Assembly (NCBI RefSeq): GCF_014279755.1
Contig: NZ_CP047951.1
Location: 2,232,001 to 2,296,000, forward strand
From: Synechococcus sp. PROS-U-1
Lineage (GTDB): Bacteria; Cyanobacteriota; Cyanobacteriia; PCC-6307; Cyanobiaceae
Direction of reading: 5' to 3'
Length of the DNA: 64,000 nt
Shown here one piece after another: positions 1-64,000 of the stretch (its first letter is position 1; every line of letters begins with the position of its first letter). Both the position numbers and the translations under genes were made by a program. Under the pieces are notes generated by a model, which was given only the letters and a program-made list of their open reading frames with translations, did no database searches and was not told where the DNA came from.

Positions 1-1209
1 TAACTCCCGCACCTGACGGTCGGTGTGGGCCACGATCTCGTCGACCGACTTGGGAATCCAGGGATCCCCCGGAGTCAGCACACATTGCAGCAGTGAACCC
101 TCTCCCTCCTTGCGGTAGTCCTCCGGACTCGCCAGAGCCAGATCGGCGAAGCAGCTGAAATCAGCATCGGCGGTGTATAGAAGATTGTTCAGACCTGTGG
201 GAGTCGCCACGTCCCGACGCTGGGCCTCCTGGGAATCCCCCAGTTCAGTCACCCAGCCGTCGTAACGGAGCTGAACCGTGGCCACTGGCACGGCCTCCAG
301 ATGATGAATCGCCTCGAACTGCGGGTAACGGTTCCACGCTTCGGGCAACAGCTTCTGAATCCCCGGCACGTCACAGGCCGCCAGATAGGCATCGGCCTCA
401 ACGCGAATGTCTCCCTCAGGCGTTCCGAGCTGAAGGCCGGTGATCTCGGGCACCTCGCCCTCGCTGAATTCCACCTGCTTCACACGGTGGCGCAGATGCA
501 GCTTGCCCCCACGCTGCTGGATGTAGTCAAAAATCGGCCCGGTGAGCCAGCGGTGGGGGGATCCCTTCAGCAGGTTGAGCTTGGAGGCCTCTGTCTTAGC
601 CGCAAACATCATGAAGATGGTGAGCATGCAGCGGGCGGAGATGGCATCGCAGTCGATGAAACCAAGGGCGTAGGCGACAGGGTTCCACATCCGCCGGATG
701 CTTTCCGGGCTGCCGCCATGGCCCACAAACCAATCCTGGAAGCTGACGGAGTCGAGGGCACGAATGGTGCGCATCGCTCCCTCGTAATCCACCAAACCAC
801 GCACGATCGGGCTGGTGCCCAGGGCCAGAGCATTGCGCAGCTTGTCGATCCAGCTCAGCTGCGGCGTGGTGAAGAAGGCCTTGAGGCCATTGAACGGCGC
901 ACCGATGGGGAAGCGGAAATCCAGCTCCCGCAGATCACCACCCTTGTTCACGAACAGGTGCGTGTGCTGCTTGGGCAGCAGATTCTCGAAGGCCCCAACC
1001 TTGCGCATCAAGGCGAAGAGGTTGGCGTAATTGAAGAAGAAAACGTGCAACCCCATCTCGATGTGGTTACCGCCCTCATCCACCCAGCTGCCCACCTTGC
1101 CGCCCATGAACGGACGTGCTTCGTAGAGATTCACCTCATGGCCTGCATCCACGAGGTCAACAGCAGCGGAGAGGCCGGCGAGGCCGGAACCAACAATCGC
1201 GACCCGCAC
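1..1209 (-). CDS. crtQ: zeta-carotene desaturase (3'-truncated by window edge)
   Basis: This enzyme desaturates zeta-carotene to (pro)lycopene in the plant-type poly-cis carotenoid pathway and acts at the membrane with FAD. The minus strand reads without a stop for 403 codons to the window edge. The N-terminus [16 protein letters not shown] is a dinucleotide-binding GxGxxG fold, followed by [13 protein letters not shown], typical of the CrtQ/Zds and CrtP desaturases; the later [13 protein letters not shown] and [12 protein letters not shown] segments favour CrtQ over phytoene desaturase. The start is GTG at 1209, directly before the dinucleotide-binding strand. The last codons lie outside the window. 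It is divergent from the Fe-S carrier gene at 1280 across a 70-bp shared upstream region. Confidence 0.93.
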
Positions 1210-1279
1210 AAGATCTGGACAACTATGGCGACTCTATGTATGAGCGTTCATAGAGTGAGAGCACGAGCCTGCGTCCACC

Positions 1280-1672
1280 ATGACTTCCACCCCCGATACT
1301 GCGCCGGCCCATACCGCCAAAGACGGCAAGGGCATCCTGATCACCGAACCGGCGATGCAGCAGTTGGCGAAGCTGTGTGGAGAACAAGGCGACAACCAGG
1401 TGCTGCGCGTCGGCGTCCGATCCGGGGGCTGCAGCGGCATGAGCTACACGATGGATTTCGTACCCGCCTCAGACACCCTCGACGACGACGAGACCTACGA
1501 GTACGTGGCCGCGGATGGCCAGAACTTCCGGGTGATCTGCGATCCGAAAAGCCTGCTCTACATCTACGGAATGCAGCTGGACTTCAGCACAGCCCTGATT
1601 GGTGGCGGCTTCAACTTCACCAACCCCAACGCCAGCCAGACCTGTGGCTGCGGCAGTTCCTTTGCGGTGTGA
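1280..1672 (+). CDS. HesB/IscA/SufA family iron-sulfur cluster carrier
   Basis: A 130-residue A-type carrier that would bind and hand over Fe-S clusters to apoproteins in the cytoplasm. The three family cysteines are visible: C51 in GGCSGMSY and C122/C124 in the C-terminal CGCGSSF. The core from about residue 18 to the end is of normal family length and has a short polar head. It is divergently transcribed from crtQ. Whether it corresponds to SufA, IscA or another cyanobacterial paralogue cannot be decided from the sequence alone. Confidence 0.93.
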   Translation: MTSTPDTAPAHTAKDGKGILITEPAMQQLAKLCGEQGDNQVLRVGVRSGGCSGMSYTMDFVPASDTLDDDETYEYVAADGQNFRVICDPKSLLYIYGMQLDFSTALIGGGFNFTNPNASQTCGCGSSFAV

Positions 1673-1721
1673 GAGAAGCCACGTGGGACTCTGAGAAGAG
1701 ATCACTGCCCTCTCCCTGTTG

Positions 1722-2141
1722 ATGGAGACTTCCCAGGACAACCTGTTCGAGCAGGCGATGGCCCGTTACCAAAGCGGCGCTGCTGCCGATGAGGTGCTGC
1801 CTGATTTCGCCCGCATCGTCGAAGCCGCCCCGCGCCAGTCGGCAGGGTGGACCTGTCTGGCCTGGCTGCAGCTGCTCTGCGATCAGCCGGAGGAAGCGCT
1901 GCGATCAGCACGCTTTGCCGTGAAGCTCAACGGCCAGGACCCCCAGGCCAGGATCAATTTGAGCCTGGCGCTGCTGGAGACGCAATCCAAGGGCGTACGT
2001 GACCACATCCAGGTGGTGCAGCAGGTGATGACCCTGGCCCCGGAAGTGTCCAGCGAACTCAAGGCCTCAATCGCCGATGGCCTCGAGCGCAAACCAGGAT
2101 GGAAGGCTCTCGAGAAAGTGAAAGCCTGGCTTGAGCTCTGA
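1722..2141 (+). CDS. conserved TPR-like hypothetical protein
   Basis: A 139-residue acidic, helical protein. Residues about 25-75 resemble tetratricopeptide repeats (SAGWTCLAWLQLL followed by PEEALRSARFAVKLN, with the A-P-R periodicity of TPR helices), so a protein-protein interaction role is likely. ATG at 1722 was chosen over an adjacent in-frame TTG at 1719. It lies 49 bp after the Fe-S carrier gene in the same direction and may share its transcript. No catalytic motif is visible and the specific function is unknown. Confidence 0.75.
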   Translation: METSQDNLFEQAMARYQSGAAADEVLPDFARIVEAAPRQSAGWTCLAWLQLLCDQPEEALRSARFAVKLNGQDPQARINLSLALLETQSKGVRDHIQVVQQVMTLAPEVSSELKASIADGLERKPGWKALEKVKAWLEL

Positions 2142-2193
2142 CTCTGAGTTCAACCGCCTGCTCGTCCAGAACCCGGATGCGCCCTCTGCCTGC

Positions 2194-2331
2194 ATGACAG
2201 CCACCTGGACCATTACACGTCTGCCATCCCAAGTCCGCGTCCGCCCTCAGGCGGACCGGTCGGGGACGTTGCGGCGGCAGCTGGCACGACGCGCCAAGGG
2301 CATTCCTGATCCGAGCACCTGGATGTGGTGA
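2194..2331 (+). CDS. possible small Arg-rich protein (45 aa)
   Basis: A 45-codon ORF from ATG 2194 to TGA 2331, in the only gap between the TPR-like gene and the LpxB-like gene. It ends 14 bp before the next ATG and runs in the same direction. The product is basic, with a block of arginines (TLRRQLARRAKG) and a Trp-rich end (PDPSTWMW). I recognise no domain. Position and composition look gene-like, but no convincing ribosome-binding site precedes it, and an antisense ORF across the same DNA remains possible. Confidence 0.4.
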   Translation: MTATWTITRLPSQVRVRPQADRSGTLRRQLARRAKGIPDPSTWMW

Positions 2332-2345
2332 GAGAGAACCCTTCA

Positions 2346-3515
2346 ATGGCACGCATCCTTCTGCTGAGCAATGGCCATGGCGAAGACCTCTCCGGCGCCC
2401 TGCTAGCCCAGGGCCTTCAGCAACAAGGGCACAGCGTGCAGGCGCTGCCCCTGGCAGGACTCGGCAGCGCCTACCGCAAAGCCGACGTGCCGCTGCTGGG
2501 ACGCAGCCATGAATTCAGCACTGGCGGCATCGGCTACACCAGCCTTCGGGGTCGCCTGACAGAACTGCTGCAGGGGCAGGTGCTGTATCTGCTCAGACGC
2601 CTGATCCGACTGCTGCGCCACCGGCATCGCTTTGATCTGATCCTGGTGGTGGGGGATGTCATTCCCGTGATCGCGGCATGGCTCAGTCACCGCCCCGTTG
2701 CGACCTACCTGGTGGCCTACTCCAGCCACTACGAAGGAACGCTGCGCCTGCCCTGGCCCTGCGGTGCACTGCTGAAAAGCAACCGGTTCAAAGCCGTGTA
2801 CAGCCGCGATCAACGCACCGCTGAAGACCTCAGTCAGCAACTGCGGCGACCGGTGACCTTCCTGGGCAATCCCTTCATGGATTCGGTGCTGACAGCAGCA
2901 ACCCCACCACCAACCAGCACACAGCGCATCGGTCTGCTGCCAGGCAGCCGCCGACCGGAACTGGAGCAGAACCTGCTGTTGCTGCTTCAGCTGATGGAGC
3001 TGCTGCCCTCCAAACCACCCTGCGATGTGGATCTGGCCTTGGTGCCCAGCCTGGATGACGACAGTCTGCAGCGGCTGAGCAACAGGATCGGCTGGCGGTT
3101 GGAGAACGGCGTGCTGCAGCGCGATGGAGCCGTATCGATCAACGTGCGCCGCGGAGCCTTCGGTGCCGTGCTGCAGAACAGCGACCTGGTGATCGGCATG
3201 GCGGGCACCGCCATCGAGCAGGCCGTTGGCTTGGCCAAACCGGTGCTGCAGGTTCCAGGGCAAGGGCCGCAATTCACAGCGGCGTTCGCAGAAGCCCAGC
3301 GGCGCCTGCTGGGCCCCACGGTGTTCTGCGCCCCAGGTGAAAGCGGCAGCCATGAGGCCCTCGAAGCCTCAGCGGAGCTGGCCATGGCGCTGCTGGATCG
3401 CTGCCATGGAGATCCCGCCTTCCAACAGCAATGCCAGGTGGAAGCCCAACGACGCATCGGAGAACCGGGCGGAGGACCGAGAATGGCTGCAGCCATCAGT
3501 GCACTGCTGCCATGA
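2346..3515 (+). CDS. LpxB-related glycosyltransferase-like protein (TIGR03492 type)
   Basis: A 389-residue protein related to lipid-A-disaccharide synthase, a GT-B fold enzyme. The start MARILLLSNGHGEDLSG matches the cyanobacterial LpxB-related family. GLLPGSRRPE near residue 200 and the GMAGTAIEQAVGLAKPVLQVPGQGP stretch (partly quoted here) form the nucleotide-sugar binding C-terminal half. ATG at 2346 is preferred over an in-frame GTG at 2325 because family members start at this methionine. The true acceptor in cyanobacteria is not established; a lipid-linked sugar transfer at the membrane is inferred. The stop overlaps the next start as ATGA. Confidence 0.8.
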   Translation: MARILLLSNGHGEDLSGALLAQGLQQQGHSVQALPLAGLGSAYRKADVPLLGRSHEFSTGGIGYTSLRGRLTELLQGQVLYLLRRLIRLLRHRHRFDLILVVGDVIPVIAAWLSHRPVATYLVAYSSHYEGTLRLPWPCGALLKSNRFKAVYSRDQRTAEDLSQQLRRPVTFLGNPFMDSVLTAATPPPTSTQRIGLLPGSRRPELEQNLLLLLQLMELLPSKPPCDVDLALVPSLDDDSLQRLSNRIGWRLENGVLQRDGAVSINVRRGAFGAVLQNSDLVIGMAGTAIEQAVGLAKPVLQVPGQGPQFTAAFAEAQRRLLGPTVFCAPGESGSHEALEASAELAMALLDRCHGDPAFQQQCQVEAQRRIGEPGGGPRMAAAISALLP

Positions 3516-3784
3516 GTGCCCCCACAGAACCGGCCTGGAAACGCTGGCTGGACCGCCTGCTGATGGTGAATGTGCTGCTGGTGTTTGTCGGAGCCGGTGT
3601 CTTCGCGGTGGCAGTGGTGACCCAAAGCCAGGGCGATGACCGGCTGATGGACCAGGTTCAGGTGCTCTGGCAACCCCTCTTCGCACCGGCGATCAGCCTG
3701 CTGATCATGGCGGCCCTGGTGAGCGGCATTTTCAGCTGGTGGCAGCGGCGAGTGCTGAAGCCAGATCGGGATAGCGGAAGCTGA
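3512..3784 (+). CDS. small two-TM hypothetical membrane protein
   Basis: A 90-residue protein whose ATG overlaps the preceding stop (ATGA), so it is probably translationally coupled to the LpxB-like gene. Two hydrophobic segments are visible, about residues 17-40 (LMVNVLLVFVGAGVFAVAVV) and 56-75 (LFAPAISLLIMAALVSGIF), joined by a polar loop and followed by a basic tail. This suggests a membrane hairpin. Its 3' end overlaps the convergent epimerase gene by 53 bp. No family recognised. Confidence 0.65.
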   Translation: MSAPTEPAWKRWLDRLLMVNVLLVFVGAGVFAVAVVTQSQGDDRLMDQVQVLWQPLFAPAISLLIMAALVSGIFSWWQRRVLKPDRDSGS

Positions 3785-4661
3785 AGTTCAGGCTGTCAAG
3801 CCGCTCCGAAGCGACCTGCTGGCCCTCCAGCACCACCTTGGCGCCATCCCCCAAGAGCACCTGGAGCACCGGTCCAGGCACGGGTAAAAGGCTGGGGCGT
3901 CCCAGGCTGCGTCCCAGCTGCTTGGAGAAGGCCGCCATCGAAACCGGCTCCGGAGCAACGGCATTGATCACGCCACTCCAGCTCTCATCCGCGAGGGATT
4001 GAAGGATCAGAGCACAGAGGTCACTGCGATGGATCCAGCTCATCCACTGCCGGCCACTGCCGATCGGACCGCCGAAGCCCGTGCGGAACACCGGCAGCAT
4101 TTTCCCGAGCGCGCCGCCATCGGCGGCCAGCACAATGCCGATCCGCAGGGTCACTTGCCGCACGGAGGACGGAACCGCCGCTGCAGCCTCTTCCCAGCGT
4201 TGGCAGAGGCTGGCGAGAAAATCATTGCCTGGTTTGCTCGATTCGAGAAAACGCTGCTCCAGGCTGGAGCCGTAGAAACCAACCGCCGAAGCGTTGACCA
4301 GCACCTTTGGCGGAGTTGCACAGGCCTCGATCGCTTTCACCAGCTGGGAGGTCGTCTCCAGACGGCTGGTTTCCAGGAGCTGCCGGTGGGCAGGGGTCCA
4401 ACGCTTCTCAGCAATCGGTTCCCCCGCCAGGTTGACCACCGCATCGGCCTGGTTGAGGGCATCCAACAAACCGGCATCGGCCCAGGTGCTGCTGCTGGAA
4501 GGGTCGAGCTGCATCCAGATCAGGCGTCCATCCGCCCGTTCAGTGTTGTAGCCACGGGCCAGCCGACGGCTGACCACGGTGAGCTGATGGCCGGCCTGGA
4601 GCAAGAGCGGCAGAAGCTCACGGCCAACGAAACCAGTGCAGCCGAACAGCAGCAGACGCAT
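3732..4661 (-). CDS. TIGR01777-family NAD(P)-dependent epimerase-like protein
   Basis: A 309-residue extended short-chain dehydrogenase/reductase of the YfcH/TIGR01777 family, sometimes labelled SulA-like. The N-terminus MRLLLFGCTGFVGREL carries the GxxGxxG nucleotide loop (residues 7-13), ADAVVNLAGEPI follows near residue 70, and VNASAVGFYG holds the active-site tyrosine. The C-terminal LLPVPGPVLQVLLGD region is typical of the attached DUF1731. The substrate is unknown, and a division-inhibitor role should not be inferred from the old label. It is convergent with the two-TM gene. Confidence 0.88.
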   Translation of the reverse strand: MRLLLFGCTGFVGRELLPLLLQAGHQLTVVSRRLARGYNTERADGRLIWMQLDPSSSSTWADAGLLDALNQADAVVNLAGEPIAEKRWTPAHRQLLETSRLETTSQLVKAIEACATPPKVLVNASAVGFYGSSLEQRFLESSKPGNDFLASLCQRWEEAAAAVPSSVRQVTLRIGIVLAADGGALGKMLPVFRTGFGGPIGSGRQWMSWIHRSDLCALILQSLADESWSGVINAVAPEPVSMAAFSKQLGRSLGRPSLLPVPGPVLQVLLGDGAKVVLEGQQVASERLDSLNFSFRYPDLASALAAATS

Positions 4662-4742
4662 GAAAGCGAGGGTGGGGCGGCTGGGAGGCTAAGGGGTTCG
4701 TCGGCGATTGGTTTTAGCCTGGTGCCATCACCATTTCTTGTC

Positions 4743-4997
4743 ATGGCCGAATCCGACGCCGCTGCCCCCGCCAAGGCCAAGCCTGCTGCGCTGCGGAAAG
4801 GTGCGTTGGTCAGGGTGAACAAGGCCGCCTACAGCGCCAGCCTTGAAGCCGCTGCCAGCGACCCGACGGCACCGGATTACATCTTCGAAGGCCCCGGAGA
4901 GCTGCTGTTGGTCAAAGGGGACTACGGCCAGGTGCGTTGGAACCGTCCGGTGCCCGATGTGTGGTTGCGGATGGATCAGCTGGAAGCCTGCTCCTGA
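4743..4997 (+). CDS. ndhO: NAD(P)H-quinone oxidoreductase subunit O
   Basis: An 84-residue peripheral subunit of the cyanobacterial NDH-1 complex on the thylakoid membrane, which oxidises ferredoxin and reduces plastoquinone. The sequence after a short Ala-rich head ([14 protein letters not shown], then [21 protein letters not shown] and VWLRMDQLE) is characteristic of NdhO. The ATG at 4743 follows the divergent epimerase gene by 81 bp. The last 22 bp overlap the 3' end of the convergent glycosyltransferase gene. It stands alone rather than in an ndh operon. Confidence 0.95.
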
Positions 4998-7042
4998 TCC
5001 CGCTCTTGATTGGAGGCGGGGTCCAGGGCTTCCTCCACGGCCGTGACGGCCGCAGGGACGGAATTCATGGCTGAGGGGATGCGCCAAACGGCCCCCGACA
5101 GCACGCCGCTGAGATCCCCCAGGGCCGCCAGAACGGGATTCGAGACGCTTGCCCCATCAGCAGCAGCGGCGGCCTGCCAGGGATTCCAGCCCGCCAGGTT
5201 GACCACACTGCGGTAAGCCGCTGGCCAGGGGTTCTCGGGCAACAGGCGTTGCAAGGCCTCGAACTGTTCCGACGCCTGCCCCGGACGGTTTTCCAGCACC
5301 GCCAGCAGAGCCAGGCTCCAACGCGGCTGAACCGCCTCCGGATCGTTGGCCAAGGCCTCTAGGGCCCTTGAGCGCACGGGCTCCCGATAGCTGAAATGAC
5401 CATCGAGCATGTGCTCCCGCCCCACCGCTGCGAACACCGGATCCAGCCCCACCGGCCCGGCCGCCAGCCCGGCGGCGAGACGTGGGAAGCGCTCGGCAAA
5501 GGATGGGCCTGCAATGGGGTGCGTCGTGCTGCGACGCCAGAGGGAATAACTGCCCCCCCTGGGACGCTGAAACTGATCCACCAGATCAAACACACCGCTG
5601 CTGCGCACGGCTTGATCCAAGCGCCGTGCAGCCTTGCGCACCGATCCCTGGTTCCCTTCCGCCAGCACAACCCATTCCGACCGCGCCAACACAGGCTCAC
5701 GGTCCCGGCGGCTTCCACCCAACTGGCGTCCGACGGTCTGCCCCCCATGGCGACGGCCGTAGAAGCTGACGTTGTGCTGGTTGAGATCAGACGTGCTGGG
5801 CACCACGATCAAGGTGGCAGGAGGGTTGCTGGGATCCGCACCGCCTGCTGCTTGCACCAGAGCCTCCACCGGTCCGCGGGGCCGGTCCTCAAACCGATGC
5901 AGCTGATGGGCCCAACCGGCTGGGACACAGGCCAGCACGCCTGCTCCAAACAAAGGCCATACCAGCTTTGAACGCCTGGCCAGCAACCAATGGCCCCACT
6001 GCCACCACCCACGGGCCAGCAGCAATAGCAGGAAGGGAATCAGGGGGGCGATGTAGCGGTCGCCTTTGTTGGGGCTCAAGGTGGTGAGCACCCAGGCCGC
6101 GACGAGATTGATGAGCAGCCAGCGCCAGGACCAGGCGTGATCGGTGGAAACCTGCTGGCGCTGCCAGCACCAGAGCAGCACCCCCGAAAGACCAACCAAA
6201 AGCAGCACACTGCCCAGCTGCTCTGGCAACAGCCGCGGGTACCACAGCCAACTGGCCAGGCTGAGCACTCCGGGATCCCCTTCCCGGGCCGCCGACTCGA
6301 ACACAGCACGGTTGGTACCGCCGAGGCTGGTGATCCAGTTGTGACGCAACCAGGGGCCAACAAGCGCGGCCGTGAGGAAGGGCAACAGCAGGGCCTGACG
6401 CAACCAGGCGCCACCCCGCCGCATCGCCATCCCGGCGGCCCAGACACCGGCGGGCACAAGCACCAGCAAAGCGCTCTGCTTCACCAGCACCGCCGCCAGA
6501 GCCGCCACGGTGCATCCCCAGGCCTGACCCCAACGGCCACCGCTCTGGGGATCACACCAGACTCCCAGGCGCCAGATCGCCAGACTGCAACTGGCCACAA
6601 GGGCCATCTCAAGCACGTAATCCGTCCGCAGATCCAGGAAGGCCGGCGTCAACGCCGCCAAAAGGCAGGCGATCAGGGCCAGGCCCTCCCCCTGCAGCCG
6701 CCTCCCCCAGCCCGCCATCACCACCAGAAGCAACCCGTGCCAGAGGCTGAGGCTCCAGGCCGCCTGCTCCGGGGCATCGCCACTCAACGCCATCACACTG
6801 CCGTTCACCAACGAGGCCAGGGGCGGAATCTTCGGGGAAAGATCCAGCAACGCCTGCCAACCCTGCCAACCGCCACCTGGCAGCAACCCCAAGGCGCGGC
6901 CGTGGTCCATGGCGCTATTGAGGTAATCGGCCTGATCCCAGGCGGGGACGCCGGTCTGCAGGGTCCACCAGAGCCGATCCACAAGGGTGGACAGCACCCA
7001 GATCAGGCCAACCCAGGCCCAAAAACGCCAGCGCTGTTTCAC
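4976..7042 (-). CDS. ArnT/PMT-like membrane glycosyltransferase (GT-C type)
   Basis: A 688-residue polytopic membrane protein. The first ~400 residues hold about ten hydrophobic helices; the first extracytoplasmic loop has [16 protein letters not shown], with the acidic residue typical of GT-C transferases that use polyprenyl-phosphate sugars. The remaining ~250 residues are soluble and end in TPR-like alanine-rich helices, longer than a minimal PMT. It probably transfers a sugar to a lipid, glycan or protein outside the cytoplasmic membrane; donor and acceptor are unknown. Its start overlaps the J-domain gene stop by 4 bp, so the two are likely co-expressed. Confidence 0.8.
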
Positions 7043-7707
7043 ACGATCTCCAACCGACGCCGTTCATCCTGGAGCCGCTTGCGTCGCTGCTTGGCCTCCC
7101 GCAGCATCTCGCGACCATCGTGGAGGTAACCATCCACGTAGCCCATGGTGTAGCGCTCCAGCTCCGCCAGAGCGTCCTCCACTTCCGAGAGACAGTGATA
7201 AAGGCTGAGGCCGAAACCGCGCGCCGAGGCCGGCGTGGGCAACGACTGGAACAGTTGTTTGACCTTGTCCATCCGGCGTCCGCTCGCCTCGAGATAGCTA
7301 CAGAACGCCTCCATCAGCTCGTCGTCATAGGGATCAGCCGACAGTGCTTTGAGTTGCTTGGGGAAAGGATTGATCACCTCCCCGAGCATGCGATCGATCG
7401 GGGCGTAGACCCGCCGCAGCCACTCCACCAGCGCATCGTCGGCCGCTACAGAGCGCTCGTGGGCACGGCTGGCGCGGCGCAGATCCGCCGGAGATGCGGC
7501 ACGCCCCGGCTGGGGCCGCGTGCGATCAAAGGCCTTACGGCGCTCGACATCGCCAAGCACTTCCCAGGCGGCATTGAGGGCCAGCATCTGCTGATCGTCT
7601 CCACCGGCATCGGGATGGTGCTGCTTCACCAACTGGCGATAGGCCGCTTTGATCTCAGCGTTGCTGGCGGTGCTGCTGACGCCAAGCACGGCATAGGGGT
7701 CGCTCAC
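7039..7707 (-). CDS. J-domain (DnaJ-like) protein
   Basis: A 222-residue protein with an N-terminal J domain (residues 1-65: [20 protein letters not shown] and the HPD motif at 31-33), which would stimulate Hsp70 ATPase activity. There is no Gly/Phe linker or zinc-finger region, so it is a type III J protein. The C-terminal 150 residues are charged and helical with no recognised domain and presumably choose the client. It overlaps cysK upstream (4 bp) and the glycosyltransferase downstream (4 bp), forming a cysK-J-GT run. Confidence 0.9.
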
Positions 7708-8672
7708 AGCTGGCCATCCCTCCGGGCGGGAAGCCGCGAAGCGGCACTGAACATCGGAGTGGAGAGGTAGCGCTCGCCATAACTAGCCAGCATCACCACC
7801 AGCCGTTTGCCTGCCATGGCGGGGTCCTGGCCGACCCGCAGGGCCGCTGCCATGGCGGCTCCACTGCTGATGCCGTAGAGCAGACCTTCCTCCCGGGCCA
7901 ACCGCCGGCCCACCTGCATCGCCTCCTCATCGCTCACCGTGAGGATCGAATCAATCCGATCCAGTTCCAAAACCGCAGGAACAAAACCGGCCCCGATCCC
8001 CTGAATGCGATGGGCTCCTGGAGGCTTCCCAGACAGCACGGCACTGGCCTCGGGCTCAACGGCAATCACCTGGAGCTGCGGCTGGCGCTCTTTCAGCAGC
8101 CGGGCACAGCCGGTGATCGTGCCACCGGTCCCCACCCCTGCCACAAAGGCATCGATCTGGCCCTCCGTATCGCGCCAAATCTCCTCGGCCGTGGTGCGTT
8201 CATGCACGGCTGGATTGGCGGGGTTGTCGAACTGCTGGAGCAGATAAGCGTTAGGGATCTCCGCCACCAACTCCTTGGCCAGGGCAATCGCGCCATTCAT
8301 GCCCTGGGCACCGTCGGTGAGCTGCAGCTCAGCGCCATAGGCCCGCAGCATCGCCCGACGCTCGGTGCTCATCGTGTCCGGCATGGTGAGAATCAGCCGG
8401 TACCCCCGGGCCGCCGCCACCATGGCAAGGGCGATCCCGGTGTTGCCGCTGGTGGGTTCCACCAGCACCGTTTGTCCGGGAACGATCGTGCCCGCCTGCT
8501 CAGCCTCCAGCACCATCGCGCTGGCGATGCGGTCTTTGACCGAGGCCGAGGGATTGAAGCTCTCCAATTTGGCCAGGATCTCGGCCTTGCAGCCGCAGGC
8601 CTGAGGCAGGCGGTTCAACCGCACCAGAGGCGTGCCGCCAATCAAGGCCGTGATGTCAGGAGCAATGCTCAT
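7704..8672 (-). CDS. cysK: cysteine synthase A (O-acetylserine sulfhydrylase)
   Basis: A 322-residue PLP enzyme that makes cysteine from O-acetylserine and sulfide. The PLP lysine is K46 in PSASVKDR, the substrate loop [11 protein letters not shown] follows near residue 78, and GTGGTITG (phosphate-binding loop) and GISSGAA are present. The ATG at 8672 is preferred over the longer ORF start at 8696 because family members begin near [17 protein letters not shown]. It is the first gene of a three-gene minus-strand run and is separated from the upstream porin by a terminator. Confidence 0.95.
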
Positions 8673-8700
8673 GGGTGCAGCTTGCCCGCGGAACAACCAT

Positions 8701-8728
8701 AAAAAAAGCCCTCCTCAGGGGAGGGCTT
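8701..8728 (-). terminator. rho-independent terminator of porin 1
   Basis: Read on the minus strand, an 8-bp GC-rich stem (AGCCCTCC / GGAGGGCT) is followed by a run of seven T. It lies 54 bp after the stop of the porin gene at 8782 and insulates it from cysK. Confidence 0.88.
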
Positions 8729-8781
8729 GATGTGTGTGAGGGAAGCTGTTCTGATGGCCCAACCAAGGTCAGGCCAAGAGA

Positions 8782-10425
8782 TCAGAACTTGAAGGTGGTC
8801 TGAACCAGGCCACCGAAGACGCCGAGTGACTTGTAGTCGCCGTTGACGTTCTGGGTGTCGTTACCGTAGGGACGGCTCAGCCAGTAGATGGCTGGGGTGA
8901 TCTGGATGTTGTCGGTGACCTGGAAGCTGTACCAGAGCTCCATGGCATAACCGGCATCGGCCACGTCACCACGTTCGACTTCATAGACGAACTGGGGTTG
9001 ACCCACGGCATAACCGAGGGCGTTGCCTTCGAGGAAAACGTCGTTCCAGGTCAGACCCACCATCCAGCTGGCCATGGCCCGCTTGTTGGTGTTGTCATCC
9101 CAGTCGTCGTTGCCATTGAGGTACGACTTACCAACACCAGCGCTGATGGAAGGCATCCAACCGGAATCTTCCGGACGCCAGAAGCCATGGAAGGACCAGC
9201 TGTGGCTATCGGCGTTGCTGCGGTCGTCAGCGTCACCAACGGTGCAAGGGGTGCCGAACTTGTCGCCAACGGCGTACTCGGTACCGGTACGGAACTTGGC
9301 GCCGCACTGGCCGTAGCGGTAACCGGCGGCAAAGCCCCACTGCTTGTTGCCGTAGGCAATCTGAGTGGTGATGTTGCCTTCGGAGTTGTCGGTCATGAAG
9401 CCACCCGTGTTGGGGTTGCTGTCATTGGCCTCACCGGAATCAGCAACGTAGTTAGCAGCGACGGTGAAGTAGGGGTTGCCCTTCTCCACTTGCTTCTTGT
9501 TGCTGTAGATGGCACCGAAGCCACCACCGGTCTCCTTGTTCCAGACGCCGGGGGTGCCCAGGGAACCACCGAAGAAGTCGAGAATCTTGGTGCCACCCTT
9601 GGCATAGGCCGTGGCCTTGTAGCCCATCATCTCGGTGTTCCGGGTCAGAGGACCGACCTGAACGGTGAAGCTGTCGCCGACGGGGAAGCGGTAGTAAATA
9701 CGATCAACCTCGACGATGTTGCCGCCGGGGGCAGCGGTGTCGAGTTTGTTCAGGCTGACGCCGTTGCCATCCCACACACTGGTGTCGCCCATGTTGCCCG
9801 CGCGCAGGCGGGTGTAGAGCAGATCCTTACCGGTGAAGGAGGTCTTCAGGCCGAGACGGAGGTCGTAGCTGAAGGAGAAGCCGCCGTACTGAGCGTTGTA
9901 GGCATCACGTGCACCCTTCTCGCCACCGGTGTTGTAGTTATCACCTTTAGCGCGCGTCGCACCAGCGACCCAGACGGTTTTGGCTTTCAGCTTGGTGGTG
10001 GTGGAGAACTGGGTTGCTTCCAGTTCGCCAACACGGGCCTCGAGGCCGTCAACGCGACCCTTGAGGATGGCCAGCTCGGTTTCGAATTCCTTGAGCAGGC
10101 GACGCAGCTCGTCGGTCACTTCAGTGATCCGGTCGAGGCAGGCGTTCAGCAGGGCAGCCGCTTCGTAGCGGGTCATGGCCCGGTTGCCACGGAAGGTGCC
10201 GTTGGGGTAGCCGGCCACGCAGCCGTACTGCTCCACCAGGTTCGCCAGAGCCTGATAGGCCCAGTCGGTGGGGTAGACGTCAGAGAACTGGGTGACGCTG
10301 GTCACCTGATCAGCGGACGAGGCGTAATCAGAGACGCCGTTGATGTTGAGCTCGGCGGCATTAGCGCCACTGGCCAGAAGGCCAAGGGCAGCAGGAGCCA
10401 CCAGCAGTTGCTGGAAAAGCTTCAT
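8782..10425 (-). CDS. SLH-domain outer-membrane porin 1 (Som / iron-uptake porin family)
   Basis: A 547-residue cyanobacterial porin. Residues 1-23 are a signal peptide ending GANAA. An SLH domain (about 45-110: FSDVYPTDWAYQALANLVEQ, partly quoted, and TFRGNRAMTRYEAAALLNAC) anchors it to peptidoglycan-linked glycan. A short coiled coil (about 112-150, LLKEFETELAILKGRVDGLEA) follows, then a beta-barrel rich in aromatic and Gly residues ending in phenylalanine (TFKF), as expected for BAM-dependent insertion. ATG 10425 is preferred over the ORF start at 10464 because of the signal peptide. Substrate selectivity cannot be read. It has its own leader and terminator and is a tandem paralogue of the gene at 10647. 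Confidence 0.92.
   Translation of the reverse strand: MKLFQQLLVAPAALGLLASGANAAELNINGVSDYASSADQVTSVTQFSDVYPTDWAYQALANLVEQYGCVAGYPNGTFRGNRAMTRYEAAALLNACLDRITEVTDELRRLLKEFETELAILKGRVDGLEARVGELEATQFSTTTKLKAKTVWVAGATRAKGDNYNTGGEKGARDAYNAQYGGFSFSYDLRLGLKTSFTGKDLLYTRLRAGNMGDTSVWDGNGVSLNKLDTAAPGGNIVEVDRIYYRFPVGDSFTVQVGPLTRNTEMMGYKATAYAKGGTKILDFFGGSLGTPGVWNKETGGGFGAIYSNKKQVEKGNPYFTVAANYVADSGEANDSNPNTGGFMTDNSEGNITTQIAYGNKQWGFAAGYRYGQCGAKFRTGTEYAVGDKFGTPCTVGDADDRSNADSHSWSFHGFWRPEDSGWMPSISAGVGKSYLNGNDDWDDNTNKRAMASWMVGLTWNDVFLEGNALGYAVGQPQFVYEVERGDVADAGYAMELWYSFQVTDNIQITPAIYWLSRPYGNDTQNVNGDYKSLGVFGGLVQTTFKF
9984..10425 (-). repeat. near-identical 5' segment shared with porin 2 (copy 1)
   Basis: These 442 bp match 11705-12146 at an offset of 1721 bp with only 4 mismatches counted by eye. 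They cover the signal peptide, SLH domain and coiled coil. Identity stops abruptly at the start of the barrel. Confidence 0.93.
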
Positions 10426-10432
10426 TTGGGTT

Positions 10433-10440
10433 CTCACACC
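10433..10440 (-). promoter_or_regulatory. putative Yfr1 sRNA pairing site in the porin 1 leader
   Basis: The mRNA reads GGTGTGAG, ending 7 nt before the ATG. Seven of these bases complement CUCACAC, part of the conserved Yfr1 core ACUCCUCACAC. The site covers the ribosome-binding region. Yfr1 is known to target porin mRNAs in Prochlorococcus; its role here is inferred. Confidence 0.6.
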
Positions 10441-10567
10441 AAGAGAAAAGTGCCGGCAAGACATGCCAGCGGCCTCACGCTATGGGCCCGACTTCACCCT
10501 GGCGGTAAGCGCAACTCAAGAGTTGTTTAGGTATCGGTTAAGACCATCCAGCAACCGCGTCGCGCAC

Positions 10568-10598
10568 AAAAAAAGCCCTCCACCGAGGTGGAGAGCTG
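10568..10598 (-). terminator. rho-independent terminator of porin 2
   Basis: On the minus strand a 10-bp stem (AGCTCTCCAC / GTGGAGGGCT, one G-T pair, loop CTCGG region) is followed by seven T. It lies 49 bp after the porin 2 stop. The rest of the 221-bp gap (10426-10646) is the porin 1 leader and promoter region, with no ORF. Confidence 0.87.
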
Positions 10599-10646
10599 AA
10601 ACTTCTGAAAAGGATGAGACCCCAGAAGGGGCCTCAAAACCAGCGA

Positions 10647-12146
10647 TCAGAACTTGAACTGGGTCTTGATCAGACCGCTCATGGCGTTCATGCCATTGGA
10701 GTCCTGAGAAGGGAAGGGCTTGCTCAGGTAAGTGATGGCAGGAGTCACGCTGATGTTGTCGGTGACCTGGAACTTGTAGAAGAATTCCCAGGCATAGCCG
10801 GCGCCATCTTCGACAGCGTCGCCGTCAACGGAAGCCACGAAGGTGGGCTGACCAACGGCCATACCGAAGGAGTTGCCTTCCAGGAAGACGTCGTCCCACT
10901 CGAGGCCCACGTACCAAGACGCGGAATAGCCATCAGTGCCACTGCCATCGAACCAGGTGGTGCCGACGCCGGTGCTGATGGAAGGAATCCAGCCGGAATC
11001 CTCAGGGGTCCACCAGGCGCTCAGGCCAGCGGAGTTGGTCTGACTACCAAGCCCAGAAGCGATCACGCCCTGAGGGTTGGCGTTGCCGATGTAGAGCTTC
11101 TCGTTGTTACCGGAAGCCTTGGTGTAGCCAGCAGCAATACCCCAGTTCTCAGGTGCATAAGCGATCTGAGTGGTGGCACTGAAGTCGGCACCATCGGTAC
11201 CGATACCACCCGTGTTGGGATCGCTCGAGTTGCCGTTGGTGGAGAGGTAGCTGGTGGAGATGCTGAAGTCATCAGACTTCCAATACACACCAGCACCAGC
11301 GCCGAGGGCCAGGTTATAGACACCAGGTGCACCGGCGTAGGTGAAGAAGTCGTACGTCATTGCAGACGGATAGGCACTAGGCCACACCGGCAGCATGTCG
11401 TCCATACGAACCATCGGGCCACCAACCACGGTGAAGTTCTCACCGATGGGGAAGCTGTACCACATACGGTTGACAACCACGGCATTGCCGGAGTCGAAGC
11501 CGTACTCCTGAGAGAACAAGCCGGTGTAGACGTTGTTCATGTTGCCCGCACGCAGGCGGGTGTAGAGCAGATCCTTACCGGTGAAGCTGGTTTCCAGGTT
11601 CAGAGCCAGGTTGTAGCTGAAGGAAGTACCACCGGCTTCGGATTCAAAAGCACTGCTGCCGCGGCCGTGGGCCTTAGCTGCACCGAAGACCCAGTCGGCC
11701 TTACCTTTCAGCTTGGTGGTGGTGGAGAACTGGGTTGCTTCCAGTTCGCCAACACGGGCCTCGAGGCCGTCAACGCGACCCTTGAGGATGGCAAGCTCGG
11801 TTTCGAATTCCTTGAGCAGGCGACGCAGCTCGTCGGTCACTTCAGTGATCCGGTCGAGGCAGGCGTTCAGCAGGGCAGCCGCTTCGTAGCGGGTCATGGC
11901 CCGGTTGCCACGGAAGGTGCCGTTGGGGTAGCCGGCCACGCAGCCGTACTGCTCCACCAGGTTCGCCAGAGCCTGATAGGCCCAGTCGGTGGGGTAGACG
12001 TCGGAGAACTGGGTGACGCTGGTCACCTGATCAGCAGACGAGGCGTAATCAGAGACGCCGTTGATGTTGAGCTCGGCGGCATTAGCGCCACTGGCCAGAA
12101 GGCCAAGGGCGGCAGGAGCCACCAGCAGTTGCTGGAAAAGCTTCAT
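10647..12146 (-). CDS. SLH-domain outer-membrane porin 2
   Basis: A 499-residue paralogue of porin 1 in tandem. Signal peptide, SLH domain and coiled coil (residues 1 to about 147) are almost identical to porin 1. The beta-barrel (about 150-499) is clearly diverged in sequence and about 48 residues shorter, again ending in phenylalanine (TQFKF). This implies the same anchoring but a different pore. ATG 12146 directly starts the signal peptide. The leader contains a stronger Yfr1 complement than porin 1, and a terminator follows, so each porin is probably monocistronic. Confidence 0.93.
   Translation of the reverse strand: MKLFQQLLVAPAALGLLASGANAAELNINGVSDYASSADQVTSVTQFSDVYPTDWAYQALANLVEQYGCVAGYPNGTFRGNRAMTRYEAAALLNACLDRITEVTDELRRLLKEFETELAILKGRVDGLEARVGELEATQFSTTTKLKGKADWVFGAAKAHGRGSSAFESEAGGTSFSYNLALNLETSFTGKDLLYTRLRAGNMNNVYTGLFSQEYGFDSGNAVVVNRMWYSFPIGENFTVVGGPMVRMDDMLPVWPSAYPSAMTYDFFTYAGAPGVYNLALGAGAGVYWKSDDFSISTSYLSTNGNSSDPNTGGIGTDGADFSATTQIAYAPENWGIAAGYTKASGNNEKLYIGNANPQGVIASGLGSQTNSAGLSAWWTPEDSGWIPSISTGVGTTWFDGSGTDGYSASWYVGLEWDDVFLEGNSFGMAVGQPTFVASVDGDAVEDGAGYAWEFFYKFQVTDNISVTPAITYLSKPFPSQDSNGMNAMSGLIKTQFKF
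11705..12146 (-). repeat. near-identical 5' segment shared with porin 1 (copy 2)
   Basis: Partner of 9984-10425: 442 bp, 4 mismatches (all single-base), same offset throughout and no indels. Outside the block the leaders and barrels differ. Confidence 0.93.
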
Positions 12147-12152
12147 TTAGGT

Positions 12153-12161
12153 TCCTCACAC
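12153..12161 (-). promoter_or_regulatory. putative Yfr1 sRNA pairing site in the porin 2 leader
   Basis: The mRNA contains GTGTGAGGA, a perfect 9-nt complement of UCCUCACAC within the Yfr1 core ACUCCUCACAC. It ends 6 nt before the ATG, over the Shine-Dalgarno position (GAGGA). Pairing would block ribosome loading, as reported for Prochlorococcus porins. Confidence 0.68.
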
Positions 12162-12288
12162 AGGAAATAGGCGCAACTACGCCATTTCCAGATTTTGAGA
12201 GGTGGACATCCAATATCCAAGTGGATATGTGCCGGTCCATACATCGACATGTATCAGCGAATACCGTTTAGCTCATCGGAAGACTTCC

Positions 12289-12325
12289 AAAAACGATGCC
12301 CCCGCCCGGAAAACCGGACGGGGGC
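12289..12325 (-). terminator. strong terminator of the small minus-strand unit
   Basis: A 12-bp stem GCCCCCGTCCGG / CCGGGCGGGGGC with a TTTT loop, followed on the minus strand by ATCG and five T. The single non-Watson-Crick position is G-U on the minus strand but C-A on the plus strand, so the structure favours minus-strand RNA. Confidence 0.75.
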
Positions 12326-12379
12326 TCTCGCCGGGTCCGCTCATGCCGCGGAACCGGATGATCAGTCAGAAGGCGCCGT

Positions 12380-12433
12380 TCAGCCGGCGTTCTCCGCGAT
12401 CAGCAGACCCTGAATCAAACAACTGGAAATCAT
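12380..12433 (-). CDS. candidate 17-residue small protein or leader peptide
   Basis: ATG 12433 to TGA 12380 encodes MISSCLIQGLLIAENAG. It is preceded 3 nt upstream by AGGAGGTG (12437-12444), a perfect complement of the 16S rRNA 3' end, which is unusually strong for this window. The peptide is mildly hydrophobic with one cysteine and ends polar. It matches none of the small photosystem or cytochrome subunits I know. It lies within a unit bounded by an upstream stem-loop and a downstream terminator. It could be a small protein, or the ORF could be incidental to an sRNA. Confidence 0.5.
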   Translation of the reverse strand: MISSCLIQGLLIAENAG

Positions 12434-12486
12434 GGACACCTCCTCCTGAAGGATTGTGAATGCCGGCAACGCATTCGGAGTCATGC

Positions 12487-12506
12487 TTGCTTCCCGGAGG
12501 AAGCAA
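12487..12506 (-). other. perfect stem-loop upstream of the small ORF
   Basis: Arms TTGCTTCC and GGAAGCAA pair perfectly (8 bp, 4-nt loop), 54 nt upstream of the small-ORF ATG. No T-run follows on either strand, so it is more likely a 5' RNA structure or an operator than a terminator. Confidence 0.5.
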
Positions 12507-12576
12507 TCACTTCTCCACGTCACTGCATCCTGAACACTCGGACCATACTCAGTTTTTGATGCGATGAGGAGCACCC

Positions 12577-14178
12577 ATGCGCTCCGGCTCAGCTCCTGGC
12601 CCAGCTCCCTGGATCGCATTGGTGGGTCTCGGCTTTGTCGCTGCCGGCCTGGCCCTGATCGGGCTCGGTGATCTCCCCCTGCGGGACTTCGATGAGGCCA
12701 CCGTGGCCCGGGTGGCTCTCGAACTTCGCCACGGACTCGGGGAAGCCCCGTTGCTGCCCACCCTCTGGGACGGGCCATACCTCAACAAAGCACCAGGACT
12801 TCACAGCCTGATCGCGCTGGTGATCAGTGCGACAACGCAGCCCGACCAGCTCCCATCGGAATGGACCATCCGACTGGCACCGGCCTTGCTGTCCTGTCTG
12901 GTGGTCCCGCTTGGAGGCTGGCTGCAATGGACCCTGCGGCCGGGAGATCGCTCCAGCGCCATCGCCACCAGCCTGATCCTGCTGACGCTGCTGCCGGTGG
13001 CCCGGCACGGACGTCTAGCCATGCTGGATGGCGCCCAGCTGACGGCCATGGCTCTGCTCTGGCTGGCCTTGCTGCAGCTCAACCGCCGCCATTACAGCGG
13101 CCTCTGGGGAGCGGTCGCCGGCCTAATGGCCAGCGCAATGCTCCTGCTCAAGGCGCCCTTGCTGGTGCCCTCGGCCGTGGCCGCCGGCCTGGCGCTGGTC
13201 TGGAGCAAGGAATGGAAAAACTGGAACCATGCCAAGGCTTGCACCGGAATGCTGCTGGGCCTGGCACCGGGGATGGGATGGCATCTCTGGCATGCCCACA
13301 TCCGGGGGAGCGAGGCGCTCTGGCTCTGGGGTGGCGATGGCGCCGGGAGGGTTTTGCTGGATGCCGGTGAAGGCAGTGATCTGGGTTGGCGGGTTCCCAT
13401 CATCGAAGTGCTCGAGGGGGGCTGGCCCTGGCTGCCTCTGGTGCCCTTCGCACTGGCCTTCGCCTGGCGGTATCGCAAAAGCCGATGGGGGCAGTGGTCG
13501 GTGGCCAGCCTGCTCACCCTGGCGGGGGCCATTCTTCCGCTGCGCACCCAGCTCCCCTGGTACAGCCATCCGCTCTGGCTGCCGATCGCCCTTCTCTGCG
13601 CTCCTCTGCTGGTCTGGCTGGTGGAGCAACCCTCCTCCTCTACCCCATCTTTGGAGTCACCTGACAGTCCAAGGCCACCCGGCCGCTGGCTGCTGTTGCG
13701 CCTTCCCATGTTCTGGAGCGGACTCGGACTCCTGCTGCTGCTGCTGTGGCTGGGCAGCTTCAGCCGCATCGGCAGCAGCCTTGCGCCCTATCGCAGCCTG
13801 GCGGCTGTGCTGGGTCTCGGCTGGTGTTTCGGCGGCTGGTGGCTGCGATCTGACGCACCAAGGCAACGGCGCCTTGGCTTGATCAGCCTCACCTGCGGCA
13901 ATGTCGCCACGCTGGCCCTGTTGTTTCACTCACCGCTGTGGTTGTGGGAATTGAATGAAACCTGGCCGGTACAACCCGTTGCTGCCTTGGCCAGGAAAAG
14001 CCCCGGGGCAGGGCTAACGCTGAAGGGCTACGACGAACGTCCCAGCCTGAACTGGTATGCCGAACAACGAATCCCACGTTTCAAAGGAGACGCAGGTCGG
14101 CGTCTTAGCGACAAGCCCCAGGAAGGCTGCCTAATCGAGGGCCAATCAGGGCGGTGGATCCTGGCCGACTGTCGGTAG
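12577..14178 (+). CDS. ArnT/PMT-like membrane glycosyltransferase
   Basis: A 533-residue polytopic membrane protein. The first helix (about 11-30) is followed by LPLRDFDEATVARVALEL, whose DFDE acidic pair matches the first extracytoplasmic loop of ArnT-like GT-C enzymes, and by PYLNKAPGLHSL, like the YLNKPP segment of ArnT. About a dozen hydrophobic helices follow, then a ~60-residue soluble end. It likely transfers a sugar from an undecaprenyl-phosphate carrier. It is first in a same-strand run with the GT2-GtrA gene 23 bp downstream, which could make its donor. GATGAGGAG lies just upstream of the ATG. Confidence 0.83.
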   Translation: MRSGSAPGPAPWIALVGLGFVAAGLALIGLGDLPLRDFDEATVARVALELRHGLGEAPLLPTLWDGPYLNKAPGLHSLIALVISATTQPDQLPSEWTIRLAPALLSCLVVPLGGWLQWTLRPGDRSSAIATSLILLTLLPVARHGRLAMLDGAQLTAMALLWLALLQLNRRHYSGLWGAVAGLMASAMLLLKAPLLVPSAVAAGLALVWSKEWKNWNHAKACTGMLLGLAPGMGWHLWHAHIRGSEALWLWGGDGAGRVLLDAGEGSDLGWRVPIIEVLEGGWPWLPLVPFALAFAWRYRKSRWGQWSVASLLTLAGAILPLRTQLPWYSHPLWLPIALLCAPLLVWLVEQPSSSTPSLESPDSPRPPGRWLLLRLPMFWSGLGLLLLLLWLGSFSRIGSSLAPYRSLAAVLGLGWCFGGWWLRSDAPRQRRLGLISLTCGNVATLALLFHSPLWLWELNETWPVQPVAALARKSPGAGLTLKGYDERPSLNWYAEQRIPRFKGDAGRRLSDKPQEGCLIEGQSGRWILADCR

Positions 14179-14201
14179 CCTGAGCCCGACTGCAGCGCAT
14201 T

Positions 14202-15332
14202 GTGTCATCCACCGCGGAACGTGAAGGACAGGCGACCCACAGCGGCCTATCCATCGTGCTGCCAACGTTTAACGAAGGCGGATCGATCCGCCAGGTGATC
14301 GAATCCCTGCTTCGTCTGAAGACCGAACATCCGCTCGAGATCCTGGTTGTCGATGACGATTCCCGCGATGGCACCCCTGATTTGGTCCGCGCCTTAGCCC
14401 GCCAGGACCCCAGGATCAGGATCATTCAACGGGTGGGACGCTCCGGACTGGCCAGCGCAATCAAGGAAGGCCTGATCGCAGCTCTCTATCCCCTCGCCGT
14501 AGTGATGGACAGCGATGGCCAGCATGAGCCCACCTCCGTTAGGGAGGCCGTCCTGGTCCTGCAACGTGAGTCCCTGGACGTGGTTGCGGGGAGCCGCTTC
14601 CTGGACAACTCCGAAATCCGTGGCCTCAGTGGTCGACGCACCGATGGTTCCACGCTCGCCAACCGGCTGGCCCGTTGGAGTCTTCCAAGGTCGTATCAGC
14701 ACCTGAGCGATTGCATGAGCGGCTTCATCGTGCTGCGCCTCGATCGCTGTCTGCCCATGGTCCGCCAGGTGGACGTCAACGGCTTCAAATTTTTCTACGA
14801 GCTCCTGGCCATCAGCCGCGGCCGCCTGCAGGTGGGGGAAATCCCGCTGAGCTTTCAGCCGCGCCTGCATGGCAGCTCCAAGCTCGATCTCGCCATCCTC
14901 TGGGACTTCGTGGTGTCCCTGATTCACACCGCAACCCTGCGGCTGCTGCCACGGCGGGCAATCAGCTTCGGACTTGTTGGCGCCTCAGGTGTAGTGGTTC
15001 AGCTGATGTCGACCGCACTCCTCATGGGCCTGCTCAACCTCTCCTTTCAGCAGGCGCTTCCGGTGGCCGTGATCACCGCTGCAAGTTCGAATTATCTGGT
15101 GAACAATGCCCTCACCTTCCGCGATCGGCGCCAGAGCGGACGACAGCTGATCAAAGGGTTGCTGAAGTTCCTCCTGGTTGCCTCCCTCCCCGCACTTGCC
15201 AACGTCGGTCTGGCCACCAGTTTCTACACCCTGATCCAGGCCCATGCGCTCTGGGCCCAACTGGCGGGCATTGTTGTCGTCTACGTCTGGAACTATGCGG
15301 CCTCATCCCGCTTTGTCTGGAATAGCCCCTAA
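14202..15332 (+). CDS. GT2 polyprenyl-phosphate glycosyltransferase fused to GtrA-like membrane domain
   Basis: A 376-residue fusion. Residues 17-245 form a DPM1-like GT2 catalytic domain (SIVLPTFNEGGSIRQVI, the VVDDDSRDGTPDLV metal-binding motif, VVMDSDGQHEP and FYELLAISRGRL). Residues about 250-376 are a GtrA-like four-helix membrane domain (SFGLVGASGVVVQL, YLVNNALTFRDRR, YVWNYAASSRFVW). Such fusions load a sugar onto polyprenyl phosphate and are thought to help flip it. The start is GTG 14202. Next to GT-C transferases it probably supplies their lipid-linked donor. Confidence 0.9.
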   Translation: MSSTAEREGQATHSGLSIVLPTFNEGGSIRQVIESLLRLKTEHPLEILVVDDDSRDGTPDLVRALARQDPRIRIIQRVGRSGLASAIKEGLIAALYPLAVVMDSDGQHEPTSVREAVLVLQRESLDVVAGSRFLDNSEIRGLSGRRTDGSTLANRLARWSLPRSYQHLSDCMSGFIVLRLDRCLPMVRQVDVNGFKFFYELLAISRGRLQVGEIPLSFQPRLHGSSKLDLAILWDFVVSLIHTATLRLLPRRAISFGLVGASGVVVQLMSTALLMGLLNLSFQQALPVAVITAASSNYLVNNALTFRDRRQSGRQLIKGLLKFLLVASLPALANVGLATSFYTLIQAHALWAQLAGIVVVYVWNYAASSRFVWNSP

Positions 15333-16830
15333 GCCGGCCTGGCTGCCCATCGGCCTGGGAAGCCTGCTGCGGCTGGTGCAGATCTGGATGCCAGTGCTTG
15401 GTGTCCATAGTTGGCGGCAGGCTGACACCGCGGCCATGGCCAGGCATTTCAGCCAAGCGGGCACACCGATCTGGCTGCCGCAAATCGACTGGGGAGGCGC
15501 GAGTGCGGGCTTTGTGGAGTCGGAATTTCCCCTCTACCCCTTTCTGATCAGCCGTCTTTACGGCCTCATGGGCGTGCAGGAATGGCTGGGGCGTGGTCTA
15601 TCGGTGCTCTGCAGCGGGCTGACCATCTGGCTCGTGATGCGCCTCGGCAGGCGTTGGTTCAACCCCCAAGCCGGTTGGTGGGCGGGCCTGGCCTTTGCCA
15701 TCGCACCGTTGGGGGTGTATTTCGGTCGCGCCTTCCAGGCCGAAGCCCTGTTGCTGCTTTGTGCCGCAGGGGCCCTGGAAAGCCTGAGCCTCTGGCGTGA
15801 GCGACGGTTGGCCTGGGCCCTGGCCCTGAGCTGGCTGGGCTTCACCACAGCTGGCCTGATCAAGGTGATTCCGCTGCTTTGGCTGGGGCTGCCCATGCTG
15901 ATGGTGCACCTCACCTCCAACCCTCAAGGCGAGGCCCCACCCATGCGGTCCCTGCCCGGTCGCGTGCTTCGCCTGATGGGGAGCCCGGGGTTCTGGCTTT
16001 ACATCGGTACCAGTCTTGCGGCGATCATCGGCTGGTTCTGGCATGCCCATCATCTAGGACTGGCCAGTGGACTGAGCTTCGGGTTCTGGGGGTCGGGGGC
16101 CGATCGCAGCAGCCTCAGTCTTCTATTGGACCTCAACAGCTGGACCAATCTGATGCTGCGGGTTGGCCTGCGTCTCCTGGCGCTGGTGGGGGTGCCTTTC
16201 CTGCTGATTGGCCTCAGGGCCAGCTGGCGCAGCGGTGGTGGGCAGATCGCGATCAGCGGTCTGCTGGGGGTTCTGCTCTGCACGGTCGCCACGATGCGCT
16301 CGAGCACGATCCATGAGTACTACCAACTGCCCCTGCTGCTGTTCAGCTCTCCACTGATCGGCTTGGGCTGGCAGACCTGGCAACAAAAACGCAGCCGCTG
16401 GCAGCCTCGGCTTTTGATCGGCCTTGCCCTGGTGGTGAGCCTCACGGTGCTCTCGGTGGATTACTGGGCCGTGGAGCATCGCCACCGTCAGGCGTGGATG
16501 CCCCTGGCCCTCACCATCCGCAGGGACTTACCAATCGACGCGAGGATCGTGAGTGTCACCAGCACCGATCCAACCCTGCTCAACCTGGCCCGCCGTCAGG
16601 GCTGGCTGATCTCCAGCAAGCAACTCACACCGGAACGGCTCCAGCGCTGGAAGAGCGCCGGAGCCAGCCATCTGGCCGGCAGCTTTGTGTGGGACAAGAC
16701 CTACCGACCGATGCCTGAGAAGCGGCAACGGATTCTGCGGGAGATGGTGGGCGCCAGCCCCAACGCCTGGGTGGACACAAACAGCCAGACCTACCTGATT
16801 CCAATCGATGACCTCCAGTCCCAGCGCTGA
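15295..16830 (+). CDS. ArnT/PMT-like membrane glycosyltransferase
   Basis: A polytopic membrane protein of about 511 residues. After the first helix comes the GT-C loop VHSWRQADTAAMARHF (the WRQAD form is common in the ArnT-like/DUF2029-like families), then WLPQIDWGGASAGFVESEFPLYPFL (partly) and many hydrophobic helices. The start is uncertain: ATG 15295 overlaps the previous gene by 38 bp, while ATG 15244 and TTG 15313 are alternatives. It ends 23 bp inside the DUF2079 gene. Probable role: extracytoplasmic sugar transfer within this cluster. Confidence 0.8.
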   Translation: MRPHPALSGIAPKPAWLPIGLGSLLRLVQIWMPVLGVHSWRQADTAAMARHFSQAGTPIWLPQIDWGGASAGFVESEFPLYPFLISRLYGLMGVQEWLGRGLSVLCSGLTIWLVMRLGRRWFNPQAGWWAGLAFAIAPLGVYFGRAFQAEALLLLCAAGALESLSLWRERRLAWALALSWLGFTTAGLIKVIPLLWLGLPMLMVHLTSNPQGEAPPMRSLPGRVLRLMGSPGFWLYIGTSLAAIIGWFWHAHHLGLASGLSFGFWGSGADRSSLSLLLDLNSWTNLMLRVGLRLLALVGVPFLLIGLRASWRSGGGQIAISGLLGVLLCTVATMRSSTIHEYYQLPLLLFSSPLIGLGWQTWQQKRSRWQPRLLIGLALVVSLTVLSVDYWAVEHRHRQAWMPLALTIRRDLPIDARIVSVTSTDPTLLNLARRQGWLISSKQLTPERLQRWKSAGASHLAGSFVWDKTYRPMPEKRQRILREMVGASPNAWVDTNSQTYLIPIDDLQSQR

Positions 16831-18256
16831 ATCCCGGCCATCGCCCCCCAAGGGCTTCCCCCCGCTGCTGTTGGTGCTTGCTGCAGGGATTGGCCTGCTG
16901 CTCTGGGGCGTCGCGGCGGCACGCCATGGCCTGCTGCAAAGCAATGCCTACGACCTGGGGCTGTTCGATCAGTGGGCCTGGCTGATCGGCTCCGGAACCG
17001 CACCGATCTCCTCGATGGAGCAGGTGCATGTGCTGGCCGACCACGGGGCCTGGATGCTCTATTTAGCGGGTGCGGCCTATTGGATCCTGCCCAGCCTGCA
17101 GTGGCTGCTGGCAAGTCAGGCGCTGGCCCTGAGCTGCACCGCGCTGCCGATCTGGTGGCTGGCGGAGCAAGCGGGACTGACCCGTCGACGCTGCTGGCTG
17201 GTCTGCGGCCTCTGGTGGCTGCAGCCGGTGGTATTCAACGCCGCCCTCTTCGATTTCCACCCCGAAACCTGGGTGATGCCTGCCTTCGCTCTGGCCCTCT
17301 GGGCCGAGCGACGCAATCGCCCCTGGCTGTGGTTTTCGCTGCTGCTTCTGATGCTGGGCTGCCGCGATGGCCTCGTGCTGATCACGGCAGGAATGGCCAT
17401 CGATCTTGCTTGGCGCCGGCGTTGGCGATGGAGCCTTGCGGCGGGGGGAATCAGCATCGGATGGCTGCTGATGCTTAGTCGTTGGCTTTATCCACTGCTT
17501 CGGGATGGCAACGGGCCGAAGGCCGCATCGCGGATGTTCAGCCATTTGAACGGCGATCCGCTCACGGTTCTCAGTGGCCTGGATTGGGGCGGAGGATCGG
17601 AATATCTGCTGCTGCTTTGCCTGCCCTGCATCCCCCTGTGGCGACGGGCCTCCCTCAGCACGTTGCTGATCGGGCTGCCGTTGGTACTGGTGAATCTGCT
17701 CTCAGCCTCCGCCAGCTATCGCACCCTGGTGCATCACTACAGCCTGCCCCTGGCGGTGGTGGCCGTGGTGGCCTGCGTCGATGGTCTGCGGCGGCAACCC
17801 CAACCCCAGCGAAGCTTTCCCTGGATGCTGTGCTGGGCCGTGGCCTGCTGGCTCGCGCTGGCCAAGCCCTGGTTCTTTTCCGGCCCCTACCTGGCCCGGC
17901 TGCCCCAGATGCAAGCCGTTCAAGCGGCCCGGGCCCTGATTCAACCGCAAGACGCCGTGCTGACCACCAGCTATCTGGTGCCACAGCTCAGCCAGCGCAC
18001 CACGGTCGGCTTCCCCAAGAACAAACAGAGCTCGCTCCTCGACGCAGGGCCCTGGAACGTGCTGCTGCTCAATCCCCGTGACCCGGGCTGGGGATCAACC
18101 CGACAGGTGCAGCAGAGCCTGCTTACTGAAGCCAGGGACAGGAGCTGGACCTGTCAGAGATGGGCATCTGGCCTGGAGCTGTGTCGAGCCCCTGCCGCCG
18201 CAACACCACAGCGCCGTCCCGACAGTGCACCAGCTGATAGCGCCCCGATCCTGTGA
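16808..18256 (+). CDS. DUF2079 polytopic membrane protein 1
   Basis: A 482-residue multi-helix membrane protein of the DUF2079 family (COG3463). The signature is the first periplasmic loop SNAYDLGLFDQWAWLI followed by VHVLADHGAWMLYL and later FDFHPETWVMPAFALALW; these Asp, Gln, Glu and His positions recall GT-C active sites. The function is not established; a distant GT-C relation is inferred. It overlaps the previous gene by 23 bp. Its last 134 bp overlap the convergent second DUF2079 gene in coding sequence. Confidence 0.82.
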   Translation: MTSSPSAESRPSPPKGFPPLLLVLAAGIGLLLWGVAAARHGLLQSNAYDLGLFDQWAWLIGSGTAPISSMEQVHVLADHGAWMLYLAGAAYWILPSLQWLLASQALALSCTALPIWWLAEQAGLTRRRCWLVCGLWWLQPVVFNAALFDFHPETWVMPAFALALWAERRNRPWLWFSLLLLMLGCRDGLVLITAGMAIDLAWRRRWRWSLAAGGISIGWLLMLSRWLYPLLRDGNGPKAASRMFSHLNGDPLTVLSGLDWGGGSEYLLLLCLPCIPLWRRASLSTLLIGLPLVLVNLLSASASYRTLVHHYSLPLAVVAVVACVDGLRRQPQPQRSFPWMLCWAVACWLALAKPWFFSGPYLARLPQMQAVQAARALIQPQDAVLTTSYLVPQLSQRTTVGFPKNKQSSLLDAGPWNVLLLNPRDPGWGSTRQVQQSLLTEARDRSWTCQRWASGLELCRAPAAATPQRRPDSAPADSAPIL

Positions 18257-19754
18257 GTTCGGCCAATTCCTGACGAATCGCACGCTGTTGCTTGCGCTCA
18301 CGCCGAAACAACGGCGCCAGAGGTGTGTAATAACCGGGGAAGGTCACCACCCAGTCGACCTCCCGCACGGTTCCCGCACGGTCGTTGTACTCGACATGCT
18401 TTGGGAAACGGATCAGCGCCTCACGCTCCGCCAGCTTGGGGAGCAAAGGGGTGTCAGCGGCAACGCTGGCCTGCGGTGGAACCAGAGCCATGGCGTTCAA
18501 CGCTGCCTGGCGGCGTTGCAGCATCTGCTGGGGCGGGACATGAATCCAAGGCGAAAAGCTGTCTGGGATGAGAGCGGAGAGAGTGCGATGAGGGTTCCCC
18601 ACCAGCGTGAGCACAAGGCCAAGGGAGATGGCAGCGGTCCAAGCGCTGCGCACCCACAGCCTCGACCAGGCCGCCGGATGCCGTTCCCACCAGAGCACAG
18701 CACCGAGATAGAGCCCTGGCACCAGAGCGAGCACATAGCGCAGCGTCACCGACAAGGCCGATCGCCCTTGCGAGAGCAGCGCAATGAGCAATGGAGCAGC
18801 CATCAGCAAAGCGGCATCCACCGAGAGCAGGGGAACAAACACCAGCGGCAGGCTCAATGCCAGCAGAAAGCCGAGTGTTGCCCCTGGCGGTGATACCAAC
18901 GCTTGCAACAGAGCCCAAGGCCGGCGCAGCATGGCCAGCAGCACGGCCAGCGTTCCTCCGGAGGAATCCTCCGCCAAATGGCCAAACTTCTCCTGCAGGA
19001 ATCGATCCGACAGGGAAGAGTCGACCAGCGGCTGCAGCCATCCCGTAACCAGCAGCACCCAGACAAAGGAGACCAGCATCAGAACGGCACCGGTGAGGCG
19101 TTGATCGGGACGGCGGACCAGGGCCCAGAGACCGAGTGAAAACAGCAACAGACCGCTGTCTTCACGAACCAGCAACAGCAACGCCCCGAACAGCAGCACC
19201 CGCCACAGGCAGGCGTCTAACAGACCACCCACGACAAGGAATGCCAGCAATGGCAACCACACCAGATCATGAAAGTTCTCCAGGACGGGGCCGATCACTG
19301 CACCGCTAAGGAAGTAGGCCAGGGTGATGCGCTCGGCCACGGGTCGGGGCAGCCTGGAATCCGCCAAACGCCACAGCACCAAACCAGCTGCAGCAAGCAA
19401 GCTGACCTGAACCAGGGGAAGTGCCCACATCCCCAGGAGAGCCACCAACGGAGAAAGCGACAGGGTCAAAAAATTGGCGTGTTGCCCCAGATGCAAATAT
19501 CCAATTGAAGGGAGACCACCGTCGACAGCGACGGCACCTGACAGGACCGACGACAAACTGCTCTCAAAAGGTCGCCCCTGAGCCGTCGCCCAGAGCTCCT
19601 GGAGAAACAGGGCCTGGTCGTAGCTCGCGCTGAAACTGAACAGCCGCCAGGCCTGAAGCGCGAAACAGATCAGGGCAAACAGGCCTGCCATCACCAGCAC
19701 GTTGCGTGGCCACCGTGGTGTGGAGGGCGCATCAGTGCCGAGGGGTCGACGCAT
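18123..19754 (-). CDS. DUF2079 polytopic membrane protein 2
   Basis: A 543-residue paralogue of the upstream DUF2079 protein on the opposite strand. The same loop motifs appear: SASYDQALFLQELWATAQG near residue 45 and IGYLHLGQHANFLTLSLSPL (partly) near residue 95, then ENFHDLVWLPLLAFL. About 12 helices precede a soluble C-terminal region ending RYQLVHCRDGAVVLRR. ATG 19754 gives an N-terminal cytoplasmic tail with a basic start. Function unknown; it lies beside the orphan membrane gene at 19784 on the same strand and is probably co-transcribed with it. Confidence 0.82.
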   Translation of the reverse strand: MRRPLGTDAPSTPRWPRNVLVMAGLFALICFALQAWRLFSFSASYDQALFLQELWATAQGRPFESSLSSVLSGAVAVDGGLPSIGYLHLGQHANFLTLSLSPLVALLGMWALPLVQVSLLAAAGLVLWRLADSRLPRPVAERITLAYFLSGAVIGPVLENFHDLVWLPLLAFLVVGGLLDACLWRVLLFGALLLLVREDSGLLLFSLGLWALVRRPDQRLTGAVLMLVSFVWVLLVTGWLQPLVDSSLSDRFLQEKFGHLAEDSSGGTLAVLLAMLRRPWALLQALVSPPGATLGFLLALSLPLVFVPLLSVDAALLMAAPLLIALLSQGRSALSVTLRYVLALVPGLYLGAVLWWERHPAAWSRLWVRSAWTAAISLGLVLTLVGNPHRTLSALIPDSFSPWIHVPPQQMLQRRQAALNAMALVPPQASVAADTPLLPKLAEREALIRFPKHVEYNDRAGTVREVDWVVTFPGYYTPLAPLFRRERKQQRAIRQELAELTGSGRYQLVHCRDGAVVLRRQGLDTAPGQMPISDRSSSCPWLQ

Positions 19755-19783
19755 ACAGCCGTCCTGGATGGGTTTTGGGCAGA

Positions 19784-20719
19784 TTACGGAGCGTCCTGCA
19801 CGGGACCAAGAAGCACGCGCGTGCGCAGCAAGAGGAAATAGATGGATGTGTACAGAACCAGCTCACCCCACTCCTGATCGCGATTGAGGATCACATCGGA
19901 AAAGCTTCGGGTGGCAATGCAGAACGCCAGTGCGGAAACCGCAAGGAACAACGGCCAGCTGTAGAAAGCGGGAGTGAGAGCCTGGTTCACGGCCGCCATC
20001 GGCTCTGAACACCGTTTGGTCAGAGCTCGCATCCAGCGAGGGGCCAGAACCACAACAGCCAGGACACCAAGAGTCGCGAAGAACGTACCCATATCCAATC
20101 GATCCTGAAACCAGCCGATGTTGTGGAGGGTCGTCTCGTTCTGGGCGTTGATCTCGTTCAACAAGGGCGGGGTCCGCCAACTGAAGATCACCTGCCCCCA
20201 GGCGAGTTCCTCCATCAAAACCAGAGCCAGGCATCCTGCGCCGATCTGGAACAGACGCCCGGGTCGGCGCTCCTCAAGACGTGCGTTCAAATCGGTGCCA
20301 ATCAACCAGGCCGCTCGGGTGGCGAGCACAAGGACAAGCACTTGGCTCCACTCGACCAGCCCCCCCTCGCCAAACACCAGGTTTTTGTAGGCGTCACGAT
20401 CCGTAGAGCCGGTCTTCAGGCCCACAACAAGCAGAACCACCAGGGCCAGCAGACCCCACACCGCGCGCGCGCGACCCTGATGGGCCAAGGGATCGGCAAC
20501 CGACAGCAACCGCAACAGCCACTGGGATCGAGTTGCCCAAATCGCCAATGCCGTGCTCACACCAGCCAGAACACCCCATCCGGGATCCAAAGCAGATCCG
20601 CCAGACACGGCAATCACCAGTTGCACCACCAACGTGAGAAGAGACGCAGCCGCAACCACCACACACAAGCCGGTGATGGCGGTCTTCAGGGCGCAACCAC
20701 GTGTGTAGATCACTGCCAC
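19784..20719 (-). CDS. polytopic membrane protein with EE-x2-WGQ motif, unknown function
   Basis: A ~311-residue protein with about seven hydrophobic segments. Conserved-looking polar motifs sit at membrane edges: GEGGLVEWSQVL (about 117-128), MEELAWGQVIF (E170, E171, W174-Q176) and NEINAQNETTLHN (about 188-200). I recall the same motif set in uncharacterised bacterial membrane proteins near envelope-polysaccharide genes, but no activity is known. GTG 20719 was chosen because GGGA lies 7 nt upstream; TTG 20722 and GTG 20713 are alternatives. It is divergent from another orphan membrane gene and upstream of DUF2079 gene 2. Confidence 0.7.
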   Translation of the reverse strand: MAVIYTRGCALKTAITGLCVVVAAASLLTLVVQLVIAVSGGSALDPGWGVLAGVSTALAIWATRSQWLLRLLSVADPLAHQGRARAVWGLLALVVLLVVGLKTGSTDRDAYKNLVFGEGGLVEWSQVLVLVLATRAAWLIGTDLNARLEERRPGRLFQIGAGCLALVLMEELAWGQVIFSWRTPPLLNEINAQNETTLHNIGWFQDRLDMGTFFATLGVLAVVVLAPRWMRALTKRCSEPMAAVNQALTPAFYSWPLFLAVSALAFCIATRSFSDVILNRDQEWGELVLYTSIYFLLLRTRVLLGPVQDAP

Positions 20720-20806
20720 CAACTCGTCCCTAGCGCAAAGCGCAGGTTAAGCAAAGGTTTAGAAACGGATACGGGGGCCTGCGTTCAACCTCCGCACCAT
20801 CCAACC

Positions 20807-21547
20807 GTGACTCAGCAATCCAGAGCAGCGGACCAAAGCCAGGCCTGGATCGTCCCCCTCACTCCAGGGTCTGTCCGCAACGTTCTGACAGTGATCACCG
20901 CAGGGTTTTTGGTAGCCCATTGCATCGTGCAAGTGGGCATTTACGGCTTCGGTAAGGAGAAATATTGGCTCGACAGCCTCAACATGGACAGAGAGCTCAA
21001 TTTGCCCACCCTGTTCAGCAGCGCGCTGTTGCTGATGGCGGCTTTATTGATGCAGCGACTGGGGCAGAGCAACGATCGCATCGCTGCACGGGACTGGCGT
21101 TTGCTGTCGAAGATTTTCATCTTTCTGGCGCTTGACGAAGCCCTGCAGATCCACGAGATCCTGATCATTCCGGGGCTAAGGCACCAAGTGCACCCAGCCC
21201 TGGCATCCACCTGGGTGATCCCCTACACCGCCCTCGCCCTGGTCATGCTGTGGCGATTTCGCGGCTTCCTTGGGTCGATCCCAAGAGCCACGGCAGCACG
21301 GTTGCTGCGCTCAGGTGCCGTCTACATCGGCGGCGCCATCGGCATGGAAATGGTTGGCAGCTTCGCCGTTCGATCCAGCCTGATCCGCCTGCATAGCCCC
21401 TGGTATGGCGCCATCACAGGCCTGGAGGAAGCCTTGGAGCTGCTTGGCATCATTTTGCTGATCGATGCACTGCTGCGAGCGCTGCTCGATCAACACAACG
21501 GCATTGATCTCACCTTGCGTCTGGGCGCTAATTCAGACGAAAACTGA
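20807..21547 (+). CDS. polytopic membrane protein with DE-x4-HE motif, unknown function
   Basis: A 246-residue protein with about six hydrophobic segments. Notable intramembrane polar residues are FLALDEALQIHEIL (D110, E111, H116, E117), GMEMVGS (E181) and GLEEALELLG (E207, E208, E211). This regular set of acidic residues and a histidine could form a metal or proton site, but that is inference; I recognise no characterised family. GTG 20807 was chosen because the ORF extends far upstream only over antisense coding DNA. It is divergent from the EE-WGQ gene with an 87-bp shared upstream region. Confidence 0.7.
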   Translation: MTQQSRAADQSQAWIVPLTPGSVRNVLTVITAGFLVAHCIVQVGIYGFGKEKYWLDSLNMDRELNLPTLFSSALLLMAALLMQRLGQSNDRIAARDWRLLSKIFIFLALDEALQIHEILIIPGLRHQVHPALASTWVIPYTALALVMLWRFRGFLGSIPRATAARLLRSGAVYIGGAIGMEMVGSFAVRSSLIRLHSPWYGAITGLEEALELLGIILLIDALLRALLDQHNGIDLTLRLGANSDEN

Positions 21548-21549
21548 AC

Positions 21550-21576
21550 AAAAAAAACCGCCCAGTTGGGCGGTTT
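21550..21576 (-). terminator. rho-independent terminator of psbD
   Basis: A 10-bp stem (AAACCGCCCA / TGGGCGGTTT) with a 2-nt loop, followed on the minus strand by a run of T. It lies 19 bp after the psbD stop. With weaker T on the plus side, it may also end the convergent gene that stops at 21547. Confidence 0.85.
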
Positions 21577-21595
21577 AAGGAAACATCGGACCTGA

Positions 21596-22651
21596 TCAAA
21601 GAGCGTTGCCGCGAGGCAGAACCTCTTCAGGGAAGACGAAGTTTTCGTGCGGCTGGTCAGCCGGTGCCATCCAGGCACGCAGACCTTCATTTAGAAGGAT
21701 GTTCTTGGTGTAGAAGGTCTCAAATTCGGGATCTTCTGCAGCGCGGATTTCCTGTGACACGAAGTCGTAGGCGCGCAGGTTGAGGGCCAAACCGATGATG
21801 CCGATGGAGCTGGTCCACAGGCCCATCACAGGCACGAACAGCATGAAGAAGTGCAGCCAGCGCTTGTTGGAGAAGGCGATACCGAAGATCTGACTCCAGA
21901 AGCGGTTGGCGGTGACCATGGAATAGGTCTCTTCTTCCTGGGTGGGCTCGAACGCCTTGAAGGTGTTGGCCTGCTCACCATCCTCAAACAGGGTGTTTTC
22001 CACAGTGGCGCCGTGAATGGCGCAGAGCAGTGCACCGCCGAGGATGCCGGCGACGCCCATCATGTGGAAGGGGTTCAGGGTCCAGTTGTGGAAGCCCTGG
22101 AGGAAGAGGAGGAAGCGGAAGATCGCTGCCACACCAAAGGAGGGGGCGAAGAACCAGCTGCTCTGGCCGAGGGGGTACATCAGGAAGACACTGACGAACA
22201 CCGCGATCGGACCGGAGAAGGCGATGGCGTTGTAGGGGCGAATGCCGACCAGACGAGCGATCTCGAACTGGCGGAGCATGAAGCCGATCAGAGCGAAGGC
22301 GCCGTGCAGGGCAACGAAGGCCCAGAGGCCGCCGAGCTGACACCAGCGAACGAAATCACCCTGGGCTTCAGGACCCCAGAGAAGGAGCAAGCTGTGACCC
22401 ATCGCATCAGCGGGGGTGGAAACAGCTGCGGTGAGGAAGTTGCAACCTTCCAGGTACGAGGAGGCAATGCCGTGGGTGTACCAGGAGGTGACAAAGGTGG
22501 TGCCTGTCAGCCAGCCACCGATGGCCAGGTAGGCCGTTGGAAGGAGAAGGATGCCGGACCAGCCGACAAAAACGAAGCGGTCGCGCTTGAGCCAGTCATC
22601 GAGGACGTCGAACCATCCCCGCTGTGGCGCACGTCCTACAGCGATCGTCAT
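21596..22651 (-). CDS. psbD: photosystem II reaction centre protein D2
   Basis: The 351-residue D2 subunit, which with D1 binds the primary electron donors, pheophytin and QA in the thylakoid membrane. The sequence is unmistakable: [20 protein letters not shown] at the N-terminus, [20 protein letters not shown] (partly), [20 protein letters not shown] (partly) with the chlorophyll and iron ligand histidines, and [12 protein letters not shown] at the end. Full length, ATG start. psbC does not follow; a terminator does, so this is a monocistronic psbD copy. Cyanobacteria commonly carry a second psbD overlapping psbC elsewhere. Confidence 0.98.
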
Positions 22652-22742
22652 GAGAAGTGCTTCATGATCCGTTACACGAAGGAGCCTAGGGGCTGATCAC
22701 GGAAATGGGGCGGCTCCCCGCACCCATTTCGAAGGGATGAGT

Positions 22743-22758
22743 AGAAATGCGCATTTCT
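22743..22758. promoter_or_regulatory. perfect 16-bp palindrome between psbD and the UPF0367 gene
   Basis: AGAAATGCGCATTTCT is its own reverse complement. It is centred about 100 bp upstream of the psbD start and 65 bp upstream of the UPF0367 start, in a divergent promoter region. It looks like a dimeric-regulator operator; the binding protein is unknown. Confidence 0.5.
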
Positions 22759-22815
22759 GGACCGACGGGATGCCGCCCCCTCCGCGAAGATGGCGCATCG
22801 ATCTCTTTTAAAGCT

Positions 22816-23079
22816 TTGTACGTCATCGAACTGGCCCTGCGCATGAGTCCTCTCCCGGTGTCTGTTCAGCGCAAAGAACTTGCGGATGCTGATGCGCTGT
22901 ATCAGCAGATCCGCCAGGCCATCGACCACGGCCAACCCCGCCTTCTGGAGCTCACCTGCGAGAAAGTGGACGGCAAGAAAGTGACGCTGCTGGTCAGTGA
23001 AGTTCTCGCCGTTCAGCTTTATGAAAAGGCTTCGGCAACGGGTGGCAGCAAGCGTCCCGGCTTTTCCTTTGATTCCTGA
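22816..23079 (+). CDS. UPF0367 family conserved cyanobacterial protein
   Basis: An 87-residue protein with the UPF0367 hallmarks: [20 protein letters not shown] at the start, [24 protein letters not shown] and the C-terminal [12 protein letters not shown]. Family members begin with M-YVIEL, so the start is the TTG at 22816 rather than the ATG at 22843. Function unknown; the family is confined to cyanobacteria and relatives. It is divergent from psbD and overlaps the ABC ATPase gene by 59 bp if that gene starts at 23021. Confidence 0.85.
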
Positions 23080-23758
23080 CACCGCCACCGCTGAACTCAG
23101 TGTTGAGGGCGTCAGCCATCGATGGCCGAACGGCAATCAAGCCCTCGACCACTGCAACCTTGTGATCCCAGGCCCTGGTCTGTGGATGCTGGTGGGGAGC
23201 AACGGCAGCGGCAAAAGCACCCTGTTCCGCCTGATGTCCGGACTCTTGGAACCTCAGAGCGGGCGCATTCACTGCCGGACCAAAACAGCTCTGGTGTTTC
23301 AAAACCCAGACCATCAACTGTTGCTCCCCAGTTGCGGCAGTGATCTGATGCTTGGCATGGACCCCCAAGAACCAGGGAAGCAACGCCAAAGCACGGTGCG
23401 AGACCTACTGAAACAGTTCGGCCTGGTTCAGATGGAGCAGCGACCCATTCACAGCCTCAGCGGCGGCCAGAAACAACGTCTGGCCATCGCCGGAGCCCTG
23501 GCGAGTGATGCCGGACTGCTGCTGCTGGATGAGCCGACCGCCCTGTTGGACCCCGACAGTCAGACCACGGTGCTGCACACCGTGCAACGCCTGTGCAAAG
23601 ACCCCGTCAAACCGATCACGGCCCTGTGGATCACCCACAGATTGGGGGAGTTGGCCTTCGCCGATGGTGCGGCCCGTATGCACGATGGCCGCATCGGCCC
23701 ATGGACCAGCGGCATGGAACTGCAACGACGCTTGCAGGGCGGCGCATTCGAGAGGTAA
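23021..23758 (+). CDS. ABC transporter ATP-binding protein (CbiO/EcfA-like)
   Basis: A ~245-residue ABC ATPase. Walker [11 protein letters not shown]-loop FQNPDHQLL, signature LSGGQKQRL, Walker [13 protein letters not shown] and the H-loop ITHRL are all intact, so it should hydrolyse ATP. The FQNPDHQ form of the Q-loop is typical of cobalt/energy-coupling-factor ATPases. No permease or substrate-binding gene is adjacent, so its partner lies elsewhere and the substrate is unknown. The start is uncertain (ATG 23021, or GTG 22997 or 23042). Confidence 0.88.
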
Positions 23759-23774
23759 GGTCTCCGGGAGCCAT

Positions 23775-23846
23775 TCCTCGGTAGCTCAGCGGTAGAGCGG
23801 TCGACTGTTAATCGATTGGTCGCAGGTTCGAATCCCGCCCGGGGAG
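23775..23846 (+). tRNA. tRNA-Asn (GTT anticodon)
   Basis: A 72-nt cloverleaf: acceptor TCCTCGG pairs with CCGGGGA (one T-G), D arm GCTC-AGCGGTA-GAGC, anticodon loop CTGTTAA with GTT, and the TTCGAAT T loop. The T stem GCAGG/CCCGC has an A-C mismatch at its middle pair (51-63). No CCA is encoded, consistent with the CCA-adding enzyme gene in this window. Confidence 0.95.
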
Positions 23847-23850
23847 CTTT

Positions 23851-23880
23851 AAAGCCACAGCATTTGCTGTGGCTTTTTTA
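23851..23880 (+). terminator. terminator after tRNA-Asn
   Basis: An AAAGCCACAGCA / TGCTGTGGCTTT stem followed by TTTTTA on the plus strand, starting 5 nt after the tRNA 3' end. Confidence 0.9.
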
Positions 23881-24126
23881 TTGACAAAAAAAGGAATTTC
23901 GTGACGGGTGATTGCCCGAAGCGGAAGACTTCCTAAACAGCCGATCGAGAAACAAAACTAAAAAAGCCTTCACATCGCTGTCACTGCAGACGATCTCCTG
24001 CAAACAAGCCCATCACTGACTCGCCACCCAAAATCTGCAGACACTTGAAAAGCTTGAGAGAATCTGCTCAGCGTTACTCCCGACAGACAAGCGCTCCTTT
24101 TTCTCCAGCCGCATTGCCGCTAAACC
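23881..24126 (+). promoter_or_regulatory. 246-bp gap: rpaA promoter and leader region
   Basis: This stretch is visibly richer in A than its surroundings and holds no convincing ORF. It lies between the tRNA terminator and the rpaA start, so it must contain the rpaA promoter and probably a long 5' leader. I cannot place the -10/-35 elements reliably. Confidence 0.5.
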
Positions 24127-24915
24127 ATGAAGCCTTGCATCCTGCTAATCGAAGATGACCAGGACATGCGCGACCTGGTGAGCGGTCACCTGGAGCACAG
24201 TGGTTTCGACGTGCAGCGCGCCGACGACGGCATTAAAGGTCAGGCCCTTGCTCTCCAGTACACCCCTGATCTGATCCTGCTGGATCTAATGCTGCCGAAG
24301 GTTGACGGCCTCACCCTCTGTCAGCGCCTGCGGCGTGACGACCGCACAGCGGGCATTCCGATCCTGATGCTTACAGCTCTAGGAGGCACAAAGGACAAAG
24401 TCAGCGGTTTCAACTCCGGTGCAGATGACTACCTGACCAAACCCTTTGATCTGGAAGAGCTTCAGGTCAGGATCAAGGCTTTGTTGCGTCGCAGTGATCG
24501 TGCACCTGTCGGGTCCACGAATCACAACGAAATCCTCAGCTATGGGCCCCTCACCCTGGTGCCCGAACGCTTTGAGGCCATCTGGTTCGATCAACCGGTG
24601 AGGCTCACACACCTGGAGTTCGAACTGCTCCACTGCCTGCTCCAACGTCACGGACAGACCGTGGCGCCATCGTTGATCCTCAAAGAGGTTTGGGGCTACG
24701 AACCGGATGACGACATTGAGACCATTCGGGTGCATGTCAGGCACCTGCGTACCAAGCTGGAACCCGATCCCCGCAAGCCGCGGTTCATCAAAACGGTGTA
24801 CGGAGCGGGCTATTGCCTGGAGCTCCCCACCAGCGCTCAGATGGATGGCCTTGAGGACGTGGTGGCCATGGCCCGCGAGGAACGCAAGCAGCAAGGCGAT
24901 CGGGCCTCGGCCTGA
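24127..24915 (+). CDS. rpaA: response regulator RpaA (circadian output regulator)
   Basis: A 262-residue OmpR/PhoB-type regulator. The receiver domain (1-120) has the acidic pocket IEDD, phospho-acceptor D53 in [12 protein letters not shown] and K in YLTKPFD. The winged-helix DNA-binding domain spans about 140-238 ([55 protein letters not shown]). This central stretch matches RpaA of Synechococcus elongatus very closely. RpaA is phosphorylated by SasA and drives clock-controlled genes. The N-terminal half is more diverged than the DNA-binding half. A ~25-residue charged tail follows. Confidence 0.92.
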
Positions 24916-24923
24916 TCGCCGCT

Positions 24924-25877
24924 CTAGGCGGCCTTTGTGACGGATGGGGTGAGGTCCAGCAGCGCCACCTCCCAGGCCAATCGAGGCTGAACGAAGCAGA
25001 GCAGCTGGCTACGCAGCGTCTCTAGGCGCTTGAGCATGACGGCAGAGCTGCCATTGCGCCAGAGCCGGTGCTGCCACCAGCTGATCAACCACAGCTGCTG
25101 CTCGCCATCCAGGGCTTCGCAGAGATCGCGGGCCAGCGCCAGCGCCTCCATCGGAATGGCGGGGAGGGCATCGAGGCGCTGAACCAACTCCGCAGGAACA
25201 CTCGCCAGACTGCGGCGATGGTCGATCAGGGCACCTGGAGAACCTGCGGCCAACGCCAACAGTTCTGGAGCGTCCTGAGCTTGTGCACCGGCGCGCTCAA
25301 GAACCTGTTCCATGGCGTCGGGGTTGAGGCGGAGGAAACGAATCAACTGACAACGGGAACGAATCGTGCTGAGCAGCCGCTCTGGGGCTGACGTCAACAG
25401 GATCAGCACCCCATGGCCTGGTTCCTCAAGCGTTTTGAGCAGGGCATTGGCCGCTGACTCCGCCATTGCTTCAGCGGCTTCAATCACCACCATCCCTCGC
25501 TTCGCCTCCACCGGCTGGCGTGCCAGACAGCGGCCGATGTCTCGGATCTGCTCCAACCGCAACTGTGGCGGAGTGCGGCGGCTGAGTCCCGCCTCCTCAG
25601 CTTCAGCACGGGTCAACAGACGGCCCTGGTGCTGATAGGTGGGCTCCACCCAGAGCAGGTCAGGGTGATTGCGCTCCAGCAAGCGTCGACGCTGCCGAGC
25701 CGAAGGCTGAGCATCGGCCAGCAGCCCCTCCAGAAAACGCACCGCCGCCAGTTGACGTCCCACCCCCTCCGGACCGGCGAAGAGGTAGGCCGGGGCCACG
25801 CGTCCCTGGGCCAGGGCTGCCGACAGCAGATCAACGGCGAGGTGCTGGCCGATCAGATCCTCAAACAGCGCGCTCAA
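24924..25877 (-). CDS. holB: DNA polymerase III delta' subunit
   Basis: A ~317-residue clamp-loader subunit. FEDLIGQHLAVDLLSAAL opens the AAA+ fold, FAGPEGVGRQLAA stands in for a degenerate P-loop (as usual in delta'), and ESAANALLKTLEEPG and LSTIRSRCQ (SRC motif, sensor/arginine finger) are present. The likely start is TTG 25877, which overlaps the tmk stop (TTGA), typical of coupled translation; the longer ORF to 25952 reads over tmk. It ends the operon copper ATPase-tmk-holB and is convergent with rpaA. Confidence 0.9.
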   Translation of the reverse strand: MSALFEDLIGQHLAVDLLSAALAQGRVAPAYLFAGPEGVGRQLAAVRFLEGLLADAQPSARQRRRLLERNHPDLLWVEPTYQHQGRLLTRAEAEEAGLSRRTPPQLRLEQIRDIGRCLARQPVEAKRGMVVIEAAEAMAESAANALLKTLEEPGHGVLILLTSAPERLLSTIRSRCQLIRFLRLNPDAMEQVLERAGAQAQDAPELLALAAGSPGALIDHRRSLASVPAELVQRLDALPAIPMEALALARDLCEALDGEQQLWLISWWQHRLWRNGSSAVMLKRLETLRSQLLCFVQPRLAWEVALLDLTPSVTKAA

Positions 25878-26503
25878 GCCAGATGCTCCCGAATCTGATG
25901 TTCCAGAGCCGCACGGACAGCTCCGGCTGACTGGTCCGCAGCGACGGAGCACCAGGAGCGCTGCTGGGCCAACTGCGCAAACCCCTGCGCAACCCGTTCG
26001 AGAAACGCAGCTCCCTCCGCTTCGATGCGGTCCTGCTTGTCCCCGAGGCGCCTCTGGAGACTGTCTTCAATAGAAAGGCTCAGCCAGAGGGTGAGATCGG
26101 GCTGCAGGCCCGTAGTGGCGATTTGTTCCAGGCGCTGAATCAAGTCGCCATTCAAACCACGGCCATAGCCCTGATACGCCAGGGTTGATCCCGAAAAGCG
26201 ATCGCTGATCACCCAGTCGCCGCGCTCCAGAGCCGGTCGGATCAACGTTTCAACATGCTGAGCTCGATCGGCGGCATACAGCAGAAGTTCGGCGGTGGGA
26301 GCTGGCGCCTCCTGGTCTGCCGTATGCAGCAGCAGTTCACGAATTGAGCGCCCGAGGAGAGTCCCTCCGGGCTCACGGGTGCACACAAGAGCAGCACCCT
26401 TGGGCATCAGACCGCTGTTGGGCAACCACTCGACCAGATGCCGGATCTGCGTGGTCTTGCCGCAACCATCAATGCCCTCCAAAACAATGAAGCGTCCGGT
26501 CAT
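25874..26503 (-). CDS. tmk: thymidylate kinase
   Basis: A 209-residue dTMP kinase for dTTP synthesis. The P-loop LEGIDGCGKTTQ is at residues 8-19, the DRX motif appears in VISDRFSGSTLAYQGYGRG, and TREPGG near residue 45 fits the family. Length is normal. It overlaps the ATPase gene upstream (ATGA, 4 bp) and holB downstream (4 bp), so the three are one operon; the tmk-holB pairing is common in bacteria. Confidence 0.96.
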   Translation of the reverse strand: MTGRFIVLEGIDGCGKTTQIRHLVEWLPNSGLMPKGAALVCTREPGGTLLGRSIRELLLHTADQEAPAPTAELLLYAADRAQHVETLIRPALERGDWVISDRFSGSTLAYQGYGRGLNGDLIQRLEQIATTGLQPDLTLWLSLSIEDSLQRRLGDKQDRIEAEGAAFLERVAQGFAQLAQQRSWCSVAADQSAGAVRAALEHQIREHLA

Positions 26504-28827
26504 GGCAAGCGAAGAGCCAGGGCATTCATCACCACGGTGATCGAACTCAAGGCCATCAGCAGCGCCGCCAGAGGAGGCGAGAGCAGCACCCCATGGCTGG
26601 GGAGAAGGGCACCCGCGGCAACCGGGAGAACGATGAGGTTGTAACCGAAGGCCCAGAAAAGGTTCTGCCGCACCTTCACCAGAGTGCGGCGGGCCAGGCT
26701 GAGGGCTTCGGGAAGGTTGTCGAGCCGATCTCCCAGCAGCACCAGACCAGCAGAGTCCTGAGCGATCTGCGTGCCCGTACCGATGGCAATCCCAAGATCA
26801 GCCGCGGCCAAAGCCGGCGCATCATTGATGCCGTCACCCACCATGGCCACCCTCTGCCCATGACGCAGCTGCTCGAGGCGTTGCAGCTTCTGCTCCGGAA
26901 GCATTTGCCAGCCCAGATCCTGAGCAGCGAAACCCAACTGCTGACCAAGGCGCTGAACGGCTGCCTCCCGATCTCCACTGAACACCGAAAGGGCCAGACC
27001 GTGAGAGCGCAGGCGTTGCAGCGCAGGAGCGACATCCGGGCGCATCTGATCCTCGATCTGAACCAGTCCCAACAGGTGATCACCCACAGCAACCGCCACC
27101 ACCGAGCCTTCGGCGGCAGCGAGCCAGCCCTGGGCGGCGGCGGCAATGCCAACTCCCTGCGCCAGCAACCAGTCCGGCTTGCCCACACGAACTCGGTCCG
27201 GTGCACCCTCCACATGGCCCTCCAGCCCCTGGCCAGACACCGTGCGCACGTCGTGGCACTCCAGAAGAGGGAGCTCCCGGCCCTGGGCCTCTTGGAGCAG
27301 GGCGTAGGCCAAGGGGTGCCTGCTGCTTTGCTCCAGGCTGGCTGCGAGCTGCAACAGACGATCCGGGTCGTCCCCATGCACATCGGTCACGAGGGGGCGA
27401 CCCAAGGTGAGGGTGCCGGTCTTGTCGAACACCACATGGTCCAAACCTGCAGCGGTCTCGATCACATCGCCACCGCGGAACAGCCAGCCGCGCCGTGCCG
27501 CCAGGCCGGTGGCCACGGTGATCACCGTTGGAGTGGCCAGACCGAGGGCGCAGGGGCAAGCGACCACAAGGACCGCAATTGACAGTTGCAGGGCCAGACC
27601 AACCGGCGTGCTGGCTCCACTGCCCAATCCCCCGTGATGCATCCCATGGGCAGGATCCATCGCATGGGTCATCGCATGGTCATGGGGCATCCCTGGCGCT
27701 GAAGCCTGGAGGACCTGGGGCCAATAACCGGCACCAAACAACCACCAGAAGAGAAACGTGGCGACAGCCAGGCCGATGACGCCGTAGCAAAAGCGGCCCG
27801 CCACACGATCGGCCAGGCCCTGGATGGGCGCCCGACGGGCCTGCGCCTGCTCCACCAAGCGGATGATGCGGGCCAGGGCGGTTTCGGCACCAACCCGAGT
27901 GACCTCAAACACCAGGGTTGCCTCCAGATTGAGGCTGCCGGAGGCCAACTCAGTGCCGGATTCCGCCTGCAACGGCAAAGGCTCACCGGTGAGGCTTGAG
28001 ACGTCAACAGCCGAGGCCCCCTCAAGCACCACGCCATCCACCGGGACGCGATCACCGGCCAGCAGCTGCACTGTTTCACCGGGCCGGAGAGCGCCAACGC
28101 GCACCTCACGAATCGCTCCGTCGGGCAACAGCAGGCGGGCGGTGTCGGGCTGGAGCCGAGCAAGTTGCTGCAACGCCTGCCCTGTCCGAAAACGGGCCCG
28201 TTCCTCGAGAAAACGCCCCAGCAGGACGAACCCCAGCAGCATCACCGGTTCATTGAAGAAACAGGGCCAACCCACCTGGGGCCAAACCAAGGCAACCAGG
28301 CTGGCCACATAGGCACTGCTCACGCCAAGGCCAACAAGGGAATCCATGCTGGGAGCCCCTGCACGGGCCGCCACAACACCACCCATCAAAATCGGACGGC
28401 CCGGTCCCAGCAGAGCCACCGTTGCGAGCGTGGCGTGAAAGGGCAGGGTGCCGATCAGGGGAAGCGACAGATGCCCTGCCTCGCTGAGATGGCCAAGCAC
28501 GGACAGCAACAGCAGCACCAGGGCAACCATCAGCTGTCGCCATTGCTGCCACCAGCCCGGCAACGCTTGCCCGGAAGCCGCCGTACCGATCGGGTCATCC
28601 AAAGGGCGCTCTTTGGCCGGGAACCCCCTGTCTGCGAGGGCTTTCAACACCCCAGCTACATCGTTTTCACCCGCGGTGAGATCGAGCCAAGCCGAGCGGC
28701 TGACCAGATTCACATCGGCACGCTGGACCCCAGGCTGATCCAGCAGGGTGGTTTCAACAGCGCGAACGCAACCGCCGCATTTCATCCCTTCAACATCCAG
28801 GACGACGGTCTGAACCGCAGGGCTCAC
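26500..28827 (-). CDS. copper-type P1B ATPase (CtaA/PacS family)
   Basis: A 775-residue heavy-metal pump. An N-terminal HMA domain carries GMKCGGC (C17, C20). TGEPLPL marks the actuator domain, [13 protein letters not shown] (C424/C426) is the transmembrane Cu(I) site, D468 in FDKTGTLT is phosphorylated, and [10 protein letters not shown] is the hinge. The extracytoplasmic loop before the CPC helix has a His/Met-rich insert (380-398, six His and four Met). The family supplies copper to plastocyanin and cytochrome oxidase; import versus export cannot be told here. GTG start. It leads the operon with tmk and holB, an odd pairing without known functional link. Confidence 0.93.
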
Positions 28828-28912
28828 AGGTGTTTACGCAACAGGGATCATTACGAGCAGGCTAGGTCGGGCTCCGGTCCCGTCAGGATGGGGGCCCGTC
28901 CGCCGGAGCGCC

Positions 28913-29434
28913 GTGCCCCGCAGCAACCGCAACGACAACTTCATTGACAAGAGCTTCACGGTGATGGCGGACCTGATCGTCAAGCTGTTGCCGATCAATG
29001 CCCGCTCGAAGGAGGCCTACGTCTATTACCGCGACGGCCTCTCGGCCCAGAACGACGGTGATTACGCCGAGGCGCTGGAGAACTACGAGGAAGCCCTGAA
29101 GCTTGAGGAGAACTCCACAGACCGGAGTGAAACCCTCAAGAACATGGCCATCATCTACATGTCCAACGGCGAGGAGGAGCGGGCGATCGAGACCTACCAG
29201 CAGGCTCTCGAAGAAAACCCAAAGCAACCCTCCTGCCTTAAGAACATGGGGCTGATCTACGAGAAACGGGGGCGAATCGCCGAGGAAGGCGGTCGGCAAG
29301 ACGAAGCCGATCGCTGGTTTGACCAGGCGGCCGACGTCTGGACCCAGGCGGTGCGCCTCAATCCCGGCGGGTATCTCGATATCGAGAACTGGTTGAAGTC
29401 AACGGGCCGCAGCAACGTCGACGTCTACTTCTGA
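28913..29434 (+). CDS. ycf3: photosystem I assembly protein Ycf3
   Basis: A 173-residue TPR protein on the stromal side of thylakoids that chaperones PsaA/PsaB assembly. [20 protein letters not shown] is the typical N-terminus, followed by three TPR units ([54 protein letters not shown]) and the end [22 protein letters not shown] (partly). The start is GTG 28913, 85 bp from the divergent copper ATPase gene. It is convergent with radA, with a 1-bp gap. Confidence 0.97.
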
Positions 29435-29435
29435 A

Positions 29436-30833
29436 TCAGGCCTGATCAGGCTGCACAGCGTCACCAAGCGCCAGCACCAAGGCCTCGGTGACGCTATCGG
29501 CCTCCAGAAGAGCCAAATCCAAACCCGACGCCAGATCTCCGAGGCCGCTGCCCCGGGGCACGACAGCCCTTCGGAATCCCAGCCGTGCCGCTTCCTGGAG
29601 CCGCAGCTCCAGCTGGCCCACAGGACGCAGCTGCCCCCCCAGGCCCAGCTCGCCGATCAACACCGTCCCCGCGGGCAGGGTGAGGTCTCTGAAGCTGGCG
29701 ACCACCGCCGCAGCAACCCCCAGATCCGCCGCCGGCTCCTCCACCTCCAGACCACCGGCGACGGCGAGGTAGCAATCAAAGCGGGACAGCGGCAGCCCCA
29801 TGTGCTTCTCCAGCACCGCAAGGATCTGGTGCAAGCGGTTTGTGCCAATCCCTGTGGCCGTACGACGGGGGCTGGCATAGCTGGTGACATTCACCAGGGC
29901 CTGCAGATCCACCACCAGTGATCGTGTGCCCTCACAGGCCACGATCGTGGCAACACCGGAGGCACGGGCATCGCTCAGGAACAGCTCACTGGGGTTGCCC
30001 ACCTCGGCCAAGCCACCGCTCTGCATCTCGAACAAGCCCAACTCATGGGTGGCGCCGAAGCGGTTCTTGACGGCGCGCAGCAGGCGGTGACTGGCGAAGC
30101 GGTCTCCTTCGAAGGTGAGCACCGCATCCACAAGGTGTTCCAACACCTTCGGGCCCGCCAGCATGCCTTCCTTGGTGACGTGACCCACCAACAGCAGGGA
30201 GATGTTCTGGCGTTTGGCCAGCCGTTGCAGCGCGGCCGCACATTCACGAACCTGGCCGACCGACCCCGGAGCACTGGTGAGGTTGGCGTCATGCAACGCC
30301 TGAATGCTGTCGATGATCGCCACAGCGGGACGCAGCGCCTCCAGCTCCTCCAGCACCAGCTCCAGATCGGTTTCGGCAAGCAACTGCAGCTCCGAAGCCC
30401 CTCCGGCAAGCCGCTGCCACCGCAGCTTCACCTGCTGCGCCGATTCCTCAGCACTCACATAAAGCACCGATGCACCGGCCGCCATTGCCGAGGCGCTCTG
30501 CAGCAACAATGTGCTCTTCCCGATCCCCGGATCGCCGCCCACGAGCACCAGCGAACCCGGCACAAGGCCGCCACCCAGAACACGGTCAAATTCAGCGGAG
30601 CCGGTTGCCAGGCGCCGCAGCGGTTGATCCTCCAGCGAGGCCATGGCCGTGGAACGTCTCGGTGCAGCAGCCACCTCTGGATCCGGGGCACTGCGGCGGC
30701 GACGGCCATCGGCTGGAGGCTGGGATTGCTCCACCAGGGAATTCCAGCTGCCGCACTCGGGGCAACGGCCAAAAAACTGTCGAGCACGGGCTCCGCAGAC
30801 CTGACAGATGAAAACAGCGGTGGACTTGGGCAC
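29436..30833 (-). CDS. radA: DNA repair protein RadA (Sms)
   Basis: A 465-residue RecA-like branch-migration helicase. It has the N-terminal zinc finger C10-C13...C24-C27 (CQVCGARARQF, CPECGSW), Walker A GGDPGIGKST at about 99-108, the RadA-specific KNRFG motif and a C-terminal Lon-protease-like domain (GGLEVEEPAADLGVAAAV). Length is normal. It is divergent from rpaB, whose coding start lies about 90 bp away. Confidence 0.96.
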   Translation of the reverse strand: MPKSTAVFICQVCGARARQFFGRCPECGSWNSLVEQSQPPADGRRRRSAPDPEVAAAPRRSTAMASLEDQPLRRLATGSAEFDRVLGGGLVPGSLVLVGGDPGIGKSTLLLQSASAMAAGASVLYVSAEESAQQVKLRWQRLAGGASELQLLAETDLELVLEELEALRPAVAIIDSIQALHDANLTSAPGSVGQVRECAAALQRLAKRQNISLLLVGHVTKEGMLAGPKVLEHLVDAVLTFEGDRFASHRLLRAVKNRFGATHELGLFEMQSGGLAEVGNPSELFLSDARASGVATIVACEGTRSLVVDLQALVNVTSYASPRRTATGIGTNRLHQILAVLEKHMGLPLSRFDCYLAVAGGLEVEEPAADLGVAAAVVASFRDLTLPAGTVLIGELGLGGQLRPVGQLELRLQEAARLGFRRAVVPRGSGLGDLASGLDLALLEADSVTEALVLALGDAVQPDQA

Positions 30834-30923
30834 TGCGAACTGTGAAGAAAGTTGCCGTTGAATGAACGAAACAGGGGGATGCCCTTTTATTTGTGGCGAG
30901 AAGTGACTAATGCCTCGGTGCCC

Positions 30924-31670
30924 ATGACGGCCACGGCTCCTACCAAGGAAACGATCCTCGTGGTCGACGACGAGGCATCGATCCGACGGATCTTGGAAAC
31001 CCGGTTATCCATGATCGGGTACAACGTGGTGACCGCCTGCGACGGCACCGAAGCCCTGGAATTGTTCCCCACCTGCGCGCCAGACCTCGTGGTGCTGGAC
31101 GTGATGATGCCGAAGCTGGACGGCTACGGCGTCTGCCAGGAGCTGCGCAAGGAATCGGACGTTCCCATCGTGATGCTGACAGCCCTCGGTGACGTCGCCG
31201 ACAGGATCACGGGGCTTGAGCTCGGGGCCGATGACTATGTGGTGAAGCCCTTCAGCCCCAAGGAGCTGGAAGCCCGCATCCGCTGCGTGCTGCGACGGGT
31301 TGAGAAGGAGCAGGTTGCAGGCATCCCCAACTCCGGCGTCATTCAGGTGATCGACCTGCGGATCGACACCAACAAACGCCAGGTGTTCCGTGGCGATGAA
31401 CGGATCCGGCTGACAGGGATGGAATTCAGCCTGCTGGAACTGCTGGTGAGCCGTTCCGGTGAACCGTTCAACCGCGGCGAGATCCTCAAAGAGGTTTGGG
31501 GGTACACCCCTGAACGCCACGTGGATACCCGGGTGGTGGATGTTCATATCTCCCGCCTGCGCTCCAAGCTGGAGGATGATCCAGCAAATCCCGAGTTGAT
31601 CCTCACAGCTCGGGGAACCGGCTACCTGTTCCAGCGCATCGTCGATTCCGTTGCCTCCGAAGGTCCCTGA
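30924..31670 (+). CDS. rpaB: response regulator RpaB (high-light/NblS pathway)
   Basis: A 248-residue OmpR-type regulator (Ycf27). The receiver has VVDDEASIRRILETRLSMIG and phospho-acceptor D59 in VVLDVMMPKLDGYG; the DNA-binding half has IDTNKRQVFRGDERIRLTGM, FSLLELLVSRSGEPF, VWGYTPERHVDTRVVDVHIS and TARGTGYLFQRI, nearly identical to S. elongatus RpaB. It represses high-light genes and activates photosystem I genes through HLR1 elements and is controlled by NblS. ATG 30924 is preferred; the ORF extends further upstream. Its last 20 bp overlap plsX. Confidence 0.95.
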   Translation: MTATAPTKETILVVDDEASIRRILETRLSMIGYNVVTACDGTEALELFPTCAPDLVVLDVMMPKLDGYGVCQELRKESDVPIVMLTALGDVADRITGLELGADDYVVKPFSPKELEARIRCVLRRVEKEQVAGIPNSGVIQVIDLRIDTNKRQVFRGDERIRLTGMEFSLLELLVSRSGEPFNRGEILKEVWGYTPERHVDTRVVDVHISRLRSKLEDDPANPELILTARGTGYLFQRIVDSVASEGP

Positions 31671-32970
31671 TCCCACCCCGGCCCCTCAGCCGCGGAACAA
31701 GACCAACCGTCCTCGGGCGATCCGTCGCCTGGTGATCTGGTATCGGCGTAACGCCGCCGTCACAACCATCGTTGATGGTGCTGCCAATTCAGCAACGGCA
31801 GCTGGATCGATGGCGGGAAACGTGGCGGAAACCGTGGTGTCTGGAGCCGGCACGGTGGCCAGCAGTGTTCTCCAACCTCTGGTGTTCGACCCCCTGCGCT
31901 GGCTGCAGGGGGGCACCGACACCGACGGAATTGACGATGCGGAGCGTCTCTGGGTCGCCGTCGACGGCATGGGCGGTGACCATGCGCCAGGGCCGATTCT
32001 CGAGGGATGTCTGGACGCCATTGACCGGCTGCCCCTGAAGATCCGCTTCGTGGGGGAAATCGAGCGGGTGATGGCCGCCGCCAACAGCCTCGGCCTACGC
32101 GAATCCCTGGAAAGTGCACGGGCAGCAGGGCATCTGGACCTGGTGGCCAGTGGCCCCTCCATCGGCATGGATGACGAGGCCACGGCGGTGCGGCGCAAAC
32201 GGGACGCCAGCATCAATGTGGCGATGGACCTCGTGAAGAAAGGAGAGGCCCTGGCGGTGTATTCAGCCGGGAATTCCGGCGCCGTGATGGCCTCGGCGAT
32301 ATTTCGTCTGGGACGGCTGAAGGGGATCGACCGACCAGCCATCGGTGCGTTGTTCCCGACCAAGGATCCCGGCCAGCCCGTTTTGGTGCTGGACGTCGGC
32401 GCCAACATGGATTGCAAACCCACCTATCTGCATCAATTCGCCCTGCTCGGGAACATCTACAGCCGGGATGTTCTTCAAGTGAGCAAGCCTCGGATCGGCC
32501 TGCTCAACATCGGTGAGGAGGAATGCAAAGGAAACGATCTTTCCTTGAAAACCCACGAACTGCTGCGGGACGAATCGAGGCTGCACTTCGCTGGCAACTG
32601 CGAAGGGCGCGATGTGCTTTCAGGAGACTTCGATGTGGTGGTCTGCGATGGATTCACCGGCAATGTGCTGCTGAAGTTCCTCGAATCCGTTGGCAGCGTT
32701 CTGCTGGGGGTGCTGCGGGCTGAATTGCCCCGGGGCCGTCGCGGCAAGGTGGGTTCGGCCTTCCTGCGGAGCAACCTCAAGCGCATCAAGAAGCGGCTGG
32801 ACCATGCCGAACACGGTGGAGCCTTGCTTCTGGGCGTCAACGGCATTTCCGTGATCGGCCACGGCAGCAGCCGTGCCCTCTCGGTGGTCAGTGCCCTGCG
32901 CATTGCCCACTCCGCTGCGAGCCATGGCGTGATGGACGATCTCGCAACACTGCATCAGGGTTGTGATTGA
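31651..32970 (+). CDS. plsX: phosphate acyltransferase PlsX with a 100-residue N-terminal extension
   Basis: PlsX makes acyl-phosphate from acyl-ACP for phosphatidic acid synthesis at the membrane. The core runs from about residue 101 (VAVDGMGGDHAPG) with YSAGNSGAVMA, DVGANMDCKP, CDGFTGNVLLKFLES and HGGALLLGVNG. The preceding 100 residues are unusual: a basic Pro-rich head, then an Ala/Gly/Thr-rich helix (about 37-75) that could contact the membrane. The start is TTG 31651, which overlaps rpaB by 20 bp; a later start is possible. It leads plsX-fabH-fabD-plsC. Confidence 0.92.
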   Translation: MPPKVPDPTPAPQPRNKTNRPRAIRRLVIWYRRNAAVTTIVDGAANSATAAGSMAGNVAETVVSGAGTVASSVLQPLVFDPLRWLQGGTDTDGIDDAERLWVAVDGMGGDHAPGPILEGCLDAIDRLPLKIRFVGEIERVMAAANSLGLRESLESARAAGHLDLVASGPSIGMDDEATAVRRKRDASINVAMDLVKKGEALAVYSAGNSGAVMASAIFRLGRLKGIDRPAIGALFPTKDPGQPVLVLDVGANMDCKPTYLHQFALLGNIYSRDVLQVSKPRIGLLNIGEEECKGNDLSLKTHELLRDESRLHFAGNCEGRDVLSGDFDVVVCDGFTGNVLLKFLESVGSVLLGVLRAELPRGRRGKVGSAFLRSNLKRIKKRLDHAEHGGALLLGVNGISVIGHGSSRALSVVSALRIAHSAASHGVMDDLATLHQGCD

Positions 32971-34019
32971 CTGACGCGACACGTCCTTCAACCTCCGCCT
33001 TGGTCGAGCCGCTCAGCACAACCAGGGGGGTGTTGTTCCGGGGGTCTGGCAGCGCGACGCCCAGCCGCTCGATTAGCAACGCTGAACTCGGCCAGCGGGT
33101 TGAAACCAGCGATTCATGGATACGGAGTCGCACCGGGATTGCGGCGCGTCGGGTGATCGATGCGGATGAATCCCTCACCGAACTGAGCGGATTGGCAGCG
33201 GAACGGGCTCTGGCCATGGCCGGTTGGTCGGCCGACAGCCTGGACCTGATTTTGTTGGCCACCTCCACCCCAGACGACCTGTTCGGCTCGGCACCACGGC
33301 TGCAGGCTCGCCTCGGTGCCACCAATGCCGTGGCCTTTGATCTCACAGCTGCCTGCAGCGGCTTTTTGTTTGCCACGGTGACCGCCGCCCAATACCTGCG
33401 CAGTGGGGCAATGCGCCGCATCCTCGTGGTGGGAGCCGATCAACTGAGCCGCTGGGTGAACTGGGACGACCGACGCTCCTGTGTTCTGTTCGGTGATGCG
33501 GCCGGCGCCGTGGTGCTGGAGGCATCAAAAAATGGCCAAGACAATCTGGAGGGATTCCTGCTGCGCTCTGATGGCAGCCGAGGCGAGGTGCTCCAGCTTC
33601 CCCAGGTCAGCGAGCGCAAGTCCCTTGTGGGGGACGCCAGCCATCAGTGCGGCGGCTTCGAACCCATTCAGATGAACGGGCAGGAGGTCTACAAATTCGC
33701 GGTGCGCGAAGTGCCAGCCATTCTCGAGCAACTGCTCGAACAGAAAAGCGTCGCCGCAGATGCCGTGGACTGGCTGCTGCTGCATCAGGCCAACCAGCGA
33801 ATCCTTGATGCAGTGGCAGATCGCTTCTCTGTCCCATCCGAGAAAGTGCTCAGCAACCTGGCGCACTACGGCAACACATCAGCGGCCACCATTCCCTTGA
33901 TGCTGGACGAAGCCGTGCGCGATGGGCGCATCCAACCCGGACACCGCATCGCCAGCAGTGGCTTCGGAGCGGGATTGAGCTGGGGTGCAGCACTCTTCCG
34001 CTGGAGCGGGCCCGCCTAA
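32967..34019 (+). CDS. fabH: beta-ketoacyl-ACP synthase III
   Basis: A 350-residue condensing enzyme that starts fatty acid synthesis from acetyl-CoA and malonyl-ACP. The catalytic cysteine is C130 in DLTAACSGFLFA; the histidine is in LLLHQANQRI and the asparagine in LAHYGNTSAATIP. The start TTG 32967 overlaps the plsX stop (TTGA). About 20 residues precede the first strand (GVLFRGSGSATPS), slightly longer than E. coli FabH. Second gene of the lipid operon. Confidence 0.95.
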   Translation: MTDATRPSTSALVEPLSTTRGVLFRGSGSATPSRSISNAELGQRVETSDSWIRSRTGIAARRVIDADESLTELSGLAAERALAMAGWSADSLDLILLATSTPDDLFGSAPRLQARLGATNAVAFDLTAACSGFLFATVTAAQYLRSGAMRRILVVGADQLSRWVNWDDRRSCVLFGDAAGAVVLEASKNGQDNLEGFLLRSDGSRGEVLQLPQVSERKSLVGDASHQCGGFEPIQMNGQEVYKFAVREVPAILEQLLEQKSVAADAVDWLLLHQANQRILDAVADRFSVPSEKVLSNLAHYGNTSAATIPLMLDEAVRDGRIQPGHRIASSGFGAGLSWGAALFRWSGPA

Positions 34020-34047
34020 TCTCCGGCACGGTCAGCAGAAAACAGCA

Positions 34048-34944
34048 ATGGCGATCGCCTGGGTCTTTCCCGGTCAGGGCTCTCAAAAAGTGGGCATGGC
34101 AGAAGTGCTGCTCAGCATCGATGGCACCCGCGAGCGTTTCGCCATGGCTTCCGAGCTGCTAGGGCGCGATCTGCTGGCGATCTGCCAGGGCGACAACGGC
34201 GGCGGTGAGGGACCGGATGATCTCAACGACACCCGCAACACCCAGCCGGCCCTGTTCGTGATCGAATCGCTGCTGGCCGACAACCTTCATCAGCAGGGCC
34301 GCGAGCCTGCGCTGGTGGCTGGCCACAGCCTGGGCGAGCTGGTCGCCCTCTACAGCGCTGGAGTGTTTGGGCTGGAAACAGGTCTTCAGCTGATGAAAAC
34401 CCGCTCAGAACTGATGGCGAGCGCTGGAGGCGGTGCCATGACGGCCGTGATCGGCTTTGATCGCGGTCAGCTGGATGAGCTGGTAGCCGCCACGGACGGC
34501 GTCAACATTGCCAACGACAACAGCGATGCCCAGGTGGTCATCTCCGGCTCTCCAGAGGCCGTGCAGACCGTAAGTGGGGCCCTGAAATGCAAGCGCGCGA
34601 TCCCTCTGGCCGTCTCCGGAGCCTTCCACTCCCCATTCATGGCGAAAGCTGCTGAGCGCTTCGCCGCTGTACTGGACAACGTGCCGTTTCAGGATGGCCG
34701 CGTTCCGGTGCTCAGCAACAGCGCCGCCAGTGCCAGCACCAGCGCGAACGAGCTTAAAGAGCGTCTAAAGCAGCAGATGACGACTGGGGTTCGCTGGCGC
34801 GAAACCATGGCTGCCATGACCGACAGCGGTGTGGACACCCTGGTGGAAATCGGACCGGGCAATGTGCTTAGTGGCCTGGCGAAACGCAGCATGAGCGGCG
34901 TGACCACCGCTCAGATCGCCGGGGCAGGAGATCTCGGACAGTGA
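34048..34944 (+). CDS. fabD: malonyl-CoA:ACP transacylase
   Basis: A 298-residue enzyme that loads malonate onto acyl carrier protein. It has the oxyanion motif FPGQGSQKVGM (residues 7-17), the nucleophile S94 in AGHSLGELVAL, and AVSGAFHSPFM with the catalytic histidine. ATG 34048 is preferred over the longer ORF start at 33985 because MAIAWVFPGQG is the family N-terminus. It lies 28 bp after fabH and overlaps plsC by 4 bp (GTGA). Confidence 0.96.
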   Translation: MAIAWVFPGQGSQKVGMAEVLLSIDGTRERFAMASELLGRDLLAICQGDNGGGEGPDDLNDTRNTQPALFVIESLLADNLHQQGREPALVAGHSLGELVALYSAGVFGLETGLQLMKTRSELMASAGGGAMTAVIGFDRGQLDELVAATDGVNIANDNSDAQVVISGSPEAVQTVSGALKCKRAIPLAVSGAFHSPFMAKAAERFAAVLDNVPFQDGRVPVLSNSAASASTSANELKERLKQQMTTGVRWRETMAAMTDSGVDTLVEIGPGNVLSGLAKRSMSGVTTAQIAGAGDLGQ

Positions 34945-35594
34945 GTCAATCCAGCCTCGTCCGCACCCCCAAGCCGAGCTTCACCTATCGGCTGGTCAGC
35001 AACCTGCTGGTTTTCCCGGTGTTTCGATTGCTGTTCCGCGGCTCGACCGCTGGCAACAACCGTGTGCCGATGCAAGGGCCTCTCGTGGTGGTAGCCAACC
35101 ACGGCTCCCATCTGGACCCCCCCCTGTTGGGCCATGCCCTGGGCCGCCCCGTTGCCTTCATGGCCAAGGCGGAATTGTTCAGCATCCCGCTGCTGGGACC
35201 AATCATTCGGGCCTGCGGTGCCTACCCCGTTCGGCGGGGCGCCAGCGATCGCGAAGCGATCCGCACCGCAACAGCACGGCTCGAGGAGGGTTGGGCCACC
35301 GGTGTTTTTCTGGACGGCACGCGACAAAGCGACGGTCGGATCAACAACCCACTCCCAGGTGCAGCCCTTCTGGCAGCTCGCACTGGAGCCCCCCTGCTGC
35401 CTGTCGCCATCCATAACAGCCACCGCGCCTTGGGAACAGGTCGCAACTGGCCGCGCCTGGTGCCCATCCAACTGCGGATCGGTGATCCCATCCCAGCACC
35501 AGCCAGCCGCCGCAGGCCCGATCTGGATGCCACCACAGCCCTGCTGCAGGAACGCATCAATGCTTTGTTGGACCAGGGTCCGCAGCATCCCTGA
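34941..35594 (+). CDS. plsC: 1-acyl-sn-glycerol-3-phosphate acyltransferase
   Basis: A 217-residue membrane-associated acyltransferase that makes phosphatidic acid. It has the H-x4-D catalytic motif NHGSHLDP (H54, D59), YPVRRGASDREAI (the acceptor-binding region, RR form) and GVFLDGTRQSDG near residue 118. A hydrophobic stretch at about 16-33 should insert into the membrane. GTG 34941 overlaps the fabD stop. It ends the lipid operon, and its last 38 bp overlap the convergent DUF218 gene. Confidence 0.93.
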   Translation: MSQSSLVRTPKPSFTYRLVSNLLVFPVFRLLFRGSTAGNNRVPMQGPLVVVANHGSHLDPPLLGHALGRPVAFMAKAELFSIPLLGPIIRACGAYPVRRGASDREAIRTATARLEEGWATGVFLDGTRQSDGRINNPLPGAALLAARTGAPLLPVAIHNSHRALGTGRNWPRLVPIQLRIGDPIPAPASRRRPDLDATTALLQERINALLDQGPQHP

Positions 35595-36132
35595 GGTCTC
35601 GGCCCGTCAGCACCCAGGCCACAGCGCGCAACCAGTCACTCCACTGCTTCACGCGACCCTCCTGTGTGCAATCCGTTCGACAGGCCACGGGAACTCCCGT
35701 GAGCTGAATTCCACGGCTGCCAGCCACCACCTGCCCTACCGCCATCGATCGGGGCAGGTGGTCCTCGCTGGTCACCAGCAACACGTGACGGACGCCATCC
35801 GCCTGCAGCTCATCCACGACGGACGTGAAGTTGCTGAGGGTGTCGCGGGCCCGGTAATCAAGGGTGACGCGGTCTGGATTGAAGCGCTCCTCACTGAGCA
35901 TCCATTCGGCGTACTCAGGATTGCTACCGCCGCTGACCAGGAGCGGCAGATCAAGCTGACGCGCCAAACGGGCTCCCATCCGTTCCCGGTCAACATCCCC
36001 TCCGAGCACCAACACCAATTGCGGGGGGCTGCGGTCCAGAAGAGCCTGTCGATAGGGCGACAGCGGTCCGGGCCCAAGCAACCAGGCCATGAGACCAGCA
36101 CCCAGCAGCAGACCTGCACGCAGTCCCGCCAT
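35557..36132 (-). CDS. DUF218 (YdcF-like) protein
   Basis: A 191-residue protein with an N-terminal membrane anchor (about 4-25) and a DUF218 domain: LVLVLGGDVDRERMGARLA, LPLLVSGGSNPEYAEW, RARDTLSNFTSVV and HVLLVTSEDHLPRSM. Family members such as E. coli YdcF, SanA and ElyC act in envelope biology, but the reaction is unknown. It starts at the tsaB stop (1-bp overlap) and is likely co-transcribed with tsaB and ycf34. Confidence 0.85.
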   Translation of the reverse strand: MAGLRAGLLLGAGLMAWLLGPGPLSPYRQALLDRSPPQLVLVLGGDVDRERMGARLARQLDLPLLVSGGSNPEYAEWMLSEERFNPDRVTLDYRARDTLSNFTSVVDELQADGVRHVLLVTSEDHLPRSMAVGQVVAGSRGIQLTGVPVACRTDCTQEGRVKQWSDWLRAVAWVLTGRDLRDAADPGPTKH

Positions 36133-36755
36133 CAGACCGTCCCAACCGGAGAGGTGGGATAGATCGGCAACACGGTGGGCCAGGGCAGCGCTGCACCAGC
36201 CGCATGGCTGCGCTGCAACAACTGCAGCAATCGCGCCACATCCTCAGCCACATCAAGTTCAGCCACAAGAGCTGGTTGGGGAGACGAGCCCTCCGGCAAC
36301 AACGCCGGCAAGCTGAGTTCGTGAACCCGCCCTGAACTGATCTGGTACTGGCCACCGACCACCCCGCGGCGGGGCAACTCCTGGGTGATCCAGAACGGTT
36401 GCTCCTGCATCGATCCCGGCAGTTGCTTCACCAGGCGGGGCGCCATCAAGGCATAACTGCTCACCCCGAGCAGGGGGCAACCCAGCTGTTGCGCCAGGGT
36501 GCGCGCCATCACCACCGTCAGTCGGGTACCGGTGAACCCCCCCGGTCCCGTTGCCACGGCAAGGCCCTGCAACTGGGGCCAACGCTCAGGGGGGAGGAGC
36601 GCCTGAACACGCGAAATCAGACTGTTGGAGAGTCCCCGTCCATCCGGATGGACCTGCACTACAGACCCTGCTTGAGGCTGCTCAGGGTCCTGCAGCGCCA
36701 TGCCGAAACGATCCGAGCAGCTGTGCAGAGCGAGCAGCAGCGGCAAGGCCGTCAT
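36132..36755 (-). CDS. tsaB: tRNA t6A biosynthesis protein TsaB
   Basis: A 207-residue ASKHA-fold partner of TsaD in N6-threonylcarbamoyladenosine synthesis on ANN-decoding tRNAs. LLALHSCSDRFGMAL at the N-terminus and VATGPGGFTGTRLTVVMARTL (partly) near residue 75 are diagnostic. The likely start is ATG 36755, which overlaps the ycf34 stop (ATGA); the ORF continues to 36791 inside ycf34. Middle gene of ycf34-tsaB-DUF218. Confidence 0.92.
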   Translation of the reverse strand: MTALPLLLALHSCSDRFGMALQDPEQPQAGSVVQVHPDGRGLSNSLISRVQALLPPERWPQLQGLAVATGPGGFTGTRLTVVMARTLAQQLGCPLLGVSSYALMAPRLVKQLPGSMQEQPFWITQELPRRGVVGGQYQISSGRVHELSLPALLPEGSSPQPALVAELDVAEDVARLLQLLQRSHAAGAALPWPTVLPIYPTSPVGTV

Positions 36756-37003
36756 CGGGGAAGCTCCTGCCCAGGACAGCAACGCTGCCATCGACCAGGG
36801 TCAGCCTTGAAGCTGGAGCACGAACGAACATCCCACTCAATTCCGGCCTTGCCGTCGGGGAGATCCATCACCGAAATATGAATCTTCGGTGCATCTGGCT
36901 CAAAATCGGGGGTCTCCGCTAGATGCGGAACGCCATGCTGACGCTCAACTGCGTGATAGGCCTGACAACGGTCGACCCAGCTGCAATCCACGCAGATGCA
37001 CAT
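36752..37003 (-). CDS. ycf34: Ycf34 iron-sulfur protein
   Basis: An 83-residue cyanobacterial/red-algal plastid protein reported to bind an Fe-S cluster and influence photosynthetic electron transport. The cysteine motif at the start, MCICVDCSWVDRCQAYH (C2, C4, C7, C13), the AVERQHGVPHLAETPDFEP segment, and WDVRSCSSFKAD with a C-terminal CCPGQELP identify it. ATG 37003 was chosen because the family starts exactly at MCIC; upstream ORF sequence is antisense to the CCA gene. It is divergent from the nucleotidyltransferase with a 31-bp gap. Confidence 0.93.
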   Translation of the reverse strand: MCICVDCSWVDRCQAYHAVERQHGVPHLAETPDFEPDAPKIHISVMDLPDGKAGIEWDVRSCSSFKADPGRWQRCCPGQELPR

Positions 37004-37034
37004 GCCGCCAAAGGCAGTTCGCTCTCCCATTCTG

Positions 37035-38228
37035 ATGGCCCAAGGTTCTGGCGACGCACTGCTTGACCAGCTTCGAGCGCGACTGGCACCAGCCGAGTGG
37101 CCGCTTCCCCTGGAACGGCTCCCCAAAGGGACGGCGCTGGTTGGCGGAGCGGTGCGGGATGGATTGCTCGACCGGCTCCAGGATCAACCCGATCTTGACC
37201 TCGTGGTCCCGACGGATGCCATCGCCCTGACCCGATCCTTGGCCCAGGACCTGCGTGGCACGTGTGTGGTGCTGGATGCGGAGCGGAGCATTGCCCGGCT
37301 GGTGGTTGGTGGCTGGACAGTCGACATCGCCCGACAGGACGGTGCCGATATCGAAGATGACCTCTGGCGCCGCGACTTCCGACTGAATGCCATCGCTGTT
37401 TCTCTCCAACCCTGGGGGCAGCTGTGGGACCCCACTGGTGGTCTGACGGACATCCAGAAGGGGTCCCTGACAGCTGTCTCGGAAGCCAACCTCACCGACG
37501 ATCCCTTGCGGCTGCTGCGGGGCTTGCGGCTGGTGGCGGAGATCCCGCTCATGATCTCCAGCCAGACGATGGGCTGGATTGAACGTCATGCCGCACGGTT
37601 GCCGGAGGCAGCACCGGAGCGCATCTTGACGGAACTGCAGCGGTTGGTGCGGGGCGAACACGCCGATGCAGCGATCGCAACCCTGAAGAACGTGCCGTTG
37701 CTGCGCCCCTGGGCCGCCGAGGGGCAACCACCAGCGCCAGCAGACACCGAAGGACTGAGCAAGGAGGAAGCCGCCGTCGCTCTGCCCTTGGCGCGGCTGA
37801 CAGCCCTGATCAGTGATGACGGGATGGTTCAACTTCGAGCGAGTCGCGCCCTACGCCAGCGCTGCGAACGCCTGCGGTTCTGGCAGCTGCGTACCGGCCA
37901 AACACCTGAGTCGCTGCAAGAGCACGAACGGATGCGGTTGCATGACGAGCTGGGACAGGATCTCCCCGCCATAGCGCTTCAATTGCCGATGGCTGAGAAA
38001 GGGATCTGGCTGCGTCGGTGGCGCGACGCTGATGACCCCCTGTTCCACCCCAGAGCACCCATCGATGGCAACAGCATCCTCAAGACCCTAGAGATCGAAC
38101 CCGGGCCCCTTCTCGGACGACTGCTGCATCATCTAAAGCTTGAACATGCCTTCGGGCGACTCAAGACCCCATCAGAGGCTGTTGAGGAAGCCAAACGTTT
38201 CTTGACACGTGAAAGCGACGCTCTGTGA
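37035..38228 (+). CDS. CCA-adding enzyme / poly(A) polymerase family nucleotidyltransferase
   Basis: A 397-residue class II tRNA nucleotidyltransferase-type protein. ALVGGAVRDGLLD (G37-D42) and the metal-binding DLDLVV (D53, D55) define the head; RRDFRLNAIAV and DPLRLLRGLRLVAE follow, then a helical tail of about 180 residues. It probably adds or repairs tRNA CCA ends, consistent with a tRNA gene here that lacks encoded CCA. Some cyanobacteria split A- and CC-adding activities, so specificity is open. ATG 37035 fits the family. Confidence 0.88.
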   Translation: MAQGSGDALLDQLRARLAPAEWPLPLERLPKGTALVGGAVRDGLLDRLQDQPDLDLVVPTDAIALTRSLAQDLRGTCVVLDAERSIARLVVGGWTVDIARQDGADIEDDLWRRDFRLNAIAVSLQPWGQLWDPTGGLTDIQKGSLTAVSEANLTDDPLRLLRGLRLVAEIPLMISSQTMGWIERHAARLPEAAPERILTELQRLVRGEHADAAIATLKNVPLLRPWAAEGQPPAPADTEGLSKEEAAVALPLARLTALISDDGMVQLRASRALRQRCERLRFWQLRTGQTPESLQEHERMRLHDELGQDLPAIALQLPMAEKGIWLRRWRDADDPLFHPRAPIDGNSILKTLEIEPGPLLGRLLHHLKLEHAFGRLKTPSEAVEEAKRFLTRESDAL

Positions 38229-38289
38229 TTAACTTTGCAGGTGTCAATGATGACGGTCAGACACCGACAGATCGCATTTTCTTTCTTTC

Positions 38290-38721
38290 ATGAGCATCCG
38301 CCTGTACATCGGCAACCTGCCGCAGACCTTTGAAGAACAGGAGCTGGTGGCTCTGCTCAAGTCAGTGGGAGAGGGGATTCGGTTCAAGTCGGTTCTCGAC
38401 CGCGAAACCGGCAGCTGCCGGGGATTCGGCTTTGCCAATGTCGACGACCCCAAGCTCGCCGATGCAGTGATCGAACAGCTGAACGGGAAGGAGTTCGGTG
38501 GCAGCTCCCTGCGGATCGAGCGTTCCGAACGACGGGACAACAACGCTGGTGGCAACCGTCGTGGGGCCCCCAACGCAGCAGGCCAGCCTCAGGTGGCCCG
38601 CAAAGCGGTCAACAAGGTGGTTCACAGTGACGAGAAGAGCGAAGGTGCTCCTGATCCCCGCTGGGCCGGTGAGCTGTCCAAGCTCAAGGATCTGCTTGCC
38701 GACCAGAAGACTGCGGTCTGA
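38290..38721 (+). CDS. RRM-domain RNA-binding protein (Rbp type)
   Basis: A 143-residue protein with one RNA recognition motif at the N-terminus: RNP2 LYIGNL (residues 5-10) and RNP1 RGFGFANV (44-51). The tail is Asn/Gly/Arg-rich (about 85-105), then charged, ending in KLKDLLADQ. Such cyanobacterial Rbp proteins bind mRNA and are often cold- or light-regulated; some localise thylakoid mRNAs. It has a 61-bp upstream gap, a T/C-rich leader and its own terminator, so it is monocistronic. Confidence 0.93.
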   Translation: MSIRLYIGNLPQTFEEQELVALLKSVGEGIRFKSVLDRETGSCRGFGFANVDDPKLADAVIEQLNGKEFGGSSLRIERSERRDNNAGGNRRGAPNAAGQPQVARKAVNKVVHSDEKSEGAPDPRWAGELSKLKDLLADQKTAV

Positions 38722-38755
38722 TCGATCAGCGATCTGGTTGAGCGAAACGCCTCTT

Positions 38756-38789
38756 GCCCCCTGCCCGTTTCACCGGCAGGGGGCTTTTT
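38756..38789 (+). terminator. terminator of the RRM gene
   Basis: A GCCCCCTGCCCG / CCGGCAGGGGGC type stem (about 11 bp, short loop) followed by TTTTT on the plus strand, 34 bp after the stop codon. The convergent crtB gene ends at 38803. Confidence 0.88.
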
Positions 38790-38802
38790 GATGACTCAAA
38801 CC

Positions 38803-39711
38803 TCAGCGTGCCTGGGCCAGGAGGAAGGACCGCGGCAGATCCAGCAGCTTGTTGACCTTGGCCACGTAGGCACGGTGATTGAACACGTCGTAGTCGACCC
38901 GTTCAATTTCATCCAGGATGCCCCGATAGAGCCGCAACGATGTCCACACCGGCCAGCGCGCATCGGCAGACAGCCAGCGGACCCCGGCTTCAGAACGCGC
39001 GAACCAATCACGAGCCCGCTCCAACTGGAATCGCATCAATGCCCGCCAGGAATTATTGAGGGTTCCCGCCATCAGCTCATCCTCTGAATAGCCGAAGCGC
39101 TCAAGATCTTCCTGGGGCAAATAGATGCGGCCGCGTCCACGATCTTCACCAACATCCCGAAGGATGTTGGTGAGCTGATTGGCAATTCCGAGGGCAACGG
39201 CCGCATCAGATGTGTCTGGACAGTCACTCCAGGGGGCTGAGGTGTAAGCCTGATCCACACCCATGACCCCCTGGGTCATCAAGCCAACGGTCCCCGCAAC
39301 GCGATAGCAGTAGAGCTTGAGGTCCTCAAAGCGGGGGTAGCGGGTCCAGGTGAGGTCCATCCGCTGGCCTTCAATCATGTCGAGATAAGGCTGGATGCCC
39401 TGAGGGAACCGCTCCAGGGTGTCGACCATCACCGCATCCAGGTCGTCCTCCACCCGTCCAGCGAACAAGGCACGGGTCTTTTCCTCCCAGCGGTCGAGCC
39501 GCTCAGCCAGCTCCTCTACCGGACGCGCCTGGGCCTCCGGGCTATCCATCAACTCATCTGTACGACGGCACCAGACATAAATCGCCCAGATGGCACGCCG
39601 CTTCTCTGGGGGCAAAAGCAACGTACCGATATAGAACGTCTTGGCCCACTCAGCGGTCTCGCGACGGCAGGCCTCGAAGGCTGCGTCGAGATCCGGGGAG
39701 GCGAGGGGCAT
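38803..39711 (-). CDS. crtB: phytoene synthase
   Basis: A 302-residue prenyltransferase that condenses two geranylgeranyl diphosphates into phytoene, the entry step to carotenoids. The two Asp-rich motifs are D52-x3-D56 in RRTDELMD and DVGEDRGRGRIYLP; FYIGTLLLPPEKRRAIWAIY (partly) is the family N-terminus. Normal length. It lies 3 bp after crtP on the same strand, giving a crtP-crtB operon. Confidence 0.97.
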   Translation of the reverse strand: MPLASPDLDAAFEACRRETAEWAKTFYIGTLLLPPEKRRAIWAIYVWCRRTDELMDSPEAQARPVEELAERLDRWEEKTRALFAGRVEDDLDAVMVDTLERFPQGIQPYLDMIEGQRMDLTWTRYPRFEDLKLYCYRVAGTVGLMTQGVMGVDQAYTSAPWSDCPDTSDAAVALGIANQLTNILRDVGEDRGRGRIYLPQEDLERFGYSEDELMAGTLNNSWRALMRFQLERARDWFARSEAGVRWLSADARWPVWTSLRLYRGILDEIERVDYDVFNHRAYVAKVNKLLDLPRSFLLAQAR

Positions 39712-39714
39712 GGT

Positions 39715-41160
<1,446 letters not shown>

Positions 41161-41221
41161 TTAAAAGAGCTTGCCCCCCGTTCGCTTCTTAAAGTCGTGA
41201 CAGCTTTCCCGTGGGCGCGTC

Positions 41222-41569
41222 TTGGCTGACACCCTTCTCAAGTGCACCACCCGCCACGTGCGCCTGTTCACAGCAGCCCTCCAGGAGGAGGATCTCGTCC
41301 CTTCGGACGACCAGCTCACCTTGGATCTGGATCCCGACAACGAATTCCTGTGGGACGACGCCAGCCTCGCCAAGGTGCAAGGACGCTTCAAGGAGCTGGT
41401 GGATGGCGCTGCCGGCGGTGAGCTGAGTGACTACACCCTGCGCCGGATCGGCACCGACCTTGAGGGATTCATCCGACAGCTGCTCCAGGCCGGAGAACTC
41501 AGCTACAACCCGGATGGCCGTGTGCAGAACTTCTCCATGGGCCTGCCCCGCACCCCTGAACTGTTGTGA
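41222..41569 (+). CDS. ndhM: NAD(P)H-quinone oxidoreductase subunit M
   Basis: A 115-residue peripheral subunit of the photosynthetic NDH-1 complex, specific to cyanobacteria and plastids. [50 protein letters not shown] and [12 protein letters not shown] are typical. The start is TTG 41222, immediately before [13 protein letters not shown]. The stop overlaps the next start (GTGA). It is divergent from crtP. Confidence 0.95.
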
Positions 41570-42204
41570 CCGGCTCGCGCTACGACCGCGGCGGCGGCCG
41601 CCGACCTCGGGATGGCCGCTATGACCGCGGTGAGCGTGATCGTTACGACGCTCCGCCCCGTGGCGGATACGGCCGTCCTCCCGGCCCACCGCCAGGCGGT
41701 GGAGGAGGCCAAGGCCCCTTTCAATTCAGCACCCTCACCGTTGCCGTCTTGGCGGGCGTTCTTGTGGTGGGGATCGGCATTGGAAGCGCTGTCACCAGCA
41801 CCACCCAGGGCGATCAGGGCAACATCGCCAGTTCCCAGCAACTGGACATGGCCGTTCCCGACCCGGAATTCTGCCGGCAATGGGGGGCGAGCGCCTTCGT
41901 CATGGACATCGAGATGTACACCACGCTCAACCCCTCCAGCAGCTTTGTAACCCAGCCAACGCTGCAACCGGGCTGCGTGATCCGTCGGGAAAACTGGTCG
42001 GTGCTGCGCAAGGAAGGGGCGATCACCTCCGAACAGGAGCGGGAATGCAAACAACGGATGAACACCTTTGCCTACATCGGCTCCGTTCGGGACAAACCCG
42101 TCGTTCGCTGCGTGTACCAAACCGATATCAGCCAGAACAAATTCCTGACCCGCGGCGTGGCTGACGACTCGGTCGGCTTGACGCCAGAGGCCGATCAGTT
42201 CTGA
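41566..42204 (+). CDS. DUF3172 protein with Arg/Gly-rich head and one TM helix
   Basis: A 212-residue protein in three parts: a low-complexity Arg/Gly/Tyr/Pro head (residues 1-50, with repeated RYDRG- and RGGYGRPP-like units), one transmembrane helix (about 56-75, [20 protein letters not shown]), and a DUF3172 domain with three cysteines ([51 protein letters not shown]). Function unknown. GTG 41566 overlaps ndhM by 4 bp, so it is co-expressed with an NDH-1 subunit. The last 10 bp overlap rbcR. Confidence 0.85.
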
Positions 42205-43184
42205 AGCAATTGCTCCGCCATCGCCTCAGGCACTGCTTTCGGTGCCTGGCGAATGGGGCTATCGGCACTGGCAAAAACCGGCAAGACGTCATTGCGAAAC
42301 GCCACTGAGGCGCGCGAGCAGTAGCGGGCTGGATGGGTGATCAGCTTGAGCTGACGGCGCACCTGCAGATCGGCCACCTGAGGGCGGTGAATCGTTCCCG
42401 CAGATAACTCCCGCTCAATCGACACCACGGGAACAAAGGCGGCACCGAGACCCGCCTGAACTGCGTTTTTAATCGCTTCCAGCGAATTCAGCTCCATGTC
42501 AATGCGCAGGCGTTGCACATCCAGGCCGGAACGGGCCAGAAGCTGGTCGACCATCTTCCGGGTGGTCGATTGCGCATCGAGGCAGACAAAGCCCAGGCGA
42601 TACAGGTCTTCCTTAGTGAGTTCAGCCAGTCGAGCCAACGGGTGCTTCACCGGCAACACCAGCGCCAACTCGTCACTGGCATAGGGAACCACCTGCAGCA
42701 GCTCATTGAGTTCCGCCGGCAATTCACCGCCGATGATGGCCAGGTCGATTTGGCCATTGGCCACACTCCAGCCCGTGCGTCGGGTGCTGTGGACCTGGAG
42801 CTGCACCGACACCTCCGGATACTTCTGGCGGAACAAGCCGATCATCCGGGGCATCAAGTAAGTGCCGGTGGTCTGACTCGCACCGACAATCAGGGAGCCA
42901 CCTTTGAGGTTGTGGAGATCATCCAGAGCCCGGCAGGCTTCATGGCATTGGCTGAGGATCCTGTCGCAATAACTCAGCAGCAGATGGCCTGCTTCGGTGA
43001 GCTGAGCCTTCCGCCCGCCGCGATCGAACAGCGACACCTCCAGTTGCTTCTCCAAGTTCTGGATCTGAAGGCTGACGGCGGGCTGGGTGACGTAAAGGCT
43101 GTCGGCGGCTTTCTTGAAGCTGCCCTCACTCACAATCGCGCGAAGAATCCGCAGCTGGTCGAGGGTGAACGGCAGATCAGCCAC
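42195..43184 (-). CDS. rbcR: LysR-type regulator RbcR (Ycf30)
   Basis: A 329-residue LysR-family regulator. The HTH is at residues 1-65 ([20 protein letters not shown], then [20 protein letters not shown]); the effector domain follows ([20 protein letters not shown], partly). The N-terminal sequence is typical of RbcR/Ycf30, which controls RuBisCO and carbon-metabolism genes; the related NdhR/CcmR has a different N-terminus. GTG 43184 was chosen since family members begin at (M)[10 protein letters not shown]. It is divergent from the NnrU-like gene with an 81-bp gap. Confidence 0.87.
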
Positions 43185-43265
43185 CGCGGAACACCCGGGG
43201 GAACGCCTGAAATCTAGGACTGCCGGGTCCACCAGCCAGAATCACGCCCTCCCAACCCAGCGGCC

Positions 43266-43997
43266 ATGGCCTCGACTCACCACAGCAGCATCGTGATGCT
43301 GCTGCTGCTGATCCTGTTTGCGGTGATTCACAGCGGTGGGGCAGCCCTGCGCACCCGCGCTGAGGCCGTGATCGGAGCACGGGCTTGGCGGCTGATCTTC
43401 GCGGCAGCCAGCATTCCCTCGGCCGTGGTAGTGATCGGATGGTTTCTGGCCCATCGCTACGACGGGGTGCGGCTTTGGAATCTGCAGGGCGTCCCGGGCG
43501 TGATTCCGCTCGTGTGGATTGGAACAGCCATCAGCTTTCTGTTCCTCTATCCAGCCACTTACAACCTGCTGGAAATCCCGGCAGTGCTGAAACCACAAGT
43601 GCGTCTTTACGCCACAGGGATCATCCGCATCAGCCGGCATCCTCAGGCCATCGGACAAATTCTGTGGTGCCTCACCCACGCCCTCTGGATCGGCAGCAGC
43701 TTCATGCTCCTGACCTGCGTGGGATTGATCGGCCATCACCTCTTCGCCGTCTGGCATGGCGATCGGCGTTTGAAGGTTCGCTTTGGCGAGGCCTTTGACG
43801 AGCTCAAGGCCAGCACCTCCATCGTGCCCTTCGCCGCAGTTCTGGATGGACGGCAGCAGCTGCAGTGGCAGGAATTCATCCGGCCCGCGCAACTCGGCAT
43901 CGCCATCGCCGTCGGCGTCTTCTGGTGGGCGCATCGCTTCATTCCGACTGCTGCAGGGTTGATGCGCAATTCAGCACTCGAGAACCTGCTGGGCTGA
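43266..43997 (+). CDS. NnrU-family membrane protein, probable 15-cis-zeta-carotene isomerase (Z-ISO)
   Basis: A 243-residue membrane protein with about six hydrophobic helices and the NnrU family pattern: LFAVIHSGGAALR near residue 20, GIIRISRHPQAIGQILWCLT (partly) and GHHLFAVWHGDRRLKVRFGE (partly), with histidines that bind heme b in plant Z-ISO. Z-ISO isomerises the 15-cis bond between the CrtP and CrtQ steps, and the window contains crtP, crtB and crtQ, which supports this role. A denitrification role is unlikely in a cyanobacterium. ATG 43266; ndhF follows 34 bp later. Confidence 0.78.
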   Translation: MASTHHSSIVMLLLLILFAVIHSGGAALRTRAEAVIGARAWRLIFAAASIPSAVVVIGWFLAHRYDGVRLWNLQGVPGVIPLVWIGTAISFLFLYPATYNLLEIPAVLKPQVRLYATGIIRISRHPQAIGQILWCLTHALWIGSSFMLLTCVGLIGHHLFAVWHGDRRLKVRFGEAFDELKASTSIVPFAAVLDGRQQLQWQEFIRPAQLGIAIAVGVFWWAHRFIPTAAGLMRNSALENLLG

Positions 43998-44031
43998 GCT
44001 GCCTACACTCGCTTCAACCTGCTGCTTGCGG

Positions 44032-46041
44032 ATGCCCTCGGCCGAGGAACTCGCCTGGCTCATTCCAGTTCTGCCCCTGTTCGGAGCCGTGCTGACCGGG
44101 TTGGGGTTGATCAGTTTCAACCGAACCATCAACCGATTGCGCAAACCTGTTGCGCTGCTGTTGATTTCCTGTGTCGGGGCAGCTGCGGTACTGAGCTACA
44201 GCATCCTGTTCAACCAACTCAGCGGCGCCCCACCGGTCGAGCATCTGTTCGTCTGGGCCAGTGCTGGCAGCTTCATTCTGCCGATGGGTTATGTGGTGGA
44301 TCCACTTGGGGCAGTGATGCTCGCACTGGTCACCACCATCGCCTTGCTGGTGCTCGTGTATTCCCATGGCTACATGGCCCATGACAAGGGCTATGTGCGC
44401 TTCTTCACCTACCTCGCTCTATTCAGCAGCTCGATGTTGGGGCTGATCATCAGTCCCAATCTCCTTGAGATCTACGTCTTCTGGGAGCTGGTTGGCATGT
44501 GCTCCTACCTACTGGTGGGTTTCTGGTACGACCGCGATGGTGCCGCCCATGCCGCCCAGAAAGCCTTTGTGGTGAACCGGGTCGGTGACTTCGGCCTGCT
44601 GCTGGGCATCCTTGGTCTCTTCTGGGCCACCGGCAGTTTCGATTTTCAGGGGATCGCCGATGGTCTGCAGAACGGCCTGGCCACCGGAACCGTGGCTCCA
44701 TGGGCAGCGCTGCTGCTCTGCCTGCTGGTGTTCATGGGTCCCATGGCCAAGTCGGCCCAGTTCCCTCTTCACGTCTGGCTGCCGGATGCCATGGAAGGGC
44801 CGACACCCATTTCAGCCCTGATTCACGCCGCAACGATGGTGGCAGCAGGGGTGTTCCTGGTGGCACGCCTTGATCCCCTGTATGCCCAGTTCCCGGTCGT
44901 TCAGACCGTGATCGCCGTTGTCGGCACGATCACCTGCTTCCTTGGGGCCTCCATCGCCCTCACCCAGATGGATCTCAAAAAGGGGCTGGCCTACAGCACT
45001 GTCTCCCAGCTCGGCTACATGATGCTGGCCATGGGTTGTGGCGCCCCGGTCGCCGGCATCTTTCACCTGGTGACGCATGCCTTCTTCAAAGCCATGCTGT
45101 TCCTGGGCTCCGGCTCCGTCATCCACGCCATGGAAGAGGTCGTGGGTCACGAGCCGGTGCTCGCCCAAGACATGCGTCTGATGGGCGGCCTACGCAAAAA
45201 GATGCCCGTCACCTCAATCACCTTCTTCATCGGCTGCATTGCCATCAGTGGCATTCCGCCCTTAGCGGGCTTCTGGAGCAAAGACGAAATTCTTGGTCAG
45301 GCCTTCAACAGTTACCCCCTGCTCTGGGTGGTGGGCTTCCTGACGGCGGGCATGACGGCCTTTTACATGTTCCGCCTTTACTTCCTCACCTTCGAAGGTG
45401 AATTCCGCGGCAACGACACCGCCATGCAGACCCAACTTCTCACCGCAGCCGGCAAGGATCCTTCGGAGCACCACCCCCATGGCGGCAGCGTGCACGAGTC
45501 CGCCTGGCCCATGGCGGCACCCTTGGCGGTGCTGGCAGTGCCGTCGGTGCTAATTGGTCTTCTTGGAACGCCCTGGAACAGCCGCTTCGCAGGACTGCTG
45601 AACCCTGAGGAAGCTCTCGAGATGGCAGAACAGTTCAGCTGGGGGGACTTCCTCCCACTGGCGGGCGCATCGGTGGCCATCTCTGTCACGGGCATCACCA
45701 TCGCTGTTCTGGCCTATGCACTGCACCGGATCGATCTGGGGGAGATGGTCGCCGCCCGCTTCCCAACGGTGAATGCCTTCCTTGCCAACAAGTGGTATCT
45801 CGATGTGGTCAACGAGAAGTTGTTTGTGCGAGGCAGCCGCAAACTGGCGCGGGAGGTTCTCGAAGTGGACGCGAAAGTGGTTGATGGTGTTGTCAACCTC
45901 ACCGGACTGCTCACCCTCGGAAGCGGTGAGGGACTGAAGTATCTCGAGACCGGACGCGCGCAGTTCTATGCCCTGATCGTGTTCGCTGGCGTGATCGGTC
46001 TGGTGGTGTTGTTCGGTGTGATTGGCGGACCGATCTCTTAA
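44032..46041 (+). CDS. ndhF: NAD(P)H-quinone oxidoreductase subunit 5
   Basis: A 669-residue antiporter-like membrane subunit of NDH-1. The family signature YVFWELVGMCSYLLVGFWYD (partly), the quinone/proton channel lysine region VFMGPMAKSAQFPLHVWLPD (partly) and LIHAATMVAAGVFLVAR (HAATMV motif) are present; a long C-terminal horizontal helix region follows. ATG 44032 was chosen over TTG 44026. With ndhD downstream it forms the distal membrane arm. NdhF1-type is likely (respiration/cyclic flow) because of pairing with ndhD, but the CO2-uptake variants are not formally excluded. Confidence 0.96.
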   Translation: MPSAEELAWLIPVLPLFGAVLTGLGLISFNRTINRLRKPVALLLISCVGAAAVLSYSILFNQLSGAPPVEHLFVWASAGSFILPMGYVVDPLGAVMLALVTTIALLVLVYSHGYMAHDKGYVRFFTYLALFSSSMLGLIISPNLLEIYVFWELVGMCSYLLVGFWYDRDGAAHAAQKAFVVNRVGDFGLLLGILGLFWATGSFDFQGIADGLQNGLATGTVAPWAALLLCLLVFMGPMAKSAQFPLHVWLPDAMEGPTPISALIHAATMVAAGVFLVARLDPLYAQFPVVQTVIAVVGTITCFLGASIALTQMDLKKGLAYSTVSQLGYMMLAMGCGAPVAGIFHLVTHAFFKAMLFLGSGSVIHAMEEVVGHEPVLAQDMRLMGGLRKKMPVTSITFFIGCIAISGIPPLAGFWSKDEILGQAFNSYPLLWVVGFLTAGMTAFYMFRLYFLTFEGEFRGNDTAMQTQLLTAAGKDPSEHHPHGGSVHESAWPMAAPLAVLAVPSVLIGLLGTPWNSRFAGLLNPEEALEMAEQFSWGDFLPLAGASVAISVTGITIAVLAYALHRIDLGEMVAARFPTVNAFLANKWYLDVVNEKLFVRGSRKLAREVLEVDAKVVDGVVNLTGLLTLGSGEGLKYLETGRAQFYALIVFAGVIGLVVLFGVIGGPIS

Positions 46042-46058
46042 GCCCTGATCAGACATGT

Positions 46059-46086
46059 GTGTCATCGCCTATCGAGGTGATGACAC
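46059..46086. other. inverted repeat between ndhF and ndhD
   Basis: The arms GTGTCATCGCC and GGTGATGACAC pair over 11 bp with one non-Watson-Crick position (G-T when read as plus-strand RNA) around a 6-nt loop TATCGA. No T-run follows on either strand. It sits 17 bp after the ndhF stop and 49 bp before the ndhD GTG. It could be an mRNA-processing hairpin or an operator. Confidence 0.6.
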
Positions 46087-46134
46087 AGCGGCCATGATTT
46101 CTACGATCCAACCAGTAAAGGTCGGATTCACAGC

Positions 46135-47772
46135 GTGTTCGAATTCGCAGTCGCCGGACTTGGCGAGCCGGTGCAGGCCACGGTGCCATGGCTGAGCCTA
46201 TCGATCCTGGTGCCGATCGTGGGTGCTCTTCTGGTTCCCCTCGTTCCCGACGAAGGGGACGGGAAGAAGGTGCGCTGGTATGCCCTGATCGTGACGTTGA
46301 TCACCTTTCTGATCACCGTTGCGGCCTACCTGACCGGCTATGACCCCAGCCTGAGTGGCCTGCAGCTGTCCGAACGGGTGAGCTGGCTTCCCGATCTGGG
46401 GCTCACCTGGGCGGTGGGAGCGGATGGGCTTTCGATGCCGCTGATTCTGCTCACCAGCTTCATCACAACCCTGGCGTGCCTAGCTGCGTGGCCGGTGAGT
46501 TTCAAGCCGCGCTTGTTTTATTTCCTGCTCCTGGCCATGGATGGCGGCCAGATCGCCGTCTTCGCGGTGCAAGACATGCTGCTGTTCTTCCTGGCCTGGG
46601 AGTTGGAACTGATCCCGGTGTATCTGCTGTTGGCTATCTGGGGAGGAAAGAAACGCCAGTACGCAGCGACCAAATTCATTCTCTACACAGCTGGCAGCTC
46701 TCTCTTCATCCTCTTGGCTGCCCTGGCCATGGGCTTTTTCGGAGGAGGCGCCCCCAGTTTTGAATACACCGCTCTTGCAGCCAAAGACTTCGGCACGGGC
46801 TTTCAACTGCTCTGCTACGCCGGGCTCTTGATCGCCTTTGGTGTGAAACTGCCAATCGTGCCCCTGCACACCTGGCTGCCGGACGCCCATGGCGAAGCCA
46901 CAGCACCGGTGCACATGCTCTTGGCCGGCATCCTGCTGAAGATGGGGGGCTATGCCCTGCTGCGCTTCAACTGTGAACTGCTGCCAGCGGCTCACTCCCA
47001 GTTCGCACCGCTCCTGATTGTTCTGGGGGTCGTGAACATCATCTATGCCGCCCTTACATCCTTTGCCCAGCGCAACCTGAAGCGGAAGATCGCCTACAGC
47101 TCGATCAGCCACATGGGTTTTGTGCTGATCGGTGTGGGCAGTTTCAGCGCACTCGGCACCAGTGGCGCCATGCTGCAGATGATCAGCCACGGCTTGATCG
47201 GGGCCAGTCTGTTCTTCCTCGTGGGTGCCACCTACGACCGCACCCACACCCTTCAGCTGGATGAGATGGGGGGCATTGGCCAGAAGATGCGGATCATGTT
47301 CGCGCTCTGGACCGTGTGTGCCCTGGCCTCCCTAGCCCTTCCGGGCATGAGCGGATTCGTCAGTGAATTGATGGTGTTTGCCGGATTCGCCACGGATGAG
47401 GCCTACACCCTTCCTTTCCGGGTGGTGATCTGCGGTCTGGCCGCTGTTGGCGTGATTCTCACGCCGATCTATCTGCTCTCGATGCTGCGGGAGATCTTCT
47501 TCGGCAAGGAAAAGGAGGAGCTGGTGTCCCACACCAACCTTGTGGATGCGGAACCGCGGGAGGTTTACATCATTGGTTGCCTGCTGGTGCCGATCATCGG
47601 GATCGGGCTCTACCCCAAGTTGATGACCGACAGCTACCGCAGCTCGATTGAAGCCCTTGTAAATCGAAACCTGGGCGCCATGGAGCAGGTCATGTCTCCA
47701 ACGGCCCCCTTGATTCGAGGCCAGGCCCCGGTTCCTGCCGTGATCCAGGCCCCAGCCGTGGGCGCGTCATAA
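46135..47772 (+). CDS. ndhD: NAD(P)H-quinone oxidoreductase subunit 4
   Basis: A 545-residue antiporter-like NDH-1 subunit with about 14 helices. [20 protein letters not shown] (partly) with the proton-channel glutamate, [38 protein letters not shown] (partly) and [16 protein letters not shown] are diagnostic of NuoM/NdhD. The start is GTG 46135. It is downstream of ndhF on the same strand, separated by an inverted repeat. Confidence 0.96.
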
Positions 47773-47839
47773 ATCACGTATCGATTCTTGTTCGGGAGCG
47801 ACCAACTGTCCGTAAGTTCAAGTATCGCTCCCCCAGACC

Positions 47840-48241
47840 ATGCGCCAGATCAACTTCGGCCTGATCTTCAGCTTCGGACTGATCACCGTGTTCTTCACGC
47901 TGGCGAACACCAACGCCACCACCGTGCATGTGTTGCCAGGCATGGAATACACCCTGCCCCTTGCAGGTTTGTTGCTTCTTGTGGCTGGATTCGGTGCAGT
48001 AGCAGCCTGGTTTTTTGCCGCCTGGACGGGGATGCTCAACAACGTTGAACAGTTCAGCAAGGCGAACGAATACGAAGCACAGCAAGTGCGCATCCAGGAA
48101 CTGGAAACCGACCTCAACCGGTATCGCTCCACCGTTGAAACCCAGTTGGGTCTGCTTCCCGCCACCACCGTCAGCGCGAGCAGTGCAGAGGGCGACGATA
48201 GCGACGATTCAGAGGCCACCGATAGCAGCAGTGCAGCCTGA
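47840..48241 (+). CDS. LapA-domain (DUF1049) membrane protein
   Basis: A 133-residue protein with two N-terminal membrane helices (about 5-23 and 39-62), joined by the TNATTVHVLPGMEY loop, then a coiled coil (about 70-98, YEAQQVRIQELETDLNRY) and a Ser/Asp/Ala-rich acidic tail. This is the layout of LapA/YciS proteins, which in E. coli take part in lipopolysaccharide assembly control; the role in cyanobacteria is unknown. It follows ndhD by 67 bp, a gap that holds a separated inverted repeat (47794-47801 with 47825-47832). Confidence 0.75.
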   Translation: MRQINFGLIFSFGLITVFFTLANTNATTVHVLPGMEYTLPLAGLLLLVAGFGAVAAWFFAAWTGMLNNVEQFSKANEYEAQQVRIQELETDLNRYRSTVETQLGLLPATTVSASSAEGDDSDDSEATDSSSAA

Positions 48242-48299
48242 GACAGCACTGGCGGCAACGGTTGGGGCCCGATACCTTGCCGGAAGAGGGTGAATTGAC

Positions 48300-49202
48300 T
48301 TGCTCCAGGTGGCCCCCAACGACGGCGCTGACGCTGGAGCCCGCCTTGCGATCCGGCTTTTGCAAGATGCAGCGGAACGAGGGGATCTCGATCCCTGGGA
48401 TGTGGATGTGATCGCTGTCATCGACGGCTTTCTGGATCAACTCAGGCAACGCATTGAGGTTCCCGGTCGGGTAGCAGCCGTCTTGGCCGGACGGGGCGGC
48501 AGTTACGAACGGGACCTTGCCGAAAGCAGCGAAGCCTTCCTTGCCGCCTCCGTGCTGGTGGGGCTCAAGGCTGAGATGCTCGAAACCAGCATGCTGCCCC
48601 CCCCACCTGAAGTCGAAGACCACTTCGATGCGGACTTCGATGAGCAGGGCTGGCTCGATCCCGCCTTCGATCTGCCCCGACGGCCGGAACGTCATCTGCA
48701 GAGGCGGCCCGTGGCTCCACCCCCATTAAGACGCCCCGTCACCCTTGGGGAGCTGATCGAACAACTGGAATCGATCGCTGAGCAACTGGAATCGGACGAA
48801 CTGGAAGCGCGACGCCGAAAACGGCAAAAGCGCTACAGCAATCGCGAAGCCATTGCCCAGGTCGCCGGACTGGCCCACCGCGAAAAACTCCCGGAAACCA
48901 CCGCAGCCCTGGGTGTGTTTCTCAACGGTTGGGAGACTGCACTGGAGTGGGTGGGCTTCGATCAGCTCGTGGAGAGATGGGAGGTCGCCGCAGCCGCTGA
49001 CCTTGACCGGGACCGCGTCGGGGTGTTCTGGGCTCTGCTGTTTCTCTCTTCCCAGGGCAGGGTGGAACTGGAGCAAGAGGGCTGGCTTCACGGCCCACTG
49101 CGGTTGAAGTTCATCCCTGCAAGTGGCACCGCGACACAACTGCCGATCCGCAGCCTTCAGGTGCCAGATCCATCGCCGACCCGGACAGTCGTGGCGGCTT
49201 AA
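48300..49202 (+). CDS. scpA: segregation and condensation protein A
   Basis: A 300-residue kleisin that bridges SMC heads with ScpB in chromosome condensation. GARLAIRLLQDAAERGDLDPWDVDVIAVID (partly) is the family N-terminal domain, EAFLAASVLVGLKAEMLE follows, the acidic/Pro linker is at about 98-145, and the winged helix is at the end (DRVGVFWALLFLSSQGRVEL, partly). The likely start is TTG 48300. It is slightly longer than the typical ~250 residues because of the linker. Confidence 0.88.
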   Translation: MLQVAPNDGADAGARLAIRLLQDAAERGDLDPWDVDVIAVIDGFLDQLRQRIEVPGRVAAVLAGRGGSYERDLAESSEAFLAASVLVGLKAEMLETSMLPPPPEVEDHFDADFDEQGWLDPAFDLPRRPERHLQRRPVAPPPLRRPVTLGELIEQLESIAEQLESDELEARRRKRQKRYSNREAIAQVAGLAHREKLPETTAALGVFLNGWETALEWVGFDQLVERWEVAAAADLDRDRVGVFWALLFLSSQGRVELEQEGWLHGPLRLKFIPASGTATQLPIRSLQVPDPSPTRTVVAA

Positions 49203-49249
49203 GACCGGGTCTATGGTCACTACCCTGTAATGACCCCCGTGAAACGCCA

Positions 49250-50428
49250 ATGAAGGCGATGATTCTGGCGGCTGGCAAGGGGACGCGGGTTCAACCGATC
49301 ACGCATGTGATCCCCAAGCCGATGATTCCAATCCTGCAGAAGCCGGTGATGGAATTTCTGCTGGAACTGCTCAAGGAGCACGGTTTCACCGAGGTGATGG
49401 TGAACGTCTCTCACCTCGCCGAAGAGATTGAAAATTACTTTCGGGATGGTCAGCGTTTCGGGGTTGAAATTGCGTACAGCTTTGAAGGGCGGATTGAAGA
49501 CGGCGAACTGATCGGCAATGCGATGGGATCCGCCGGCGGACTTAAAAAAATCCAGGATTTCCAACACTTCTTCGACGACACCTTCGTGGTGCTCTGCGGA
49601 GATGCCTTGATCGATCTCGATCTCAGCGAAGCTCTGCGTCTGCACCGTGAGAAGGGTGCCATTGCAAGCCTGGTCACCAAGCGGGTCCCCAAGGACCAGG
49701 TGAGCAGCTACGGCGTTGTGGTCACAGATGACCAGAACAGAATTTCAAGCTTTCAGGAAAAGCCCAGCGTCGACGAAGCCCTCAGCGACACAATCAACAC
49801 CGGTATTTACATCTTCGAACCGGAGATTTTCGACCACATCCCCTCGGGGCAATCGTTTGACATCGGGTCTGACCTGTTCCCGAAACTGGCCGAGCTGGGT
49901 GCACCCTTCTATGCCATTCCGATGGATTTCGAATGGGTGGATATCGGCAAGGTTCCCGACTACTGGCAAGCCATCCGCAGTGTGTTGATGGGTGATGTGC
50001 GCCAGGTGGGAATTCCCGGTAAAGAGGTTCGCCCAGGGGTTTATACCGGCCTAAATGTGGCCGCCAACTGGGACAAAATCAACGTTACCGGTCCCGTTTA
50101 CGTGGGCGGGATGACCAAGATCGAAGACGGTGCAACGATCATCGGCCCCACCATGATCGGGCCGAGTTGCCACATCTGCGAGGGCGCCACGGTGGATAAC
50201 TCGATCATTTTTGACTACTCGCGCATCGGTGCAGGCGTGCAGCTGCTGGAGAAACTGGTGTTCGGGCGCTACTGCGTGGGCAAGGACGGTGACCACTTCG
50301 ACCTGCAGGAAGCATCCCTTGACTGGCTGATCACCGACGCCCGGCGTCAGGACCTGGTGGAACCGTCCCCCCAGCAGAAAGCCATGGCTGAGCTTCTGGG
50401 CACGGATCTCACCCAGGCAGCGAGCTGA
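49250..50428 (+). CDS. sugar-1-phosphate nucleotidyltransferase (mannose-1-P guanylyltransferase-like)
   Basis: A 392-residue enzyme with an N-terminal nucleotidyltransferase domain (residues 1-235: MKAMILAAGKGTRVQPIT, KPMIPILQKPVMEF, VLCGDALIDLDLS) and a C-terminal left-handed beta-helix (about 265-345, with hexapeptide-like GATIIGPTMIGPSCHICEGA, partly). The layout fits a GDP-mannose or NDP-glucose pyrophosphorylase that makes activated sugar for envelope glycans; the exact nucleotide and sugar are uncertain. ATG 49250. It overlaps metF by 20 bp at the 3' end. Confidence 0.88.
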   Translation: MKAMILAAGKGTRVQPITHVIPKPMIPILQKPVMEFLLELLKEHGFTEVMVNVSHLAEEIENYFRDGQRFGVEIAYSFEGRIEDGELIGNAMGSAGGLKKIQDFQHFFDDTFVVLCGDALIDLDLSEALRLHREKGAIASLVTKRVPKDQVSSYGVVVTDDQNRISSFQEKPSVDEALSDTINTGIYIFEPEIFDHIPSGQSFDIGSDLFPKLAELGAPFYAIPMDFEWVDIGKVPDYWQAIRSVLMGDVRQVGIPGKEVRPGVYTGLNVAANWDKINVTGPVYVGGMTKIEDGATIIGPTMIGPSCHICEGATVDNSIIFDYSRIGAGVQLLEKLVFGRYCVGKDGDHFDLQEASLDWLITDARRQDLVEPSPQQKAMAELLGTDLTQAAS

Positions 50429-51302
50429 GTCCTGCCCGCTCCAAGATCATCGGAATTCGCTCCTCAGCCTTAATCGCCATTAAGTGCACCCCGCGCACGA
50501 TGCCGAGGTAACGCTTCACCTGTTCAGCGGCGATCTCCACGCCCTCCATCGCTGGGTTCTCCGAGGACTCAAGCCGTTCGATCAACGCATCGGGGATGCA
50601 GGCTCCCGGAACAACACGATTGATGAACCGGGCATTTTTGGCTGACTTCAGCAAAAACACACCAGCCAGCACAGGAAGGTCCAGGGGACCGGCCAACTCA
50701 TGCTGAAAGCGCTCAAGCGCTGAAGGATCCATCACCATCTGGGTTTGAACGAAGCGGGCTCCCGCGGCTTGCTTGCGCTGCAACCGGCGCTGTAAGCCGC
50801 TCCAGCTCCTGGATTGTGGATCTGCGGCACAGCCAGCGAACAGCGTGGTCTCCCCATCTGGAAGGGTGCCCTGAACGGGATCGACACCCCGGTTGAGAGC
50901 CTGCACCTGCTGCAACAGCTTCACAGACTCAAATTCATTCACCGGCCGCGCATCCGCCTGATCTCCAGCCCGCACCGGATCTCCGGTGAGACACAACAGG
51001 TTGCCGATCCCCAATGCATGAGCCCCAAGGAGATCAGCCTGCAGGGCAATGCGATTGCGATCCCGACAGGCCATCTGCAAGACGGGCTCCAAACCGGCTT
51101 CAAGCAGCAACTTGCAGGACGCCAGACTGCTCATCCGCATCACGGCCCGGCTGCCATCGGTCACGTTCACCGCATGAACGCAGCCCCGCAGGATTTCTGC
51201 CATGGCCAGCATGTGCGATGGATCGCCACCGCGGGGAGGCATCACCTCGGCCGTGACCACATGATCCCCGGTCTCAATCGCGCGCTGCAGCGCCGTCCTC
51301 AA
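50409..51302 (-). CDS. metF: methylenetetrahydrofolate reductase
   Basis: A ~297-residue TIM-barrel flavoenzyme that supplies 5-methyl-THF for methionine synthesis. VVTAEVMPPRGGDPSHML, AVNVTDGSRAVMRMSSLA, GIGNLLCLTGDPVRAGD and GARFVQTQMVMD are typical of the MetF fold in the form often annotated as MTHFR C1-domain proteins in cyanobacteria. Start TTG 51302 is weakly supported; no better upstream start is visible. It is convergent with the nucleotidyltransferase. Confidence 0.85.
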   Translation of the reverse strand: MRTALQRAIETGDHVVTAEVMPPRGGDPSHMLAMAEILRGCVHAVNVTDGSRAVMRMSSLASCKLLLEAGLEPVLQMACRDRNRIALQADLLGAHALGIGNLLCLTGDPVRAGDQADARPVNEFESVKLLQQVQALNRGVDPVQGTLPDGETTLFAGCAADPQSRSWSGLQRRLQRKQAAGARFVQTQMVMDPSALERFQHELAGPLDLPVLAGVFLLKSAKNARFINRVVPGACIPDALIERLESSENPAMEGVEIAAEQVKRYLGIVRGVHLMAIKAEERIPMILERAGLSSLPG

Positions 51303-51381
51303 ATCTCAATCCGTTTCACCGGCCCACTATGCAGGATCAGAGCAACGGTCCGGACTAGCATGACTCCAACGGTGGTCAGTC

Positions 51382-51660
51382 ATGTCCTCCCTCGATGGAA
51401 TTGATCCTCTCGGGATCTCCCTCTCTGCCAGGGAGATCGAGATCATCGAGCTCGTGGCAGAGGGACTGACCAATCAGGAAATTGCTGATCGTCTCACCAT
51501 CAGCAAACGAACGGTCGACAACCATGTGAGCAACGTGTTCACCAAAACCGGTTCAAAGAACAGGGTGGCTCTGCTCAACTGGGCGATGGACAACGGCAAG
51601 ATCTGCCGCGATGGCTTCAACTGTTGCGTCCTTCCAGAAAACGATGCCCCTTCACCCTGA
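51382..51660 (+). CDS. small LuxR-type regulator, PedR-like
   Basis: A 92-residue protein that is almost only a LuxR/FixJ HTH (about 14-70: LSAREIEIIELVAEGLTNQE, partly, and SKRTVDNHVSNVFTKTGS). There is no receiver domain. The tail KICRDGFNCCVLPENDAPSP (partly) contains C75, C81 and C82. This size and cysteine-bearing tail match PedR of Synechocystis, a redox-responsive regulator of photosynthesis genes that interacts with thioredoxin. PedR identity is a strong suggestion, not proof. ATG 51382; its last 44 bp overlap an antisense small gene. Confidence 0.75.
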   Translation: MSSLDGIDPLGISLSAREIEIIELVAEGLTNQEIADRLTISKRTVDNHVSNVFTKTGSKNRVALLNWAMDNGKICRDGFNCCVLPENDAPSP

Positions 51661-51832
51661 TGGTTGAGGAGACAGGTTCCGGCAGGCTTTGCAAGGAGCT
51701 GGGACCAACGGGAATCTGAAACAGCATTGCGTATTCGAGGCAAGCCTCCAAGCTGGATCCCGCAAAGCGCAGCATTCCAGTTGTGTCGTAGAGACCCACC
51801 ACTGGAAACGACCACCAATAAGGATCTCTCAA
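51617..51832 (-). CDS. small conserved-looking hypothetical protein (about 71 aa)
   Basis: A 71-codon ORF on the minus strand. The N-terminal half reads like folded protein: PYWWSFPVVGLYDTTGMLRF followed by AGSSLEACLEYAMLFQI, a pattern (VVGLYD-x3-G-x-LRFAG-x5-CLxYAxLF) I associate with short uncharacterised cyanobacterial proteins. The last ~15 residues overlap the PedR-like gene and look less conserved. The start TTG 51832 is uncertain. It is the only candidate in the 208-bp gap after the PedR-like gene. Confidence 0.58.
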   Translation of the reverse strand: MRDPYWWSFPVVGLYDTTGMLRFAGSSLEACLEYAMLFQIPVGPSSLQSLPEPVSSTIRVKGHRFLEGRNS

Positions 51833-51868
51833 AGCTAAAGGAAATCTGAAGATAAATCCAGTCCGCCC

Positions 51869-52375
51869 TTAAGCCCAACCAAAACGACGCCGAGCTTCCA
51901 CCGGCCAAGCCTGAACCGGATGCTGCGCCAGCACCGCATTGCTCCAGCGGGACTCTCCGGTGATCTCCTCTCCACACCAGGGTGGAATCGTCAAATCGAC
52001 CTGGGCCGACGCCAGCTCCACCTCCGCCAGCACCAATGGGGCGTTTTCTCCCTGAAAGAAATCCACCACCCAGTCACCACCAGGCCAATCCAACGCGTAG
52101 CGGACTTTGTCCAGGCGGTGCGGTGCCAGATCCCAAAGGGCCTCAGCATCCGCCACCGGAATCGGATACTCGAACTCGTGTCGCACCAGGCCAACGGCAT
52201 CAGCAGCCGCCTTGAGGGTGAGCCAGGCCTGATCCGTGCCGCGCAGGCGGATCCGCACTGTCATCCCCTCTGCACTTGCGGCCAGGTACCCCTGTCGTAG
52301 GGCCTGTCCGGGGCCGGCACTGCTGCGCCAGGCGTCAGAGCGCACCAGAAAACGTCGTTCAATCTCCAGAGCCAT
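51869..52375 (-). CDS. CYTH-domain protein (triphosphate tunnel enzyme)
   Basis: A 168-residue single CYTH domain. The signature EIERRFLV is at residues 4-11 (ExExK-like, here with Arg), followed by VRIRLRGTDQAWLTLK, EFEYPIP, DKVRYALDW and LVLAEVEL, which line the triphosphate tunnel. Bacterial members hydrolyse inorganic triphosphate or related substrates; the substrate here is not known. It starts 3 bp after nadK ends, on the same strand. Confidence 0.9.
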   Translation of the reverse strand: MALEIERRFLVRSDAWRSSAGPGQALRQGYLAASAEGMTVRIRLRGTDQAWLTLKAAADAVGLVRHEFEYPIPVADAEALWDLAPHRLDKVRYALDWPGGDWVVDFFQGENAPLVLAEVELASAQVDLTIPPWCGEEITGESRWSNAVLAQHPVQAWPVEARRRFGWA

Positions 52376-52378
52376 GGA

Positions 52379-53329
52379 TCAATTCTGGGACGGCTGCGCC
52401 GCCTGCAGGCTTCCCGCCCAGTGAAGCTTGTGCGACAGCGTTCTGTAATACGAGGGACTTTGATTCAGCAACACCATCAGGGCATGGTGACGCGCCTGCT
52501 GAACGACACAGCACTCACCTGGTTCCAGAACTGTGCAGCCCACACCGTCCTTCCAGAGCTTGATCCGGTGATCGCCGGCACCCAAGGGCCAGATCGCCAA
52601 CCTGGCCCGCGGCGGCACCACCAGCGTTCGGCTGGAAAGACTCATCGGGCAGATCGGGGCGACGATGATGGCATCAATGCCGGGATGCAGGATCGGCCCC
52701 CCCGCCGCCAGGGCGTAACCGGTGGATCCGGTGGGCGTGGAGAGAATCAGGCCATCTCCACGCACCTGGTCGACCACTTCTCCATCAATCTCCAACTCCA
52801 GGGTGCAGGTGGGCGAAATCTCATCGCGATAGGCCCTCAGATAGAAGTCGTTGAAGGCCCAGTGGTGCTCTTCGTCATCTTCCAGATCCGGCTGTTGCAA
52901 CAGGCCAGGGGATGCCGTTCGTTCTTCAGCGGAGCGGCGATCGACCATGGCCTGAAGCATCATGCGCCGTTCGATCGCGAACTGATCGTCCTGAAGTCGC
53001 TGCCAGATCTGATCGCCACGCAACACCCGGCGATCGTGGGTGAGAAAGCCCAGATGGCCTCCCACATTGATGCTCAGGATCGGGATGTCATGCACCGCAA
53101 GATGGCGGGCAGCCCCAAGAACCGTGCCATCCCCCCCCAGCACCAGAGCGAGGTCGGGCAAGGCGTCTTCAACAGCCAGCAAGCCTGGGAAAGGGTTCAC
53201 CCTCGGCCCTGACATCGCAGTCACAACATGCGTTCCAAGGGCTTTCAGCTCCTTGGCGCATTGGCGAGCTTCCCTCTGAGCAGGCTGACTATCGGCCCGA
53301 TAGATCACCCAGACCCGATCGAGACGCAT
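52379..53329 (-). CDS. nadK: NAD kinase
   Basis: A 316-residue ATP-NAD kinase that makes NADP. It has the GGDGT motif in [30 protein letters not shown], the NE/D-like segment [12 protein letters not shown], and [20 protein letters not shown] (partly). Cyanobacteria usually have two NadK forms; which one this is cannot be told here. It sits in the minus-strand run ndhA-I-G-E-nadK-CYTH with an 18-bp gap after ndhE. Confidence 0.94.
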
Positions 53330-53347
53330 GATCCAGGTGTGCGGGAA

Positions 53348-53677
53348 TTACCAGCGCAGCAGGTTGAACTGCTCCATGTCGACGGTAACGCGATTGCGAT
53401 AAAGCGACAGCAGGATGGCCAGACCGACTGCTGCCTCAGCGGCAGCCACCGTGATCACAAACACAGCGAACACCTGGCCGCGGATCAGATCGCCATCCAC
53501 AAAGGAGGAGAAGGCCATCAGATTGATGTTCACCGCATTCAGCATCAGCTCGATGCTCATCAGCACCCGCACCGCATTGCGGCTGTTGATCAGTCCCCAG
53601 ACGCCGATGCAAAACAGCATGGCGGCCACCAGGAGGTAGGCCTGAAGGGAGGGAAGCGTGGCTAGTAAATCGCTCAT
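53348..53677 (-). CDS. ndhE: NAD(P)H-quinone oxidoreductase subunit 4L
   Basis: A 109-residue, three-helix NuoK-type membrane subunit. [20 protein letters not shown] (partly) with the conserved membrane glutamate, [13 protein letters not shown], and [20 protein letters not shown] (partly) with the second glutamate are diagnostic. It overlaps ndhG by 1 bp and is the last ndh gene of the ndhA-I-G-E operon. Confidence 0.97.
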
Positions 53678-54276
53678 CAGTCCGCTCGGTTCATCAGCAG
53701 GGGGGTACGGGCCTTCTCGATCAGGCCCTGGTCAGCCACTTCACCGGTGACCACATCGGTGGCCAGCACGTCGCGACGGGCAAGAACGATGGCGCCGATC
53801 ATGGCCATTAGCAGCAGCACTGAAGCCACCTCGAACGGCAAGAGGTAATCAGTGAACAGGTGTTCACCAATGCGCGCGGTGGCCTCCTCACCCACGGCGG
53901 CGGGACCTGGAAGCGACCAGGGGGTGGTGACCACAACGCGAACCAAGAGAGCCAGGAGGCCGGCGCAGACGCCGGCCGATACCACCCGTCGGGTGGTGAG
54001 GTTGGCGATGGCCTTCAAATCCTCCCGTTTGTTCACGAGCATGATCGCGAACAGGATCAGCACATTGATTGCGCCGACGTACACCAGGATCTGGGCCGCA
54101 GCCACGAAGCTCGCATTCAGCAATAGATAGAGACCTGCAACGGCTGTGAACACACCGCCCAGCAGAAAGGCGGAATAGACGATGTTGCTGAGCAGCACCA
54201 CACCTAGGGCGCCAACCACCACAACGGCAGACAGCACCAGAAAACAGATCAGCTCGGTGGTGGTCGCGATGGTCAT
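53677..54276 (-). CDS. ndhG: NAD(P)H-quinone oxidoreductase subunit 6
   Basis: A 199-residue NuoJ-type membrane subunit with five helices. [20 protein letters not shown] (partly), [20 protein letters not shown] (partly) and [12 protein letters not shown] are typical. It overlaps ndhI (4 bp) and ndhE (1 bp), so translation is coupled along the operon. Confidence 0.96.
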
Positions 54277-54920
54277 GCGTCGCCCTCCTTGTCCTCACTG
54301 GAGGATTGTCCCTCATTCTTGGCAGCAGGCTTCGCCGGCGGGGGCAACGTCTCGAGGACCTCGGAAGGAAGCTTGCCTGCCCGAGGCCGATCGGCAGGCA
54401 CGGTATGGGGATCAAACTCTCCTGCAGGGAGATACACCAGCTCGCGCAACGGCACGACGGAAGGATCGGTGGTGACGCTGGTGGGAAGCCGTCCAAGGGC
54501 GACGTTGTCGTAATTGAGGCTGTGGCGATCAAACGCCGCCAGCTCGTACTCCTCCGTCATCGAAAGGCAGTTGGTGGGGCAGTACTCCACGCAGTTGCCA
54601 CAGAAAATGCAGACACCGAAATCGATGGAGTAGTTGCGAAGCTCCTTCTTCTTGGTGGCCTTGTTCATCACCCAATCCACCACGGGCAGGTTGATCGGGC
54701 ACACCCTGACGCACACCTCACAGGCGATGCACTTGTCGAATTCGTAGTGAATTCGGCCCCGATAACGCTCGGAAGGAATGAGCTTCTCGTAGGGGTACTG
54801 CACCGTGACCGGACGGCGCTGCATGTGGTCAAACGTGACCGCAAAGCCTTGGGCCAGATTCCGAGCTGCATCGACTGCATCCCGGGTGTAATCACCGACC
54901 TGTTTGAGGAAGCCGAACAT
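54273..54920 (-). CDS. ndhI: NAD(P)H-quinone oxidoreductase subunit I
   Basis: A 215-residue subunit with two [4Fe-4S] sites: [14 protein letters not shown] and [14 protein letters not shown]. It carries electrons between the ferredoxin-binding region and the quinone site. A ~45-residue charged C-terminal tail (rich in Pro, Glu, Ser and Lys) extends beyond the core. It lies 59 bp after ndhA. Confidence 0.97.
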
Positions 54921-54979
54921 GGTCTGAAGGGGAGAGAACGAAGCGGAGACGGAAACGAGGAAATCCTAGGTAGGAAAAC

Positions 54980-56101
54980 CTAGCCGCCGAATGCAACGGG
55001 GAACGCCAGCTTGAGGGCTGCTGTCACCAGAAGATTCACCAGGGACAGGGGCAGCAGGAACTTCCAGCCCAGGTCAAGCAGCTGGTCAATGCGGACGCGG
55101 GGGGTGGTCCAGCGCAGCAGGATGGCCACAAACACAAGCAGATAGGCCTTCAACACCGTCATCACGATGCCAACGGTGCCCGTGATCACCTGCACCACAG
55201 GTGCATCGATGGGCTGGTTCAACCAGCCGGCCAGCCACTCCACAGGGATCGGGAAGCCCCAGCCACCGAGATACAGAACGCTTACCAGGACGGCCGAGAG
55301 CACCAGGTTGATGTAACCCGCCAGGTAGAAGAGGGCGAACTTCATGCCCGCGTACTCGGTCTGGTAGCCAGCGACCAACTCTTCTTCTGCTTCAGGGAGG
55401 TCGAACGGGAGCCGCTCGCACTCGGCCAGTGCACAGATCCAGAAAATCAGGAAGCCCACCGGCTGACGCCAGATGTTCCAACTCAAAATGCCGGCACCGG
55501 TCTGCTGGCCCACGATGTCGACCGTGCTCAGCGAGTTGCTCATCATCACGATGGCAAGAACCGCCAGAGCCAGGGGAATTTCGTAGCTGATCGATTGAGC
55601 AGCGGCCCGCAGTCCCCCGAGCAGCGAGTACTTGTTGTTAGAGGCATAGCCGCTCATCAACAAGCCGATCGGCTGAATGCTGCTGAAGGAGATCCAAAGA
55701 AAGATCCCAACGCCCACGTTGCTGATCAGCAGGTTCTGACCAAAGGGAATGATCAGCCAAGAAATGATCACCGGCACCACCACCAGCACCGGGCCGAGGG
55801 TGAAGAGCAGGCTGTCGGCCCGCGCCGGAATGATGTCTTCCTTGACCAGCAGCTTGAGGCCGTCGGCCAAGGGCTGAAGCACACCAAGAGCGCCGGCATA
55901 TTCCGGACCGATCCGCTGCTGAACGGCGGCGGAAATCTTGCGTTCCAGCCAGACCGAAACCAGCACACCCACAACTGCAGCCACCAGGACCAGCAGCATG
56001 GGCAGCGGCAACCAAAGCAGCCTCGCCACTTCTGGAGAGAGGCCTAAGCCTTGCAGCGCCTGGCTAAAGCTCAATTCCAGGTCAAGTCCCGGACTCACCA
56101 T
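54980..56101 (-). CDS. ndhA: NAD(P)H-quinone oxidoreductase subunit 1
   Basis: A 373-residue NuoH-type membrane subunit at the quinone-binding site, with eight helices. [20 protein letters not shown] (partly), [20 protein letters not shown] (partly) and the final [20 protein letters not shown] (partly) are diagnostic. ATG 56101. First gene of ndhA-I-G-E, 24 bp after the gltA stop on the same strand. Confidence 0.97.
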
Positions 56102-56125
56102 GGTGTCGACGGAAGTGGGTGCAAC

Positions 56126-57316
56126 TTAGGCGGCCGGAGCCGAAACTCGCTCCTCGATGGGCATCCAGGAGCGTGGCTGTGACCCGGAGTAGATCTGCGA
56201 GGGCCGAAAAATCCGGTTCGCCCCCAGCTGCTCACGCCAATGGGCCAGCCAGCCGGCGACCCTGGCGATCGCGAAGACAGGCGTGAACAGATCCCTGGGA
56301 ATCCCGAGCTTGCGGTAAACGAGCCCGGAATAGAAATCCACGTTGGGATAGATGCCTTTCGGGCCGAGACGGGACTCCGCTTCCTGCTCAATCGCTCGGG
56401 CCACGTCGTAGAGGTCGTCATGGCCAAAGCTGTCGAACATTTCCTCAACCAGCGACTGCAGGATCACAGCGCGGGGATCTTTGACCTTGTACTCGCGGTG
56501 GCCGAAACCCATAACCTTCCGCTTGGACGCGACGGCATCGTCGAGGAAGGCACCAGCGTTCTCGGGGCTTCCCACTTGCTCCAGCATGGCGAGAACATCT
56601 TCATTGGCTCCGCCGTGGAGCGGCCCTGCCAGGGTGCCGACTGCAGAGGCCACCACGGCATAGGGATCCGTCAGGGTGCTGGCGGTGACACGGGCACTGA
56701 AGGTGCTCGCATTGAGGCTGTGCTCGGCATGAAGCATCAAACAGCGATCAAAAATGCGCGCCGCCAGGGGATCAGGCTCCCGCTCCGTGAGCATGTACAG
56801 GAAGTTGGCGGAGTAGGCCAGATCATCCCGAGGCTGAATCGGATCTTGGCCTTTGCGAATCAGCTGAAACGCCGCCACCATCGTCGGGATCTTGGCAATC
56901 AGCCGCACTACCGCGTCATAGATGTATTGCGGGTCGTCAATGGCCCGGCGGGAATAGAACAGGCCGAGGGATGCTGCACTCGATTGCAGGGCATCCATCG
57001 GATGGCCGCTGGCCGGGAAGCACTTCATCATGTCCCGCACCCGGAAACTGACACGTCGGTGCATTTGCACAGCGTGTTCAAACTCAACCAACTCTTCGCG
57101 ATTGGGGAGCTCTCCCCAGATCAGCAGGAAAGCCGTCTCAAGGAAGCTGCTGTTCGCCGCCAAATCCTGCATCGGATAGCCGCGATAGGTGAGCAAGCCC
57201 TGGTCTCCATCGATATCGCAAATGGCTGACTGGGTCGCAGGAACACCATCGAGGCCTGGCCGCAGCTCGATCCCGGTCCGCGCATGACGCAGGTCTCCTG
57301 TCTGCTGCTGGGCCAC
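56126..57316 (-). CDS. gltA: citrate synthase
   Basis: A 396-residue enzyme that condenses oxaloacetate and acetyl-CoA. It has ICDIDGDQGLLTYRGYPMQD (partly), the histidine in MLHAEHSLNASTFSAR, GPLHGGANEDVLAML with the second catalytic histidine, VMGFGHREYK and the closing SGLVYRKLGIPRDLFTPVFA (partly). GTG start at 57316. It directly precedes ndhA and follows sixA by 13 bp; shared transcription with the NDH operon would link carbon entry and respiration, which is inference. Confidence 0.96.
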   Translation of the reverse strand: MAQQQTGDLRHARTGIELRPGLDGVPATQSAICDIDGDQGLLTYRGYPMQDLAANSSFLETAFLLIWGELPNREELVEFEHAVQMHRRVSFRVRDMMKCFPASGHPMDALQSSAASLGLFYSRRAIDDPQYIYDAVVRLIAKIPTMVAAFQLIRKGQDPIQPRDDLAYSANFLYMLTEREPDPLAARIFDRCLMLHAEHSLNASTFSARVTASTLTDPYAVVASAVGTLAGPLHGGANEDVLAMLEQVGSPENAGAFLDDAVASKRKVMGFGHREYKVKDPRAVILQSLVEEMFDSFGHDDLYDVARAIEQEAESRLGPKGIYPNVDFYSGLVYRKLGIPRDLFTPVFAIARVAGWLAHWREQLGANRIFRPSQIYSGSQPRSWMPIEERVSAPAA

Positions 57317-57329
57317 CGCCTGATTGCCT

Positions 57330-57818
57330 CTAACAGCAACCTAAATCGTCAATCAACAGTGCCGGTCGGAGCAAGGCCTGCAACTGCCACTTTCCCGCAG
57401 AACGACGCAGCTGAATCACGCCAGCTTTCTTCAACACCAGGCCACCAGGGGGACACCCCAGAAGCGTGCAGGCCAGATCCCCCAGATCCGGCTCATGGCC
57501 CACCAGGCCGACCCGTCCATCGAAGGAGGTCACCAACGTTTCGAGGGCTCCTCCTGGCTTGAGGCGTTCGTCAAGAGCAAGGCCTGAGGCGAGCCCAGCC
57601 CCCAGGGCCAGTTCAGCCGTTTGCCGTGCTCGGAGGTAAGGACTGGAGAGCAGGCGATCCAGCCTCAGCCCCCGTCGCACCAGGGACGCCATCACCAGCT
57701 GCGTACGCTGACGCCCGGCTGCGGTGAGGCGACGATCCGGATGATCCAGCCCCGCCAGGCGGGGTTCAGCGATGCCATGCCGCAGCAGGACCAGTTCAGC
57801 CGAGTTCGAGGCGGGCAT
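57330..57818 (-). CDS. sixA: SixA-type phosphohistidine phosphatase
   Basis: A 162-residue histidine phosphatase. The RHG motif R13-H14-G15 (LVLLRHGIAEP) holds the nucleophilic histidine, with SSPYLRARQTAELAL (second arginine) and the second histidine in VGLVGHEPDLGDL. SixA proteins dephosphorylate phosphohistidine in phosphorelay or PTS proteins; the target here is unknown. ATG 57818 was chosen because the RHG strand starts soon after; its first 23 bp overlap the 3' end of the DUF3352 gene. Confidence 0.88.
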   Translation of the reverse strand: MPASNSAELVLLRHGIAEPRLAGLDHPDRRLTAAGRQRTQLVMASLVRRGLRLDRLLSSPYLRARQTAELALGAGLASGLALDERLKPGGALETLVTSFDGRVGLVGHEPDLGDLACTLLGCPPGGLVLKKAGVIQLRRSAGKWQLQALLRPALLIDDLGCC

Positions 57819-59376
57819 GCAAAGGAATCTCGGTGCCGCCCTGCTCCTGGCGATCAGCATCGACGGCGACTGCCAGGCCCCGGACCTGGTCCTGCAGGGG
57901 CCGTCCAGCCATCACCTGAAGCAGCCCCCATGGCCGCCATTGCCCCAACAGTGATCGAGCCGGGGCATCCGCCAGAAGAAGAGCCTCCACGGGTTGGGAG
58001 GCCGATGCGAGCTCCTGCCACTGGTTCACGAGAGGCTGAAGGGCACGTCCGTTCTGACGCTGCGCCAGAGCCATCAACGACTCACCCCACCAGTTCAGAG
58101 AAGAGGAGCCGACCTGGGCCACGGCCAACTGGGCATCCACTCCAGGCTGGCGTCCCCGCTGACGCACCAGACGCGTCCACACACTCAAGACCTCGCCATC
58201 GCCATCCAGCTCAGAGCGGGTTAGGCCCTGAGTTTGAAGACGCTCATCCACAACATCCCTGGAAGGACTTTGCGGGCGGGTGGCCAAAAGCCAGCCCTCG
58301 GGCTGGTCCTGCCAGAGAAGAGGTCCGTCATCCGACTGAACAACAGCATCTGCAGCAGGCTGGCCCCGTAACTGCTGCGCCAGAACCGGGCCGAACCACT
58401 GGGCCAGTGGATGGCTTTCGTCGGGATCCAGCAGGCGTGCTGGACTCTGCAGCTGGGCCAGCCAGCGGCCATGTCCACCAGCCGAAGCGGTGAGATCCCT
58501 CAGTTCAGTCCATGGGGCCGAGGCAATCGCTTGCTGAAACCCAAGTCGCCCATCCACCGCCAGGGTCGAGCCCTCCGGCCGAAGCGAAGCCACCAGTCCA
58601 CTCAGATCGTCGCGCTGGGCCAACACCTCAGGGAGCTGCAACCAATGCTGAAGGGCATGGGGAGACGCCGTCAGCACAGCCACTCCCTCCCCGAGGTCAG
58701 CCACCTGACGGAGCAAACGTTCATCCCCCAGTTGATGCTGATCCGGGAGCTGGGAAACATCGAGGGCTTGCTCCAGCACGCCTCGCCCAGAGGCCACCAG
58801 GAGCAGATCGTCATCAATTAAGGCGGTGGCCAGGGGGTGGGGTTCACGCCCCACCAAGGCCCCCTGACCGCTAATAACGCCGATGCCTCGGTAACTGCTG
58901 ATCTGCAGATCGGTACCCGCCAGGCTGCGGGTCTGCCAGAACCGTTGCAAAAAGCGCCTGGCGCCATCGTCATCCCGACTGGTCAAAGCCAAAACCCAGC
59001 CAGCATTGGCAGCCCCATCGGTGAGGGTGAGACTGACTTCCTTGCCGAGCCAGGGCTCCAGCTCAAGACCAAACTGCAGGCCCGCCAACGCGAAAACCCC
59101 TTCCCGCCACTGCCGTGCACCATCACGGGCATCGCGACGTTCCGACGCAGGCGCGACCGCCTGGACATAAGAGGGCAGACGCCCGGGATCGGTCAGCCAG
59201 TGCAGGGACAAATCGGCATCCCTCGGCACAAAGCGGGCCGCCCGGGGCAGATGCAACGGCTGCTCCGCCAGATGCAGGGGGCTCTGGCGATCCATGGTCC
59301 AGAGCAGACCACCCGCCAGAAGAATCAGCGTCAGCAGCACAGCGCCGACAGCGCTGAGGAAGGAGCGGGCCTTCAT
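57796..59376 (-). CDS. DUF3352 protein, membrane-anchored
   Basis: A ~526-residue protein with one N-terminal transmembrane helix (about 7-27, LSAVGAVLLTLILLAGGLLW) and a long extracytoplasmic DUF3352 domain: PRAARFVPRDADLSLHWLTD (partly), then alternating beta/alpha segments with LVGREPHPLATALIDDDLLL (partly). Function unknown; the family is widespread in cyanobacteria. ATG 59376 (MKARSF) was chosen because upstream sequence of the ORF is antisense to the rhodanese gene. It is divergent from that gene by 56 bp and overlaps sixA. Confidence 0.85.
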   Translation of the reverse strand: MKARSFLSAVGAVLLTLILLAGGLLWTMDRQSPLHLAEQPLHLPRAARFVPRDADLSLHWLTDPGRLPSYVQAVAPASERRDARDGARQWREGVFALAGLQFGLELEPWLGKEVSLTLTDGAANAGWVLALTSRDDDGARRFLQRFWQTRSLAGTDLQISSYRGIGVISGQGALVGREPHPLATALIDDDLLLVASGRGVLEQALDVSQLPDQHQLGDERLLRQVADLGEGVAVLTASPHALQHWLQLPEVLAQRDDLSGLVASLRPEGSTLAVDGRLGFQQAIASAPWTELRDLTASAGGHGRWLAQLQSPARLLDPDESHPLAQWFGPVLAQQLRGQPAADAVVQSDDGPLLWQDQPEGWLLATRPQSPSRDVVDERLQTQGLTRSELDGDGEVLSVWTRLVRQRGRQPGVDAQLAVAQVGSSSLNWWGESLMALAQRQNGRALQPLVNQWQELASASQPVEALLLADAPARSLLGQWRPWGLLQVMAGRPLQDQVRGLAVAVDADRQEQGGTEIPLHARLELG

Positions 59377-59432
59377 GGGCCGGCGTTCACAGGTCGCCCC
59401 ATCATCTTTGTCCATCACCGCAGAATGGCGCC

Positions 59433-59786
59433 ATGGGCCAATCCCAACCACAACCAATCCAAGCCTCCGAACTGCAGCAGTGGCTGCAAAGTGAGCGGCT
59501 TTCACCCCAGCTGGTGGATGTGCGTGAGGCGGCTGAACTCGCAATCGCACCCTTCCCCAGTGCGGTGCTGCATCGACCCCTGAGCCAATCCAATGAATGG
59601 CTCGCAACGCTGCAGTCCGACCTCCAACCGGGTCAAGCGGTGGTTGTGGTTTGCCATGCAGGCGTTCGCAGCTACCACTTCGGCCTGTGGCTGCTGGACC
59701 AGCCCTGGGGCCTCGAGGTATGGAACCTTGAAGGAGGAATTGATGCCTGGAGCCTGCAGGTGGATCCCAGCGTTCCCCGCTACTAA
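59433..59786 (+). CDS. rhodanese-like sulfurtransferase
   Basis: A 117-residue single rhodanese domain. LVDVREAAELAIAPFPSAV is the family entry motif and C74 in VCHAGVRSYHFG is the persulfide cysteine with an intact six-residue active loop. Such proteins move sulfane sulfur or sense redox state; the partner is unknown. Its TAA overlaps the hrcA ATG by one base, so the two are translationally coupled. Confidence 0.92.
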   Translation: MGQSQPQPIQASELQQWLQSERLSPQLVDVREAAELAIAPFPSAVLHRPLSQSNEWLATLQSDLQPGQAVVVVCHAGVRSYHFGLWLLDQPWGLEVWNLEGGIDAWSLQVDPSVPRY

Positions 59787-60760
59787 TGAGCAAGCCCCTG
59801 TCCCTTCGGCAAGAACAGGTGCTTCAGGCGACGGTGCACCACTACGTTGACACCATGGAGCCGGTGGGCAGCCGCACCCTGGTCCAACGCTTTGGCATCC
59901 CAGCCAGCTCAGCCACCGTTCGATCTGCCATGGGGGTGCTCGAACGTCGTGGTCTGCTGCATCAACCGCACACGTCAGCCGGACGCATTCCCAGTCCGAT
60001 GGGATATCGGCACTACGTCAATGCTCTGCTGCCGGAACCCGGCGTTGCCGTTCAGCACCTGGAACGGGAGCTCACCGGCCTCAGCCTGCGTTGGGCAGGT
60101 CTGGATGACCTGCTGATGCATGTGGCCAGGCGGCTGACGGATTTCACTGGTCTGATGAGCCTGATCACCCAGCCGCAGCAGGAGAACCGCCAACTGGAGA
60201 CGATCCGTCTGGTGCCGAGTGGTGATCGACTGCTGGTGATGCTGGTGGAAGCCAATGGTTGCGCCAGCCATCTCAATCTGCGCCTCCCGCACGGGGCCGA
60301 AGACGAGCTCACCGCAATGGAGCGCTGGGCGTCAGCACAGCTCGATCAAGGCGACCTGAACTGGGATGCCCTACCCAGGCAACTGCAACGCAGCGGCGCT
60401 GTGCTGCGCAACGCCCTCGATCAGCCCACTCCCACCAATCCCACGTCGGTGGTGGTCCATGGTCTCTCAAGACTGGTGAGCGAACCAGAATTTGAGAGCA
60501 CGGCAAGTTTGAAGCCGTTGCTGGAACTGATCGACGACCAACCCAGCACCTTGATCAGTCGCGGCGCATCCGCACGGGTATGGATCGGCGACGAACATCC
60601 CCAGCCAGCGTTGGAGGCCTGTGCCGTGGTTCAGGCCCCATACCGCTGCAACGAGGGACTGGGCCATGTGGCCCTGGTAGGCCCGATGCGAATGGCGTAC
60701 GCCACGGCACGCGCTGCCGTGCAACGCGTGGCCCGACACTTGGAATTGCTACTGGCTTGA
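59786..60760 (+). CDS. hrcA: heat-inducible transcription repressor HrcA
   Basis: A 324-residue repressor of chaperonin genes. The winged helix at the N-terminus (LSLRQEQVLQATVHHYVDTM, partly; EPVGSRTLVQRF; ASSATVRSAMGVLERRGLL, partly; PHTSAGRIPSPMGYRHYVN) is diagnostic, followed by a GAF-like and an inserted dimerisation region. HrcA normally binds CIRCE elements; I found none in this window, so its targets (groESL, dnaK) lie elsewhere. It is coupled to the upstream rhodanese gene and convergent with trpB. Confidence 0.95.
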   Translation: MSKPLSLRQEQVLQATVHHYVDTMEPVGSRTLVQRFGIPASSATVRSAMGVLERRGLLHQPHTSAGRIPSPMGYRHYVNALLPEPGVAVQHLERELTGLSLRWAGLDDLLMHVARRLTDFTGLMSLITQPQQENRQLETIRLVPSGDRLLVMLVEANGCASHLNLRLPHGAEDELTAMERWASAQLDQGDLNWDALPRQLQRSGAVLRNALDQPTPTNPTSVVVHGLSRLVSEPEFESTASLKPLLELIDDQPSTLISRGASARVWIGDEHPQPALEACAVVQAPYRCNEGLGHVALVGPMRMAYATARAAVQRVARHLELLLA

Positions 60761-60770
60761 TGCCTGAGGC

Positions 60771-62027
60771 TCAGAGCTGATCCCCCAGCTTCTCCGCCAC
60801 GGTGTTGACGTCCTTGTCCCCGCGGCCCGAGCAGTTGATCACCACTTCCGTGCCATCGCCAAGGGTGGGGCAGAGCTGCTCGAGCCAAGCGAAGGCGTGG
60901 GCGGTTTCCAGGGCCGGAATGATTCCCTCGAGTTCACTCACCAGACGCAGAGCATCCAGGGCCTGCTGATCGGTGACGGCGGCATATTCCGCTCGGCCGA
61001 TTTCGCGCAGATAGCTGTGCTCAGGGCCGACGCCGGGGTAGTCAAGGCCTGCACTGATGGAGTGGGCTTCCTGCACCTGACCGTCGCTGTCCTGAAGCAA
61101 CAGGCTCATGGCCCCGTGCAGGACGCCGGCACGGCCTTCCGTGATCGTCGCGGCGTGACGGCCGGTCGCCACACCATCGCCGGCGGCCTCAACGCCAATC
61201 AAACGAACGGACGTGTCCTGGACGAAGGGATGGAACAGGCCCATGGCATTGGAGCCACCACCCACACAGGCCATCAACACATCGGGCAGTCGGCCGAAGG
61301 CCTCCTGACACTGCTGCTTGGACTCTTCGCCGATCACGGCATGAAAATCCCGCACCAGCATCGGATAGGGGTGCGGGCCAGCGACGGATCCAAGGATGTA
61401 GTGGGTGGTCTCGACGTTGGTCACCCAGTCGCGGATGGCTTCGCTGGTGGCATCCTTGAGGGTGGCTGTTCCCGCCGTCACCGGTTGCACCTTGGCGCCC
61501 AACAAACGCATGCGAAACACATTGAGGGCCTGGCGGCGCATGTCTTCCGCGCCCATGTAGATCACGCAGTCCAGACCGAAGCGGGCACAGACCGTGGCCG
61601 TGGCGACGCCGTGCTGCCCCGCACCGGTCTCGGCGATGATCCGCTTCTTGCCCATGCGCAGCGCCAGCAGGGCCTGCCCCAGGGCGTTGTTGATCTTGTG
61701 TGCCCCGGTGTGATTGAGATCTTCCCGCTTCAGCCAGATGCGGGGGCCGCCGTCGGCGCGGCGGTAATGGGCGGTGAGACGCTCCGCTTCGTATAGAGGT
61801 GTGGCCCTACCGACGTAATTCTTGAGCAGACGATTCAGCTCAGTGGTGAAGGCCGGATCGTTCCAGGCCTGGGCCGCCGCCTGTTCCAGCTCTGCTAGCG
61901 CCGGCATCAGGGTCTCGGGAACGTACTGGCCACCGAAGCGACCAAAGCGACCATGGGCGCCGGGACGGACCGCTGGCTGCAGGCTCGAGGGATCCGGGGT
62001 GCTGGCGTTGGGCAGGGTGCTGGTCAC
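60771..62027 (-). CDS. trpB: tryptophan synthase beta chain
   Basis: A 418-residue PLP enzyme that makes tryptophan from indole and serine. [20 protein letters not shown] (partly) is the entry motif, K111 in [17 protein letters not shown] is the PLP lysine, with [14 protein letters not shown] and [19 protein letters not shown] 62027. No trp alpha gene is adjacent, as usual in cyanobacteria. It precedes the methyltransferase gene on the same strand. Confidence 0.97.
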
Positions 62028-62049
62028 GGATCCACGTTGGAGCGTCGGC

Positions 62050-63021
62050 TCAGCGTAAGCAGGCGATCACACGGTGCCGTGGGTCGCAGGCACGGATGCT
62101 GGGATTCCGGAACCCGGCCTCCTCCAGCGCTGCGGGCAAATCCAGGGCGAAATACTGCTCGAGGAAGGGCTCTGTGCTCTTGAGCAATGTGGCCACCGGC
62201 GCCGGCAAACGCTGCAGCACGGACGAGCCAGGGTCCTGATCCACCATCAGCAGAACACCACCGGGGCGCAGCAGCCGGAACGCTTCGGCCAAAACAGCGC
62301 GGGTCGCGGCCTGGGGGAGCTCATGACAGACGAACTGCAGGCTGATCAGATCCACCGAAGCTGTGGCCAGGCCGGTGGATTCCGCGGCGGCATGGCGCCA
62401 GTCGTGCACCAGCCCCTGGGGATCGCGCACGCGGGCCACCGACAACATCTCGGGCGACAGATCCAAGCCGATCAACGTCGGAGGGAGAACAGCATTCGCG
62501 GCGGCACGGGCGTTCAACCAACGGGCCAAGGCCTGGGTGCTCACCCCCACGGAACAGCCCAGATCCACCACGCAATCGATCGAAGCAGGCAGCAACGGAT
62601 CCGCCACGGCATGGATGGCATCACGAAGCCGGGTCTGCGCCTCAGCGGGCTGCAGCGGGTCATCTGGCCAGACCCGCAGGGCCATGGCATCCGTGGCTTG
62701 CTCGGCTTCAGCAGCAGCCTGCCAACAGAGATTGCCCTGTTCGTAGGCATGAAATCGGGACAGGTAATAGGCCGGCGGGGTGAGACCAACCGTGGTGCTG
62801 GCAGCCAGCAGCGGTTCTGCCGCCTGCTGCAGCTCCCGGCGTCGGGCCCGCCAGGGAATGCCGTTGCGCTCTGCCGTGCGAATGATCAGCTGCCGTGCCT
62901 GAAAAAACAGTGGACGCCTGAGCAGACCGATGCCGATTAACCCTTCGATAAAGCGACCAAGGCCGCGGCTGGAATCAGCCCAGCGGGGCGTGGAGGCTTC
63001 AGGGGGCGTGGCGGTGGTCAT
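62050..63021 (-). CDS. class I SAM-dependent methyltransferase
   Basis: A ~323-residue protein. Residues about 150-265 form a SAM-binding fold: motif [20 protein letters not shown] (CSVGVST rather than GxGxG), [15 protein letters not shown], the [11 protein letters not shown] motif and [15 protein letters not shown]. The N-terminal ~140 residues are helical with [16 protein letters not shown] and may form a substrate cap. The substrate is unknown. ATG 63021 was chosen over an in-frame TTG at 63027. It is divergent from the SUI1 gene. Confidence 0.87.
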
Positions 63022-63050
63022 CGACAATGCAACTCGGTTGCGAGGGGTGG

Positions 63051-63377
63051 ATGCCGAAGGGAGGCTGGCAGGAATTCAGCAGTGCCGACAGTCTGCAGCG
63101 ACCGAGCGGGCCTGCGGCGGAGCCCACAGCAAAGTCTCAGCAAATGGTGCGGGTGCAGCCCACCCGCGGCGGCAAGGGGGGGAAGACCGTGACGGTGATC
63201 CGTGGCTTGGAACTTGATCCAGCCGGCTTCAAGACCCTGCTGAAGAAGCTCAAAACACGCATCGGCAGTGGCGGCACCGCCAAGGACGGCGTGATCGAAC
63301 TTCAAGGGGATCAGGTGGATCTGGCGCTCGAGCTGCTCAGCAAGGAGGGGTATCGACCGAAACGGGCTGGGGGTTAG
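63051..63377 (+). CDS. SUI1/YciH-family translation factor
   Basis: A 108-residue eIF1-like protein. The core (about 38-108) has [20 protein letters not shown] (partly), [20 protein letters not shown] (partly) and [14 protein letters not shown], which match YciH/SUI1 proteins that contact the ribosomal P site and affect start-codon choice. ATG 63051 (MPKGGWQEF) is preferred over ORF start 63027. It lies 31 bp before cysC. Confidence 0.93.
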
Positions 63378-63408
63378 GGGAGAATGGCCGCCAATTCTTG
63401 CCTTGGCC

Positions 63409-64000
63409 ATGACCGCCAGCCCCACCTACGGAGAACTCACCAACCAGGGTGCGTCCACCAACATCGCCTGGCACGAAGCCTCCGTCGGCCGAGACGAGCG
63501 GTCGAAACAGCGCGGCCACCGCAGCGCCATCCTCTGGTTCACGGGACTTTCCGGTTCCGGCAAGAGCACCCTGGCCAATGCTGTGAACGCAGCTCTGTTT
63601 GAACGGGGGCTCGCCACCTATGTGCTGGATGGGGACAACATCCGCCATGGCCTCTGCAAGGACCTGGGCTTCTCCGATGCTGACCGTGAAGAGAACATCC
63701 GTCGCATCGGTGAAGTAGCCAAGTTGTTCCTGGATGCCGGCGTCATCGTGCTGACCGCCTTCGTCTCCCCCTTCCGCGCTGATCGCGACAAAGCCCGTGA
63801 CCTTGTGGAAGACGGTGACTTCCTTGAGGTGTACTGCGCCGCCGATCTCGATGTCTGCGAATCCCGCGATCCCAAAGGCCTCTACGCCAAAGCACGGGCG
63901 GGTCAAATCAAGGAATTCACAGGCATCTCCAGCCCCTACGAGGCACCGGAGACGCCCGAGCTGAAGATCGATACCGGCAAACAGGATCTGTCCGACTCCG
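63409..64000 (+). CDS. cysC: adenylylsulfate kinase (3' end outside window)
   Basis: APS kinase makes PAPS from APS in sulfate assimilation. The open frame runs 197 codons to the edge without a stop. It has the P-loop GLSGSGKST (residues 46-54), [20 protein letters not shown] (partly), [17 protein letters not shown] and [20 protein letters not shown] (partly), all typical of CysC. ATG 63409. Only about the last 15-20 residues should be missing, judged by usual family length. Confidence 0.95.

Follow-up and report, generated by a model that had tools for sequence, protein, structure and literature searches.

The question raised by this locus is whether the sequence just upstream of a porin gene in Synechococcus sp. 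PROS-U-1 is a target site of the trans-acting RNA Yfr1, a small regulator that occurs across the cyanobacteria, or resembles one for another reason. The window, i.e. the whole 64,000-nucleotide stretch of DNA analysed here, encodes two porins on the minus strand, both with Pfam OprB and SLH matches above cut-off, with the following features.

8706..8728, minus strand: terminator-like hairpin 3′ of porin 1
8782..10425, minus strand: porin 1, 547 aa, SLH plus OprB
10433..10440, minus strand: Yfr1 box of porin 1, GGTGTGAG, 8-nt complement of Yfr1 CUCACACC
10452..10470, minus strand: hairpin 5′ of the porin 1 box, 7 bp
10574..10597, minus strand: terminator-like hairpin 3′ of porin 2, with a second one at 10615-10636
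10647..12146, minus strand: porin 2, 499 aa, SLH plus OprB
12153..12161, minus strand: Yfr1 box of porin 2, GTGTGAGGA, 9-nt complement of Yfr1 UCCUCACAC, includes GAGGA, kept in relatives
12163..12189, minus strand: hairpin directly 5′ of the porin 2 box, GGAAAT-GGCG...CGCC-T-ATTTCC
12192..12197, minus strand: weak -10-like hexamer CAAAAT (4 of 6), lying 2 nt 5′ of the porin 2 hairpin

The porin boxes and Yfr1 of the same genome

The porin 2 box, GTGTGAGGA (12161..12153, minus strand), is separated from the ATG at 12146..12144 by a six-base spacer, ACCTAA, and the leader reads ...GGAAATGGCGTAGTTGCGCCTATTTCC-T-GTGTGAGGA-ACCTAA-ATG. An earlier note on this DNA had described this start region as a 9-nt complement of the Yfr1 core with a Shine-Dalgarno sequence inside it, and both observations hold: over its nine nucleotides GTGTGAGGA is exactly complementary to UCCUCACAC, part of the ACUCCUCACAC stretch in the Yfr1 that this genome encodes, and the Shine-Dalgarno-like GAGGA is seen in the box. 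The site that the note placed in the tandem pair is thus present in porin 2, with the correction that porin 1 has one as well (8 nt); its leader reads ...GCTGGCATGTCTTGCCGGC-ACTTTTCTCTT-GGTGTGAG-AACCCAA-ATG, the start being taken at 10425 by alignment with porin 2 and not at the upstream ATG at 10464. Since a terminator-like hairpin follows each porin gene, the two genes probably form two transcription units, with one leader apiece. Four porins were found in the genome, three of which have boxes (9 nt in porin 2, 8 nt in porin 1 and 9 nt in porin 3); porin 3, outside the window at C1:1476860 (L005), carries exactly the same GTGTGAGGA, again 6 nt upstream of the ATG. The leader of porin 4 (C1:1488164, minus strand) has no box and no site of 8 nt, and the box is therefore not automatically carried along with the coding sequence.

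Yfr1 itself was found as a match to RF01116 (66.2 bits, C1:1800930-1800986), near trxA and guaB as the earlier note had anticipated: the flanking ORFs are, by eye, what we take to be guaB-like and trxA-like genes, for a GuaB-like and a thioredoxin-like protein. This neighbourhood is the reported place of most Yfr1 homologues (PMC6778093). The Rfam span is predicted to fold into two hairpins that leave the intervening motif unpaired. A second ACTCCTCACAC in the genome, at C1:1057846 (L006 at 1500), is followed by a terminator-like hairpin and marks a candidate Yfr10-like RNA, and a third copy lies opposite a Yfr2 RNA, on its complementary strand. The genome has four Cyano-1 (Yfr2) matches, three at or over cut-off and one under, with longest contiguous complements to Yfr1 of 12, 7, 9 and 9 nt. 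Among other structured RNAs, a glutamine-II riboswitch (49.3 bits) lies at L048 2280-2335 (minus strand), and within the window a tRNA gene at 23775-23846 is the only match that reaches an Rfam gathering threshold.

The bare 9-mer proves nothing, because 0.57 copies are expected in the window and at least one copy arises in 45 of 100 shuffles; GTGTGAGGA has a single exact copy there. Genome-wide, it occurs 12 times against 13 for the reversed control word, with two of the 12 copies lying 6 nt upstream of porin ATGs. A looser pattern, GTGTGAG followed after 3-14 nt by ATG, has 29 occurrences against 13 for its reverse; three of these are porins, and no target was established among the remaining ones. 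The word alone could arise by chance; what counts is its placement, and its context is not a matter of chance.

Some occurrences of related words lie in other settings. One GTGTGAGGA copy, at C1:172569 (L039 around 1500), is within a long hairpin of high predicted stability (80 nt, -32.7 kcal/mol) that gave no Rfam match and is possibly a candidate RNA of a new type; the guess that it forms part of RNase P RNA was unsupported. An element with GTGTGTGAGGTTTTRTCGGGAGATGGATAGCGACAATCACAACGCCCCC is present in three near-identical copies, at C1:625621, 1590496 and 1596470 (L013, L025 and L026 around 1500), none of which matched an Rfam family.

Porin leaders were compared with those of other genes in the window plus a 400-kb sample, for which 379 genes, including porins 1 and 2, were retained by a simple gene finder based on codon usage. 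The last 30 nt of each leader were scanned for contiguous matches to Yfr1, with any start in the first 40 codons allowed, and at least 8 complementary nucleotides were found in only six of the 379, porin 2 (9) and porin 1 (8) among them. The other four (of 377) are three G runs, complementary to the C-rich Yfr1 tail, and an ORF beginning inside the Yfr2 RNA at C1:2348600 that is surely false. Matches of at least 8 nt that contain GTGTGAG are restricted, among the 379 sampled calls, to porin 2, porin 1 and this false ORF.

The claim that the pairing is better than that of other leaders stands for the contiguous match; for pairing energy the picture is less clear. When the cost of opening is included, porins 2, 1, 3 and 4 are equalled or surpassed by 7, 22, 16 and 81, respectively, of 376 other leaders. 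These are the figures relied on, obtained with genes called by codon usage; two rankings over 427 leaders called genes by longest ORF, a choice biased towards antisense ORFs, one of which overlaps porin 2. The first of these (duplex only, Yfr1 stretch UCCUCACACCCCCC) gave 14, 24, 6 and 285 of 427 for porins 2, 1, 3 and 4, and the second (a longer unpaired stretch and opening cost, the same energy as in the 376-leader ranking) gave 6, 29, 21 and 100. Energy is a weak discriminator because the C-rich Yfr1 tail pairs with G-rich leaders. Overall, the porins stand out by contiguous core match and are good, not outstanding, by energy.

Conservation of the box and of Yfr1

Porins are present in 59 of 61 family genomes (own included), and 100 porin leaders from 47 of them were read. 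At least 8 nt of Yfr1 complement, starting 8-20 nt upstream of the start, is found in 83 of the 100, and all 47 genomes except one (G025) have at least one leader with a box of at least 8 nt; many have several box-bearing porins. Permuted words scored a mean of 1.1 of 100, with a maximum of 78 that, like the maximum for the phylum set below (26 of 29), is explained by at least one permuted word per set necessarily keeping most of the real one, such words being left in the means. The 17 leaders without an 8-nt site include 7-nt matches (L138, L166), and for several of the 17 the protein match began at residue 7-9, making the choice of start uncertain. In 46 leaders, one per genome, the nine box columns carry 1.7-2.0 bits, values inflated by the picking of leaders for their box, a selection of which the count of 83 in 100 is free. 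The 39 columns upstream carry at most 1.0 bits and mostly under 0.3, the highest two forming a T-rich pair that lies 4-5 nt ahead of TGTGAG. In a separate set of 28 loci, drawn from named records of Synechococcus, Prochlorococcus and one other cyanobacterial MAG that are not all independent of the family genomes, 22 have the box; two of the six others (L310, L328) stop short of the start.

The phylum set comprised 78 genomes (own included), 37 of them with a match. Apart from the own genome this leaves 36, of which 29 supplied loci; the remainder are three genomes from an additional family and four that fall outside the class. At least 8 nt of complement lies just before the likely start in 27 of these 29 loci (all save L273 and L283) and in 13 of 15 other cyanobacterial families, against a mean of 0.6 of 29 for permuted words. 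These comparisons bear on the possibility that the match is due to chance, or to the hitch-hiking of a recently copied leader among paralogues. The expectation of 0.57 copies per window would allow for the former, and the relationship of porins 1-3, paralogues with identical N-termini, for the latter; however, the flanks diverge while the box is fixed across many genomes and families, and the comparative data contradict this explanation, to which we assign a negligible probability.

Alternatively, the porins could simply be highly expressed genes whose ribosome-binding sequence is strong and conserved, the match of the block to Yfr1 being incidental. In the family the box does have GAGGA at Shine-Dalgarno distance, and it is kept in three complete genomes without an Rfam-level Yfr1. 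Yet the conserved block extends 4 nt past what a Shine-Dalgarno sequence requires, and its GTGT half is conserved as much as GAGGA although it lies outside the Shine-Dalgarno pairing; this half presumably does not pair with the 16S tail. The distance from site to next in-frame start in the phylum loci ranges from 2 to 15 nt, and for 12 of the 27 a gap of 11-15 nt separates the end of the site from the start; in many outgroup loci the common part is GGTGTGAG followed by differing bases. The variable spacing and the differing downstream bases make the Yfr1 complement separable from the Shine-Dalgarno function. In addition, the sampled leaders of other genes do not use the box, and two porins of G025 have AAGGAG in its place. 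A mere ribosome-binding sequence is thus very improbable.

It is against this background that the site, present ahead of most of the SLH/OprB porin starts that were examined (14 families), makes the porins a strong candidate partner of the Yfr1 core. A 2007 survey of Yfr1 raised the question of what keeps the 11-nt core invariant and proposed either a conserved partner RNA, at that time unknown, or a protein (PMC2190773).

Yfr1 was detected in 46 of 60 family genomes, in 45 over cut-off (with the stricter filters for large sets), and in 28 of 33 complete ones; the five complete genomes without it were re-searched at looser settings and gave nothing over cut-off. Three complete genomes lacking a match over the Rfam cut-off nevertheless retain porin boxes, of 8 and 9 nt in G010, of 9, 7 and 9 nt in G039 and of 8 nt in G008, so the site does not strictly need Yfr1; in G013 the porin start is missing. 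In G010, G039 and G016 an inverted repeat is seen, by eye, on either side of the motif, an arrangement reported for Yfr10, and Yfr10-like RNAs with the same motif may explain the kept sites of G010 and G039, though not clearly that of G008.

A rival reading is that the site serves mainly such a Yfr10-like RNA rather than Yfr1. The motif copy with its terminator-like hairpin at C1:1057846, the flanked copies of Yfr1-negative G010 and G039, and the motif common to Yfr10 and Yfr1 in MED4 (PMC6778093) all speak for this reading. Set against it are the presence of Yfr1 in most family genomes, the use of Yfr1 in the published porin-leader reporter assay (PMC6778093), and the nature of the inverted repeats, which were read by eye and do not always give a hairpin in minimum-energy folds. 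We regard a main role for another RNA as unlikely.

G025, the family genome with no box in any of its three porin leaders, provides a natural test of the Yfr1-porin link. Its yfr1 locus persists in degraded form: a remnant of 17.9 bits at G025:C1:1079230 (L296 around 1521) retains the 11-nt motif intact with no recognisable stems, between ORFs that we assume to be guaB-like and trxA-like. The yfr1 locus and the porin boxes thus look eroded together, a single case that is suggestive only. A general loss of the box alongside loss of Yfr1 is contradicted by G008, G010 and G039; only G025 fits it.

A hairpin beside the box

Directly upstream of the box, the leaders tend to fold. The 35 nt before the porin 2 box have a predicted energy of -14.4 kcal/mol (z -4.2) and those before the porin 1 box -12.7 kcal/mol (z -2.5), and the porin 3 hairpin is weak (z -1.0). 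For 85 family leaders, including three from this genome, the stretch of 35 nt preceding the box has a mean z of -1.83 against dinucleotide shuffles, with 64% under -1.5, compared with means of -0.19 and -0.06 at two positions further upstream; the sequence of the hairpin varies among relatives (L083-L182). A phylum-wide hairpin was rejected, as the outgroup mean z is -0.18 near the box versus -0.29 further off (26 of 29 loci, with the box within the range searched). The predicted hairpin beside the box is thus specific to the family.

A consensus scan around the porin leaders found no promoter-like site. The weak hexamer CAAAAT suggests that the porin 2 transcript begins near the hairpin, and in 80 family leaders that have a hairpin -10-like hexamers are concentrated immediately upstream of the hairpin (45 at 2-7 nt, 11 at 8-13 and 4 at 14-19, a leader counting more than once in some cases, with seven more clustering at 23 nt); from this concentration the family's porin mRNA probably starts at the hairpin. 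In MED4, the mRNA of the porin PMM1121 is highly expressed and among the longest-lived, at 28.6 min by microarray, where half-lives run long for highly expressed genes, and 13.0 min by qRT-PCR (PMC2897979). By analogy, such longevity would fit a stabilising 5′ hairpin, and the hairpin adjoining the box suggests a concrete reason for a long-lived porin mRNA.

Probable antisense control of porins and comparison with known systems

Taken together, it is highly probable that GTGTGAGGA is a Yfr1 target site in the porin 2 leader that mediates antisense control, with repression as the likely outcome by analogy with published reporter assays on other cyanobacteria. The unpaired Yfr1 core ACUCCUCACAC would pair with the leader over 9 bp, covering the Shine-Dalgarno-like GAGGA and thereby blocking ribosome binding; porin 1 (8 bp) and porin 3 (9 bp) would be repressed likewise. 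Judging from relatives, Yfr2-type RNAs with the same sequence may compete for Yfr1 and relieve repression. In E. coli, Yfr1 is reported to repress PMM1121-GFP 4.7-fold and Yfr2 to restore it (PMC6778093), and the Nostoc porins alr0834 and alr4550 are repressed by Yfr1 in E. coli reporter assays (PMC6974561).

The relation could also be reversed, with abundant, long-lived porin mRNAs acting as a sponge that buffers Yfr1. The long life and high expression of PMM1121 in MED4 (PMC2897979), the multiple boxed porins in many genomes and the presence of the same sequence in Yfr2, a known Yfr1 antagonist, would agree with this. However, a cell of Synechococcus elongatus PCC 6301 reportedly contains as many as 18,000 copies of Yfr1 (PMC6974561), hardly titratable by mRNAs, and a site at the ribosome-binding region fits direct repression; we therefore consider a sponge quite unlikely and retain Yfr1 repression of the porins as the preferred reading. 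Extending this reading, we tentatively propose, as a possibility we would not bet on, that porin mRNAs of marine picocyanobacteria are long-lived reversible switches, in which a 5′-terminal hairpin would protect against decay, the invariant box would allow silencing by Yfr1 and Yfr2 would re-open the standing pool, the porin box being the ancestral target that keeps the Yfr1 core unchanged across the phylum.

Yfr1 repression of the som porins PMM1119 and PMM1121 of Prochlorococcus MED4 was reportedly described by Richter in 2010. The earlier note had treated the tandem pair as an independent case, which it is not: it belongs to the SLH/OprB porins, a kind of target already reported, and the pair in the window represents further members of a porin family whose members are published Yfr1 targets. 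It is important to point out that Yfr1 targeting of porins is already known (PMC6778093; PMC6974561). What is added here is the breadth of the site across porins and the family-specific hairpin just upstream; among the papers found by literature searches, no title or abstract opening gives an account of a site widespread on cyanobacterial porins, or of the adjoining hairpin, and no claim of priority is made.

The closest parallel is provided by the MED4 som porins (PMM1119, PMM1121; Lambrecht 2019, PMC6778093), where the Yfr1 core likewise meets a porin leader, two porins of one duplicated family are involved and Yfr2 is the antagonist. The organism differs, porin 1 has only 8 nt here, the fourth porin is boxless, and the present case is known from sequence. 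In Nostoc PCC 7120 (alr0834/alr4550), the same small RNA also has outer-membrane targets, in a distant filamentous host and as part of a wider cell-wall regulon (PMC6974561). The hairpin adjoining the box is a feature of this family; the outgroup leaders tested, taken together, gave no sign of it. Further afield, the Hfq-dependent small RNAs MicF, MicC and RybB control enterobacterial porins by pairing at or near the ribosome-binding site. The likeness lies in this mode of pairing; the RNAs are unrelated, and Yfr1, unlike them, has a fixed 11-nt unpaired core.
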